A stretch of 64,000 nucleotides of DNA from assembly GCA_963971535.1 (NCBI GenBank), contig OZ020588.1, positions 122,468,387-122,532,386 on the forward strand, in the 5' to 3' direction. Source of the stretch: Notolepis coatsorum (taxonomy: Eukaryota; Chordata; Actinopteri; Aulopiformes; Paralepididae). A program made the translations under genes and the position numbers. Below are positions 1 to 64,000 of the stretch, piece by piece. Numbering within the stretch: position 1 is the first letter of the stretch; the number at the start of each line of letters is the position of its first letter. Under the pieces are notes generated by a model that worked only from the letters and a program-made list of their open reading frames with translations, did no database searches and was not told the DNA's origin.

Positions 1-250
1 TTTGCAAATCTGGTATGTCATAAATGTATAGATGTAGCAGTACTGTCTATCTGTATGTCATGTATGTCCTGATGAATTGAAAATGGGGGACCCTGATACA
101 GTACAGCTCAATACATACAATTGTTAAAGGGATGCAGACCAGAGAAAGACTTTCGTCTTGTTTACATCAGGGTCCCCCATTTTCAATTCATGACTGAGCT
201 GTACTATACTGTACCCATTCTGCAATATGTTAATAAAGTGTTCAATCAAT
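1..250 (+). mobile_element. 3' end of LINE (family A, copy 1), internally inverted
   Basis: This is the 3' untranslated end of the same non-LTR retrotransposon seen at 24297-26626 and 44416-47541. It ends in a polyadenylation-like AATAAAG followed by an (ATCA)n tail near 228-256, which is how this family terminates. Unlike the other copies, the block between 98 and 165 is inverted and bounded by a 25-bp inverted pair (73-97 and 166-190). The coding part lies outside the window. Confidence 0.75.
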
Positions 251-1105
251 CAATCACTTGGCCCCAGAACCTGGATAAACACTTAGATTCCCAAAAGTAG
301 TGATAGACTGTAGCCTGTTGGTACCCAGGTCTGTTTGACATTTTGAACATAAAGGAGATATTGAACGGCCCATTTTGTTAGTTCTTTTTTTAATACGTTG
401 CTGCGAACTATTATTTCTAAAAAATATTGAACCACACAGACAGCAATCAGAATACTGGCATTTCCATAACGCTTTGCCACCGCGCATTCAGTCCACACTG
501 CAGCTTTCATCTCTACAGTATATTTTCAAAAACATGAGGAACAACTTTGCTTGAATTGTCTTTATTATGAAAACTAAAACAGGACGTTTGCATATTCTCA
601 ATGTTGCTGTCGACGTTGTCGCGTCGATGTGGGGACTTGCTTCTTCAAACCGTGTGGACAAAGTTTACAGACAAACGTTAGATTGTTTCCGTCTGAGTCA
701 GTACTGACTTTAACGTTAAACTATTTTAAATCCCCAAGCGCCGACATCTAGAGGTAGAGTTCTCTGAGTTAGTGCTGCTCTCGACCTGCTGCCGCGCAGC
801 TCTCGGCTTCTGCTCGCAGATTCAGCTGTTGTTGTGATGAGTCTGATGACGTAGCAGGGGGCGACAGGCGCGTTGCCAGATCGGTTGGTTTTCCACATAA
901 TTTTAAAGCCTGTTTACGGTGTGTTTTAACTGGGTTTTCGGCTGAAATACATATGAAATCTGGCACATCTTTGAACGCCGTTATAACAGAGTGCTGAGAA
1001 TGAACGCACTTTTGAACTCCGTTACACAGCGCTGAGAATGAACGCGTTCTCAATTACGTTCATTTAGCGGATAATCAGTACGTTCAGTTCACGTTCGCCC
1101 AAAAT
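251..1105. other. Unassigned interval
   Basis: No gene is recognised. A minus-strand open frame at 254-487 carries two cysteine pairs (CLCG and CSKC) that might be a zinc-binding remnant of a transposase, but I cannot name a family. The sequence from about 1000 has repeated GAACGC/GCGTTC words leading into the terminus described next. Confidence 0.3.
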
Positions 1106-1163
1106 ATGAACGCGTTCATGAACGATCGTTCATTGAACGCGTTCAGGTACATCACTGCCTCCC
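1055..1163 (-). repeat. hAT-type transposon terminus
   Basis: Read on the minus strand the segment starts CAGTGATGTACC and runs into alternating short palindromes of GAACGCGTTC and GAACGATCGTTC. A CAGTG start followed by dense subterminal palindromes is common at hAT ends. The opposite end was not located, so this may be a solitary or truncated terminus. Confidence 0.4.
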
Positions 1164-1589
1164 AGGTGTATCTATTTGTAATCAGCCCAGGTGTTTCCTG
1201 TCTCGTCATCCCATTGTCCATATGTGCTCTGTTCTCCCATGTGTGTGTGGCTGATCCTGTCTGTACAGTCCTGTCCATTGTTTGTTATACTTTTGATGTT
1301 ATCCCTGCACGTTTGAAAACCATGGTAATTATAATTAAACCCCTTTTTGTTACTTTGGCTACTGTTTCATATTATGTTTCATTGACAAGACAACGAGCAC
1401 TTTAGAATAGTCAATGGTAACGTATTATAGGCCAAATGGCTAAGCAGCAGAAACACTAAGAACAGAACATACATTGTAGGCTGATATAAATGATGTCTTC
1501 ATAGTTGTCACTGGGTGTTTACCTCTCCCAAAACAAAAATTTGGTAAATCCAAGACAAAGTTTTCAGCACCATGGAGAGTGCGGTGCGC

Positions 1590-1795
1590 CTTTTGAGGAA
1601 TTTATATTTCTTGCTAGACTGTGCTGCTTAGAGCCTTCTGACAAAGAGGATGTTTATAAACCTCTTGGCACGCCAGAGAGAAATTCACTTTAACTTGAAT
1701 ATTGCTCTTCACGAGACCCACTCTGCATCAATGTATCTGGTCTGTTCACGCAGCGGTCATGAGGGAGAGCTGCCTCTCCAGCTGAAGTGCAGTGC
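1590..1795 (-). pseudogene. Degraded hAT transposase C-terminal remnant
   Basis: The nucleotide sequence aligns by eye over about 200 bp with the hAT dimerisation-domain remnant at 23104-23330 on the same strand (shared blocks around GAGGAATCTATATTT, GAGCCTTCTGAC and GGTCATGAGGGAGA). The reading frame is broken by stops and indels here, so it is a relic. The identification rests on the better preserved copy. Confidence 0.45.
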
Positions 1796-2452
1796 GCCGG
1801 GCTGTAGTTACTCAAACTGCACAGCTTGCAGTAGCCAGCAGTTCTGTCTCTCTGCGCCTGACACTGGTGTGTAGACTACTGACAATTTTGAGAAATTCAC
1901 TATTCATAGTGTTCCCAGAGGGAGGGTGAAGATTGTGACATATTTGTGAACAGAGCACAAAGAGTACACAGGAATCTACACATGGAATTGTTTGTTTTGG
2001 CACCAGACCAACCAACTACATGAACGCTCAGAGGAGAGCTAATACATTCTAGTTCAACAGTAGGGACATGAAGAACACAGGTATGGAAATCCCTTCTAAC
2101 CCCCTCTGGCAAATCGCAACCTGATTATACCACAATACATACAGGTAGATTAATTTGCTCATGTTCATGAATGATTATCAGATTGATTTTATAAACTGGA
2201 ACAGCTCTCAAAGATTGACTAATGAAGTCAAACTAAAATCCCTATAAGGTAGGGTGACCATATTTTGATTTCCAAAAAAGAGGACATGCTGGCCCCAGCC
2301 TCGAGATACTTAATGATACTTTGCACAATCGAAGCAGGCATGGCCACGTTAATTTCACTATGTCTTGTGTATGTACTGTACTGTATGTGATGAATAAACC
2401 TCTTGAATCTTGAATCTCTACTCAAAGTTTACTCAAAGATGCCTTTATTGTT

Positions 2453-2990
2453 TTAACCTCTTAACATGCACCCGGAAAAGCGTCCATTTCTTTTTTTACT
2501 TGAACTTGAGGACTGCATAATTTTTTTGCAAAGCTTATCTTTATACGTTATGCTTAGCACACTCATAAGCCTGGTCTCTTTTGAAAGATAACATTCTGAA
2601 GTTACTAATGCAAAAAAGGAAAATCACTTTTAGTGCTAATGAAATAGAGTAGCATATAGGTCTGAACTTGAGTTTAACGTGAACTTGTGTACTCACATTT
2701 TTCTGTAGTGGTTGCAATATCCCAAATGTAACCACATAACATGCGCCCAGAAAAGTTAATTTTTTTTTTACTTGGACTTGAGGACTGCATACTTTTTTTG
2801 CAAAGCTTATCTTTATACTTTATGCTTATAGCACATGCATAAGCCTGGTCTCTTTTGAAAGATAACATTCTGAAGTTTCGTACACAATAAATAAAAATCA
2901 CTTTTAGTGCTAATGAGTAACATAGGGCTGAACATGAGTTGAACTCGTACTCACGTTTTTGTGTAGTAGTTGCAATATTCCAAAATAATA
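2453..2990. repeat. Two tandem ~270-bp units of a TTAA-associated repeat
   Basis: Two diverged copies run from about 2457 and about 2729. Each contains ACATGC(A/G)CCC(G/A)GAAAAG, AAGCTTATCTTTATAC and AAGCCTGGTCTCTTTTGAAAGATAACATTCTGAAG. An inverted relative is the TTAA-flanked element at 27975-28347. The first copy is preceded by TTAA and CCTCTTAA, suggesting a piggyBac-like origin. Confidence 0.6.
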
Positions 2991-3411
2991 TATATATTTT
3001 TTTAATAAACAGGAAAATACCGCAAATCCATAGCCTGAAGTCTTACGTGTGTTGTCGGGCCTTACAAATACATTTGATTTTGATTTGATTATCAATAAGG
3101 TGATATCTGGAACACACAAACACAAAAAATTGTATTGCCCGCACAGTGCAATACTCCAATTCAGCCATTGGGTGGGTGGCGCTGCTGAGCGGCCCTCACA
3201 GCGCGGCCGTCAGAGCGCGGCCTTGAGAGCGCCGCTGGCTCTGCGGCTCTGCAGCTGCATGCTTCTCCGGGAGTCCGGGGTGAGTGAATACTTTCCCCAA
3301 GGTGGTTGTCCTTCCGCGTTCGGTTTGCGCGGCCTGATTGGCCACTGACGCTTCTCTCAGCACCCAATCGCGTTGCACCTAGCTTTCAGTTCCACAGCCC
3401 AAGTCCTTCAG

Positions 3412-3660
3412 TTCCACAGCCCATTTCTTCGTATTGTTTTCATCTCTCTATATTAACGTAGCCCATTTCCTCGTATTGTTTTCATCTCTCTATATTAACG
3501 TAGCCCGTTTTCATCTCTCTATATTAACGTAGCCCATTTCCTCGTATTGTTTTCATCTCTCTATATTAACGTAGCCCATTTCCTCGTATTGTTTTCATCT
3601 CTCTATATTAACGTAGCCCATTTACTCGTATTGTTTTCATCTCTCTATATTAACGTAACA
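3412..3660. repeat. ~42-bp minisatellite inside the foldback element
   Basis: About six units contain CCCATTTCCTCGTATTG, TTTTCATCTCTCTATATTAACGTAG. One unit lacks the CCTCGTATTG part. Confidence 0.85.
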
Positions 3661-3705
3661 CGCTATTCATATCAATCGATATCACATCAATATAAATAAC
3701 GTATT

Positions 3706-3935
3706 GTTTTCAGTATATTGATGCACGGCGGTAGCAGTATATTGATGCACGGTGGTAGTAGTTAGTGCATTGATGTGCTAGTTAGTTAGTATATTGATGC
3801 ACGGCGGTAGCGAGTTACAGTATATTGATGCACGGCGGTAGTAGTTAGTGCATTGATGTGCTAGTTAGTTAGTATATTGATGCACGGCAGTAGCGAGTTA
3901 GTTGATAGTTAGTAGTATATTGATGCAGGTAGGTA
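3706..3935. repeat. Second minisatellite inside the foldback element
   Basis: Alternating units contain GTATATTGATGCACGGCGG and TTAGTGCATTGATGTGC, separated by GTTAGTTA spacers, in a higher-order pattern. Confidence 0.8.
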
Positions 3936-4544
3936 GCTGATGCAGCAGGACTTGTGGAACTGAGAAGTTCTGAAAGTTAGGAGCGAGCGTTAGGAGTAAC
4001 GCGATTGGGCGCTGAGAGAAGTGTCAGTGGCCAATCAGGCCGCGTAAACCGAACGCGGAAGGACAACCACCTTGGGGAAAGTATTCATGCGTCCGGGGTG
4101 ATAATCTGGCGTGCCGCATAAAAAGTCGCACACCTGACATATCGGCATGTAACTCGAGAACCGAGGCACGGATTTTGGCGAATGCCGCTTTAATTCTGTA
4201 ATTTATATGTTCGGCGAAAAATGCAGTCCCGAGCCTTCAGATGCTCGCAAAGAGCCGTGAAACTGAAACTGAAAAACAATGAAACCTGGACATTTCCATG
4301 AATTTATAACACCCCCCCCCCCCCCCCCCCCGGATGCCCCGGACAGAGCGTGAAAAGAGGACATGTCCGGGCAAAAGAGGACGTTTGGTCACCCTATATA
4401 AGGGATTGTGTAACAATGCACCCACATACATTGGATTTGTACTGTACATACCGTACCGTTTTTTATTTATTTATTATCATCATTGTTGTTGTTGTTGTTG
4501 TTGTTAGGGTTATTCACATGGTGGAGCTGGCCAGTACTACACAG

Positions 4545-4740
4545 CAGTGTTGTAGTCGAGTCACTAAATATCGAGTCTCCAGTGTCCGAGTCCGAGTCCA
4601 AGTCTGAGTCATCAAAGAAGAGCCTGAGTCGAGTCAGAGTCCAGTCCCCATTACCCTAGTCTGAGTCTGAGTCATCAAAGTTGAGTCCACTCCACTCTGG
4701 CAGTCAAAGAGCTGACATACAAATAAAAAAGGTAGGCCTA
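4545..4740. repeat. hAT-like terminus (CAGTGTTGTAGTCGAGTC)
   Basis: CAGTGTTGTAGTCGAGTCAC followed by many GAGTC/GAGTCC words is a terminal and subterminal pattern seen in fish hAT elements. Only one end was found. A short (TTG)n run precedes it at 4483-4506. Confidence 0.4.
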
Positions 4741-4789
4741 CATTAAATATAAATGACACAAAGGTCACGATTTCAAAGCGAGTTTATTT

Positions 4790-4935
4790 ACTTTGTGACT
4801 GCTGCAAGTTGGCACCTTGCATGGTTGCCTCCTCCATCGGTGTGTGAATGGGTGAATGTGAGACATAAGTTGGGAAGCACTTTGGATAAAAGCACTATAT
4901 ACTGTAAATGCAGTCCAAAAGCAGTCCATTGTGCT
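4790..4935 (+). repeat. 3' part of a SINE-like fish repeat
   Basis: GTGTGTGAATGGGTGAATG, AAGCACTTTGGATAAAAG and CTATATACTGTAAATGCAGTCC match the tail of the SINE-like repeat at 26930-27155. The tRNA-like head is missing. Confidence 0.5.
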
Positions 4936-5760
4936 ATGGTGGACTGATCACTCGTGGGCTGATCAGAGGTAATGGACAACATGCATAATTTCAGACCTCT
5001 TGAGGGATGACGGCCGTTAGGGGCGAGGGGTCATATGGATTATACAGTACCTACTTCTGTATTTGCAGTTGTTGTTGTTGCTAAACCACTTCGAGTGTCA
5101 CTCATGAGAAATTGCAATAAATGCTGTCCAATTACTGCACAACCACTTGTGTTGTTTTGTCCTCAGACAATGTTAGCTGCCAAATACTAAAAATAAAAGG
5201 CTAAACTCTACATAGTAGGTTTCGAATAGTCACTGACAATATAGCCATACCCCCATATTTTAAGTTCTCCCTCTCTTTTCCTCACTTGGCATCTGCCGCT
5301 AATCCTCTCGGGCCGGAGACCCGCTTTCATCCCTGACTCAATTGAGATTAATTCAATTTTTCACTTGTAATATTTTCCTCCCCTTCAGCGAATGTGGATA
5401 ATAGCTCGGCAGTTGGTCTCTTCGGCAGAGCCAAATTGATTCTGCATGCAGCATGATACTTCCTGTGTTTACTGTGTATCACGGGACAACAGTGTTATCG
5501 TTGTGGACCAGATAGGATGTGGGGATAGGGTTGGAGATAGAGTTGGAGATGACTTCCCCAGCAGACTCCGAAGGTTTGGCCCTCTGCCTCCTGTTCAAAA
5601 TCTCATCTGTGTGTTACTCTGTGTACACAGCTCCCGTACTGTGTGTGTGGAGGGTGTTGTGGGGTGATGTGCCACAGGGCAACGAATTATCTCTCTCTCT
5701 CTTTCGCTCGCTCGCTCTCTCGCATTTAAATGGTGAAAAGTCAAATGATGGATCTCCCTC
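4936..5760. other. Unassigned interval
   Basis: No domain or repeat family is recognised. Open frames at 5446-5764 are short, and two frames overlap without a recognisable motif, so I do not call a gene. Confidence 0.3.
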
Positions 5761-5764
5761 TTAA

Positions 5765-7900
5765 GCCTGGAGCCTATTTTCTGAAAATCCGCCTAAAATA
5801 CATACAGCGAATGTATTCCCAGTGTCAGAAATATTGTGTCTATTACTAGGCTTGCTTAAATTGTGATGAAACAAAACATAAGACATAAAAAAAAACTGCC
5901 ACTGAGCTCGTTCAGTACCATCTTGAGATCACATGTACAAAAAATCTAAGGAAATTAATAAAGGGAAACAGAAGGTTTTGTAGATACAGTACTGATTTCT
6001 GCCATCCGGACCCATGCAATTTGAAATATTATTATACAATATAGAATATGAGGCCTATAAATGACCTTATTATAGCCAACTTGCACATCTATGGATCGGG
6101 CGAAATCTACTGTTTCCAATGGCCGAGTTCAATTTGGATTTAGTATCACCAGGCGTGCGTGAAGAACCGAGAATGAAATCTACTGTGACAGGTCCGCCAT
6201 TTTGAATCTGTTTGCAACGCCGATTGTTGCTAAATGTTCATAGAAGGTAGACACACTAACTGTGCTGCTCCAAACTATGCCAATAACGTTCAGTTTTGTG
6301 GTATATAATCCCGAGAAATAAGATAAATAAATAAATAATAATCAGGAAGTCATTTGATTCCAGAAAGCTGGAGAACTCGTCCCTAGGAGATGTAGTTTTT
6401 CGAAATTTCAACGCTCAATGAAAGCCCCGTCTTTCCTTCATCATAATGACTACAGCAAAATGGCCGCTCAGATTTATTTCCGGTCATAATTCACGATCTA
6501 TTGAATACAATTTCTAAACTCATATTTCATTAATAACACTTGAACTTATTGGTAAACAAACGTATTGCTGAAAATATACACTATGACTGCTGTTGTGACA
6601 TGGTTGGGATGTTTATTATATTATAAATTATTATACATTATGTCATACAGTCAGATTGATTGATCATTTTGGGACCGGTACCGGACCCGTCGGGCTTAAG
6701 AGGTTAAGCACCGGGCCGAAATGTATTTCACGTCACAAATAGATCAATACAGTCCATATTAAGTGATGTTGTGTTTATTTTTCAAATGTAGCCAAGAGTA
6801 AAGACCCTAACCATCAAAACAGCAGTCAAAGTGTATATTTTCAACACTACTATTCGTTTACCAATGATGTGTTTTAGCAAAATATGAGCTTATAAAAATC
6901 TCTGCACATTGCACCAGAAAACTGACAATTTAGACATGAGGACAGGAAGCCGTCATGAAATCGTTGTAGTCCTAAGAAAGAGGAGACCTGCCGCTTTTGA
7001 TGGACATCTAAATAAAAATAAAAAAAAACTACACTAGCCAGCTCACAGCAGCCACAGACAAACAACGTGTTATTATAAATATTGATGTGAAAATTGTGTT
7101 TATATGAATGAATGAATGAATGAATGAATGAATGAATGAATGATTTTATTTCGGTCTTATTTTACAAAGCATAGTAGTAGAACTTAAATATATTTAAAAT
7201 GGCCGAAAAGATGTAGGCTGAAGCCGAGGCTTATAATTTTCAACAATCTCAACAAACCTCAACGTTATGCCATAAAATGCAACGTTTACCTTTCTGTGAA
7301 CGTCTAGGAAAAACGTGTCTAAATCCGGTAAAAATGGCAGAGCTATGGACATTATACAAAAGTAACTGTGCTATAGTTTTCATTCACAGTCTTTTCTGCC
7401 CTGTACCGGGCGCATGGTGGTACTAAATCCAGATTTTGGTCGGTCCATATATGTATGACTTGGCCATAATAAGGTCATTTATAGGCCTGATATTCTATAT
7501 TCTATATTCATATTTCAAATTGCATGTGTCCGGATTGCAAAATGCAGTACTTTATCTACAAAAAACCCTGTAAATCATCTGCCCTTTGTTAATTTGCTTC
7601 GATTTTCTGTACAATTGATCTCAAGAAGTTGCTGCATGAGCTCAGTTTTTCACTTTTGGTGAATGATAGCATGGTGTTATTCACCATCAAATATGGAGAA
7701 CAAAAATCATTTGAATGTATATTCTCCTTTGGTTCATTACAATTTACTCAAGCATAGTAACAGACACAATATTTCTGACACTGGGAATACATTCCCCATA
7801 GATGTCCCTAGATACCAAGAACATGTGAATGGACCTTGTAGAAGTGGAGCAATCTTCCATTTATTTATGTATTTAGGCGGATTTTCTGAAAATATGGAGG
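5765..7900. mobile_element. TTAA-flanked element with 300-430-bp inverted repeats (Kolobok/piggyBac-like, non-autonomous)
   Basis: TTAA sits at 5761-5764 and 7901-7904. The outer ends share TATTTTCTGAAAATCCGCC in inverted orientation. Inverted similarity extends through about 5765-6077 on the left and about 7468-7900 on the right, with an extra block in the right arm. No intact ORF lies inside. A second, rearranged copy is at about 38345-39495. TTAA duplications are used by piggyBac and Kolobok transposons. Without a transposase I cannot choose between them. Confidence 0.85.
7105..7143. repeat. (GAAT)n microsatellite
   Basis: About nine tandem ATGA/GAAT units inside the TTAA element. Confidence 0.95.
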
Positions 7901-7985
7901 TTAAACTGATATTTACAGTAATCTTCTCTCTCTCCGTGTCTTGAGGACCCACCCACCACATCCTCTCTCTGTCTGTCTTTATTTT

Positions 7986-8166
<181 letters not shown>

Positions 8167-9744
8167 GCATTTATGCAAATTCGAGGAGATTGATTACCAA
8201 TGGGAAATCAAATGAGGGACAGCGTAACACCATGAGGGTTCGAGATTTGATGGAGTAGCAAACAACAGAGACCAAGACAAGTGTGCCTGCATAAAAGTCT
8301 GGTTCTTGTCAAAAAAATCAGTTTCCCTCAGAAACTACTCCATTATGGGCTACTCGCTCAAACGTTAACATATTGCGGAAAATAGATTGGTGATTCAGGG
8401 ACAAGAAGAAAAACGACCAGAAAGGGATCCTGAATATCAGTTTTTTGAGCTGTAAGAAGCATCATCGAAAAAGTGCCCAATTGGAGCCCATTTATCATGA
8501 CCAGGCTCAATGTTCCTTCCCGCAACTACATAGAAAATGAATGTGATTTCCTCTAATGCATTGCAGTGGCATTACGACTAACGCTAAAACAATTTGGAAC
8601 CTCTTTTCTCCCAGTCGCTTTGATCAGACAGAATGTTGGAATGGCTCATCATGACCGCCACCGGACTATTCAACCGCGGTGCTTTCTGGGTCTTGTGCAC
8701 CAAACTGACACTGCTCTCTGTTCAGAGTGCAGGGACAGAGTTAGTGAACTAGCAGTGTGATGAAGGGATCAGAGACAGGAAGGGGGACGTAAAGGGGAAT
8801 GGAGAAGAAGACATTCTGCGATCCTATCTCCCCATGAGCTTCTCAATAATGTAGGGGAACAAGACAGAAGGATAGCATGGTAAATTAGATGCATCGTAAG
8901 ACATTTAGTCTAGGCATTTTACCCAAAAATGTGGGTCAACCTCAAACAAATTGCAACAAAAAACAAACTGTGTTCTGAATGAGAGAAAAAAATCCTGAAG
9001 TTTTGAAAATCGCCTAAATAGGATCCTTTTTAGCCATTATGTCGATGCCCGTACAAACTTACATTGTGCATGCTAGATTTGACCATGCTGTTTCCCCCCC
9101 CCCCAAAGATTATAATAAAAAACATACAGTGTCAGTGATGAGAATGTATTATGTGATCACATCATCACATTGCTTCTCATTGTAAGCAATGGAGAGAATA
9201 ACTGAACAACTGATGATCAAACAAACCAATTAACTATTTGAGACCCACATACAGTAGACATTATTGTTACAATATTATTTGGATGTCAGTTACACTCCAT
9301 ATCCATCTTCAGTCTGATATTGCCTCCACTCTAACCCATTTCCGTGGGGATGATTTTCCCCAACCAATCACTAGAGACCAATGTATCTGCCTGAATCTAA
9401 CAAGTAAGTCAACAATGATGTGTATCCATGCCGACATATTATGTAACCAAGATTTTATGGAGCGGAGCAAAGTAAAAATAAACTGGGTGATGTTGAGAAG
9501 ACATGCATGTAAAATAAATGCGTTAATCAAGGTCATTGCAAATTCAAGAATATTATTCAGCAGCCCACATGCCTAAGAGAGTGAATTTTTGTTGTTTAGA
9601 TGTCGGGGTTCATTTCAACTCAACTCAGCATCTCGTAGCAGTACGACAGAGGTAAACACACAAATAACCCAACTTGTTATACTTAAGTTACAGTATGTTA
9701 GCATAGTCCCCATCCTCTCATGTCATTGATTAGAGGATGGGTGG
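8167..9744. other. Unassigned interval
   Basis: No recognisable gene, RNA or repeat family. Short open frames at 8566-8760 and 9238-9576 lack motifs and codon-like structure that I can support. Confidence 0.3.
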
Positions 9745-9870
<126 letters not shown>

Positions 9871-10295
9871 TTATTCAGTCATCATCTCACACAATACAAT
9901 CTACACCATCATTTAACAATATGATTTTACAGTGACTGAAAAGGTACAGACAGAAGCATAATGCTTATATATGCCTGTCCTATATTCTTAACAAAAATTA
10001 AGACTCCAAAACAGTATTCTAAAAGAAAATAGCAAAAAAAACAGTATTATTCACCCTTGTAGTTTTCAAAAATAGCTTTACAAACCATTTTCTTAAAAAA
10101 CAAAAGCGAATGACTCATTCTTAACATATCAGCATTGTTCCACAAGTTAACGCCAATAATAGAAATACACCTCCTTTTAATCACTTTCTTAGCTTTTTGA
10201 ACAGTAAATAAAAAAAAACGTTGCTTTAGTGCTGTATATTATTTGCATAGTTTTATAATAAACCAAATCATTAAATTTCATAATATGAGACTTTC

Positions 10296-11216
10296 TGTTA
10301 AGGTTTGAAACCGACCCCAAACGCAAACGGCACAGAGAGAGTTGTTTCAGGGTTAGCCAAAATCAAGGGCGTGTTTATTTACTGAGTAACAAGAATGAAT
10401 TAGGTGGTGAACAGAACAAACTGGGAAACAGGCATGTGAGGAATGTTTGCTGCTCTGCAGCTTCTCCCAGAAGGTGATGTTGTGGAATTTGTCCGTGACG
10501 TCTGAGCCGCTCTGCAGATCCTCCCAGCATATGCTCCAGATGGAGGCGGAGAGGGAGAGAGAGATCCTGAGTTAGCTCAGTGCACAATTGAAACTGACAG
10601 GTGACTGGTGAGGTGAATTGTCCAAACAAATAATCCAAGTGACAGATCTTCGGTGTGAAACACACAGTGAGCAGTGTCCAGAGTGAAAACAATTAGGTAA
10701 TCCAAACGTGTAATTCCAATAGACAAAAAGGTGAGAACAGTATGAACAAAAACGGGATCTCTTCGGTGCTTTAAAAACACACAAAAACGATAGATCCAAA
10801 AGACTGTTTACAAAAACTCACCAGAGCGCAACGCGTAAAGCGGGCAGATCAAACGAGGCGGCCGCTTCGTAACGGGGAAGCAGGTTCTCCAAACGGAATA
10901 TTTCTCGAGAGTCCTGGGGAGCAACAGAACAGGGAAAGCAGCGACGGGAAGGAACAGGCAAATGCAGGGAATGTTTCAAAACGATCCAACGTCAATATTA
11001 GGGAGATCAGGGTATTTAAAGCCACGGGGCGCTTAATGACAAGCTGTGACAGCTGCGGGATGAAATTGATCATTGCTCCAGAAGCGTGTGGTTGGGAGAG
11101 AGCACCAATCAAACGGCATCTTACAGGATAGAAGCGTGAGGCGCGGAATGCAATTAATTTAACAAAATACCTTAAAGGAACAGAGCGAGTGGGTGGGCAG
11201 CGGACAAAACCTCACA
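10296..11216 (-). repeat. 3' LTR of the gypsy element
   Basis: Begins TGTTAAGGTTTG and ends CAAAACCTCACA on the plus strand. Immediately inside it (11217-11230) is a C-rich run, G-rich on the element's sense strand, which is the polypurine tract position. Confidence 0.95.
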
Positions 11217-11265
11217 GTACCCCCCCCCTCCACGGGAGCCACCCGGCGACCAGGCCGACCCGGCT

Positions 11266-12462
11266 GCGTGAATATTAAAGGCAACCAACTTGTGTTCAGC
11301 TTTTCGTTCAGCGTTTCTCTGATTGGCCACACGGCCAATCAATCAATCCACTAGCACACGCCCTTGCGGCGCGGCAGAAGCGCTGGTCGAACCAGCGGTG
11401 TTCTGTTGTGTGACTGTACTACAGCGGTGTTCTGTTGTGTGACTGTACTAAACTCTTCCACCACATGACCGACATTTGACATACAGTACACCTCCTATCT
11501 ATGTTGGGATTATGTTTGGTCATGACAAAACAATAAAAATCGCTACTGTTAGTAATGCTGCCACCACCCACTTCAATGACAGAGCTCTCATATTTGCGAA
11601 TGCATAAACTATATCTTAAATTATGGCGATGTGTCTAATATGGCTGTCGCGAAGTCATTGATAAGCGACAGCCATATTAGACACATAGCCATAATTTAAG
11701 ATATAGTTTATGCATTCGCAAAATATGAGAGCGCGCCGCTGTCATTGAAGGGCTTCCTACAACAGAGCACCGCCGCTGCTGCTGCTGAAGCTGTATCAAG
11801 CCGGCGGCGGCGCACGAAAGCCAGGGATAAACCACTGCATCGCCCCGCTGACGCTTCAGGCTCAGCAGCCTCCACGGGCGAAATAACATATAACGTTACA
11901 GTTCCACACTGATGTACAGTGAGTGTCTAATATGGCTGTCGCGAAGTCATGCCTCTCCCTCTGACAATATCATAATGATGTGTTTTCTATATTATATCCA
12001 CAATCATTCATCTAAAAAATTGTATGGGCTTTGATTAAACATGTAACCTACACCTACTGTAACTTACTGTACCTCTGCTTCCTACAGCACAGCAGGTAAT
12101 GGCGTTAATCAATGGAACGCGAAACATAATAACGTTACGCTTTCTAGTTCAGCACATTTCATAACTGTATGGGCTTTGTTTATACACGAGTGAATCTGGT
12201 AGTTGGTTGTTAAAAACGCGAAACATAATAACGTTACGCTTTCTAGTTCAGCGCATTTCATAGCGCTCCACTGCTACCGCAGCCCAACACAAGTGCGTTG
12301 GAACAGCAGCCACAAGTTGGTTGCCCGCGCTGCCGCTCGCGCGCGCTCCTTGGATTTCATTTGGGACGTGGGATGACTGCGCTTGCCTGCGCGTGGGGGA
12401 GGGGGGGGCGCGGCCAATCAGAGAAAAGCCGAACACAAGTTGGTTGCCTTTAATATTCACGC
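11266..12462. mobile_element. Mutator-like non-autonomous element inside the gypsy 3' region
   Basis: Terminal inverted repeats of about 38 bp (11266-11303 and 12425-12462), starting GCGTGAATATTAAAGG, differ by one base. They are flanked by a 9-bp direct repeat GACCCGGCT at 11257-11265 and 12463-12471. A 9-bp duplication is typical of Mutator-like elements. It inserted in the last codons of the gypsy pol gene, so the pol frame now runs into the element. No transposase is present. The body contains a large hairpin (11584-11732) and repeated blocks such as GTGTCTAATATGGCTGTCGC, GCGAAACATAATAACGTTAC. Confidence 0.8.
11584..11732. repeat. 67-bp-arm hairpin within the Mutator-like element
   Basis: Arms 11584-11650 and 11665-11732 are near-perfect inverted copies around a 14-base loop. 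The inner word GTGTCTAATATGGCTGTCGC recurs once more at about 11924-11943. Confidence 0.9.
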
Positions 12463-12471
12463 GACCCGGCT

Positions 12472-13450
12472 CGCCCGGATGGGCACGATGGAAGTCGGTG
12501 ATCAGGCCGGGATCCACGATGAGCTGGCGGGAGACCCAGCTCCGTTCCTCTGGGCCGTAACCCTCCCAGTCCACCAGGTACTGGAACCCCCGACCCCGCC
12601 GTCGAACGCCCATCAACCGGCGGACCTGCCACTGGGGGTGACCGTCCACCATCTTGGGAGGAGGTGGATCCGGAGCAGGAGGCATCAGGGGACTGAGAGA
12701 GACAGGCTTAACCCGGGACACATGGAAAACGGGGTGAATGTGCATGGACGCAGGAAGCTTAAGACGCACCGCCGCCGGACTGAGTACCTTCAGAACCTCG
12801 AAAGGTCCGACGAACCGGGGGTTAAGTTTCTTGGCCGAGGACAGAAGTGGGAGGTCCCTCGCGGAAAGCCACACCCTCTGCCCAGGGTGGTACGTCGGCG
12901 CAGGAACCCGGCGCCGGTCAGCCCCACGACAGGCGCGCTCTGATGACCGGAGCAGCGCGGTCCTGGCGATCTCCCAGACCCGACGGCACCGGTCGAGGTG
13001 GTCCTACGCGGAGGGAACTGCCACCTCCGTCTCCTGTGCAGGGAAAAGAGGGGGTTGGTAGCCCAGGGATACCTCAAAGGGTGAGAGGCCGGTGGCGGAA
13101 CTGACCATGGAGTTGATGGAGTACTCGACCCAGGGAAGGAAACGGCTCCAAGAAGCTGGTCTCTCGGCAGCCACACACCGAAGAGCAGACTCCACGCTCT
13201 GGTTCATCCTCTCCGTTTGTCCGTTAGTCTGGGGATGATAACCAGAGGAAAGACTGACCGTTGCCCCCAATCCCTTGCAAAAAGCCCGCCATACCTGGGA
13301 AGTGAACTGGGGCCCCCGGTCCGAGACGACGTCCTGGGGAAAACCATGGAGGCGAAACACATGGTGTGTCAGGAGGTCCGCCGTCTCGGCCGCCGAGGGA
13401 AGTTTGGGAAGGGCCACGAGGTGAACCCCCTTGCTGAACCGATCCACCAC
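12472..13450 (-). pseudogene. pol: gypsy integrase core and C-terminal chromodomain, with in-frame stop
   Basis: The frame opens at [12 protein letters not shown] and continues through VSDRGPQF (second catalytic Asp) and NGQTERMNQ (catalytic Glu). After one premature TAG at 13004-13006 the same frame resumes with [13 protein letters not shown]. It ends in a chromodomain with [16 protein letters not shown] and the linker FHRAHPG. Integrase inserts cDNA, and chromodomains of this group are thought to target chromatin. The N-terminal zinc domain and first catalytic Asp are missing because of the internal deletion. The last codons are replaced by the Mutator-like insertion, and the frame runs on to 12248. 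Confidence 0.9.
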
Positions 13451-13452
13451 GG

Positions 13453-14424
13453 TCAGAAGGCACTCCGGAGGTCCAGCTTGGTAAAGACGGTAGCCTGGGT
13501 GAGAGGCTCGAAAGTGGAGTTCATGAGAGGTAGAGGATACTTGTTCTTAATGGTGATCTCGTTGAGCTGGCGATAGTCGATGCAGGGTCGAAGGTCCCCG
13601 TCCTTCTTCCCAACAAAGAAGAAACCGGCCGCCACAGGAGAGGAGGAAGGCCGAATGAGTCCTGCTTCCAAGGACTCAGAGATGTATTGATCCATCGCCG
13701 CCTTCTCCGGGACGGTCAGACTGTAGAGGCGGCTGCCGGGAAGGGGAGCCCCTGAGCGGAGGTCGATGGCACAGTCGTAAGGCCGGTGGGGCGGAAGGGC
13801 CTGAGCCCTGGACTTACTGAAAACCTCCATGAGGTCGTGGTACTCGGGGGGTATGGTCGAAAGGTCCGGAGGCGGCTCACCAACGGATCTCCGGGGCGGG
13901 GGACAGGATGCCGCCTGAAGACACTGGGCATGACAGGAGGAGCTCCAGCCCTTGATGGTACCGGAGGACCAGGCGATGTGGGGCTCGTGCAGCGCGAGCC
14001 AGGGCCGGCCCAGGACTACTGGGACAAGAGGGGATCTGGTGATAAGGAACTGGAGTCTCTCAACGTGGTTACCAGCAATGGTCAGCAGGACAGGGCAGGT
14101 GCGTTGAGTGATGTCAGCCAGGCGGTGTTGGTCCAATGCGAATACCTCCAATGGCCTCACTAGGTCCTCAAGTGGAATGTTGGCCCGGGTAGCAAACTCG
14201 AAGTCTAGGAAACTCTTGTCTGCCCCCGAGTCAATGAGTGCCTCCACCGTGGCCCGTTGGTCCGCCCAGGCCAGGGTGACGCTCATCAGATGGCCAGGTG
14301 GTGCACGGCTCTGGGAACGAGAAAAACGGCTCACCAGGATCTCCCGGGGTCCTGGCGAGCCTGGTCTTTTGGCCGGGTGGGGCAGTTGGCGATACGGTGT
14401 CCCTCCCGACCGCAGTAGAGGCAA
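13453..14424 (-). pseudogene. pol: gypsy protease and N-terminal reverse transcriptase fragment
   Basis: The open frame overlaps the end of gag by about 94 nt and lies in the -1 frame, consistent with frameshift expression. The aspartic protease motif LIDSGADKSFLD lies near residues 62-73. The reverse transcriptase start includes VGKKDGDLRPCIDYRQLNE and stops at [10 protein letters not shown], exactly in motif A. The next bases belong to the integrase, so the YxDD motif, thumb, RNase H and integrase zinc domain are all gone. The junction also shifts frame. Reverse transcription would have to be supplied by another copy. Confidence 0.93.
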
Positions 14425-15431
14425 AGGCCGAACCTGAACCTCGCCTCCCGTTCAGCTTGGCTCAGATGAGAACGTCCCAGCTGCATGGGTTCCTCCTCGG
14501 GTACCGAACGGGAGGGAAAAAAACCACCAGTCGTGTTGGGAGCAGGGCGACCAGCAGTACCGTCACGAGTACGGGGGGTCCGGAGTACCTCAGGAGGTCC
14601 CTGTCTGGTTCTCTCACGTCTTCTCTCCTGGAGGCGTCCGTCGATGCGAATGGCGAGGCTGAACAGGTCCTCGAGGGACTCAGGTTCCTCACGGGTCGCG
14701 AGCTGGTCCCTGACTGCGTCCTTGAGCCCCCTCCTGAAGGTAAGACGAAGTGCTTGGTCGTTCCAACCGCTCTCCGTAGCCGCCAGTCTGAACTCCAGCA
14801 CGTAGTCGGTAACCCCGCCGCTGCCCTGCCGGAAGGTACCCAACCGGGCTCCAGGGTCCAGACCACGGGCTGGATGGTGGAACACCCTGCGGAGCTCAGC
14901 CACAAAGTCTGGGTAGGAGAAACAGAAGTCTGCCTCCATTGCCCAGGAGGAAGTGACCCACTGGGCTGCCCGGCCTGAGAGCAAGTTAGTCATGTAGGCC
15001 ACTTGGGCTCCCCTTGAAGTGAAACGACTGGGTTGATGACGAAAAACCAACTCACATTGCATGATGAATGTGGCACAATCCTCGAAGTTGCCGTCGAACA
15101 GCCGTGGTTCGGAGAGACGGGGCTCCCGAGGTGCGGGATCGGGAGGCGCGGGGCCTGCCAGGGCTGCGGGTGATGCTCCGGCCAAGGCTCCTGAAGGAAG
15201 TGGGGGTACAAGCAAGGTGTTAACGGTGTCACTCAGCGTGTGTAAGTGGAGGAGAATACTTGACTGCTGGCTAGCCAGAGCGCCCAGGGACCCCTGAATA
15301 GGCAGGACCTGCTCTCGGAGTTCCTGTACTGCAGCCGCAGCCCTGTCTAGCTGTTGGCTGTGTTCCTTGGTTAACTCAATCTGGCCTGCTAATGCTGTTC
15401 TGACTCTCTCTGTGTCGGCTGGGGTCGTCAT
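14331..15431 (-). CDS. gag: gypsy Gag polyprotein with CCHC zinc knuckle
   Basis: The intact 366-codon frame begins only 13 nt after the 5' LTR. It has a coiled-coil-like N-terminus rich in L/E/Q, a capsid-type region with LFDGNFEDC and W/F-rich helices, and one zinc knuckle C-x2-C-x4-H-x4-C starting at about residue 337 (CLYCGREGHRIANC). Gag packages the element RNA into virus-like particles. It is the only complete coding unit in this element. The chosen ATG at 15431 directly follows the primer binding site, as in other self-priming elements. Confidence 0.93.
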   Translation of the reverse strand: MTTPADTERVRTALAGQIELTKEHSQQLDRAAAAVQELREQVLPIQGSLGALASQQSSILLHLHTLSDTVNTLLVPPLPSGALAGASPAALAGPAPPDPAPREPRLSEPRLFDGNFEDCATFIMQCELVFRHQPSRFTSRGAQVAYMTNLLSGRAAQWVTSSWAMEADFCFSYPDFVAELRRVFHHPARGLDPGARLGTFRQGSGGVTDYVLEFRLAATESGWNDQALRLTFRRGLKDAVRDQLATREEPESLEDLFSLAIRIDGRLQERRRERTRQGPPEVLRTPRTRDGTAGRPAPNTTGGFFPSRSVPEEEPMQLGRSHLSQAEREARFRFGLCLYCGREGHRIANCPTRPKDQARQDPGRSW

Positions 15432-15432
15432 G

Positions 15433-15442
15433 GTTGGATCGT
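15433..15442 (-). promoter_or_regulatory. Putative self-priming primer binding site
   Basis: On the element's sense strand the 10 bases after the LTR are ACGATCCAAC, preceded by TT. They do not begin with TGG, so they do not match the 3' CCA end of a tRNA. They are exactly complementary to GTTGGATCGT in the 5' LTR (16130-16139), about where transcription should start. Confidence 0.7.
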
Positions 15443-15444
15443 AA

Positions 15445-16363
15445 TGTTAGGGTTTGAAACCGACCCCAAACGCAAACGGCACAGAGAGAGTTGTTTCAGG
15501 GTTAGCCAAAATCAAGGGCGTGTTTATTTACTGAGTAACAAGAATGAATTAGGTGGTGAACAGAACAAACTGGGAAACAGGCATGTGAGGAATGTTTGCT
15601 GCTCTGCAGCTTCTCCCAGAAGGTGATGTTGTGGAATTTGTCCGTGACGTCTGAGCCGCTCTGCAGATCCTCCCAGCATATGCTCCAGATGGAGGCGGAG
15701 AGGGAGAGAGAGATCCTGAGTTAGCTCAGCGCACAATTGAAACTGACAGGTGACTGGTGAGGTGAATTGTCCAAACAAATAATCCAAGTGACAGATCTTC
15801 GGTGTGAAACACACAGTGAGCAGTGTCCAGAGTGAAAACAATTAGGTAATCCAAACGTGTAATTCCAATAGACAAAAAGGTGAGAACAGTATGAACAAAA
15901 ACGGGATCTCTTCGGTGCTTTAAAAACACACAAAAACGATAGATCCAAAAGACTGTTTACAAAAACTCACCAGAGCGCAACGCGTAAAGCGGGCAGATCA
16001 AACGAGGCGGCCGCTTCGTAACGGGGAAGCATGTTCTCCAAACGGAATATTTCTCGAGAGTCCTGGGGAGCAACAGAACAGGGAAAGCAGCGACGGGAAG
16101 GAACAGGCAAATGCAGGGAATGTTTCAAAACGATCCAACGTCAATATTAGGGAGATCAGGGTATTTAAAGCCACGGGGCGCTTAATGACAAGCTGTGACA
16201 GCTGCGGGATGAAATTGATCATTGCTCCAGAAGCGTGTGGTTGGGAGAGCACCAATCAAACGGCATCTTACAGGATAGAAGCGTGAGGCGCGGAATGCAA
16301 TTAATTTAACAAAATACCTTAAAGGAACAGAGCGAGTGGGTGGGCAGCGGACAAAACCTCACA
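15445..16363 (-). repeat. 5' LTR of the gypsy element
   Basis: Promoter-bearing copy in the element's orientation, ending in the target duplication CTTTC at 16364-16368. Confidence 0.95.
16162..16169 (-). promoter_or_regulatory. TATA-like box of the gypsy LTR
   Basis: TTTAAATA on the minus strand lies about 30 nt upstream of the sequence complementary to the primer binding site (16130-16139). This places the predicted RNA 5' end at that site. Confidence 0.55.
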
Positions 16364-16654
16364 CTTTCTAAACAATGGATTTGTGTGTTCATAGTAACCA
16401 GCCTTGAAAAGGTTCCGAATGGCCCGCTTTTGCAGTAAGACCATGGCCGTAGCCAGCTATGAGGTCACCGAGGTCCAGACCTCGGTAACTATTTGTAACT
16501 ATTAAAAAAAAAAAAAAAATTATATAATTTTTTTTTTTTTTTTTTGTCAACGACCGGCCCACTACTAGGCTGAGACATCGGCCCATTGGTACTGACTGAC
16601 ACTGGGCTGGCCCAATCACATCTCTTACTAAGCACCCCCCCCCGCCAGTCGTGC

Positions 16655-17255
16655 AGGTATATGACTGAGAGGGGGGCTGGTACATGACTGAGATGGGGCT
16701 GGTACATGACTGAGAGGGGGCTGTGGTACATGACTGAGAGGGGGCTGGTACATGACTGAGAGGGTCTGGTACATGACTGAGAGGGGGCTGTGGTACATGA
16801 CTGAGAGGGGGCTGTGGTATATGCCTGCGAGGGGGCTGTGGTACATGACTGAGAGGGGGCTGGCTGGTACATGACTGAGAGGGGGCTGGTACATGACTGA
16901 GAGAGGGCTGGTACATGACTGAGAGGGGGGCTGGTATACATGACTGAGAGGGGGCTGTGGTACATGACTGAGATGGGGCTATGGTACATGACTGAGATGG
17001 GGCTGTGGTACATGACTGAGAGGAGGCTGGTACATGACTGAGAGGGGGCTGGTACATGACTGAGAGGGGGCTGGTACATGACTGAGAGGGGGCTGGTACA
17101 TGACTCAGATGGGGCTGTGGCACATGACTGAGAGGGGGCTGGTAGATGACAGAGGGGGCTGGTATACATGACTGAGAGAGGGCTGGTACATGACTGAGAG
17201 GGGCTGGCTGGTACATGCCTGAGAGGGGCTGGTACATGACTGAGAGGGGGCTGGT
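16655..17255. repeat. ~22-bp minisatellite
   Basis: About 26 units contain GGTACATGACTGAGAGGGGGCT with small variants (GATGGGGCT, TGTGGTACAT). Long minus-strand frames with repeated SHVPAPSQS are artefacts of the repeat. Confidence 0.95.
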
Positions 17256-18285
17256 ACCATGTATTGTGCATCATTGTAGGTCAAACCATTAAAAAGTTAA
17301 TTTCCACGGCAGCCATTTTGGATTTTGGTCTCTCACAAATGTCCCCCGCCTTTTTAAAAAATCCATTGAGAAACGAAGTGCCACAGATGACCCAACTACT
17401 AGGTCCATATCGTATCATCATAATATTATTTTTTAAATCATTAGGATAAGGGTTCCCTTGATAAAGATGCATGAAAAGGCTGTATAATATACAACAATAG
17501 TAGCTCAACTGCAAAAACTGCTTTTTTATTTGATTAGATTTATTTGGAAATTAAAAACACATCATAAAAACAAATGATCTTGACCAATTTGTATTCCTGA
17601 GGATATCACCTAAAAGCATTCATTAACAAGCATTAACACTTATTTCCAAGGTGGTCCTCGATGGAAGACATAAAAACACAGCACATTATAGCCTACTCAA
17701 CTGCACATTTTTCCTCAACTGCAAAAATGTATGCCTACTTATGTATTAGCCTACAGGGAAAAACACATTCACAACAGGCAGCAAAGTTTGTTTTCAGCCA
17801 AGTATGGTAATAAGGTAACTATTAGGATATATATGGTATGGATTACTTACTCTTAATAACTTATTACTATCTGTGGTAGCTCTAGTCTCCACCTACACAA
17901 ATTGTTTTTGTGCTGTCCATTGATCATGCACCTTCACGTGGTAGGCACATACTGTAGGTCAAACTCCCCAAACAAACACACCATTGATTTAATTGCCATA
18001 TAAGATGAATATAAAACAAGAAGGTGATCTATTAACTGTGTAAACCTTATGCAATATTCATCATTGATATTTGAATACTTGAAATCTGTATGAACTGAGT
18101 AGTTAGTATCAAATGAAATAAGATGGAACTGCTCCATGCATTCATTGAATAAACAACTATTTTCTCATTACCAGTATGGTATTGTTTAAATTGTACAGCT
18201 TTTTGCACATCTTTGTCAGGGGATTCCAACAATTCTGGACCTGAATGTACCAGTTAATTGTAATCATCTCTCTCCTTATGTCTAG
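17256..18285. other. Unassigned interior of the hAT element
   Basis: AT-rich sequence with no recognised motif or repeat. It may be captured genomic DNA, given the exon-like segment that follows. Confidence 0.3.
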
Positions 18286-18410
18286 TCAAGCCAGGTTGTG
18301 GAGGAGAGAGACAGGGATGAACAGGCTATAGACTACGTTGCCCATCCTGAGCCTGCTATGATGCAGGTGTTTTTACATCACCACCCAAAACAAGATTCAG
18401 CCAAGAGCGA
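18286..18410 (+). other. Exon-like segment inside the hAT element
   Basis: The segment is bounded by a consensus acceptor (TATGTCTAG) and donor (GA|GTGAGT) and is open in phase 0 for 41 codons, starting SSQVVEERDRDEQ. No family is recognised. It could join in frame to 19064-19214 through the acceptor ACCCCAG. However, the hAT boundary lies between the two, so the pairing may be accidental. Confidence 0.35.
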
Positions 18411-18757
18411 GTGAGTACACTGGTCCACTTGTCCATGGCACTTACTACCCAGCTTTGTAATTGGTTGGGGGAGGGGGGGATAGTACAGTAGGTACGCATA
18501 TTTAAGGGGACCGTAAGGATGGTGTACTGGTGGGTGGTGTCCGACCGATTATAGTGGGCCGGTCTGGGCCAAAAAAATAAATGGACCTCCCTAATTTCTA
18601 AACCCTGGCTACGGCCCTGAGTAAGACTATTGGATTTACTGTCTTTTTAAATGTTGACCCCCATACTTCCACACAATAAGTAATGTCATGATTATTATTA
18701 TTATTAGTATTATTATAAGTATTCAAAATTGTATTATTATTGTGTTATTGATGTATC

Positions 18758-18761
<4 letters not shown>

Positions 18762-18851
<90 letters not shown>
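18762..18851. repeat. (TA)n microsatellite
   Basis: About 45 TA units. Confidence 0.97.
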
Positions 18852-18854
<3 letters not shown>

Positions 18855-19063
18855 TACCCACCTTGTTTCCCCTCATTTCTGGATACAGTTTATCTGAAAA
18901 TAGATAGAACTAATTTCAAAAAGGTGGATAATCTCTAAATTGACTGATTATTATTAGGCGTATTAGGCTTATTAGAATTATGTTATACATTTTGATCATA
19001 TGATCATATGGAAAATTCTGTCTTTATTTTATTTAGACCTTTTAGGTGTCCATAGTACCCCAG

Positions 19064-19214
19064 TAAGACAAACCCAGAGAGGCATAGATGTGACTCTGAC
19101 ATCAGTGAAGTGATAAACCATTTGGAAAGTTTTGCAGCCAGGCTGATGAGGCAGCATGTGGATCTTATGGAGGCACTCAAACCTCTAATGGGGGCAGTAA
19201 CTGACAAGGAGTGA
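19064..19214 (+). other. Exon-like terminal coding segment, unidentified
   Basis: After an acceptor CAG at 19061-19063 the frame reads KTNPERHRCDSDISE, then an amphipathic stretch with LESFAARLMRQHVDLMEAL, ending at TGA 19212-19214. The heptad-like leucines suggest a short coiled coil. The product is unknown. It could be the last exon of a gene or of a transposon-encoded protein. Confidence 0.4.
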
Positions 19215-20079
19215 CAGTGTATTTGCCCACCATGTTGTAGTGGAGGACTGAATCCAGTCGCATCAACTCAGTGACGAAAAGCCGGTCAACAATCTGATAG
19301 ATGTCAGTGTTTTCAGCCTTATCAACCCGTCATCTGCCGTTCCGTGAAGTCTCTGCATTGTGTTTGTTATTTGTTTGTTGATGGCAATCTTACTGGCTGT
19401 CACACACTGTATCACCCCATAGATGCATCCGTAACATAAGAAAAGCACTGGAAACGTGGTCTCTCTTTATCAGCCGGATGTTTATTTTCATAAACATATC
19501 ATCTTGTACAAAATGGAAAGTCTTTGATGGTCTAATGAATCTAGATTCATAGATTCATCTCTCGATACCCGCGCGATGGTGATGCGGCCTATCCGCTAGC
19601 CGAAGCCTGTTCTATTAGCCGAATCTATCTATGTCCTTGTGGCTTTCCTCCTTGGTTCTGTGGCCTATCCGTTAGCCGACGCCTGTTCCGTTAGCCTCTA
19701 GCTATCTCCTTGGGGCTTCCCCTCCCCCGCCCTCCAGCCTCGAAGGAGGCTGGAGCTATCTCTGCTGTCTCGCTGTCTACGCTTGTCTGACTCAAACCGG
19801 TAGAACTCACAGCTATAAAGTCTATTTCCCTAGCAACGGCTGCCAGCCCATAGCAACGCCGGCCCTATCTCATACAAAATGTTTACGTTCCCCTGACTGT
19901 GCAAGTGACCTCGACTCTCTCGGCTGCTTCTTATCTCTCCCAGGCCCTGTCTGTCTGTTTCTTACAGTTCCAGTTTAACACACAGAGGATCCGTTAAAAC
20001 TACATATATCTAGATATGTACTTTACATACATGCCTGTCATAATCAAATGAAAACCAGTTATCTCCTTCAATTATCAAG
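19215..20079. other. Unassigned interval with short internal repeats
   Basis: Contains imperfect repeats of GCGGCCTATCCG, TTAGCCGA and GCCTGTTC (19580-19700) and a short hairpin CCTCCAGCCTCGAAGGAGGCTGG at 19733-19755. No gene is recognised. Confidence 0.35.
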
Positions 20080-20253
20080 GCCTGTGACCTTGCCAACTCT
20101 CTGCCTGATGTCGAGACCCAAACACTCATGTGTAGGGACTTCATAGTTCTTGCCCAGCAGGATTACAACCAAACAACTGGCAACATTCAAGCCCTTCTCC
20201 TCACCCATCAGTATTCAGATGTTGAAGACGTCAACCTCCGTAAATTGAAATAG
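20080..20253 (+). other. Exon-like open segment, unidentified
   Basis: Preceded by an acceptor-like TTATCAAG. Open for 57 codons beginning ACDLANSLPDVET and ending at TAG. The base composition looks coding but no domain is recognised. Confidence 0.35.
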
Positions 20254-20536
20254 GCTCCATATCCCCATCACACAAAAAAACTACTATTTGATCTTGTGAG
20301 TTTATCTATCCTCGCCCTACATTGCCCCTCCCTCTTTCTCGCCATGTCTCTGATATCAGCATCCAATAGGACTGCTTTTGAATAATGAGAACATTACAGG
20401 AGATATGGTTCCCATTCTGCAGCATATACAGAAAGAATAAGTTGTTAAACATGAGCTGCCATATTGTCAATGCAGTGTGAAATCTAATGTGATCTGTTTA
20501 TTATTCAACTCTTGCATTTTACAATTTGCTTGGCAG

Positions 20537-20657
20537 GTATGTGCCCAATTCCCCAGATGGATTACTCTTACTGAAGCAAATGGTCCAGTGGGCCTTCACA
20601 AATGTTGCCAGAAAGAAAGATAGACTGGACATTTTTCTTGACTGGCATGATGTCTAG
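20537..20657 (+). other. Exon-like terminal segment, unidentified
   Basis: Follows a good acceptor (TTGCTTGGCAG) and codes YVPNSPDGLLLLKQMVQ and then IFLDWHDV before TAG. With 19064-19214 and 20080-20253 it may be debris of one gene or transposon. Confidence 0.35.
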
Positions 20658-20791
20658 ACACTTGTACAAAATGTAGGGAATAAGCGAGGGCAAAGAGCAA
20701 AATGTCACTGAATAATCTTATAAGGATGCTTTTTGAAGAAATTAAATGCCCCTGATAAATGTTTCCTATTTCTGTATTGCCTAGTCTGTAA

Positions 20792-21096
20792 GGATATGGA
20801 GTGCATGTTCATGTCCAACAAGTTTGGGTTCAAGTTCAACAAGTTGAATTAGAAAAGTGAATTCCTAACCGTTTTATGCTGCACCTTAGCTTTTGAAATG
20901 TTAGCTGTTTAGCACATTGTTGTCTATAACACTCACCAGCTAAGAATAAACACAGTGATGCCAAAGCAGGACCACATGCAGATTACAACCCCTATAAGGA
21001 GTTGGTGAAGAAAGATACATGCATGTATCACATGGCACCCCTATGGCAGAGTCCACTAGTGTACCTCGGACCACGTGAACCATGGATTATATAGGG
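20792..21096. repeat. Inverted duplicate of 27303-27612, interrupted by a hAT element
   Basis: About 300 bp matches 27303-27612 in opposite orientation, including AAGAATAAACACAGTGATGCC and GTACCTCGGACCA. At its right end the match is broken by the hAT element at 21097, so the other copy supplies an approximate empty site. Confidence 0.8.
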
Positions 21097-22297
21097 CAGG
21101 GGTTCTCAACCATTCTGCTGCCAAGGCACCCTTGTGTTCAATAAAATAATCCAGGCCACCCCTACATACGATAAATACTTTTCCGGTCCTGTCTTTTTTG
21201 CTACAATGATGACAAAGGTGCTTGCTTTCAAAATAATGTTTATTTAAGAAACCGGGAAACACATTTGTGTGTATATGCAGGCTATACAATGCATTAGGTG
21301 TTTCAGATCTAAATGGCTTAGTACTGTTGACATTACACTGCTTGTAGTAGTAAATAAAATAGCATATTTCTTTAAATAAAATTACAGAAAATTATCACTG
21401 AAGTGCCATCTGTTGCAGCTGCACACTTTTCCATAAAAATAGCATATTTGGATAAGTGTGACCATTTCTCAAAAACTGAAAATCATGTATTTCTTTTTAA
21501 ATACAGAAAAGGATCACTAAAGTGCTATCTGTTGCAGCTGCACTGTTCTCCATAAAAATAGCATATTTGGATAAGTTTGACCATTTCTCATAAACAGAAA
21601 ATCATGTATTTTTTTTAAATACAGAAAAGGATCACCAAATTCTCAAAAAATATAAATAAATACAGAAAATAAGCACTCGTTCACTCAGTGGACATTTCTA
21701 GCTCAATGTGAGGTCTGCTGCTGCTGGCTAATAATACGGTCAATACGTGGGGAGATCTTTGACAAGGCAACATGCATGTCATCCTCAAGGCTCAACTTGG
21801 CCCTATGTTTTATTTTCAGAGCTGTCATGGATGAAAAGCCAGCTTCACACAGATATGTGGTGCTGAATGGTATCAACACCTTAACTGCGGCATCATGAGA
21901 TACTTGGTACTCAGCACCACACTCTGAAACTAGCTCTCCAGGTGGTATCAGATGAGATTTCAATGAGTTCTTCCAAGAGTTTGGATGGAGATGTGTCAGG
22001 AAGCTTTGTCTCAATGTTGTCTGTAAAGTTTTTTTTTATCCAGAGTAACTTGGTGATCCTTTTCTGTGTTTTATTAAATAATGATTTTCAGATTTTGAGA
22101 AATGGTCAAACTTATCCAAATATGGTATTTTCCTGTAAAGCTGCAACAGATAGCACTTTAGTGATAATTTTCTGTAATCAAAAAATAATAATAAAAAAAA
22201 AAAACGTTATTTATTTATTTATTTTAAATCTCAAGGCACCCCTGGCAGCTCTCTGCGGCACCCTAGGGTGCCGCGGCATCCCTGTTGATAACAGCTG
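21097..22297 (-). mobile_element. hAT (Charlie/ZBED5-type) deletion derivative
   Basis: The left end is CAGGGGTTCTCAACC and the right end read inward is CAGCTGTTATCAAC. An 8-bp near-duplication ATATAGG(G/T) lies at 21089-21096 and 22298-22305. Repeated internal blocks flank the coding remnant (21420-21650 and 22020-22170, inverted relative to each other). Only the transposase C-terminus is encoded. Confidence 0.7.
21703..22014 (-). pseudogene. hAT transposase C-terminal fragment (ZBED5/GTF2IRD2-like)
   Basis: The 103-codon frame contains VKVLIPFSTTYLCEAGFSS and KHRAKLSLEDDMHVALSKI, followed by PRIDRII. It matches the hAT dimerisation region of the Charlie-derived ZBED5 and SCAND3 group. The catalytic core and BED zinc finger are absent. 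Confidence 0.8.
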
Positions 22298-22311
22298 ATA
22301 TAGGTCACATG

Positions 22312-23103
22312 TAGGGTGACCAAATCCATATGATCCAAATGCAGGACAGCATGTCGATTTTGCGGGACATTTGTTGAAATTGCGGGACAGTAATGAATAC
22401 ATATGCAAGAATTATGTGCATGAATAATGTATTCATAATTTTGATAAAAATATAAGCATTTAATGTATTAAACACAATATTGTTGTTCTTAATTGCTTAT
22501 TATACTCATAATTATATAGAAGACCATACCATGCAATCCGACATGCTGTTAAATAACCTACCGACAGCGATGGTACTGACTCCTAGAGGTTCCCGAGTAA
22601 TATGAGTATAGTTAAGACGTTATGTACCCTGTGATCTCTCTTGTAATGTGATACTGAAGTGCATACATTGTCTACACTGGCTTCCTTGATTCTAAACCGG
22701 TCCAGAACACTACAAAGTTAACATTCTTCATTCAATGATAATCTGACAAAATTGTACAATTATTAAAATGATAATACTTTTAATACTTTCTTATCATATA
22801 TACATTTTAATTTTTTTAAACTTGAATTAACATGTTAAATGTAAATATATCACAGGTATATACAGGATGAATATAATAACATGAGTAGCATGAGTAGGCC
22901 TACAAAGAGTGAAATACATACATAAACAAATTAAAACAGCAGTGAACAATAAGGAACAACTATTAAAAAATTTGCCTATGGGGAACAGTAGGCTAAGCAA
23001 ATGGCTGTAACACTAGAAATGTGCCTTCACATTGTGCCTCCAAACACTATAAATGCGCCTCCAAGGTTTCAGGACCTTGGAGAGCACCATACCGTACAGG
23101 TAG
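22312..23103. mobile_element. hAT-like element start (TAGGGTGACCA) and non-coding part
   Basis: Begins TAGGGTGACCA, the terminus used by the element at 2250-4396, followed by repeated GCGGGACA words. It probably belongs with the transposase remnant at 23104-23330. The right end was not found. Confidence 0.5.
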
Positions 23104-23330
23104 TTAGTGTTTGAGGAATCTATATTTATTACTGGACCGTGCAGCTTCCAGTAGAGCCTTCTGACCAAGAGCATATTTATAAAAAGCTGAACATGTGATA
23201 GAGAAATGAGTTTTGACTTGTTGCTCCACACTGCATCTATTTCTCTGGTCCGTCCACGCGCTGGTCATGAGGGAGAACAACCTCTCTACGAACGCATTCG
23301 TGACCGGGACGCACACAGGTCAGTGAAACT
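23104..23330 (-). pseudogene. hAT transposase dimerisation-domain remnant
   Basis: The frame contains NAFVERLFSLMTSAWTDQRN and VEQQVKTHFSITC. The family signature is a V/F-E-R-F/S-x-M region followed by W-D-x-R-N-R. Its C-terminus points to the TAGGGTGACCA end at 22312, which fits a hAT gene reading toward that end. Confidence 0.75.
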
Positions 23331-23659
23331 GACGTTTCTCAGTTTAGACACATGACAGATAATTCTCATCGGAGAAATCGAACCACTTCTCGAGGTAGAC
23401 GATGGCAGACCTGTAGAACGATGTGAAGACCTCGCATACAGTCATGTCATCCCCCAATAACCAATAACCAATAGCCAATAACAGCTTGCATATATAGTAG
23501 CTGGCGCAAGCTGTTTATTGCAACGCAACTTGAGTGACCGGAAATAAACAGCTTGCGCCAGGTATATATAATGCGCTTGTGCTGGTTAGACTATAGGCTA
23601 TGTTACATAACGTTATATATGTAGTACTTGCGGTGCTACTCATTATTAATTTAATTAAT

Positions 23660-23870
23660 TAATCCAATCCACTTTATTTATAGAGCACATTTAAAAACAA
23701 CAAAGTTGACCAAAGTGCTGTACAAGTCCCACAACATAAGTTCAAAAAAATATTTAAAATAATTATTATTTTGTATTTTTTTTTTATCTCGAAGCTTCGA
23801 ATTAATATCGAATCTCGGCCCGAAGCTTCAATGGCCAAAAAAAGCTTCGAAGGTCAGCCCTAGACATGTT
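23660..23870 (-). repeat. SINE/LINE tail fragment and hAT-like terminus
   Basis: 23660-23730 matches the common fish tail with AAAGTGGATTGG and GCACTTTGGTCAACTTTG on the minus strand. 23785-23870 contains GAAGCTTCGAA repeats ending TCAGCCCTA, read inward as TAGGGCTGACC, a hAT-like end. Confidence 0.4.
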
Positions 23871-24089
23871 AGGACTGGTTGACGTCGGGGCTTTTCTGGG
23901 ATTGTCCCCGTAGCCTTCAAGAGAAAACTCCTCTCTGAGATTAATTAATTAATTAATTTACAGGGAGGTGTGACAATGGATGAGGAGCAAAGTAAAATAA
24001 TTTAACCTGGTACACGTTTAAGATGATGCAAAGATATCATGTGAGGTAGACTTGTCAGTCAGATACTCAAAGAGACTGTCACTGTAATG

Positions 24090-24155
24090 TATTTGCACCG
24101 GTCATGGAATTTCCCCAAGGGGATTAATAAAGTAATATCTTATCTTATCTTATTC
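24090..24155 (+). repeat. LINE tail with (TCTTA)n
   Basis: TTTCCCCAAGGGGATTAATAAAG followed by four TCTTA units has the form of a LINE 3' terminus. The body is missing. Confidence 0.45.
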
Positions 24156-24296
24156 AAAATATTGGAAAACATTTCTTGGAAGTCATTTAAAATAATTTCA
24201 TCAAGAGTATTTCATCCTTTTTCCAAAGTAGAATGTACGGAGACCATGAAACAGTGCAACAAATGGTAGTAGTAAAATAACAAAATGGTTGTGTGA

Positions 24297-25126
24297 CAAG
24301 AACAAGTTACAGGTTGAAAAAACCCTCAGCTCAGAACTAGGCAAAATCTGCATATGGCTCGCTGATAACAAACTATCATTACACATGGGCAAAACAGAGT
24401 CCATTCTCTTCGGTTCAAATAACCAAACTCAGCAAGACCGACGGCTTCTCAGTTACAGTGGGTGACAATATTGTCACAAGGAAAGAAGATATTACCTACC
24501 TGGGTTCCATCCTAGAGGCAAATCTTTCCTGTGACAAAATGGCATCCAATGTAATAAAAAAAGTCAACCAACGAACTCGATTCTTGTACCGGATCTCCTC
24601 ACTGGTAAACAAGAATACCCTGAAGACTCTAGCAGGAGCACTCATTCAAGGGTACTACGACTATGCTTGCACCTCATGGTACCAAAGCACCTCAAAGGCG
24701 CTAAAAACAAAATTACAAACATCTCAAAACAAACTGGTCAGACTACTGCTTGACCTTACTCCTAGAACCCACCTCACCCCTGCCCACTTTGACAACCTAG
24801 GATGGCTTAGAGTAGACGACAGAGTACAGCAACTTGCAATGGGCCTGGTCTACAAGATACACTACACGACCAAGGTACCCATGTACATGTCAAAATACTT
24901 CCCAAAGGTCAGTGAATACCACGATCACAACACCAGAGGGAGCTCCACAAATCATGTTAAACCCAGATTCGGCTCAAACAAGGGACTAAACACGTTTCGC
25001 AATTATGCCACATCAATGTGGAACGCCCTACCCAAAGCTGTAAAGGAATGTGAATCACTACCCACTTTCAAAAACACTCTCAAAAAACACCTAAGGGAGA
25101 CTGCAACTCGAAACTGGCCCCTGTAA
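24297..25126 (+). pseudogene. LINE family A reverse transcriptase C-terminal region
   Basis: The frame starts with LEKTLSSELGKICIWLADNK and HMGKTESILFGS. A frameshift near 24420 follows, and then a 222-codon open frame (24458-25126) contains VTRKEDITYLGSILEANLS, TLAGALIQGYYDYACTSWY and WNALPKAVKECESLPTFK. This is the thumb and C-terminal portion of a jockey-superfamily LINE reverse transcriptase. The catalytic domain is missing through 5' truncation. Confidence 0.85.
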
Positions 25127-25614
25127 ATGTCCGAACACAACCCCCTCCAATGTACAGTAAATTACCAAGTATGGTCTTGTCAATAATCCAATGTACAGTT
25201 TTGTTTGTACAGTTGTACAGTGTCGCCCACCCACCCCTCCTACCCAACCCCCCCCCCCCCCCCCCCCCCACTCCTACCCAACCCCCCCCCCCCTCCCCCC
25301 ACCCACCCAACCACCCAACCACCTCCAATGTACAGTCCCCCCCCCACCCCCACCTACCCAATCCAATGTACAGTTTCTACGTCAAATGTATATACTTTTT
25401 TTTTCCTGGACTCTTTTTGTATCACAAACAGTACTGTAATTGCAAATCTGATATGTCACAAATGTATAGATGTAGCAGTTCTGTCTATCTGTATGTCATG
25501 TATGTCATATATGTTACGATGAATTGAAAATGGGGGACCCTGATGTAAACAAGACGAAAGTCTTTCTCTGGTCTGCATCCCCTTAACAATTGTATGTATT
25601 GAGCTGTACTGTAC

Positions 25615-26579
25615 TTCAGTTCAGTTCAGTTCAGAGTTTTTATTTGCCACATGGAATAATACAATCATAGTTTCTTCATTAAAAAATCATAAATAGCCAT
25701 TCCATGGACAAAAGGAGCAGGAAGAAGAATAAATCTTATAATTCCCTGCCCCTTATTCCTAAACTAACATGTATTTTCTTAATGGTCGGCGTATAACCTT
25801 ATTTACACAAATAATCATTTATACCATTATAAAAGAAACACAATCCACAGTTAAACAAGAAAAATTTTAATAATAATAATAATGATAAAGAATAAAGAAG
25901 AAAAGAAAGAAAAGAGAAAAAAAAAAGATCTCACTATTCAGATCACATTTTGATTTTCATACTGACTAAATATTTTTTTTTTATAAATTTTTTTGAATTG
26001 ATAAACACTGTTACATCCCTTAAGCTCGCTATGGAGAGAATTCCATAACTTTACACCAATAACTGAAGGACACATCTGTTTAAGTGTGGTACGTGCAAAC
26101 TGATTAAAATTGTATTTTCTCCTACTAAACTCACTTTCTAAATGAAAAAGATTTTGTAGTTTTTCTGGCAGTGTATTATTTCTTGCCCTAAACATAATTA
26201 ACATTGTTTGAAACTTAACCATGTCTTCAAGTTTAATTATTCTAGATTTAATAAATAATATATTTGTGTGTTCTCGATAACTCACTTTATGTGTGATTCG
26301 TACAGCCCTCTTCTGTAGTATATATAATGGTTTTATATTTGTCCCATAAGTATTCCCCCATACTTCAACACAATAACTGATATAAGGTGAGATGAGTGAG
26401 CAGTAGAGTGTTCTCATTGCCTCATACTCTAACACATCCTTTACTTTATTCATAACAAAAATACTCTTGGACATCTTTTTTTTAACGTGTGCTATGTGCG
26501 ATTTCCATGTTAATTTATCATCCATAATCACACCAAGAAAACGAAATTCATTAACTCTCTATATCAGCTCCATCTATGG
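25615..26579 (-). mobile_element. LINE family C inserted in LINE-A copy 2
   Basis: Minus-strand element with the tail (CTGAA)n at 25615-25634. Its open frame (25938-26531, 197 codons) includes SYCVEVWGNTYGTNIKPLY, LQKRAVRITHKVSYREHTN and VIGVKLWNSLHSELKGC, similar to LINE family B. It holds only the C-terminal reverse transcriptase region, so it is 5'-truncated. Confidence 0.85.
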
Positions 26580-26929
26580 GTACTGTACCCATTCTGCAAT
26601 CTGTTAATAAAGTTTTCAATCAATCAATCAATGGAGATGTAAATATGTACCGTATGCATGTTTGTCCAATCCATGAACATAGATGAATGAAGCCGACATA
26701 TCCAAATGTTTTCTTTGTTCATTTATTTAACTGCATATGTATATACAATTACAATATTCAGGTCTTGCTTTTAACAACACTTTTAAACTCAGTGAGGGAT
26801 ACAGTTTCCATAGGTTCAGACCTTTGAATTCACCCACTCTCTGTGTCAGAGTTGTCTCAGGCACATCATCATCAAATTAACATTGCAACAATACTTTTAA
26901 CACTTTTTAAAATAAAATGTTTTAGTTTA

Positions 26930-27155
26930 GGGGCGACAGTGCGGAGCTTGATCGGTCATCTGGCAATCAGAAGGTTCCAGGTTCGGAAGTGTCCTTAAGC
27001 AAGACACTTAACCCCAACTGCTCCCGGTAACACCTTGCGTGGTTGCTTCCGCTGTCAGTATGTGAATAATGTGTGAGTGAATGGGTGAATGTGAGGCGTA
27101 AGTTGTAAAGCCCTTTGGATAAAAGTGTTATATATGTATAAATGCAGTTGATTTA
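26930..27155 (+). repeat. SINE-like interspersed repeat
   Basis: The head contains GGGGCGACAGTGCGGAGC and a B-box-like GGTTCCAGGTTCGG, followed by AGCAAGACACTTAACCCC. The tail contains GTGAATGGGTGAATGTGAGG and CTTTGGATAAAAGTG. Fragments of the same family are at 4790, 50170 and 52800. Confidence 0.6.
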
Positions 27156-27302
27156 TAGTGTACATCCTTTCATTTCTGAATTCCACCTGACAGAACACAA
27201 GTTTTTTAGATGGCCCTACCTATGTACACTTTGTGGCAGCGGAAACCACTTCCTCAAGTGTTTCATATATGTGTAGCAACTCTGCTCAGTCCCTGAGTGT
27301 CA

Positions 27303-27612
27303 CTTATATAACCCATGGTTCACATGGTCTGAGGTACACTAGTGGACTCTGCCATAGGGGCGCCATCGCCATGTGATACATGTCTGTATCTTTCTTCACC
27401 AACTCCTTATATGGTTGTAATCTGCATGTGGTCCTGCTTTGGCATCACTGTGTTTATTCTTAGCTGGTGAGTGTTATAGACAACAACGTGTTAAACAGCT
27501 AACATTTCAAAATCTAAGATGCAGCATAAAACGGTTAGCAATTAACTTTTCTAATTCAACTTGTTGAACTTGAACCCAAACTTGTTGAACATGAACATGC
27601 ACTCCATATCCA
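27303..27612. repeat. Inverted duplicate of 20792-21096 (empty site)
   Basis: Complementary copy that runs through the position where the hAT element sits in the other copy, with TTATATAA and CCCATGGTTCAC intact. Confidence 0.8.
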
Positions 27613-27974
27613 AGTTGAATGACAACATGTACAAGATGAGTGGCTCGGCTCAGTGTTAGTAGGGCTGCTTTCAAAGTAGCCATAGAGTTTGTCTTCTAAT
27701 GCAACCCTGATTTTTCATTCAATCTTTATTTAGACTTGAAATTACATGGCGGGGCAGCCCTCATTTGCAATGTTATATTACTGTACTGTATGTACTAATA
27801 CATAGAAAAATTGAATCATTTGAAACAAACACAATTTTAAAACAATTATTCTAAATCAACCCATGGACACTAGTGCACCCAATTTCAATGTACCCTGCAA
27901 GGCACTGCATGATTCAGGAGCACAGAAGAAAAAGGCAGATCTACCAAGCTCAGTATGAACTCTAGGCACTTTAA

Positions 27975-28347
27975 CCTCTTAACTGGCACCGACCCGGCCC
28001 GGGTCGTTTTAAGGATGATTTGCTCACCGGCACGCCACACCACTTTGGCGACCTCTAGCGGCTCGGCCGTGCATATTTTTTAATACAATATATAGATTGA
28101 ATTAAAGCCCTATTTGTGAGTAACAAGTTTTTCTACAACTCAAGTTTAGATCTATGTTACTCTATTTCATTAGCACTCAAAGTTAATTTTCTTTATTGTA
28201 TCAGACACTTCAGAATGTCATCTTTCAAAATAGACCATGCTCATGCATGTGCTATAAGTATAAAGTGTAGTATTTTGGTTTGCAAAAAAAAGTATGCAGT
28301 TCTCAAGTTCAAGTAAAATAAAATTCCACTTTTGGGGGTGCCTGAGG
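27975..28347. mobile_element. TTAA-flanked MITE
   Basis: TTAA at 27971-27974 and 28348-28351. The ends read CCTCTTAACTGGCACC and, inverted, CCTCAGGCACCCCC. The interior matches, in inverted orientation, the tandem units at 2457-2990. Confidence 0.6.
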
Positions 28348-28415
28348 TTAAGTGTGAGTCAGTCATTTGTTTGTGTACCATAAGGTCCAGAGGTTCATTC
28401 CAATAATGAATTATA

Positions 28416-28581
<166 letters not shown>

Positions 28582-28718
28582 GATAATAAGTAAGTAATAA
28601 TACATATAATCATTTAGACAATCTCTTATACTTTATACTTTATCTATAATATAATAATATAATAATGATATACATAGTAGTAGCACACTGATAACTGTTA
28701 TGTAAGGGATAAAGTATT

Positions 28719-29200
28719 GCGGCACGGTGGTGTAGTGGTTAACACTGTCGCCTCACAGCAAGAAGGTCCAGGGTTCGATTCCCGCTTGGGGACCAGGTTT
28801 CCATGATGCCAGGTACCCAGGTGGGGTATCTCCCAGGCCTTTCTGTGTGGAGTTTGCATGTTCTCCCCGTGCTCGCAAGGGTTTCCCCCCGATAAGATAA
28901 ACCCAATGGAAAAACATGTACAACAACAGATCGCTAACGCTGTGGCGTCCTTGACGAAGACGGACAGGAGCACTTGGATTGGTCCCCTGGTGCGGCTCAC
29001 GTTGACGCCTGTCTGCTCCCGGCTGCCCTTGGGGGGGAAGGACGACGGGATGGGTTAATCGCAGAGACGAATCGCATCGGCGATCCTAAAGAGACAATGC
29101 ATGCGTGTGTGTTCCGGTGTGTGTGCTAAAACGAACCGCTGTGTGTACCGCTAAAAAACATTGAGTGTCGTTGCATGCTGAATAAAGACCTCATAGCTAC
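28719..29200 (+). repeat. tRNA-derived SINE
   Basis: The head has an A-box-like TGGTGTAGTGG (28727-28737) and B box GGGTTCGATTCCC (28771-28783), spaced as in tRNA genes. CTTTCTGTGTGGAGTTTGC and ATGTTCTCCCCGTG follow. It ends near TGAATAAAGACC. RNA polymerase III would transcribe it. Confidence 0.8.
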
Positions 29201-29206
29201 GAGGCC

Positions 29207-29304
29207 ATTGTCGCAAAATAATTGACAGAAACTGCGTTCTGGAACACAGAGGCGCCGTGCCGAGGTGTTCTAAACGCAGTTAAGGTCAATTATTTTGCGA
29301 CAAT
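29207..29304. repeat. Hairpin with ~40-bp arms
   Basis: Arms 29207-29246 and 29265-29304 share ATTGTCGCAAAATAATTGAC and AACTGCGTT in inverted orientation. A second inverted pair around AGCGGTCA and TTGACCGCTGCTAGGGGCAA lies at 29540-29620. Confidence 0.75.
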
Positions 29305-29659
29305 GACCGAGTATAGTTATACATTATCCTGCTTATTACAGGGCTAACTTACTAACAATATACGTAATTCATTTTACACCATCGACAAGACGAGATCAAA
29401 TGTAGACGTGGTTGTTTTGTCGCTCCTCTGGCGTCACGTCGGCAGGTGTGTGGGCTTGATTGCACCTGATGCAGTGCAGCTGTGCATGGTATAACGCTGC
29501 GAGAGACCGGCTGCACGGCTATCTTTCCCCGTTGCCCGTAGCAGCGGTCATTATTGCGCGTTGCCCCTAGCAGCTGTGAATTATCGAGAAATAATTGACC
29601 GCTGCTAGGGGCAACGGAGCGCTATTGACCAATCACAATCAAGCATTTTGGCGAATTTT

Positions 29660-30026
29660 TTAACGCCATGTTTTATACAATGGCATGCACATTTCTCGAT
29701 TATGATTGGCTGAAACAGTCAAGTCACACGTGGTTATTTCTTTTACCCGCACTCGTGGTCCCAGAACCCGCCCACAACCGAATTACAATCACTCTGCCAT
29801 TCGTGGTTTTAGAAATGAAAGCAAGATGGCGGACAATAATCTTTACGAATGGATATGTTGAAAAAACTATTCTGTCACGGCGAATGTGTTAGTTTCTTAC
29901 ACAATGTTGGATTATGTAATTGGTGGGTCATGAGTAATTGTGGAACAAAATATAAATCGCAGGAAGTCTGCCATTCGTCAAAAGGACATTCATTTCACTG
30001 TTATTAAAATTTTCAAGCAACCAATC
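29660..30026. other. Unassigned interval
   Basis: Contains a start codon in AAGATGGCGGAC (29824) that opens only a short frame. Nothing is recognised. Confidence 0.25.
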
Positions 30027-30474
30027 AATCAAACCAATAACACACGCTCACGCGGAGGTGCGCTGTTGTAAGTGAGCGTGGGTTATTGAATTGATTGATT
30101 GAAAATGTTATTAATGTCCGCCTTGTTTCGAACTGGTTAAGAACTGTTAAGAACTTCATTATTAGATGCTTCTATAGAAAGTAGGTACAAAAAAAATAAA
30201 TACGTTTTATTTGCCCTATAGGTGGCAAATCTTTTTTTTTAACCTACTTTCTATAGAAGCAGCTGGGAGGTGCGCTGTTTTAAGTGAGCGTGGGTTACGG
30301 AATTGATTGATTGATTGATTGAAATTTGTATTAATGTCCACCTTGTTTCAAACTGGTTAGGCTTAGGCTCTCTTTCGAAGTCGGTTATGCTTAGAGTTTA
30401 TCTTTAGAGCAGGGCGATAGACCACCAGCCCTGATTCCAAACTCTAAGCATAACCAACTTCGAAAGAGGGTGAC
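30027..30474. repeat. Left arm of a palindromic repeat split by the BEL element
   Basis: Contains two inverted modules with GTGAGCGTGGGTTA, TTTCTATAGAAG and CGAAAGAGGG. The same modules occur inverted at 37387-37740 on the other side of the BEL/Pao element. The internal palindrome AACCTACTTTCTATAGAAGC/GCTTCTATAGAAAGTAGGT is conserved on both sides. Confidence 0.75.
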
Positions 30475-31001
30475 TGTAACTGCAGCCGTGTCATAGTGTA
30501 ATTCCAGTTAAGCTTCAGTGTGATTACATAGTAGTACCGGTTAGAACAGGCTAGAACGTTCTGGAACGTTGTGATGTCATAGCGGTGAGGTCATAGCAGA
30601 ACCCTTCCAGAACTTCTCGCCAGAGTGTATAAATAGAGAGACGCTACAAGGTATGACCGTTCACTCCTCCACGACCATCAGACAAGACACATCGACACCA
30701 AAGCTCCTAACTTTCCTCTCATATTGCATGCAGTCAACAAGGTACGTTTGGGGCCGTAATGTGCTTGTAGGTTAAGTTCAGTGGGTTATACAACCAACCT
30801 TGCAAAGACCGGTGCCACTCCTATACAAGTAGAGATAATATGTACGTATGTTGTTATGGTTTGATCAGTGATTTATTGTATTTCATGTATGTTTTCACAG
30901 TTTTACGGTTCGGAATAAAGATGTTCTCTTCGAACGGAAATAAAGCCAATCAGTAAAGATCAAAGACGGGTTGCATCATCATTGCAAGAGAGGTAGTTAC
31001 A
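30475..31001 (+). repeat. 5' LTR of the BEL element
   Basis: Contains a TATA box TATAAATAG (30630-30638) and a consensus splice donor AAG|GTACGT after CAGTCAACAAG at about 30740. Repeated GAACGTTCTGGAACGTT words lie in U3. Confidence 0.9.
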
Positions 31002-31140
31002 GTAAAACTTGATGCACCACGATGGCTCTTCAGTAGCAGCCCTACAGTAAGTCTAGAACATTACCGCTGCCACAACATTCTGGAACGTTCCGGATGAAGT
31101 CATAGCGGAACATTCTAGAACATCCTGGCATTACAGCAAG

Positions 31141-32361
31141 ATGTCTGATGGTGGCAGCCATTCCGGGACGGTGGTGGAGGAGGAGCCAGCACCCGCGGCG
31201 GAGGGCCAGGACAGGCCCAGAGAGCGCAAGTTGACGGCCGCGGCTCGGGAGCTGAAGGATGAGCAAAGGACAAAGGTTGCACGGCGGTTCGATAAGTGCA
31301 AGGAAAGATGGCAGAGGGCGATGCGGGAAGCTGAGAACTGGGTGCTGGGTGCCCCGTGCTCATGCAGCGTGCTTGAACACGTCGCTACGGTGGGCGGGGC
31401 CCTTGGTAAGCTGGAGGCGGCCTATGATGCTTGGAAGAGCATTGAAGCGCCTGGGAGTAACGCACGGCGCACCATCAACCACTGCACCCGAGACACAGAG
31501 ATACTTGCAAAGAAACTGTTCGAGGCAACAAAGCCTGGAGATTGCGGGCTGGAGGAAGCAGACGGGATCGAGAGCGGGTCGGTGGCCTCAGACAGGACCG
31601 GCGCCAGCTCCCACCGCTCTAAAGCCTCCTCAGTCAGGACAGGCATCAGCTCTCGCCACAGTAACTCCTCCGCAGCAAGCAGAAGAAGCTCCGCCACTGA
31701 CGTTGAGGCTAGACAAGCCATCGTAGACGGCTTGCTAGCGCAAGAGGAGCACCTTGAAGCAATCCGGAAACTGGTAGCCGAAGAGGCACAGTTAAAGGCA
31801 CAAGTGGATGCCGACAATGCTGAAAGAAAGGCCCAAGTGGATGCTGACAACGTGGAAAGAAAGGCCAGACAAGAGGCCGAAAACGCGGAAAGAAAGGTCA
31901 AACAAGAGGCCAAAAGCGCGGAAAGACAAGGAGCGCTAGAGGCTAAACGCAGAGAAGGAGCGCTAGTGGTAGCCAAGCTCGAGCTACAGGCAGCTCAAGC
32001 AGCCAGCCAACGTGACTACCCAGCTGGAGACAGACCGGCACCACTGCAAGCCCACTCAACCCCAAGGCAGGCACCTCAGAGGGCTCCACGAGAGCAAGAG
32101 GGTCAAAGGCAGGAAGCACTTCAGACACTAGATGCTGAAGCTGCACAAAGAAAAGCCAACGAAGAGGCTGAAACCGCGGAAAGAAAGGTTCAAGCCGCGG
32201 AAAGACAAAGGGTGCTAGAAGCTGCACAGAGAAAGGTTCAGCAGGATGCTGAAACCGCAGAAGAAGAAGAAGAAGAAGAAGAAGAAGAAGAAGAAGAAGA
32301 AGAAGAAGAAGAAGAAGAAGAAGAAGAAGAAGAAGAAGAAGAAGAAGCGATTGGAAACTAG
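31141..32361 (+). pseudogene. gag: BEL/Pao Gag-like protein ending in a poly-Glu expansion
   Basis: The 406-codon open frame starts MSDGGSHSGTVVEEE. It has the basic/hydrophobic N-terminal region of BEL Gag (KLTAAARELKDEQR) and a Ser/Arg-rich segment. A long charged coiled-coil region with repeated KAQVDADNAER and AETAERKV units follows. A (GAA)n tract then encodes about 28 Glu and shifts into a stop. The next frame resumes with a second copy of AAQAASQ-x2-YPAG. The ancestral frame thus probably continued into the protease, and the repeat expansion broke it. No CCHC knuckle is visible. Confidence 0.75.
32262..32346. repeat. (GAA)n microsatellite in gag
   Basis: About 28 GAA units, in frame for Glu in gag and for Lys in the next frame. 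Confidence 0.97.
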
Positions 32362-32364
32362 GAA

Positions 32365-33840
32365 GACGCTAAGGGCTGCCACGGCACGACCGCAAGTATA
32401 CGATCAGCCCAAAGGTGCAGCTCAAGCAGCCAGCCAAAGTGGCTACCCAGCTGGAGAAATAAAGGTGTCGCAAGAGCGAGGCGTCGCTGTGAAAGAGGAA
32501 GTCACGTCTCAGGCAAGCGTAGCGCAGCACCATTTTTCACGGCCAGCTGCAGCACCACCACGGCAACCCCAACTGCAAGCTGCACCACAAGCAAGGCAAG
32601 ACCGGTACCAGGCGCCACTGCCAGCGGAAGCACAACCAAGGCAAAACCAGCAGCGGTCTCCACTGCTAGCGGTAGCAGAAACAAGGCAAGAAGACAGATG
32701 TATCGCACTCCTCGATACACAAAGTGACACAACCTTGATCCGTGAAATGACAGCAAAGGCTCTCAACACAAAGGGTGAACCAGGTCAGCTAAATATCTCG
32801 ACAATAAGTGAAGGGCACGATGTCGGTAGAACACCGATCAAGGAAGTTGTGTTACCTGCAGATGACATAAAGATGCTGGAGCCTGACGTTGCTGACAGAG
32901 CGTCAGAGGCCACCCCCATCCCCCAAGAGGATCTAAGGTTCCAGTCGAAAATGGAACGCATCAAGCAAAGCACAGAGTCTACACAATGGAGGTATGTGGC
33001 TTCGGAAGAGAATCCAGCCGACCATGCCTCAAGAGGTCGCACAGCAGAGCCACTGATAGCCTCTAACTGGGTCACCGGCCCAGACTTGCTTTGGCAGAAA
33101 GGGTTACCAAGTGGAGAAGGCAAGGTGGGAGAGATCGCAAGCGACGACCCTGAACTTAGGAAGGCCCAGGTGCTCACCACACGAGTGAAAGAAGTATGGC
33201 CGCTGCTAGAGCGCGTACACAAGTTCTCAGACTGGTCCAGACTGGTGAAAGCTATCGCCAGACTCCAGCGCCATGTGAAAGAAAGGAAAGGTCACCCGCC
33301 AAAGTCCTGTGAAGCCACCAGTCTAGAGGAAAGGAGAGAAGCAGAGCTAACCATAATCAAGATGGTGCAAGAAGCCACCTTTTCACAAGACATACTGCTA
33401 CTCCAGAGTCACCAGGAGACACCAGTCAAGGGCAGAGCCACTAAGCTGCACCGGTTAGGTCCATTCCTGGATGACCAAGGCGTCCTCAGAGTTGGCCGCC
33501 GCCTAACGCATGCCGCCTTACAGCCACAGGGGATGCATCCAGCGGTCCTTCCAAAGGACAGTCATGTGTCTGGGTTACTCGTCAAGCACTATCATGAGAG
33601 AGTGCACCATCAGGGACGAGGGATGACCATGAATGCACTCCGATCCAATGGCATATGGATACTAGGCTGCAGCAAGGCAGTATCATCCCATATCTACAAG
33701 TGCACTACGTGCAGGAAGGTCAGACGATGCACGGAACAGCAAAGAATGGCAGACCTCCCGGAGGAACGAATGGAAACCGCTCCGCCATTCACCTACTACG
33801 GGATGGAACGCTTTGGACCACGTGGAGAAGGCAAGGTGGG
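32365..33840 (+). pseudogene. pol: BEL/Pao protease, RNase H and integrase zinc-domain remnants
   Basis: Open in the frame that continues to 34114. A retroviral-type protease remnant reads CIALLDTQSDTTLIREMT, with Gln-Ser where Gly is expected, so it is probably inactive. After a large deletion, the end of the RNase H domain is seen in TQWRYVASEENPADHASRG. The integrase N-terminal zinc motif follows, with H-x4-HH and C-x2-C in LVKHYHERVHHQG and YKCTTCRKVRR. It ends at YYGMERFGP, where the catalytic core should begin. The reverse transcriptase is entirely absent. Confidence 0.88.
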
Positions 33841-33844
33841 AGGG

Positions 33845-34075
33845 AGCGGTGTGTCTCTGTCGGCCGTAACGAATGCTCTAGCTGTGGTGGCTATGACGGG
33901 GACAAGAACCCTGGTCCAGGAACCCTGTTCCATGTCAAGGGCACCGGAGCCTCCGGCTCTCTCAAGATCAACCAGGCTGAGGTTAAAGCCAACAAGCCCA
34001 CCAAGAAGCCAGCAGCCAAGAAACCTGTGGAAGCCAAAGGACCCACGAAGGCGGCAACGAAGAAGCCTGCTGCTT
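33845..34075 (+). pseudogene. Linker histone H1-like segment fused within the BEL integrase
   Basis: Translation gives SGVSLSAVTNALA, then GGYDGDKN (after a 1-nt deletion), then GTLFHVKGTGASGSLKIN, then a Lys/Pro/Ala-rich tail (KANKPTKKPAAKKP and similar to KKPAA). These are the H1 globular-domain helix, the G-Y-D-x-x-K-N turn, the K-G-T-G-A-S-G-S wing and the basic tail, in native order. About a dozen residues between KN and GTL are lost. Both edges are in frame with BEL integrase sequence. H1 binds linker DNA on nucleosomes. A host histone gene is unlikely, since start, stop and flanks are all retroelement. Confidence 0.85.
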
Positions 34076-34471
34076 TCTGGGAAAGACAAAGACGCACCAT
34101 CAGAAGGAGCTTGACGGGGCTTGTCTTGACCATCTTCCCATATGAAGTCATAGCGGTTGTAAACAGCAGACCTCTGACCACGGATTGGCTCAATGATTCA
34201 TCTAGTCCAGAGCCCCGGACACCAAGCCACATCCTGACCACGAAGGCCACAATCCTCGCTCCACCTCCTGGACAGTTCGTCAAGGAAGATCGGTACATCG
34301 GCAAAGGATGGCGTCGAGTTCAAATCTTATCCACCCACTGCTGGACAAGATGGAAGAAGAAGCACCTCCTGCACCTCCAACAGAGACAGAAGTGGACCAA
34401 GGATCGTAGGAACGCAAGGGTCGATGACATTGTACTCCTACAGCATGAGTCCACACCACGTAACCAGTGGA
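34076..34471 (+). pseudogene. pol: BEL/Pao integrase C-terminal region, first part
   Basis: It resumes at FWERQRRTIRRSL and includes YEVIAVVNSRPLTTDWLND, PPPGQFVKEDRYIGKGWRR and QQRQKWTKDRRNARVDDIV. These are conserved features following the catalytic Glu in BEL integrases. The frame is open up to the hAT insertion and continues at 35743. Confidence 0.9.
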
Positions 34472-35742
34472 CAGGCCCGGACTGGCCATCGGGAGCACCG
34501 GGAGTTTTCCCGGTGGCCTGGCCTGCACAGATAAAAAAAAAAAAATTATATAAAAAAAAAAATTATATATTTTTTTTATTATAATTTTTTTTAATTTTTT
34601 TTGCCAGGCCATTGTTTCTAGTTGTGGCGGTGGCGTGGCGCGATCATTTTTAGATAACCAGGTGGGTGGGGAACAACCAGGATTTCACTGTCTGCGACAG
34701 AATTGGAGAACTATCTCCCTCACGCGGACACACACACACACACACACACACACAATGGAGCCATGCTGCCGCTTGTGATTGGTGGAGGCGGGACCAGGCA
34801 ATACAACTGATTGACCGTGGAGGCGGCGAATGGAATGGCAGATGGCACACTCCCAAAAGGAGTTGTTAAATCTGACATTACAAAAAACAATATGTGGTGG
34901 TTATGATTGGGGCTGAAGTTGAATAAACAATTTATGAAAGAGAGAGTCAAGATAATTCCAAGATAATTCAAAGATTACACACCTTTGCCACATTGGCTAC
35001 AAACATAATCACTGCAAAGTTATCAAAAAAATAAGAATCTGATCAGACACAAGGGTTAAGTTGTTGTTCCCTTTCTAATTTCCTCAAAAACATCTAGTCT
35101 AGTTAATGTTATCAATATTATTTGACAATTGATGCTTTTTGTTGGAAATTTCAGTCAGTGAGCTCATACTTTGAGCTCATTTTATAGTTAAAATGATTGA
35201 GACAACGCAATCTTCTGTCTTCGTTGTGCATGCATGCGTGTGCTCACCACACGTGATACATGTGTCACTATTCTGGCAGTGGCTACTGTTATTATAGTAT
35301 TGTAATGAAAGGTCTGTTATTTAATGTTTGTGTAAAGGGCTATTTTAACTGTTGATGGGTAGTGCATCAGTAAAGTGAATATGGTATTGTGCTCTTGCCT
35401 TGTTTGAATAGGTGGAGAGAGTGGTTAACTGTATTATAATAGTAAATAGAAAAATATGTTGTGCTCTTGCTTTTTTCTTTTTGAAGGTGGAGAGAGTAGC
35501 ATTGCTAGTGCCACAACAGTTTTATTTGAGGTTCATAACAGTACATTGTACTAAGCAATTGTTGGCTCATTAGTTTGTGATTCACATGCACTAAAATTCA
35601 CCAGAATGCAGGAAATTAAGTCTTTGTAACTAAAATCTTCCGGGTGGGGGACCCCCAGACCCCCCACTTAAAAAGTGGCCTGATTGGGGCTATATTTCGC
35701 GCTATATCTCCCGGTATGAATTATTTCCCCAGTCCGGCCCTG
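34472..35742. mobile_element. hAT MITE inserted in the BEL integrase gene
   Basis: Ends CAGGCCCGGACTGGCC and (inverted) CAGGGCCGGACTGGGG. An 8-bp duplication CCAGTGGA lies at 34464-34471 and 35743-35750. It contains an AT-rich hairpin (34531-34605), a (CA)n run at 34730-34754 and a segment shared with 51800-52260. No transposase is present. Confidence 0.9.
34868..35345 (+). repeat. Segment shared with the CACTA element (inverted at ~51800-52260)
   Basis: Shared words include ATATGTGGTGGTTATGAT, TCAGACACAAGGGTTAA, CTAGTCTAGTTAATGT and GTGAGCTCATACTTTGAGC. It includes one half of the TTAA MITE described at 52077-52441. Confidence 0.75.
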
Positions 35743-35917
35743 CCAGTGGAGGATGGCGAAGGTTATGGAGGTGTACCCAGGGAAAGATGGGAGAGTGCGA
35801 AGCCTTAAGTTGCTTATCAGCGACCCCAACCTTGATAAGAAAGGAAAGCACATCTCCACACCAGTCGTCCTGGAGAGGCCCATCCATAAGACGGTGACGC
35901 TGGTGGAAGCAGAATGA
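35743..35917 (+). pseudogene. pol: BEL/Pao integrase C-terminal region, second part
   Basis: Continues the integrase frame after the hAT MITE with MAKVMEVYPGKDGRVRSLKL and PVVLERPIHKTVTLVEAE, ending at TGA 35915-35917. This is the standard end of BEL/Pao polyproteins. Confidence 0.9.
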
Positions 35918-36103
35918 CGTCTCCTGCGCCCTCTAGCTTTCTCTATATCTCTATCATTCTATCTTTTTCTCTCCCTCCAGGCGAAGGCTGAGGTGATTCG
36001 TCATGTGGAGGCCAAGGACCGTAGTTATTGCTTTACGTTTTAGGCATTATGTGGGCAGTTATCGTCTCTAAGTTATTGTAAGAATCATATACAATGCTTA
36101 TAT

Positions 36104-36619
36104 ATGCTTGGTGGGAGTGTAAGAGTAGAACTCAGAGAGAAGATAAAGAAAGGAGTTGAGGCGGAGTGGCAGGCTGAGTGGGAAAGGGGGACCAAGGGAA
36201 GGCACTATTTCTCTCTGCAGCCTTGGGTCAAAATCAAGGTGGATGGATATGGGTCGAGGAGTGATAGGGTGAAGATGTGTAGATTGAGGCTGGGACACTG
36301 TGGGTTGAACAGTACCTTGTGCATTGTGGGAAAACATCCAGATGGGGGGTGTGAATGTGGAGAGACTGAAACTGTCGGGCATGTCTTCCTAAAATGTGAA
36401 AGGTATAGGAAAGAGAGGGAAATCTTCTATAAAAGTCTGGTAGAGTTGGGAGTCTCTTCCTTCTCTCTTAAATCTTTCTTTGGCATGGATAATGAGAACC
36501 ACCAGCTGATCAGAGGCAGTGCTGACATTTCTGTATGCTTCAGAGTTGTACCAGAGGATATAGCATTATTGTATTTATTAGTATTGGACAGGCAAGAGGA
36601 GCAGAGAAGAAGGAGATAG
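36104..36619 (+). pseudogene. LINE ORF2 C-terminal domain (RNase-H-type LINE)
   Basis: The 171-codon frame contains KMCRLRLGHCGLNSTLCIVG, CECGETETVGHVFLKCERY and a Glu/Arg-rich end. The R-L-R-x-G-H, C-x-C-G-x-x-E-T-x-x-H-x-x-x-x-C pattern marks the C-terminal domain of LINEs carrying RNase H (I/jockey-like). The catalytic domains are missing. Confidence 0.8.
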
Positions 36620-36873
36620 TGTGTTTTGAAGATGAGAAGAAGAAGAGGGTAAACAATCAAAAGTTGGTTTACCAGAGGCCTAACTATGGCACACCACTAG
36701 CGTAGTATAAGAACTGAGGAGGGCAGTAATACACCTGCGGGAAATTCAAAAGAAGAAAGAAGAAGAAGAAGAAGAAGAAGAGCTCATCAAAAGAATTGCG
36801 GAGGGCAGTAATACGCCACGATGTGTCTACACTGCCGGAAATTCTAAAGAAGAAGAAGAAGAAGAAGAAGAAG
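36104..36873 (+). mobile_element. LINE 3' end with Cys-rich C-terminus and (GAA)n tails
   Basis: The coding remnant 36104-36619 is followed by two tandem 3' ends (GAGGGCAGTAATAC, GAAATTC), each finished by (GAA)n (36763-36780 and 36849-36873). The second tail runs straight into the 3' LTR at 36874 and replaces its first bases. Confidence 0.75.
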
Positions 36874-37386
36874 AACTGCAGCCGTGTCATAGTGTAATTC
36901 CAGTTAAGCTTCAGTGTGATGTCATAGTAGAACCGGTTAGAACGTTCTGGAACGTTGTGATGTCATAGTGGTTAGGTCATAGCAGGACCTTCCAGAACTT
37001 CTCGCCAGAGTGTATAAATAGAGAGACGCTACAAGGTTCGACCGTTCACTCCTCCATGACCATCAGACAAGACACATCGACACCAAAGCTCCTAACTTTC
37101 CTCTCATATTGCATGCAGTCAACAAGGTACGTTTGGGGCCGTAATGTGCTTGTAGGTTAAGTTCAGTGGGTTATACAACCAACCTTGCAAAGACCGGTGC
37201 CACTCCTATACAAGTAGAGATAATATGTACGTATGTTGTTATGGTTTGATCAGTGATTTATTGTATTTCATGTATGTTTTCACAGTTTTACGGTTCGGAA
37301 TAAAGATGTTCTCTTCGAACGGAAATAAAGCCAATCAGTAAAGATCAAAGACGGGTTGCGTCATCATTGCAAGAGAGGTAGTTACA
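36874..37386 (+). repeat. 3' LTR of the BEL element (first bases lost)
   Basis: Matches the 5' LTR from AACTGCAGCCGTG to GTTACA. It lacks the initial TGT and a 10-bp block present in the 5' copy. Confidence 0.9.
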
Positions 37387-37391
37387 GTGAC

Positions 37392-37740
37392 TTTGAAAGA
37401 GGGCGACTTCGAAAGAGGGCCTAAGCCTAACCAGTTTGAAATAAGGCGGACATTAATAAAATGTCCAATCAATCAATTCAATAACCCACGCTCACTTAAA
37501 ACAGAGCACCTCCCAGCTGCTTCTATAGAAAGTAGGTCCAAAAAAAAATGTGCCTCCTATAGGGCAAATAAATATATATATATTTTATTGAACCTACTTT
37601 CAATAGAAGCATCTAAGAATGAAGTTCTTAACAGTTCTTAACCAGTTCGAAACAAGGCGGACATTAATAAAATTTGCAATCAATCAAACCAATAACCCAC
37701 GCTCACTGCATTCTTGCCTTGAAACAGTGCACCTCCGAGC
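37392..37740. repeat. Right arm of the palindromic repeat flanking the BEL element
   Basis: Inverted relative of 30027-30474, with CGAAAGAGGGC, CCCACGCTCACTTAAAACA, and CTTCTATAGAAAGTAGGT. Confidence 0.75.
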
Positions 37741-37872
37741 TGCTTCCACATGGAGCCAATTTTTATACTTTTTTTAACAACTTTTTCTGCTGATGGTTTT
37801 GTCAATAAATCTTCAATTAATGTGTGTTTATTGTATAGCAATAAGGTTGGATGAATTCGGCCATTGTATAAA

Positions 37873-38018
37873 AGCATTACATCACACGACAGAGTGTGTT
37901 ATAGAAATTAGATCACGCCTATGGGGGTCTAACGACCCTTGGCTGTGCCTCTGGGCTAACAACCACCCATAGGCGTGATCTAATTTCTATAACCCACTCT
38001 GTCTCGTGATGTAATGCT
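37873..38018. repeat. Hairpin with ~53-bp arms
   Basis: Arms 37873-37926 and 37966-38018 are near-perfect inverted copies with AGCATTACATCAC, TATAGAAATTAGATCACGCC. It is likely a small foldback element. Confidence 0.9.
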
Positions 38019-38344
38019 TAAGTCTAGCCATTTGTTCTCCCACTATTAGCAGCAGTCTATGCCCATGGTTGTGAACCCTATAAGGACTGGCCGAGGCAAT
38101 TTGTGGTGTGTTAGGGGGGGATAAGTCTATTGCCCCTCACATGCCCGTTCAAGCTGCGAATCTTACCTCATTATTCCGCCATGCCATTCTGTGTGAAAGG
38201 AACACTTTTTTGTTTTGCATTTCTTTTTTTTGTGCTCTTTTTGGACAGTAATCCCATGTTGGAGGGCCATTTTGTGTCCTGTGCGCATGCAATTCAACAC
38301 AATTCATAATTTGTGCCCCCCAAACTATAAAAGTGAGCAAACTA

Positions 38345-39495
38345 CTGATAGATATAATTATATAATTTGTACGGTATAGGGCCGAGATTCATATCACGCC
38401 ATAAATCGATCAATACAGAACGTATTAATTAATGTTGTGTTTCTTTTTCAAATAGCCAAGAGTAAATACCCTAACCCTGGCAAAGCAGCAGTCAAAGTGT
38501 ATATTTTCAGCACTACGTTTGTTTACCAATGATTTGTAAAGTGTTATTAGTGAAATATGAGTTTATAGAAATCTCAGTGCATTGAGTCGGAAACTGGCGC
38601 ATATTGACGCAAGGAAATGCTGCTTTCGAATTTCGAAAAACAACACTACCCAGCTCACGCCAGCCCCTGTCAAACTTTGAGCCGTCTGACGTGAAATTAT
38701 TTTTCATAAATCATCTGCCTTTTTCTTTTTTTTTTTTTTTCATTTTCTTCCGATTTTCTCCCATCCCAATGTTAGTCGTTATGCCAATTCCCAATCCCCT
38801 TCCAGGTCGATGCGCACTTACCCCCCACAGTCAGTCTGGGAGAGTGGAGGCTATCACGTGCTTCCTCCGACACACGTCCAGCCAATCAACCGCTTCTTTT
38901 CACCTGGCAGCGCGGATTCTCATTGAGAGGGCGTAGCGTGTGGAAGGATCACACTATCCCACTCAAGTCCTATCCGCGCTTAGCAGGCGCCCCGACCGAA
39001 CTGTAGGAGTCGCTGTTTACAACGACCCGGACCCACCCCGCCAGCTTCTCCCACCCTCTAATACTGCCAATTGTATTAGTGTGAACGGCCAGCCAAGCTG
39101 GTGACAACCCCGGAGCTGTGAGCTGGATTCGAACAGGCGAATCTAGCCGCTCCGGGGTTTGGTGAAGAACGCAATCTCCGTTACGCCACCTGACCACCCA
39201 AATCATCTGCCTTTTATTAATTTACTTAGATTTTTTGTACACTTGATCTCAAGAAGGTAAAAAGATAAAAAAGAAAAGTAAAAAAGGAACATTTATATTC
39301 TCCTTTGGTTCATTTCAATTTACTCAAGCCTAGTAACAGACACAATATTTCTGACACTGTGACTACATTCCATGAGATCCATAAATGTCCCTAAATACCA
39401 AGAACATGCAAATGGCCCTTTTAGAAGTGGAGCAATCTTCCATTTAATTAGGTATGTATTTTAAATATGGCTAGGGCTTAATAGGTTAAACTAAC
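38345..39495. mobile_element. Second copy of the TTAA/long-inverted-repeat element, interrupted by a SINE
   Basis: 38400-38700 matches 6740-7050, and 39200-39480 matches the right arm at 7560-7890 (TTCATTTCAATTTACTCAAGC, GTGGAGCAATCTTCCATTTA). The left arm is missing. A SINE occupies 38724-39199. Confidence 0.8.
38724..39199 (-). repeat. tRNA-derived SINE with 16-bp target duplication
   Basis: Minus-strand A box TGGCGTAACGG (39178-39188) and B box GTTCGAATCC (39125-39134). A poly-A-like tail appears as T-rich sequence at 38724-38745. AAATCATCTGCCTTTT is repeated at 38708-38723 and 39200-39215. A second copy of this family is at 40985-41472. Confidence 0.9.
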
Positions 39496-39581
39496 GCCAG
39501 GGGCTTTAATCAGATCATGGCAACCCCCCCTGTAGATTTTGGAATTCAGCATGTTCCTAAATCTTTTCATTGAGTACCCAA

Positions 39582-39894
39582 CTACCCATGCTTCTGGGCG
39601 GCGAAATCCATCAAATCAGCTCCCTTGGTTTTGTTATTCATTCGTGTGAGTAATGAAGAAATAACAATCACTATTTGCTTCTCTGATCCCATTTCCTCAA
39701 GTACCAGAGGGGCAAGTTGGTAGATGAGACTCTTCCCAAATCCAGTGGGGAGGACACAAAAAAGCATCTCCCCTTTGAATAAATGCCTTCAAAGCAGAGT
39801 GCTTTCAAAGCATGGATTTCAAAGTCATTGGTACATTTAATTGATTTAAAACAGCCTCGATAGCCACGTCTATCTTCTCTATAGCAGCTGCCAT
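39582..39894 (-). pseudogene. RecQ-like helicase N-terminal fragment
   Basis: Starts at ATG 39892-39894 with MAAAIEKIDVAIEAVLNQLN. After a frameshift it contains the helicase motif I region LPTGFGKSLIYQLAPLV followed by IVIVISSLL (motif Ia-like). RecQ helicases unwind DNA in the 3'-5' direction. Only about 100 codons remain, with stops. Some fish Kolobok transposons are reported to encode RecQ-like helicases. The neighbouring TTAA element makes such an origin possible but unproven. Confidence 0.75.
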
Positions 39895-40374
39895 TGTTAC
39901 TCCTTGGTTCGGCACACAGCTTGACAACAGCGTTAGTCCCACCCGTGGTGCTGATTGGCTAATTGTTAGTCCCCCTGTGGCGCTAATTGGATAATCACTT
40001 TTTTAACCTAGAAATTGCTGTTTCATGTCATGATGCCAGACCAAAATCAGTCAATTCAGTAGAGTGGCCAGATCTGGAGTTCTGGGCCCTGGCAAATGAA
40101 TGTTTCCAAATATCAATTTCCATTATTTAGAATGTTCCCTACTCCTCCTGAACTATTCCCCTAATGCTCACAAAATGTGCTATGTGGCATCTAGGGACTA
40201 GCATCTTTATATTTATCATTTAGATTTATAGGCCATATGGTCGCCAGATCCAATCGGGTTTTGGAAAGATGCATGGTAAATGTGATGTGTTACTTGTAAA
40301 TGCTTTGCACCAAATATGTTCTACAATAGTGTAAACTACTAATGAGTCGGTGGCAGTCAACCAGCACCTGCTAA

Positions 40375-40455
40375 TGGGTCAGACCCTTGGTTAGTGAGGA
40401 AGGATGCCAGTGAATCCTGTGGTCCCAGGTTCAAATCCACTCGTAGCCCTTTTAG
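40375..40455 (+). repeat. tRNA-like SINE head
   Basis: Contains CTTGGTTAGTGAGGAAGGATG and a B-box-like GGTTCAAATCC (40433-40443), similar to the heads at 40901 and 41773. Confidence 0.4.
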
Positions 40456-40900
40456 ACTGCCGGGCTCCGGTTCAAGCTCCAGCTCCGTTCTGAACCCTCT
40501 GAACCTTGGTGCTCTCTGGCGAACCAGCCCGCGTTTACACCCATTTAAGCAGAACCAACATTCCACCGTCTCCGTCATCAACGGGGGCGTTACTCAGGCG
40601 GAGGTAAAAATAATGCGTGGAGAAAGGCTTAGCGAGCCTCAGCGTGCGAGCGCACACACAAAAGCACACACACACACACACTGTATATGTTTGAAATTAA
40701 TCGTTCCAGCAAAGTAGGCTTCTATTATTCGAATTACTGTTTTAATGGGTATCATAGTAGTAAGTCCTACTGTAGAACATGACATATTAGCATGACATCT
40801 GATTTATTAATGCCAATGCTAAAGAGTAGGGACAAACGCAATTGGCACAAGTGTAAATGATGGATTAGTCACTCACAGTCACAGTTAACAACAGAGTGAT

Positions 40901-40964
40901 TATCTCAACTGGTAAGTCTGCTGGCTGTGGATCCTATGGTCACAGGTTCAAATCTCTTGCTTCC
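40901..40964 (+). repeat. tRNA-like SINE head (left, plus strand)
   Basis: A-box-like TATCTCAACTGGTAAG and B-box GGTTCAAATCT. It pairs as an inverted copy with 41708-41773. Confidence 0.6.
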
Positions 40965-40984
40965 AAATATTATTATTATTATTA

Positions 40985-41472
40985 TAAAAGAAAAAAATGT
41001 AATCCTCTTTTCCCCCGCCTGATTTTTCTATTTTTTCTCCCCATCCCAATTTAGTCGTTATGCCAATTCCCGCCCTCCCCTACCTGGTTGTTGTGCGCAT
41101 GTTCCTCTTACTGGTCGGTACAAGGGAACCCTGAAGTCCACCACATGCTTCCTCTGACACATGTGGAGACAGCCATTGGCTCTTTTTTCACCTGGCAGCG
41201 AGGACTCTCATTGGTGAAGCGTAACGCATGGGAGGTCACGCTGCCTTCACCATTTCCTGCCTTTCGCTGAGCAGGTGCCCAGACCTGACCTGTAGGCATC
41301 GCTGTCCACAACACCAGATTAACACCCACGACTTCCCTCCCCCTAACTCAGCCAAACGAGTTAGTATGACGACCAGCCCAAGCCGCAGGGCAATGCTGAC
41401 TCCGGGAGTCGAGAATGCAGCCTCTTGCATTGGTGACGAGCGCAATCTCCGCTACGCCACCCGACCGCCTTC
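40985..41472 (-). repeat. tRNA-derived SINE, second copy
   Basis: Same family as 38724-39199, with minus-strand A box TGGCGTAGCGG at 41449-41459 and a shared body (TTAGTCGTTATGCCAATTCCC, TTTTCACCTGGCAGCG). Confidence 0.85.
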
Positions 41473-41540
41473 GTTTTAATTTTTTTACGTTGTTAATTCA
41501 TTTATCCACTCTGGTTGGATGGTGTATTGTACTTGTGCTG

Positions 41541-41704
41541 TATAATGACAATACATTTTAATCGAATCTCATTTTGAAATCGCTACACTGCCTATGGACA
41601 CAACAGTGGCAGACAGTTTCAGAGGTGTGGCATTGCACCATGCTGATCCACTCAACAGGTAGCGATTTAAAAATGAGATTCGATTGAAATGTATTGTCAT
41701 TATA
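41541..41704. repeat. Hairpin with ~46-bp arms
   Basis: Arms 41541-41586 and 41659-41704 share TATAATGACAATACATTT and GAATCTCATTTT in inverted orientation. Confidence 0.85.
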
Positions 41705-41707
41705 GAA

Positions 41708-41773
41708 GGAAGCAAGATATTTGAACCTGTGACCATAGGATCCACAGCCAGCGGACTTACCAGTTGAGCTAAT
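41708..41773 (-). repeat. tRNA-like SINE head (right, minus strand)
   Basis: Inverted copy of 40901-40964, here with the better A box TAGCTCAACTGGTAAG on the minus strand. Confidence 0.6.
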
Positions 41774-41799
41774 AACTCAGTTTCTACGGTAATGACTAA

Positions 41800-44290
41800 A
41801 GTTCTTTCCACACTGGGCAAGACACAGTAATAAAACCTGTCCCTTTAAGGGTTTAGATACTTGTTCGTTTCCCCGTAGGTGGGGAGGGAGGGGAGGAAGA
41901 GGGAGAGGGATACAGGAGCTATTCAATGGGAATTTTATAAAAGAACACGTTATCACACCACATTCAACCAAAAGACAGTGGGCCCACGTTGAAAACAAAA
42001 GTCCTATCTATAGCCGGCTTCCCCAAAATAACAAATGTCGGGGCGCCCCTAAACACTGTTACCAGTGTCAGTTCAAAGTACTGCTTCTCTTCGCCCCTTA
42101 AAGGGCCCGTGCAGCACAAAGTGAATGTCTACCGATGAAGTTCCAGCACTTGGAGCGCTCACTGTAACTGGCTTGAGTGTACTTAACCAAGGGCGGGCCT
42201 GCTCCCACCACCGAACGTCCGTGTGGTGAGATGGACGTCGAGAGGTCCTGTGATAGCAGGCGGCAGGGCTGGGTAGACGTTAGGCAGGTGACTGCTGGGG
42301 TAACGGCTCGGAGGGGCTGGAGGTGCGTGCAGTGCAGTGACGTCAGCTGCTGGGCTGAAGGGGTGGGGCGACACGTGGGCTAAACTGTGGTGCTAGCCTA
42401 ACTGAAGCTAAGCTGTGGGTCGGGACGACCCCCTGTCATGACGCCTATACGTTAGCTAAAACGCAACATGTGCAACATCTACCACACTCTTCGGCAGTAG
42501 CTCGTCTGCTTCTTCGTTCACAATGTCTCTTTAGCATTTACTGAAAGCTAAGCTATCGCATATTCCATTACTAACCCGCCTCGTAACTGGGTTTATATCT
42601 CGCATGCTTGATGTCCGGAGCTCCAGCTCCAAGCGACCTCTTCCTTCTCTGGAAAACGATGAGCTCCAAGCGCCCATCCTTCTTCACCTGTGTCCCCCTG
42701 CCCAACGTCGCCACCAGCTCCCCCTGGCGGTACCTGTATCATGTCCCACTATTAAGTGTCAATGTTAGGATAGGGAGGATCAAGAGGGGTCAGCAAGTTA
42801 CACAACGTCATCGCGAACACAGAGAATGCAAGGAATTAACGTTAGACACATTGAATTATTGTTAGACATATTCAGGTGTCTACAAATAGAATAGATTAAA
42901 AAATATATATATTTTACAGTGCAATAAAATTGTTCTGGATTACTGTTCAACAGTTCAAAGTCGTCTTTACCTTCTCTGTTTTGTATCCACAGTTTAAAAC
43001 TTGACAGTATTCCCTCCTGTTTTATACCCACTTCGACCCTTTGAACCTCCCACCCAGGGCAAACCTCCCTGTATGTGAAATATAGGTTTTTATGTAAATC
43101 TAAATGATCCCTGAACATAGCAAAATCAGCTACCGGTATATCAGTCTCATCATATCAGCCCCCAAAATACAAATCTGAACATTTGCTGGTCCCTAAGATT
43201 GAAAACTTTGAGAAGCACTGGTAGATGATAGAGACATTAAAAATAATACAGGTTTCACAGTATAATAGACACGCATGGTACAGTGACAACAGGACAACTC
43301 ACACACAGCGCCCAGGAACAGCAGGCCTCATCTCATCACCAGTCACCATTTTAGTACCATGTTACATATATCGGTAGAGGAGGACAGGATGATAAGATGG
43401 TAATTCACAAGCAGTATAACTGTACATTAAGACAGAATGCAATAAGAAATTTCAAAGCTGCGTGAATGCGTGAAGTCAGTGGAAGGAGACAATCAGAGTG
43501 AGAGAGATGCGTCTTGGCTCCAGGCGGCACAGATTGATGTGAAGAGGCGTTTGCTTAGGTTAAAAATCCAAGGTTCCAACTTGAGTGCGAAATCTGCATG
43601 CCACAATAAAGCAAACACACTCTTCAATATGAATATGAAATAGATTGCTATAAATGTTGTGCAGCCTATATTGAATAGATTACATTTAGAAATGGTCCAG
43701 ATTATGTAAATGTCAACAATTTCTTCACAGCCATTTCTCTTGTTTATTGTTTACATCAACCAGCTAAGCTTGTGCAAGTGAAGCAAGGTTACGTGTCTCA
43801 TTGCATTCTTTATGAACGTATAGGAGAAGGGGGAATCGCTGAAAGAGAGTATTCATACAGTAAGTCCAAATTTACTATGGAAGTCAATGGTAAATTCCGA
43901 CAGAAAAACATCACTGCAGTTGCGCCTATCTGTACTTTCACTTCTATTGACTGGAAGGTGATGATGTATAATTTCTTTCAACCCAGAGGGACTGGAAAAC
44001 ATGCAGTGTTGCAGGAGTTCACTGTACACCTAATCACATTCAAAGGTATTTAGGGGTGTTGGTCTCTGTTTTGTCAACAGAAAATATGAATGACCTGTTA
44101 AGAAAAAAGAAACTGCTGTTTTTATCATAAATCGATCGGTGGTAGTGAACGTATTGTAGCGATCAGTCATGCAGTAATGTCAGGAAGAATGAGGAGAGGT
44201 TGTATTCGTATATATGGTGGTTTAATTCCAGCTCAATATGGGTTTTACAGGTTAATATTCCCTTGTAAAGCACAACACAGCTACCTGCTA
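41800..44290. other. Unassigned interval
   Basis: No gene is recognised. A GC-rich stretch at 42180-42440 and a 93-codon open frame at 43772-44053 have no motif I know. 43200-43223 ends CTTTGAGAAGCACTGG, a Charlie-type hAT terminus read inward as CCAGTGCTTCTCAAAG. Confidence 0.3.
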
Positions 44291-44314
44291 TACGCTAGCT
44301 TCACAACAAACTAA

Positions 44315-44416
44315 CATGAATGAATGAATGAATGAATGAATGAATGAATGAATGAATGAATGAATGAATGAATGAATGAATGAATGAATGAATGAATGAA
44401 TGAATGAATGAATGAA
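44315..44416. repeat. (GAAT)n microsatellite at a LINE-A tail
   Basis: About 25 GAAT units directly follow the AATAAAG terminus of LINE-A copy 3 (minus strand). Confidence 0.97.
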
Positions 44417-45387
44417 AACTTTATTTAACAGATTGCAGAATGGGTACAATACAGTACGGCTCAATACACACAATTGTTAAGGGGATGCAGACCTGAGAAA
44501 GACGTTTGTCTTGTTTCCATCAGGGTCCCCCATTTTCAATTAATATAGACATTTATGACAATACACAACATACATGACATTTATGGCATAGGGACATATA
44601 GGTATTTAGTACTGATACATTTGTGACATAAACGGTATTCAAATATACAGTACTGTTACCCCTAGATCCTGACAGAGTATATACATATGATGGGGAGGGG
44701 ACTGTACATTAGGAGGGGGTGGGTGGGTGTGAGAGAGATATACATACGGCAGGGAGGGAATATATACATGCGGTGGGGAGGAGACTGTCTATTAGGAGGT
44801 GGTGGGGGTTTTGGGCATTTACGGTGGCCAGTTTCGAATTGCAGCCTCCCGTAGGTGCTCTTTAAGAGCGGTTTTGAATGTGGGTAGGGATTCACATTCC
44901 TTTACAGCTTTAGGTAGGGCGTTCCACATTGATGTGGCATAATTGCGAAACGTATTTAGTCCCTTGTTTGAGCCGAATCTGGGTTTAACATGATTTGTTG
45001 AGCTTCCTCTGGTGTAGTGGTTGTGGTATTCACTGACCTTTGGGAAGTATTTTGACATGTACATGGGTACCTTAGTCGTATAGTGTATCTTGTAGACCAG
45101 ACCCATTGCAAGTTGCTGTACTCTGTCGTCTACTCTAAGCCATCCTAGGTTGTCAAAGTGGGCAGGGGTGAGGTGGGTTCTGGGGGTAAGGTCAAGTAGT
45201 AGTCTGACCAGTTTGTTTTGTGATGTTTGTAATTTTGTTTTAAGTGCCTTTGAGGTGCTTTGGTACCATGAGGTGCACGCATAGTCGTAGTACCCTTGAA
45301 TGAGTGCTCCTGCCAGCAGGGCCGCCTGGGAGAAATGCGAGGCCCTGTGCGAGATTTAACGCGAGGCCCCCCCCCCCCCCCCCAAAA

Positions 45388-45466
<79 letters not shown>

Positions 45467-45581
45467 ATACAGTCAACATATTCTTAAATAATAGCGCTGC
45501 CCGAGGCGGGGCATGATACAGTCAACATATAGCAAAAGAGAGAGCGAGAGAGAGCTCCCGTTCTACAGTCAATATACAGTG

Positions 45582-45616
<35 letters not shown>

Positions 45617-46368
45617 ATTGGAAAGAAATTGAAATGCTATTTGGCCCTAAACAGAGAGTACACAGTGGCAGAATACCTGAGCACTGTGACTGAAGATCCT
45701 TGAGCACAGCCTAGCCATCGAGAAAGGCCGCCATAGGCAGACTGTGTGTGTTAGAAAGAGAGAGAGAGAGAGCACATGTGTGTTTGTCATGTGTGTGTGT
45801 GTTAGAGAGAGACTATAGCATGTATGAGAGATTCAAAAGGACAAAGATCAACAATCCAACAAGAAGAGCGTCTATACCAGAGAAACCAAAGCAGCAAGGA
45901 GCCAATGGCCGACATCAGCTAAATAGGCTAGCCAGGTACTGTGACACCAGGCCACGTGACACACAGCTTTGGCCAACGGCCCAACGCTACCCAAGCTACA
46001 CAAACGACCATTCACACACAGCACATGTCGTATCTCCAAATGTTGTGAAGTAGCATATGTTTTGCCTGGAAAAAAACATCGTTATTAACAAAACATTCGG
46101 GAGGGGAAGGAAGGAAGAGTGGGGTAATGTCATGACATTTTACCTGCACGAGGAACACAGGTCTCCACGTTGACGAAAGGCCTCTCGCTGTCGGGACAAA
46201 GCTATGGCCAGAGCCTTGTCATGGTGCAGGCCCGACTACATCTTCTGTCAAAGATGATGTCGTAGTCAGAGTGCCAGGGCCTGCTATTCTCAAGGCTAAC
46301 TGATAGCATCAAACGAACGTTCCCAGCTGACGCTAAACAGCTAACTGGCTAACAGTTAGCTCAATCAG

Positions 46369-46461
46369 GCACCTGGCTGCATGTAGTAGCCGCATAGCTT
46401 GCTTCTGCGTTAGCTAACAGCTAACAAGCTATGCGGCTACTGTCTACATACAGCCAGGTGC
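46369..46461. repeat. Palindrome within the hAT element
   Basis: GCACCTGGCTG...GCCGCATAGCTTG (46369-46401) pairs with CAAGCTATGCGGC...CAGCCAGGTGC (46424-46461). Confidence 0.85.
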
Positions 46462-47127
46462 TCTCAGCAGGCACACACAGTTAGCTACTAGTAGTACTAT
46501 ATATTAGCTAGTCGACCAGTTTGGCTCCAGAAAGAGAGAAAGATAGATAGGTCAGGACAGGTCCACGGCGGGTATTTAATCATAGGTTGACTCACATAAC
46601 GCAGTATCAATGAATGCGGCGCGGCCGGCGCCAATGGTGAAGTTGGAAGGAGACTTGGCCCACGGTGTAATTCTTCTTCTTCTTCTTCTTCGAGTACTTT
46701 CCGGCAGACTGGACACCTTTCGGCATATTGCTGCCTAACAGATTTATCTGCTCACAAGTTCTCTTCTCCTTCTTTTGAAAAGACATCCACTCGCCTAGCT
46801 TCCCTGAATAGCGCTGAATTATCTACCTCGTGTGTCTTCTTCTTCTATTTGGTATTACGGCGGTCGGCGGCAATAGTACCCAGCTGCAGCCGTTCAGGCT
46901 TGTATGTGCGGGGCTTGTAAGCGCTGGTCTGAACGGCTGCAGCTGGAAGCATCTCGTCGGCGGACGGGCCGGAAACACTATCCTAAAATCTGTAGAGCAG
47001 CAAATCCGCAGAAACCGGAAAACTGCAGTCTGCAGAGCCAGGAAGTCAGACACATTCTACAAACGTGTCTAATGTGAAATATATAAGCATATAAGCAAAA
47101 CTAGATTTTAGGTCTGTGATGAAAAAG

Positions 47128-47276
47128 GGCCTCGCGGGAAGGGGGGCCTCGCAAAAAAATAAAAAAAAAATAAAAAAAAATAATAAGAAATAATAAAAAA
47201 AATAAATAAAAAATATTTTTTTTTATTTTTTTTTTATTTATTTTTTTGCGAGGCCCCCCTTCCCGCGAGGCCCTGT
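47128..47276. repeat. GC-arm/AT-centre hairpin within the hAT element
   Basis: GGGCCTCGCGGGAAGGGGGG (47128) is complementary to CCCCCCTTCCCGCGAGGCCC (47257-47276), with an A/T-only centre. Confidence 0.9.
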
Positions 47277-47541
47277 GCGACCGCACTGCTCGCACACCCC
47301 CTGAGGCGGCCCTGCCTGCCAGAGTCTTCAGGGTATTCTTGTTTACCAGAGAGGAGATCCGGTACAAGAATCTAGTTTGTTGGTTGACTTTTTTTATTAC
47401 ATTGGATGCCATTTTGTCACAGGAAAGATTTGCCTCTAGGATGGAACCCAGGTAGGTAATTTCGTCTTTCCTTGTGACAATATTGTCACCCACTGCAACT
47501 GAGAAGCCGTCGGTCTTGCTGAGTTTGTTATTTGAACCGGT

Positions 47542-49303
47542 CCGTCCTCCTTAATTTTTCATTTCATGTGAGCCGCCACTAGGGGCAGAGCGGCTAAACA
47601 TGAGTGAGTTACTGATTGAGTGACATCGCCGGTCAAGAGTAAAATATTTATTAGAATACACATCTAATTGATTTGTTCACACAAATGTCCTGGGGTGCCA
47701 ATGATTGTGACATGCATGTTTTTGAGAAAATTATATTCTTTTGTACTTCCTACTCTAAAATGTCTTCGAACGACAATCCTCGAGGGCACTGCACACAACA
47801 CAGAATAAAGAATCCGAGAGGGGAGGCGAAGGCGGAAGGAACGGACGTGAAGAGGTAGAGACATAACGAGACATAACGATCTCATATTTCTATGTCCCAA
47901 CGTGCGTCGACATAATGGGTACATCAGATGTCGTGTGAGAAGAAAGAGAGGAAGGTATAGCGTAAAATAGGGCATTAGAGGTGACAGGGAATGCGTGAGA
48001 AATAGACCTAGAGAGAGAGAGAGATGTAATGATGATCTAATTTCCATACAACCCTATGACTACACGCATCTACATATTACAGAGACATAAGGGAGAGTGT
48101 GATAAATCGGATGCAGTGTAAAAGAGAGGATCTGTGGGGAAAAAAGCAACAGCTATAAAAAGAGCATGAGAAGGAACACGGCAGTGAAGAACAGATAGGG
48201 CACGGAGACATATTGAGATCTTGTTTCCGCATGACCCCCCGAACGCGTGCGTCTCCATGAACGTAGCTTCCCGCGGTCGGGATGGAAAAAAACACATTCT
48301 GTGCTCTTCAAAAATACATGAAATGGCTCAGTGTTCAGACAAGATGATTACAGCATCCATCAGGGCAAGCTGGTAGCAGCGACGGACCGAGAAGGAGCAA
48401 GGAGGAGGAGGAGGAGGCTGTTGTGCATAAATATGACACGCACACTGACATAGTGACACGTGCATATATGCATGAAGGGGAAAACACAGCCGTGCACATA
48501 CAGGTACACACATAGGCATGTAGTAAGCATGCACGCACACACACAGGCATGTACATGTGCGTGCACAAACAAAACCGTGCACATACACTAACACGCATTA
48601 AGGCAAAGCCGAAAGCATTGCCCACATACATACACACACACACGACACTGCGACATCAACTACTGCAATGCAATACGTGAAAGCAGCATCTGTAGTTTCC
48701 AACAGCAGTAGTGTACATTTTACATCTCCGCAGAGCGAAACACATTCATTATTCATCAAGTTACACAACCTTCGTTTGCTTCAAATTACCATTTTCTTAA
48801 AAAGCTTTTTCCGGGGGGCTCTTAAAAGAAATATACAACCTGCTTAATGTTGCCGCTGCTGAAATGGACCTCTTTACTGCTTCCCTCTCCAGCTATTGTC
48901 AGGTATAGTCAGCTATTATTGTTTACTCTCTCTGTAAGCTGCAGTGAGCAGGAAATATACTTTCAAAAGATAAAGATCCCCCTGTGGAATGTACTTTGAC
49001 GATTAAAGGTGATTCTGACCCGACAGCGAGCGAGAAGATACCGCATTCTCCAGCAAAGTTATCTATAATGGCTCTGAAATCTCTCCCTCTCTCCCCACTC
49101 AGGAATCTGCTGCTGCTTGTCTTTCATGTCTGAGTGCTGAGGAGAAAGATATGGATAGAGTCTGATGGAAGATAGGCCTCATTAGATATAATGAAATTTG
49201 ACCTTGATCTTTGAGGAGAGCAATCTCTTACAGCTGTTCTACCACTAGGCCTAGATGAGTCAAATGGAGAGATTTTCAAGAGGACAGATATGGCACCTAT
49301 GGC
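47542..49303. other. Unassigned interval, probably unique sequence
   Basis: No repeat family or coding domain is recognised. Purine-rich tracts and CA-rich patches occur at 48430-48660. Confidence 0.3.
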
Positions 49304-49770
<467 letters not shown>

Positions 49771-51174
49771 TGCCTGTTACCCTTTCTGGGAATAAAAATG
49801 TCAGAAAAATATGCCTCTTACTATGCATTAGTACGGGAATAATTAGTCTAGCCCCATTTCCTCTGAATAGACACAATGCAATACCCAGGAAAGGATTTTC
49901 AATATTATTTGACCCAGAGCTGACTTTATAGTTTTTTAGTTATAGTATACTAAATTATAGTACATTATCACACAGCAGAACTGATGTACATTTTTGCCGG
50001 TCCATGTAGTACATTCCTGTTAACACTGCAACGATTTGGATTTGGAAGATTTGGTTTGGTGTATTATGATTAATTTAATTCTTTCAAATTAGGCAATTTG
50101 ACTGAAAACAACATTCTTGTCTAGGGGAGTCATTGCAGAAGGAGGAAGAGTAACACTCAAACACACCCTCACACCTGGGAGGTGCTCACGGTTACCATAG
50201 TGCCTTGCTGAAGGGCACTTATAGGCGGTAGTTGTTGATAATGCACCCACCCCGAATATTTTCTCTCAGTCCAGGAAGTCATGTCAATATCCTTTTATAT
50301 CCTTTAGGCTTTTTAATCTGGTTTGGTTTTGTTTGGGCTTGTTTGCTTAGGCAATATGAAAAAGCATCTTCACCTTCACACTTAAGAAATAGATAGAAAC
50401 CAACAGTTTTAAATATTCAGATAGCACTTTTGCCTTGCTGGCTTAAAGTGTAATTTCGCCCAGGTGGTATGGAGTCATACTCTTTCATCAGGCATACCGC
50501 TACATGCATGTCAACTGGCAGAAATTACATAATTCTTAACAGCACACGGGTCAGAGGGCTTGATACGTGACAGGAAGATAAAACAGATCACCTGGACCCG
50601 TCCCTTCACTCAGTAGCTTAGCACCAAACATGTGTGGAGAGACATGCATCGAATGAAAATTGTTAAGTCACAACAATGTCTGTCTATCTACAATGATTAT
50701 ACAGTCTCATTTTCCAGTAATATTAGTGCGCTGTTTATGCCAGAAATGGTTTGCAAGTCCATGCTGTGTGAGAATGCAGTTGGAAATAATACAATTATTA
50801 GAATGTTGCTGAGTGCAACATAAGAACACACGTATAATCATCACCTTTTGGGGAAAAACACTCCATCTTGCTCTCTCCCTCCATATCTACAGTATAGAAG
50901 AATGCAAGTGTAATAAAAAACTGCACTTAATCTACGCCAACATTGTGGGAATCTATTTTCAAAAGAAAGTAAGCTATCCAGTGTGTGCCCTGCAGCCAAC
51001 ACCTGTCCAACCACTTTGAAAAGCCTCGCCATGTTTCCTGCCATCTGTGTGCACCGTTTCTTTTTCTTTTCTTTAAACAAATACATATTTTAAACAATTG
51101 TTTTTCTTGACTGACAGGATAAAAAGCAATTAGGCAATTTGAATAAATAAAATGTTTGACTTGCATATAATACC
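49771..51174. other. Unassigned interval
   Basis: Contains a SINE tail fragment near 50170-50250. Otherwise no gene or repeat is recognised. Confidence 0.3.
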
Positions 51175-51190
51175 TACCCAGATAGCAAAA

Positions 51191-51540
51191 AATGAGTGAA
51201 TCAACGTTGAAATAGGGTTCAGCAGAAATATTGAATCTATGTTGAAGCCTGACATCTAAATTATATAGATCATTGTCTATGACCCTAACGTTGAATCAAC
51301 GTTAGGTGTCAACCATAGCTGATACTATATCAATGTTGATTCAACCATCATCTAAATGGTAATCTACATGCACATTTTAGTTGATTTTATATTGAATCAA
51401 TGTTAGACATCAATGTTTATTCAACCATAATCTAAATGGTAATCTACATGCACATTTTAGTTGATTTTATATTGAATCAATGTTAGACATCAATGTTTAT
51501 TCAACCATAATCTAAATGGTACTCTACTTGTACATTTGTA
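51191..51540. repeat. Left subterminal repeats of the CACTA element
   Basis: Multiple copies of GTTGAATCAACGTT, TTGATTCAACC and TGAATCAATGTTAG in both orientations. They include a perfect 80-bp tandem duplication (51353-51432 and 51433-51512). They are probable binding sites for an element-encoded protein, as in plant CACTA elements. Confidence 0.7.
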
Positions 51541-52076
51541 ACTTGTACATCTACTTGTAACTTGTAAAGTTAAGGAATCAATACTGATTAATGTACATTT
51601 TACATTAAAATATTGCTGCTGATATGTATACATCATAACATTACATGTTTTTTTCCTGCTGTTAAACACACTATTGTTAAATAAATAATAATAAAATTCT
51701 TATATGACCATATTTCCAAAAATGTGTGAACAAAATTGACAACATGGCTTTAATATGAAATTTTTTTTTTCTAGGGTATCAGAACTTCCAGTGACTAAAA
51801 CTTTTTACAAAAAACAAATAACAGACCTTATAACAGGCTTTCATTAACAATATAGCCACTGCCAGAATAGTGACACACATATTGTGTGTGGTGAGCACAC
51901 GCATTCATGCACAACGAAGACAAGATTGCAATCATTTTAACTATAAATGTATGAGCTCAAAGTATGAGCTCACTACTGACTGAAATGTCCAACAAAAAGC
52001 ATCAATTGTCAAATAATATTGATCACATTAACTAGACTAGATGTTTGAGGAAATTAGAAAGGGAACAACAACTTAA
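51541..52076. other. Non-coding CACTA interior with shared repeat
   Basis: AT-rich. From about 51800 it matches 35060-35345 in inverted orientation. Confidence 0.6.
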
Positions 52077-52441
52077 CCCTTGTGTCTGATCAGATTCGTA
52101 TTTGTTTGATAACTTTGCAGTGATGAGCCAACATAATATGTGGCATAATCTTTTAATTATCTTGTATTTTTTTTTTTACTCTTCATAAATTGTTTATTCC
52201 ACTTCAGCCCGATCATAACCACCACATATTCTTTTTTTTGTCATATTTAACAACTCTTTTCAGAAAAGTGGGAGTATTTCATTACAAAAATAATATAAAA
52301 AATGGTTATGATCAGGGCTGAAGTTGAATAAAATATTTATGGAAAAGAAAGTGGGAAATTATTTCAACATAATCTTTTTATGGAGTTTTTCAATTTAGTC
52401 CCCTAATAAGAGTATAATACTTTAGTTTTCAGACACAAGGG
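52077..52441. mobile_element. piggyBac-like MITE
   Basis: TTAA at 52073-52076 and 52442-52445, with termini CCCTTGTGTCTGA in inverted orientation. The two halves are inverted relatives (CTTCAGCCCGATCATAACCA and TGGTTATGATCAGGGCTGAAG). The CCCT start and TTAA site are typical of piggyBac. Confidence 0.8.
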
Positions 52442-52649
52442 TTAAATATAATTTAAACACAGTGGAGCTTAGATGATCTACAGTTGTCCACGACTTATCC
52501 TCCAAGGCATCTGCTATATAATAATCTTCAGATTTACTTAAGTGTAGGTTACAGCAGTAAGCATTAGTTTGCTCAGTCAATTATGGCCAATTCGTTTTAT
52601 ATTGTTTAATACAGTTAAATAAATAGATAAATGAAAAGCAATTTTTTTT

Positions 52650-52763
52650 GGAACCCCCCCCCCCCCCCCCCCCCCCCCCACTGTACCGAAAATAATACCG
52701 AACCGTGTCTTCAAAACCGAGGTACGTACCGAACCGTGGATTTTGTGTACCGTTACACCCCTA
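52650..52763. repeat. hAT-like terminus with poly-C tract
   Basis: A run of about 27 C is followed by ACCGAACCGTG words and GTACCGTTACACCCCTA, read inward as TAGGGGTGTAACGG. The other end was not found. Confidence 0.5.
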
Positions 52764-52789
52764 ATGTTTCTATAACTCTCTCCCATATA

Positions 52790-53400
52790 ACTCTCTCCCA
52801 TACCCTTAACACCAACCGCTGAAGTGCCCTTGAGCAAGGCACTAAACCCCCAACTGCTCCAGTGGAGTTGCTCAGTGGCCAACAGTGTCAGACTGTGGTT
52901 GTACTGGGGCCTAACAAAATTAATAGTTGGTTTCAGGTTGGTTGTCAGTTTGGCCATGGGTAGGTAGGGAATTTATTTAATTTTATTTTTTTATTTTATT
53001 CTTTCCCACGGCGACTATGGATAGGGAATTTCTTTATTTAATTAAAATGTTCACAACAACATGGATGCATGTACTCTGCCAGCATGTTTAATATCCATAA
53101 TACTAAATGTTTGACTAAGATTCCTATGAAACTTTATTAAAAAAAAAAAAAAAATGTTTTTTTTTTATTTTTATAATTTTTTCTAAAAACTCATAAAATA
53201 TATTGGGTCGCACCTAAATCGGCAGGGTCGGTCGGCAACCTGAAACCAACTATTAATTGTGTTAGGCCTGGGCAGCTCCCAGGTGTGAATGGAACTCTGT
53301 GAATGTGAAGCAGGGCGTAGCTGAAAAAGAGCATCTGTGCTCAGCGAACCTACCCTGGGTAAATAAAGGTTAAAATTAAAAATAAAAAAAATAAACACTG
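52790..53400 (+). repeat. SINE-like repeat split by a MITE
   Basis: The left part 52810-52907 contains GAAGTGCCCTTGAGCAAGGCA. The right part 53269-53400 contains GTGTGAATGGAACTCTGTGAATG and AATAAAGGTTAAAATT. Confidence 0.6.
52908..53268. mobile_element. MITE with ~32-bp inverted repeats
   Basis: The ends GGCCTAACAAAATTAATAG and (inverted) GGCCTAACACAATTAATAG continue into GTTGGTTTCAGGTTG on both sides. A 3-bp TGG flanks each side (52905-52907 and 53269-53271), which would fit a Harbinger-like element. Confidence 0.7.
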
Positions 53401-53403
53401 CAA

Positions 53404-54030
53404 GAACAGGCTGAAGCATAAGTCATTCAAGTAGATGCCGTCCATGGAAGAACAGTGTCCAGGGTAATTCCTTGTACTGTATGAACCAGGGAAACAGTGA
53501 GCTGGGGTACCCCAAGTTTGACTGTGGTTCGCTTGACAATTAAGTTTGGGTCACTTCGGTTCCAAGAACAGGCTGAAGCAGCATATTCAAGTAGATGCCG
53601 TCCATGGAAGAACAGTGTCCATCAGGGTAATTCCTTGTACTGTATGAACCAGGGAAACAGTGTGTGCTGTGCTGTGCTGGGGTACCCTAAGTTTGACTCT
53701 GGTTCGCTTGACAATTAAGTTTGGGTCACTTCGGTTCCAAGAACAGGCTGAAGCAGCATAAGTCATTCAAGTAGATGCCAGGGTAATTCCTTGTACTGTA
53801 TGAACCAGGGAAACAGTGTGTGCTGTGCTGTGCTGGGGTACCCTAAGTTTGACTCTGGTTCGCTTGACAATTAAGTTTGGGTCACTTCGGTTCCAAGAAC
53901 AGGCTGAAGCAGCATAAGTCATTCAAGTAGATGCCAGGGTAATTCCTTGTACTGTATGAACCAGGGAAACAGTGTGTGCTGTGCTGTGCTGGGGTACCCT
54001 AAGTTTGACTCTGGTTCGCTTGACTTAAGT
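53404..54030. repeat. ~155-175-bp tandem repeat overlapping the last coding exon
   Basis: Units begin at about 53404, 53567, 53742 and 53898 and share AACAGGCTGAAGCA, CCTTGTACTGTATGAACCAG and TTTGGGTCACTTCGGTTCC. The last unit includes the stop codon and final codons of the second CACTA gene. Confidence 0.85.
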
Positions 54031-57000
54031 TTGGGTCACTTCGGTTCCTTGAGATGCCTCCCTCCCGGTCTGGCGCATAACGAAGCCACTTCTTGACAGT
54101 TTCGCTGTAGTCCTGGTCGGTCAGCTTGGGGTCAAACTGTCGAGCAGCAGCTGATAGACACAAAAATAAAAAAGGGAGGAAGAGAGGTGGGTGAGATGAT
54201 GTACGATGATAAGAGCACCCGGCCCTCACTTCACACGAGTGCGATTTTTTTTAATCACTCAATTACTCACTCTGTAGGTCTACAGTAACAAGCTACAGTC
54301 AGCTTCCAGTTAGACTGGACAGGAAAGAGAATTAAGCAATCGCCTAGCCTGACACCATCTAGGCAATACAATGTGTATCCATGCACCTCTAAAGCTCAAT
54401 TACGTTGTCCATTTCTTATAGGTTGCACTTTCATCACTTTATTCCAACATAACACTTTTTTTTAAAGTTTTTGCAACAGCATAATTATATTCTGAATCAC
54501 CAGCATCACCAGCATCACCACCTCACTACCTAAACTTAACCTATGAAGTAGTTTGCAGGGGAGGAAGCTCACCAAACATGCAGGCTTGTAGTGTGGTGTG
54601 CTTGAATGGCTTCTTGCTTTCTGAACAACGCTTGTCTTTCTTTCCAGCCCAGTTGAACCCACTGGCCAGGGCGTTGGTCATAGCAGTTTTCAACATCAGT
54701 CTGATCAGGTTCTCTGAATTGGTGCCTCCTACCAAAGCCAGGCGAGAAATCTAAATCAGAGAGAAGAAAATGAAGGCCCTGCGTTAGAAACAGCATAACG
54801 TTTATTTTATGAACACAGAGCAACCAACTTGTTTATACACACACTTTATGCATGCACTGATATTCCAGCCCATGCCAGTCATTAGGTTTAACCACATTAA
54901 CCCTCCTGTCCATATGTAAACGGTATATTTGAACAATTTCAAAACGTTTCATAAATAGCAGATATACAAGCTCTAACACGTTTTGAACTAGAAAGTGCTA
55001 AACACATTTTTCCCCTGAACAAGACCACACTGAAACGATCTACATTTGATAAATGAATGCAGTTCAATAAATTACCATCTTTTGACGGACTGATTGCTCC
55101 ATCAGTAATGATTCTGCCTCATTGAAGTCTTGTTCACTGGCGATTGGCAGCTGGAAGGGGAGCATAGTGGTTGTGGTGGCCACCCCTTGTCCCCTGGTCC
55201 CACCAGATATGTTGCCCTCAGCCAACTCGGTCTTGATGAACTGCACATCTCTCGATAGATCCTTCACCACGACAAGTAATTCAGCCAGCATTGAATTATT
55301 CTTCTGGATGGTAAGGTCTTCAGAAGAAGAGTTAAAATCATTAAGTGAGAAATAAAAATAAGCAGCAAATCACACGAGGAATTACACCATGTCCAATAGA
55401 CTTGCCTTTCAGAAGCTGCCCGTCATCACCGGCCATCTGTCTACGCTGTGAAACACCAGATTGCCCTGAGCTGTGTCCTGACATCGCTGTAGAAACAAAA
55501 TCATAGTTATATATTTCACTAGTTTGACTGCATTGGATCAAACTGGTGGTAGTTCCCTCTAAAATGGCATACCATTTTGTGCATGTTGTGAGAGACCAGG
55601 GGGACTGTAGTATTGCCCCGAGCTGCATCCCGACATCCCTGTAGAAACAAATCATTATATTTAAAAATACAAAATCTGACTTGTCAGTCAAATTAACATA
55701 CATGTCATAATCACTAACACCGGTTCCTGACAGGCAGCAAGCGAGCGAACTGGAGACGAAATCGCACACGACACTGTCCTGATATGACGCAGCGCGTGTC
55801 CGAGTGTGTGTTACCTGGATTCTCAACCAATAAAAAGTGTTTAGGGGCGGGACTCGGCCACGTAATCGCTCAACTAGAGACACAGCGAGCGAATATTTGA
55901 GGGGTGAACGACATCGCTGCTCAGTTCACTGTCGCTCGCGGCAGGTCAGGATAGTCTGATTGAAACGAATACATTTTAATCACTTTTTCTCGCTCGCTCG
56001 CGTCGCTCTATGTCAGGAAGGGGTGTAAGGAGTTGTATCCCCGTCTCTCAAAACACTGTTACTGAAAGAGTACAGTATCATACCACTACTTGCACTTTGT
56101 CGATCTTGCAGCTGCTGGACATGTGAGGCCTGCTGCTGCTGGTGATACTGAACAATATCAAATCCTGGCATCTCGGCTGAAACACAGTAGGAAATACACA
56201 AAGTTATTAGCAAATGACGCTATTGTAATCCCCCATGTGAGAAAATGTTTGATTTCCATTCAGCTGATTTCACGTGCACTGCCAAATACTACTTTAATAA
56301 AAATATCAAAGACAATGCGAGACAATACAGATATTTTAAACATGCCAGAATATTATGTTATGAGATTGCTTGATAACTCACCATTATGTTGAGTTAGCGA
56401 TTGCCGGTAGTTGCTAGTAACCAGATCTACAAAGGGGAAATGTAAAATAAGTTGCGACTCAAACATGGTGGAAATTGTGCTCAATATAAAAGCATTATGT
56501 ACAACTACACATTTTTATTGTGACATTGCTTGCAAGTTGTGAAGGCTTTGAATTTTTGTAGTGGGCTGGCATGCACATTGTAAACATGTATTCTGTTGCA
56601 TGCATGATGCCAGCGACCTGCCAGCCATCTCCTCACAAGAACACAGATATGGGTTCACTTACTGTTATTTGGATCAGGAGTCTGCAACGAATCTAAATAG
56701 CTGTAGATCATGCCACCATCCAAAGAATCTAAAAAAGGTAAGCCAGGGTGAGAATTGAAGATGCTACAAATCATGTTTAAACAGTCATCTAGTTGGCATT
56801 TTAACATACATAGCAACATACCATTCATTGTAGGGTCTTGGCCAACAACTGGAGGGTTGACGGATCTTAGCGCCTTACGAGACCGGCTCGATTTTGGAGT
56901 CTGTCCTACAACATATTTTAGTTGGCATGTTATTCACAATGTATATATTTTGGGCCAACTATAGAATAACTGCAAGAAATGCAGAAGTCCAATCAAATTA

Positions 57001-57910
57001 AAATGCTCAATTTGTCGGTACATGGTCAGACTAATTTGTTTAACTGTTTATTATTATTATTATTATTATTAACTGTAGCCATTTCCAAAGTGCCTATATA
57101 AAATAAATGCATTGCATCAATACCTGGGAAACCCACATCAGGTGCTTTGGCAAAACGTTTTCTTTTGGCGTCGCCACTCGAGTCAGAGTCCGAGTGCACA
57201 TACTGCTGATTTGGCCTAAAAAAAAGTATATATATACACACATATAAATAAATGTAGTTATGATACTACGTTTATTAGTCAAGGCTAAAGTCTGAATACA
57301 TAGGCCCTCAGGCCACTGTGTGTTATCCTTTTAGCACTACTTGCAACTACAACAGCAGTGCCATTATTTACAACACCCTAGGGAGAGTTGTCCCTTTAAC
57401 AAAATGAACACTGTACCTGGATCTTCTTTTCTGGCGTAGATCTCCTTCGTCCTCAGATTCAATTTCAGAGGTTGGACACATAGTTGAGGTGTACTTGGTC
57501 TCTCGTTTTTTGGCCTCATCATGGGTCTCTGGAAAGAGCAGAGAGAAAATGACAATTAACATATCTGCAGTCCAGTGTTTAACGAAAAAATATATGTACC
57601 TCTTATCATATGTGCATCGTCACAATTTGCGTCCTCACTTTTTGTGTATGTGTTGCACGAAATACTCACCACACGTAGTAAGCTCACGTACATCCTTATA
57701 GGTGATCCATTTATCATCTGGTTGCAGTCCATCTCGAAGGGCTTTTGTGAGCTTTATGTGTTTAGGGGGCCATAACACAGTCTGGTCTTTAGCATTAAAC
57801 CAGCTCCCTAGAACTACTGCTGTCCCACCATTTGGGAACTGTACAACTGACCACAGCACCACCTCACCATTCATCTTCAAAGGGCTGAAATGAGAATTTA
57901 CGGTACTCAT
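53999..57910 (-). CDS. CACTA-associated second protein with C-terminal DUF4806 domain, 12 exons
   Basis: The exons in coding order are 57670-57910, 57417-57528, 57124-57215, 56822-56905, 56663-56728, 56382-56426, 56084-56176, 55573-55638, 55406-55486, 55076-55317, 54573-54750 and 53999-54150. They total 1452 nt, which is 483 codons plus TAG with no frame break. All introns are GT-AG except the one after 55406, which has a GC donor (AAAG|GCAAGT). The N-terminus has WSVVQFPNGGTAVVLGSWF and a W-P-P motif. A nuclear-localisation-like KRKR lies near codon 140. The C-terminus (about codons 340-460) shows the DUF4806 pattern: RLALVGGTNSENLIRLMLK, FNWAGKKDKR and TVKKWLRYA. Its function is unknown; subterminal DNA binding is a guess. 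Confidence 0.85.
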
Positions 57911-57961
57911 AATGATCTCTCCTTACAAGCCATTCCCATACCGTCCTAAACTAATATAATT

Positions 57962-58935
57962 CAGCCTTATTTCTGTCTGTAGTCGTCGGTGTAGGTTATC
58001 CAGTGTACATATCCACACGGTCCTCGTCTAGGGCTCCTCGGGTGAAAGCGCCAGGGTAAGCAGCCCAGCCTGGATAAGCACACTAGCTGGTACGAGGAAA
58101 CGTTGGTAATGCTGGTCACTGTAGAACGGTAGCCGCACGATACACTATACATAATAGACTAATAATAATAGAATAGGTCGAACTCAACGATACAGCTTTA
58201 AACTCTGACACTTCAGCTATCAATTTGCACGCAGTCTCAAGGCTCTATTTTGGGGCAAAACGGGCACACTTCACAGCACGTTGTATCGTGGTGAAGGCTT
58301 CAACTTATTGGGGTAACTAACTGCTGTATCCACCTGAAACGTATTTATACGTAAGGTGAATAATCTATAGTACCAGCCTTATTTCTGTCTGTAGTCGTCG
58401 GTGTAGGTTATCCAGTGTACATATCCACACGGTCCTCGTCTAGGGCTCCTCGGGTGAAAGCGCCAGGGTAAGCAGCCCAGCCTGGATAAGCACACTAGCT
58501 GGTACGAGGAAACGTTGGTAATGCTGGTCACTGTAGAACGGTAGCCGCACGATACACTATACATAATAGACTAATAATAATAGAATAGGTCGAACTCAAC
58601 GATACAGCTTTAAACTCTGACACTTCAGCTATCAATTTGCACGCGGTCTCAAGGCTCTATTTTGGGGCAAAACGGGCACACTTCACAGCACGTTGTATCG
58701 TGGTGAAGGCTTCAACTTATTGGGGTAACTAACTGCTGTATCCACCTGAAACGTATTTATACGTAAGGTGAATAATCTATAGTACCAGCCTTATTTCTGT
58801 CTGTAGTCGTCGGTGTAGGTTATCCAGTGTACATATCCACACGGTTCTCGTCTAGGGCTCCTCGGGTGAAAGCGCCTGGGTAAGCAGCCCAGCCTGGATA
58901 AGCACACTAGCTGGTACGAGGAAACGTTGGTAATT
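57962..58935. repeat. 412-bp tandem repeat, 2.4 copies
   Basis: Units start at 57962, 58374 and 58786, exactly 412 bp apart. The third stops near 58935. The first two differ at a single visible base (CACGCAG/CACGCGG). The array lies about 50 bp upstream of the start codon of the second CACTA gene and may contain its promoter. Sixty-one-codon frames in each unit are probably not genes. Confidence 0.95.
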
Positions 58936-58968
58936 AGTCCGCAGACATTGCATTTTTGAAGCATTTAA

Positions 58969-60198
58969 AGGAAAACTCCAACATTTTGTGAAATTAGCTT
59001 ATTTGACATCTTCCCTGGAGTTATAAGAAGATACATACCTTTTTCGTCTCTCTGCATGCATTGGGCTTAGGGAACGCCTGGACAGTTAGCCTAGCTTAAC
59101 TTCATCACTGGAAGTGGGGCAGACATCTAACCTAGTTCACTACAGTCAGGAAATATACTCCAAATACAATCAAAATACAACTCCCAAACGTTCCCGTAAA
59201 CATGTTGTGACCTGTGTATTTACCACGTCTCCCAGTCACACAAGTCACACAAGTCTCCAAGTCACACAAGTCTCCCAGTCACACAAGTCTCCAAGTCACA
59301 TGAGTCACACAAGTCTCCAAGTCACACAAGTCACACAAGTCCAAGTCTCCAAGTCACACAAGTCACACAAGTCCAAGTCTCCAAGTCACACAAGTCACAC
59401 AAGTCACACAAGTCCAAGTCACACAAGTCACACAAGTCACACAAGTCACACAAGTCCAAGTCACACAAGTCACACAAGTCACACAAGTCTCCAAGTCACA
59501 CAAGTCTCCAAGTCACACAAGTCACACAAGTCACACAAGTCACACAAGTCCAAGTCACACAAGTCACACAAGTCCAAGTCTCCAAGTCACACGAGTCACA
59601 CAAGTCTCCAAGTCACACAAGTCACACAAGTCACACAAGTCACACAAGTCACACAAGTCACACAAGTCCAAGTCACACAAGTCACACAAGTCTCCAAGTC
59701 ACACAAGTCACACAAGTATCCAAGTCACACAAGTCTCCAAGTCACACAAGTCACACAAGTCACACAAGTCACACAAGTCCAAGTCACACAAGTCACACAA
59801 GTCTCCAAGTCACACAAGTCACACAAGTCTCCAAGTCACACAAGTCTCCAAGTCACACAAGTCACACAAGTCTCCAAGTCACAAAAGTCTCCCAGTCACA
59901 CGAGACTCATGTGACTGGGAGACTCGTGTGACTTGTGTGACTGGGAGATGGGGTAAACACACAGGTCACAACATGTTTACAGGAACGTTTGGGAGTTGTA
60001 TTTGGAGTATATTTCCTGACTGTAGTGAACTAGGCTAGATGTCTGCCCCACTTCCAGTGATGAAGTTAAGCTAGGCTAACGGTCCAGGCGTTCCCTAAGC
60101 CCAAAGCATGCAGAGAGACGAAAAAGGTATGCATCTTCTTGTCCAACTCCAGGGAAGATGTTAAATAAGCTAATTTCACAAAATGTTGGAGTTTTCCT
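58969..60198. mobile_element. TTAA-flanked MITE with ~250-bp inverted repeats and a minisatellite core
   Basis: TTAA at 58965-58968 and 60199-60202. The ends read AGGAAAACTCCAACATTTTG in inverted orientation, and similarity extends inward through GAAGTGGGGCAGACATCTA and CTGTAGTGAACTAG. The core is a minisatellite of CACACAAGT. Confidence 0.9.
59218..59945. repeat. Minisatellite of CACACAAGT and CTCCAAGT units
   Basis: About 80 units of 9 bp (CACACAAGT) are interspersed with CCAAGT and CTCCAAGT. It ends in a short palindrome around CTCATGTGACTGGGAGACTCG. The 266-codon Ser/His/Lys/Thr frame across it is a repeat artefact. Confidence 0.95.
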
Positions 60199-60356
60199 TT
60201 AAGCGTTTCAATTGGCCAGCCAAACATGTTATCTGTGTACATGTAATATTGTACTAATTGTGTATTTATTAATGAGGTAAGTTATGCCCTGAAATCCGAC
60301 GTTAGAGTCAGTGTGTCAATATAGTTACTGCACTTTAGCTTTGTAGGGCAGTATGG

Positions 60357-62396
60357 TTATGCTGTTAAATGAAGTAGTGGTATTGCAATGGCACCATCTC
60401 CGTCTGGAGAGAGAAGACATTTGCGCTTGATATAGCGAAGTTTACCTATCCCTATATCTTCTTGCAAGCCACTGACCTTGTATGTACCAATGTATGATGA
60501 TTCACAGGGATACATGTAGTATGGCTGTTTGTGTCTGTACTTTCTGTAAATTATATATACCTCTTCCTCTGATTTAAGAATATTCTCTACTAATGCAAAT
60601 CCATCTCCAACCTCAATACAATTGTCTCCTTTCTTTGTGGACAAAGTAAACCGATGAGTGGAGACCTTCCTGTACTGTTGTGAAGAAGTAAACTGTGGGG
60701 GGACAGGCCCATCAGTGTGAATATTACGCAAAATTGGATCATCAGTGGGACATGGGGATCCAACATCTGGAATTTCAGACAACCTTTTCACTACCTGTTG
60801 TAGAGGCTGATGTGGCTTGCGTAGAAGATGCTTAATTTGTCCAAGATAGTTCTCAAAAGGGAATCCTGAGATATTATCTAGAGTGCCAAACTTCCTGTAT
60901 TCCTCAGCCAAATGAATAAGCTGGTGTACATTGTACACAATTTCACCTCTTCCATACACTGTCCCAAAGTGTTCAACAAAAGAAACCATCAACTTGTGCG
61001 CAAAGGCCAACATTTCCTCAGAAATACTAGGGGACAGCAACAAGTACATTCCAACAGAAAACAACATGAAGTTGTCATACAGCTCACTGGGGAGGGAATC
61101 CTTCAAAACAACAGGACCCCAATACAACATGAAGGATCGCAACTCAGTAGCTTTCCAGCAATCTAACTCTGACAGTTCCCTTGGTTTACGGTTAAATTCA
61201 CAAGGCATGTAGGGACGTAGCTTTAGCAGTTTACCTGAAATGGCTTGTACAGTTTTGGAAGGGACCCTTGTTGCCAAATTCTTCCCCTTTAACCATATAT
61301 TAAGCAGTTTCCTTGTAACTCCGAGACAACAGAGATGCATGTAATCAGTTGGAAACATAGAAACCATCTTAACTAAACCTGTTAAAGGGCTCGTCCCATT
61401 GTGATGTGCCTCATCAACCATGTCTGAGAAACTGGAGTCTGTCCTAAGTCTGACTTTTGTTTCAGGATATGTCATTTTATTTCTCCATACACCCTCCTGA
61501 AAACACTTGTCACAACCAGAATAGCCATTAAATGCCTTGGTCTGCTTAATATAAGCTCTAGCCGGGGCATCACAAATGAAAGAAGAAATCTGTACATCAA
61601 ATTGCTTGTCATTATAAATAATGCCATTAGACAGTACATTCTGAAGATCTTTGACAAACTGCTCTAGGTACTCAAAAACACTCTTTGGCTTGCTTAGACC
61701 ACAAAAAATGCCAACAACAAATGGGGACTTTGTGTAGTCACATTTGAGACTTCCAAGTATGGGCCAAAACTGAAGTTTAGAACTTTTGAATAAAGGTAAA
61801 CCATCTATATTAAACTGTAAATTAAGAGTTGTCAGAGTTGCCGGTAAAATCAAACATGCCAACCGTGAAAGCACCCCTTTGACTAAACCAAAATGATAGT
61901 ATTCTCCCCCTTCAATCTTAGTGGTAGGCACATGTTTTTGTGTTCCTAGCAATGTTCTTCCATCTTTAGGAAGGGTGGGGTGAAACTTCTTCAAAAAGGA
62001 CAGCAAAGATGATAGTGCAACCAGAGAGACTGAATAGGATGTTGCCCAATATTTTAAACTTGTCATGAGGAAATCTTCGTTTTCGTCATCCCCAGCTATA
62101 CTTTCAAAATGTGCATTTGACTCACCTGGTGAGTCAATATTTTCACTTTGATCACTGATAGTTAGTGGTCTGTTTAGTGGCAAGTCTGAAGTTGATAAAT
62201 CTAGTGGCAAGTCTGTCTTTGGTAAATCGAGCAGGCACTCAGTATAGGCTGTGACAGGATCTGTGTTATCTAAAGAGTGATGGTTTGTCCTTGAATTAGC
62301 AGCAACAATTAACTTATAATCAGTGAGGATAGCCTGCTCTGTCTCTCTCACTAATTTGTTGACTCTACGTCTTTTAGCCCGAGAATAAGATGACAT
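60357..62396 (-). CDS. CACTA/EnSpm-type transposase, intact
   Basis: A single 679-codon frame. An in-frame TGA lies 18 nt upstream of the ATG at 62396, fixing the start. The N-terminus is basic (SRAKRRRVNKLVRE). The central region has candidate catalytic residues in NIDGLPLF (Asp about 198), CDAPAR (Asp about 276) and FPTDYMHLCCLGV (Asp about 351), with a C-x2-C pair at 295/298 (SGCDKC). The C-terminal part has NVHQLIHLAEEYRKFG and FPFENYLGQIKHLLRKP, resembling the DUF4218 region of CACTA transposases. It would cut the CCCAG ends. The classification comes from motif recognition, not a search. Confidence 0.85.
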   Translation of the reverse strand: MSSYSRAKRRRVNKLVRETEQAILTDYKLIVAANSRTNHHSLDNTDPVTAYTECLLDLPKTDLPLDLSTSDLPLNRPLTISDQSENIDSPGESNAHFESIAGDDENEDFLMTSLKYWATSYSVSLVALSSLLSFLKKFHPTLPKDGRTLLGTQKHVPTTKIEGGEYYHFGLVKGVLSRLACLILPATLTTLNLQFNIDGLPLFKSSKLQFWPILGSLKCDYTKSPFVVGIFCGLSKPKSVFEYLEQFVKDLQNVLSNGIIYNDKQFDVQISSFICDAPARAYIKQTKAFNGYSGCDKCFQEGVWRNKMTYPETKVRLRTDSSFSDMVDEAHHNGTSPLTGLVKMVSMFPTDYMHLCCLGVTRKLLNIWLKGKNLATRVPSKTVQAISGKLLKLRPYMPCEFNRKPRELSELDCWKATELRSFMLYWGPVVLKDSLPSELYDNFMLFSVGMYLLLSPSISEEMLAFAHKLMVSFVEHFGTVYGRGEIVYNVHQLIHLAEEYRKFGTLDNISGFPFENYLGQIKHLLRKPHQPLQQVVKRLSEIPDVGSPCPTDDPILRNIHTDGPVPPQFTSSQQYRKVSTHRFTLSTKKGDNCIEVGDGFALVENILKSEEEVYIIYRKYRHKQPYYMYPCESSYIGTYKVSGLQEDIGIGKLRYIKRKCLLSPDGDGAIAIPLLHLTA

Positions 62397-62511
62397 AGTG
62401 ATGAGGTGCTGTAGTCAATGTAATGGTACATACATTGTGCTATTTACTTGGCTAGAACAGGTCTTTGCTTCAATTGCTGCAACGTGCGGCTTCTTGAAAC
62501 TGGTACGTGAT

Positions 62512-63700
62512 TCTGGAAAAAGAAAGAAAAAAGGGGGGAGGGTCGACATTAATGTGCTGCATTGCAATGTGCAGGGTGAAACGCTTGCATAATTCTACAT
62601 TTTGATCAATATCAAGAGAGTCCATTATTATATTATTGTTATATTGTTCATTAGAAAATACCATGTATATAACCAAACGTCTAACTATATAGTCAATGTA
62701 ATGGTACATAAATTGTGGTATTTACTTGGCTAGAACAATTAAGTCTCAAACAGCCTGCAAACTACCTGGCGTTCTATCGCCATGCTCTAAGACAAACTCT
62801 AACCTTAACCAACTTAGAAAGAGTGCAAGGGGAGATGAAGCATATAGCGATATAAACATAGTCATAGCATCAAATTAGTATTTAGATAAGCCACAGAAAA
62901 AAATCGCGTTATAAAAATAAGCAGTTTCTAAGAAAAAACGATTTGTTATGTGAAGCGCTTTATCAACATGGGCGCCGCCATTTTGTTTGGTGACATCACC
63001 GTCGCGGTGCATTTAGCTAGCTGGCTACCTAGCCGCAGCCGGGATTCAAAGCCAACTAACCGGCTAACCCAGCTCGCTAAATACTGCATGTAGCTAGCAG
63101 AACTGTAAAATTAGTTTGAACAGCCATACAAAAAGAAACATGCGGTCCCGTTGTTGTCTGGTAGGCAACGTTGCATTTACGGATCCACGTGTTTACTAGG
63201 CCAGCTAGCGCGTGCTTCCTTGACTACTTCCTGTTCACCCAATAAGCATGCTTTTGATTGGCTGAGTCGCACAACGTCATTCAGTAACAACGCACGCAAT
63301 TGGACCACGCAATTTCTAATCGTTGGCGCTTTAATATTAACATCGAAATAACTTAAACAACCGTAATATTAACATCGAAATAACTTAAACAACCGTACGA
63401 TTCCACTTGCACACTCTCCAGAGTTATATTAAGCACACGCTACGAATATTCATGAATATTTATCTTAGTTGACGTATATATATATTTACCTACCAAACTG
63501 CAGCATATCACATGCACAACGCCGTCAAGATCCACTGGTGCACACTCACAATAACGTTATTTTTCACAGAACACAGTTAAGATAAAAGTAATATAGCCAA
63601 AACTTACTGTAAAGCACTCAGTAGAATCAAATCCGGGGGGAACCAGACGTGCTGTTCTGAACAGCAGTTCACATTGAGAGATCGAGTGCTCAGCTGCATG
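62512..63700 (-). promoter_or_regulatory. Probable 5' untranslated exon and intron of the transposase gene
   Basis: On the minus strand a donor ACA|GTAAGT (intron from 63607) and an acceptor with a long polypyrimidine tract TTTCTTTTTCCAG (intron end 62513) would join an untranslated first exon (about 63608-63700) to the exon holding the ATG at 62396. No coding potential is seen in the intron. Confidence 0.5.
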
Positions 63701-63759
63701 CTGGGACGTACGTCTGTTTAAATTGGGGGGGGGAGATCGGTCCAACGTAATGACGACAA

Positions 63760-63970
63760 ACAGCATACGTTGAACAGCATCCGTTGATTCAACATTTATT
63801 AGATATTGGCATTTCAATCATTAAAATGCAACCACAAAACAATATTGATTCAATGATATGTTTTCAACATTAGTCAATTGCTTTAGCGGTTAATGGGTGA
63901 TTCAACATCAATCGTCGACCTTAACCAAAAATCAAGCATTGTGACCATAAATCAACATTAAATTAACACC
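63760..63970. repeat. Right subterminal repeats of the CACTA element
   Basis: Copies of CGTTGATTCAACATT, ATTGATTCAATG and GTGATTCAACATCAATCG match the family of words at the left end (51191-51540). Confidence 0.7.
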
Positions 63971-64000
63971 TTTTGCTATCTGGGTATTATTAACAGGCAT

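What the first reader, a model, noticed from the sequence alone, without database searches (positions are those of the whole stretch)
33822..34090. Histone H1 fragment in frame in place of the BEL/Pao integrase core
Between the integrase zinc-domain end (YYGMERFGP) and the post-catalytic region (FWERQRRTIR) lies a linker histone H1 sequence. It has the GVSLSA helix, the GGYDxDKN turn, the VKGTGASGS wing and a Lys/Pro/Ala tail, in native order. Both junctions are in the reading frame of the retroelement, and the D-D-E core is absent. This looks like capture of a host H1 transcript by template switching, giving a chimeric chromatin-binding protein. I know of no described retrotransposon of this kind.
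Basis: partly seen in the sequence, partly recalled or inferred. Interest (0 to 1): 0.92.

Follow-up and report, generated by a model that had tools for sequence, protein, structure and literature searches.

The report
Retrotransposon family carrying captured histone H1
In this vertebrate-like genome a defective jumping element swallowed a piece of the host's own histone H1 gene, replaced its integration enzyme's core with it, and then spread to dozens of places; a second, unrelated jumping element in the same genome did something similar.

Summary
Window 33843-34073 matches a host histone H1 coding sequence (blastn E 2.6e-48) inside a BEL/Pao element with LTRs and a 5-bp target duplication, where relatives have the integrase core. 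In the window copy the frame breaks inside the H1 piece; 14 H1 residues are missing.
It is not a one-off. The host genome holds at least 40 copies on 15 contigs; 20 of 40 have one open frame from the RNase H linker through H1 into DUF5641. Six older-looking copies lack the zinc domain and have H1 beside the RNase H/integrase linker. The window type regained a zinc domain by recombination, leaving a 22-nt relic. Reverse transcriptase is deleted at one joint shared by 13 of 14 copies examined, so the family is non-autonomous.
Indels inherited by dispersed copies keep the frame (5 of 5, versus 10 of 26 others, p=0.018), but the H1 protein drifts.
A second, Ty3-like family here carries an intact H1 domain before Gag, in one frame in 6 of 9 loci.

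The parts
30470..30474 (+). 5-bp target site duplication GTGAC, left
30475..31001 (+). 5' LTR, TGTAACT...AGTTACA
   Evidence: family hits in the genome
31057..32361 (+). Gag-like open frame (named by position only; no Pfam hit)
32705..32809 (+). protease remnant (35 aa, 66% to P0037; named by its DTQS motif, recalled)
32918..32953 (+). in-frame deletion joint: reverse transcriptase and most of RNase H missing
33062..33137 (+). RNase H/integrase linker (LPSGEGKVGEI..), the original BEL partner of the H1 joint
33575..33724 (+). integrase zinc-binding domain (PF17921, E 7e-4, below cut-off)
33817..33820 (+). 4-nt ACCA shared by zinc-domain end and older H1-bearing type: joint of the second recombination
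33821..33842 (+). 22-nt relic of the first BEL-H1 joint
33843..34073 (+). captured histone H1 piece (helix 2, wing, basic tail)
33906..33929 (+). deletion joint inside H1 (14 residues lost), with a short tandem duplication
34074..34079 (+). 3' joint of H1 to the post-core integrase
34306..34473 (+). integrase C-terminal region, DUF5641 (PF18701, E 1e-13), first part
34472..35742 (+). nested hAT-like insertion with 8-bp target duplication CCAGTGGA (34464-34471, 35743-35750)
35744..35914 (+). end of integrase C-terminal region
36874..37386 (+). 3' LTR (10 mismatches in 513 aligned positions to the 5' LTR; lacks its first three bases)
37387..37391 (+). 5-bp target site duplication GTGAC, right

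Best explanation
A non-autonomous BEL/Pao LTR-retrotransposon family that captured a piece of a host histone H1 transcript once, lost reverse transcriptase and the integrase core, and spread using enzymes of autonomous BEL elements. Step 1 (shown by old-looking copies): H1 lies between the RNase H/integrase linker and the post-core integrase, in place of zinc domain and catalytic core. Step 2 (shown by joints): a switch between such a sequence and a complete BEL sequence at a 4-nt match gave back the zinc domain and left a 22-nt relic; this type amplified. That the joints were made by reverse transcriptase during copying, and that helpers supplied the enzymes, is inferred. The reading frame through H1 was kept while the family spread (supported by a small test), so the chimeric polyprotein was probably translated (inferred); the H1 part itself is most likely a tolerated spacer or weakly useful basic segment rather than a working linker histone (inferred).
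For: 40 copies scored of 230 candidates, on 15 contigs, 36 matching the whole 269 nt. Three copies have their own target duplications: GTGAC, AATGG and AGCAT. The BEL-H1 copies form one group against 8 host H1 genes (37 of 37 tips, support 0.85). Donor type: 4 of 120 nt differ between copy L038 and host H1 L047. Six copies (L030, L033, L035, L037, L038, L039) have no zinc domain and H1 beside the linker; in five the joint reads alike, in L039 a short deletion has removed it. 32 of 40 carry the zinc-end joint. The RT deletion joint is shared by old and young copies, 13 of 14 examined. Shared dispersed indels in frame 5 of 5, others 10 of 26. BEL integrase copies with open frames above 2000 residues exist in the genome, and an LTR of this family (92%) lies beside one BEL integrase copy at C6:168896809.
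Against: The RT route is inferred: the first 5' joint shows no clear microhomology and the 3' joint has two unexplained letters, which end-joining of DNA would also give. Use of helper enzymes was not observed. The indel test is post hoc, small and grouped by hand. pN/pS in H1 is 0.75 over 39 copies, so frame maintenance is not matched by strong protein constraint. L034 and L036 are truncated before the joint, L040 is partial, L038 has another joint at the RT deletion.
Confidence: 0.82

Rival explanations
1. The H1 piece is functional: its basic tail and wing tether the element's polyprotein or particle to chromatin or nucleic acid, and this favoured its spread.
For: Frame kept in inherited indels; no stop in the H1 segment of 39 copies, the frame-broken ones read in alignment columns; 12-16 Lys+Arg against 3-4 Asp+Glu in the ten copies counted; a second family in the same genome carries an intact H1 domain before Gag, with dN/dS 0.32 among 9 copies.
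Against: pN/pS 0.75 overall and 0.89 in young copies; mean nonsynonymous differences from donor-type host H1 over about 120 nt grow from 3.3 (old) to 7.1 (young) while synonymous ones do not; 14 residues lost; about 2 stops were expected by chance, so none seen is not significant.
Confidence: 0.2
2. The H1 piece entered a BEL copy as DNA (retrocopy or gene fragment joined during break repair) and was amplified afterwards.
For: The first 5' joint lacks clear microhomology and the 3' one carries two extra letters.
Against: The second joint and the deletion inside H1 sit at 4-nt matches; both ends of the H1 piece lie in H1 coding sequence, and no non-coding histone-gene sequence was seen at the joints looked at.
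Confidence: 0.15
3. Assembly error or chance resemblance.
For: Pfam score of the window piece alone is below cut-off.
Against: E 2.6e-48 to a host H1 gene; 40 copies on 15 contigs and three distinct target duplications.
Confidence: 0.01

Closest known systems
LTR-mediated retroposition (Tan et al. 2016; not held; known only as described in passages of PMC5408686)
   Same: Host mRNA joined into LTR-element cDNA by template switching, ending up between LTRs.
   Different: Here the host piece sits inside pol, the chimera itself became a multicopy family, and a second recombination rebuilt part of it.
Maize Bs1 element (passages of PMC5408686)
   Same: LTR element carrying pieces of cellular genes.
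   Different: Plant element, other genes; here a linker histone in a BEL/Pao element of an animal genome, with an older and a younger structural type.
Non-autonomous LTR elements that keep Gag but lack RT (TR-GAG/LARD type; recalled)
   Same: No RT, kept Gag-like frame, probable use of a helper.
   Different: Carries a captured host protein piece, in frame in many copies.
Chromoviruses, Ty3 elements with a chromodomain on integrase (recalled)
   Same: Chromatin-related sequence in the integrase region.
   Different: There the integrase is active and the domain old; here the core is gone and the H1 piece is a recent, partial capture.

Membership tests
BEL/Pao LTR retrotransposon | LTRs with 5-bp target duplication | tested here: met
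   window; two further copies
BEL/Pao LTR retrotransposon | pol related to BEL pol with DUF5641 | tested here: met
   PF18701 E 1e-13; 76% and 62% to the two sides of P0003, a Gadus morhua protein with integrase core and DUF5641
BEL/Pao LTR retrotransposon | own reverse transcriptase and integrase core | tested here: not met
   deletion joint; core replaced; hence a non-autonomous derivative
Linker histone H1 | complete winged-helix globular domain | tested here: not met
   14 residues missing; PF00538 below cut-off
Linker histone H1 | common descent with host H1 | tested here: met
LTR-mediated host gene capture by template switching | host sequence between LTRs, joints at microsimilarity, target duplication | tested here: inconclusive
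   LTRs and target duplications met; microhomology at the later joints only
Non-autonomous element mobilised in trans | helper with shared LTR | tested here: inconclusive
   LTR of this family at 92% beside one BEL integrase copy; mobilisation itself not testable here

The most novel reading that the evidence does not exclude
Linker histone H1 has been taken up independently by two LTR-retrotransposon lineages of one genome, once into BEL pol and once as an intact domain on a Ty3-like Gag, because an H1 domain helps the element's particle or DNA to bind host chromatin or condense nucleic acid; the Gag version would be a selected H1-Gag chimera.
Probability: 0.25. Interest if true: 0.9.

Novelty: new variant of a known kind. 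Interest (0 to 1): 0.7.

Why it matters
Host-gene capture by LTR elements is mostly known from isolated copies (recalled). Here older and younger joints survive side by side, so capture, recombination with a complete element and amplification can be ordered, and host H1 genes are present for comparison. Two apparently separate captures of the same host protein in one genome raise a testable question: are abundant histone mRNAs simply packaged often, or is an H1 domain useful to a retrotransposon?

Tried and rejected
Chance and assembly error: rejected. The 22-nt repeat as locally copied filler: first idea, replaced when older-looking copies showed it to be the original linker-H1 joint. Strong purifying selection on the BEL H1 piece: not supported. 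H1 of the BEL family coming from the H1-Gag family: not favoured, because its tail continues along another host H1 type and the nearest of 18 host genes compared differ. Absence of stops as evidence for selection: about 2 expected, not significant. PDB and Pfam searches with the window piece were too weak to decide. Exact 33-base 3' joint in viral contigs: 0 matches; distant DNA search in plasmids: no match. Protein searches listed 24, 7 and 120 of 175 hits (148 distinct), none listed with both an H1 and a BEL domain; blastp of the 14 H1 proteins against the 134 others gave none at E 0.01. In one search the printed positions are wrong by a script slip; only its lengths and motif flags are used. 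H1-Gag copies were found by their H1 score, so the 0.32 dN/dS is biased towards conserved copies; an unbiased search by Gag did not complete.

Full report
What is in the window. A BEL/Pao element runs from 30475 to 37386, with LTRs of 527 and 513 bases (10 mismatches in 513 aligned positions, 3 gap runs) and the 5-bp target duplication GTGAC on both sides. It has a Gag-like frame (named by position; no Pfam hit), a protease remnant, a deletion joint where relatives have reverse transcriptase, a weak integrase zinc domain (E 7e-4, below cut-off), and DUF5641 (E 1e-13). A hAT-like element with an 8-bp duplication is nested in the DUF5641 region. Between zinc domain and DUF5641 lies H1 sequence: host H1 coding sequence L047 aligns to 33843-34073 at E 2.6e-48, 183 bits, against at most 31 bits in 100 shuffled windows.

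GVSLSA and the upstream zinc domain share one frame; GGYDGDKN, the tail and DUF5641 share another, so this copy cannot make the chimera in one frame. The first bases named as H1 (33822-33842) are BEL, not H1. Fourteen H1 residues are missing; that they make up helix 3 is recalled from H1 structures. Of the D-D-E triad, one glutamate (WER) remains; the catalytic assignment is recalled.

It is a family. A search of the own genome (3.42 Gb, 4787 contigs) with the 269 bases of the finding scored 40 of 230 candidates; the 40 lie on 15 contigs, 36 of them matching the full 269 bases. These are lower bounds. I fetched stretches around all 40. Of 39 with a usable H1 segment, 29 have 259 bases, one more than the window copy (258); frame-breaking indels within the segment were seen in three (L001, which is the window copy, L029, L039), not counting end effects of the alignment and the 5' truncations of L034 and L036; no stop was seen in the segment of any, the frame-broken ones being read in alignment columns. 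In the DUF5641 segment stops were seen in 3 of 32 copies (L013, L028, L029). An open frame spans RNase H linker, H1 and DUF5641 motifs in 20 of 40, and H1 to DUF5641 in 32 of 40 (motif flags only). Three copies have separate target duplications: window GTGAC, C1 AATGG, C30 AGCAT; in a fourth (C6) the 3' LTR end is lost. LTR divergence is 1.9% (window), 5 of 525 (C1) and 9 of 506 (C6), so insertions are recent; no rate for this species is known to me.

Two structural types give the history. Six copies (L030, L033, L035, L037, L038, L039) have H1 beside the RNase H/integrase linker, without any zinc domain; in five the joint reads KVG|GS or alike, in L039 a short deletion has removed it. In 32 of 40 the zinc-domain end (FGP) precedes, followed by a short stretch of that linker and then H1; two (L034, L036) are truncated before the joint. 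The window's 22-base relic is thus the first joint. The second joint lies at ACCA, present both at the zinc-domain end and in the L030/L035 kind of older-looking copy. 'Older' rests on sequence divergence, not on LTR dating. The H1 tree puts all BEL copies used together (37 of 37 tips, 0.85) and the young type beside the middle-aged copies; two zinc-bearing copies (L031, L032) fall with the older ones, so the young type is not a clean clade there (L029, L039 and the partial L040 left out; 8 host genes used). The reverse-transcriptase deletion joint was looked at in 14 copies (L001-L008 and the six without zinc domain): 13 share it, L038 has another joint there.

Donor and helper. PF00538 scored 150 of 244 candidates in the genome, mostly in large histone clusters; 20 of these loci were cut out. 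Copy L038 differs at 4 of 120 compared bases from host H1 L047, the nearest of 18 host genes compared. BEL integrases are very common (126 scored of 28,589 candidates, several in open frames above 2000 residues), and an LTR of this family (92%, positions 1-485) begins 193 bases beyond the end of one integrase match. That such elements supply enzymes in trans is inference.

Is the H1 part used? For: indels inherited by dispersed copies are all multiples of three (5 of 5: 126, -534, 3, -3, -3), against 10 of 26 that are private or confined to a local cluster (one-sided Fisher p=0.018; 31 copies of the zinc-bearing type compared with L023; grouping done by hand; one of the five is shared by two copies on the same contig 3.6 Mb apart). 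Against: pN/pS in H1 is 0.75 over 39 copies, 0.89 among 30 young ones, 0.64 for shared and 0.80 for single variants; DUF5641 gives 0.78 over 32 copies, 0.53 among 27 young ones, 0.86 for shared and 0.63 for single variants. Against donor-type host H1, mean nonsynonymous differences rise from 3.3 (old) through 5.9 to 7.1 (young) over about 120 bases, with synonymous ones flat at 4.9, 4.9 and 4.3; these host genes among themselves give dN/dS 0.02. So the frame seems to have mattered while the family spread, but the H1 sequence did not matter much.

A second H1 family. Of ten further loci fetched with PF00538 hits, nine (L061-L068, L070; not L069) carry near-complete H1 with an intact globular domain just upstream of a Gag-like sequence; a start methionine of H1 is seen in 8 of 9 (not L064), and one open frame runs from H1 into Gag in 6 of 9 (broken in L066, L067, L068). 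In L065 the domain scores E 1e-21 in a 909-residue open frame that also has an integrase core (E 5e-12) and a sub-threshold protease hit, with too little room for reverse transcriptase ('Ty3-like' is my inference from this order). A 152-153-base LTR pair was found in 4 of 9 stretches (L062, L063, L065, L068), and 4 of these 4 have their own 5-bp duplications. Among nine copies H1 dN/dS is 0.32 and Gag 0.42, but the copies were chosen by H1 score. The nearest host H1 genes differ from that of the BEL piece, so I read it as a separate capture.

Comparison with print. I saw passages of PMC5408686 and PMC8232201, which describe LTR-mediated retroposition by template switching and Bs1; Tan et al. 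2016 was not held. Searches of the open library for H1, linker histone, BEL/Pao, capture and retrotransposon terms (I saw titles and starts of abstracts, only 15 of 1,367 and only 12 of 51 papers; plus passages of PMC3537659, unrelated) showed me no H1-bearing retrotransposon. Most subscription papers are not in that library.

Limits. Other eukaryotic genomes could not be searched as DNA here. Only the best candidates were scored in each genome search.

Noticed in passing
L061-L068, L070 (own genome: C1:35260057, C27:41080861, C13:101653088, C3169:22177, C24:95174606, C24:130176984, C7:70549095, C23:3259504, C789:85081): Short Ty3-like elements with an intact histone H1 domain just before Gag, in one open frame in 6 of 9 loci; 152-153-base LTR pairs seen in 4 of 9, each of these four with a 5-bp target duplication; RT seems missing in L065.
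   Followed up: partly
window 34464-35750: hAT-like insertion with 8-bp duplication inside the BEL integrase C-terminal region.
   Followed up: partly
window 30054-30468 and 37389-37707: The BEL element sits inside an inverted-repeat structure (longest arm pair 125 nt, 94% complementary), apparently an older mobile element hit by the insertion.
   Followed up: no
window 30475-31001 / 36874-37386: Nine of the ten LTR mismatches lie in the first 200 bases; the rest of the LTR pair has one. This may reflect conversion or recombination between copies.
   Followed up: no
window 36044-36619: Open frame resembling the end of a non-LTR element polyprotein (by eye), between integrase end and 3' LTR.
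   Followed up: no
own genome C9:179-182 Mb, C32, C4:227 Mb, C29:101 Mb, C1:13 Mb: Very large host H1 clusters (150 scored of 244 candidates).
   Followed up: no
L003, L005, L007, L008, L009, L011, L012, L019: A 126-base in-frame duplication in the linker region shared by eight dispersed BEL-H1 copies, a recent sub-family.
   Followed up: partly
window 60357-62414 (-): 685-residue open frame, perhaps a transposase; not searched.
   Followed up: no
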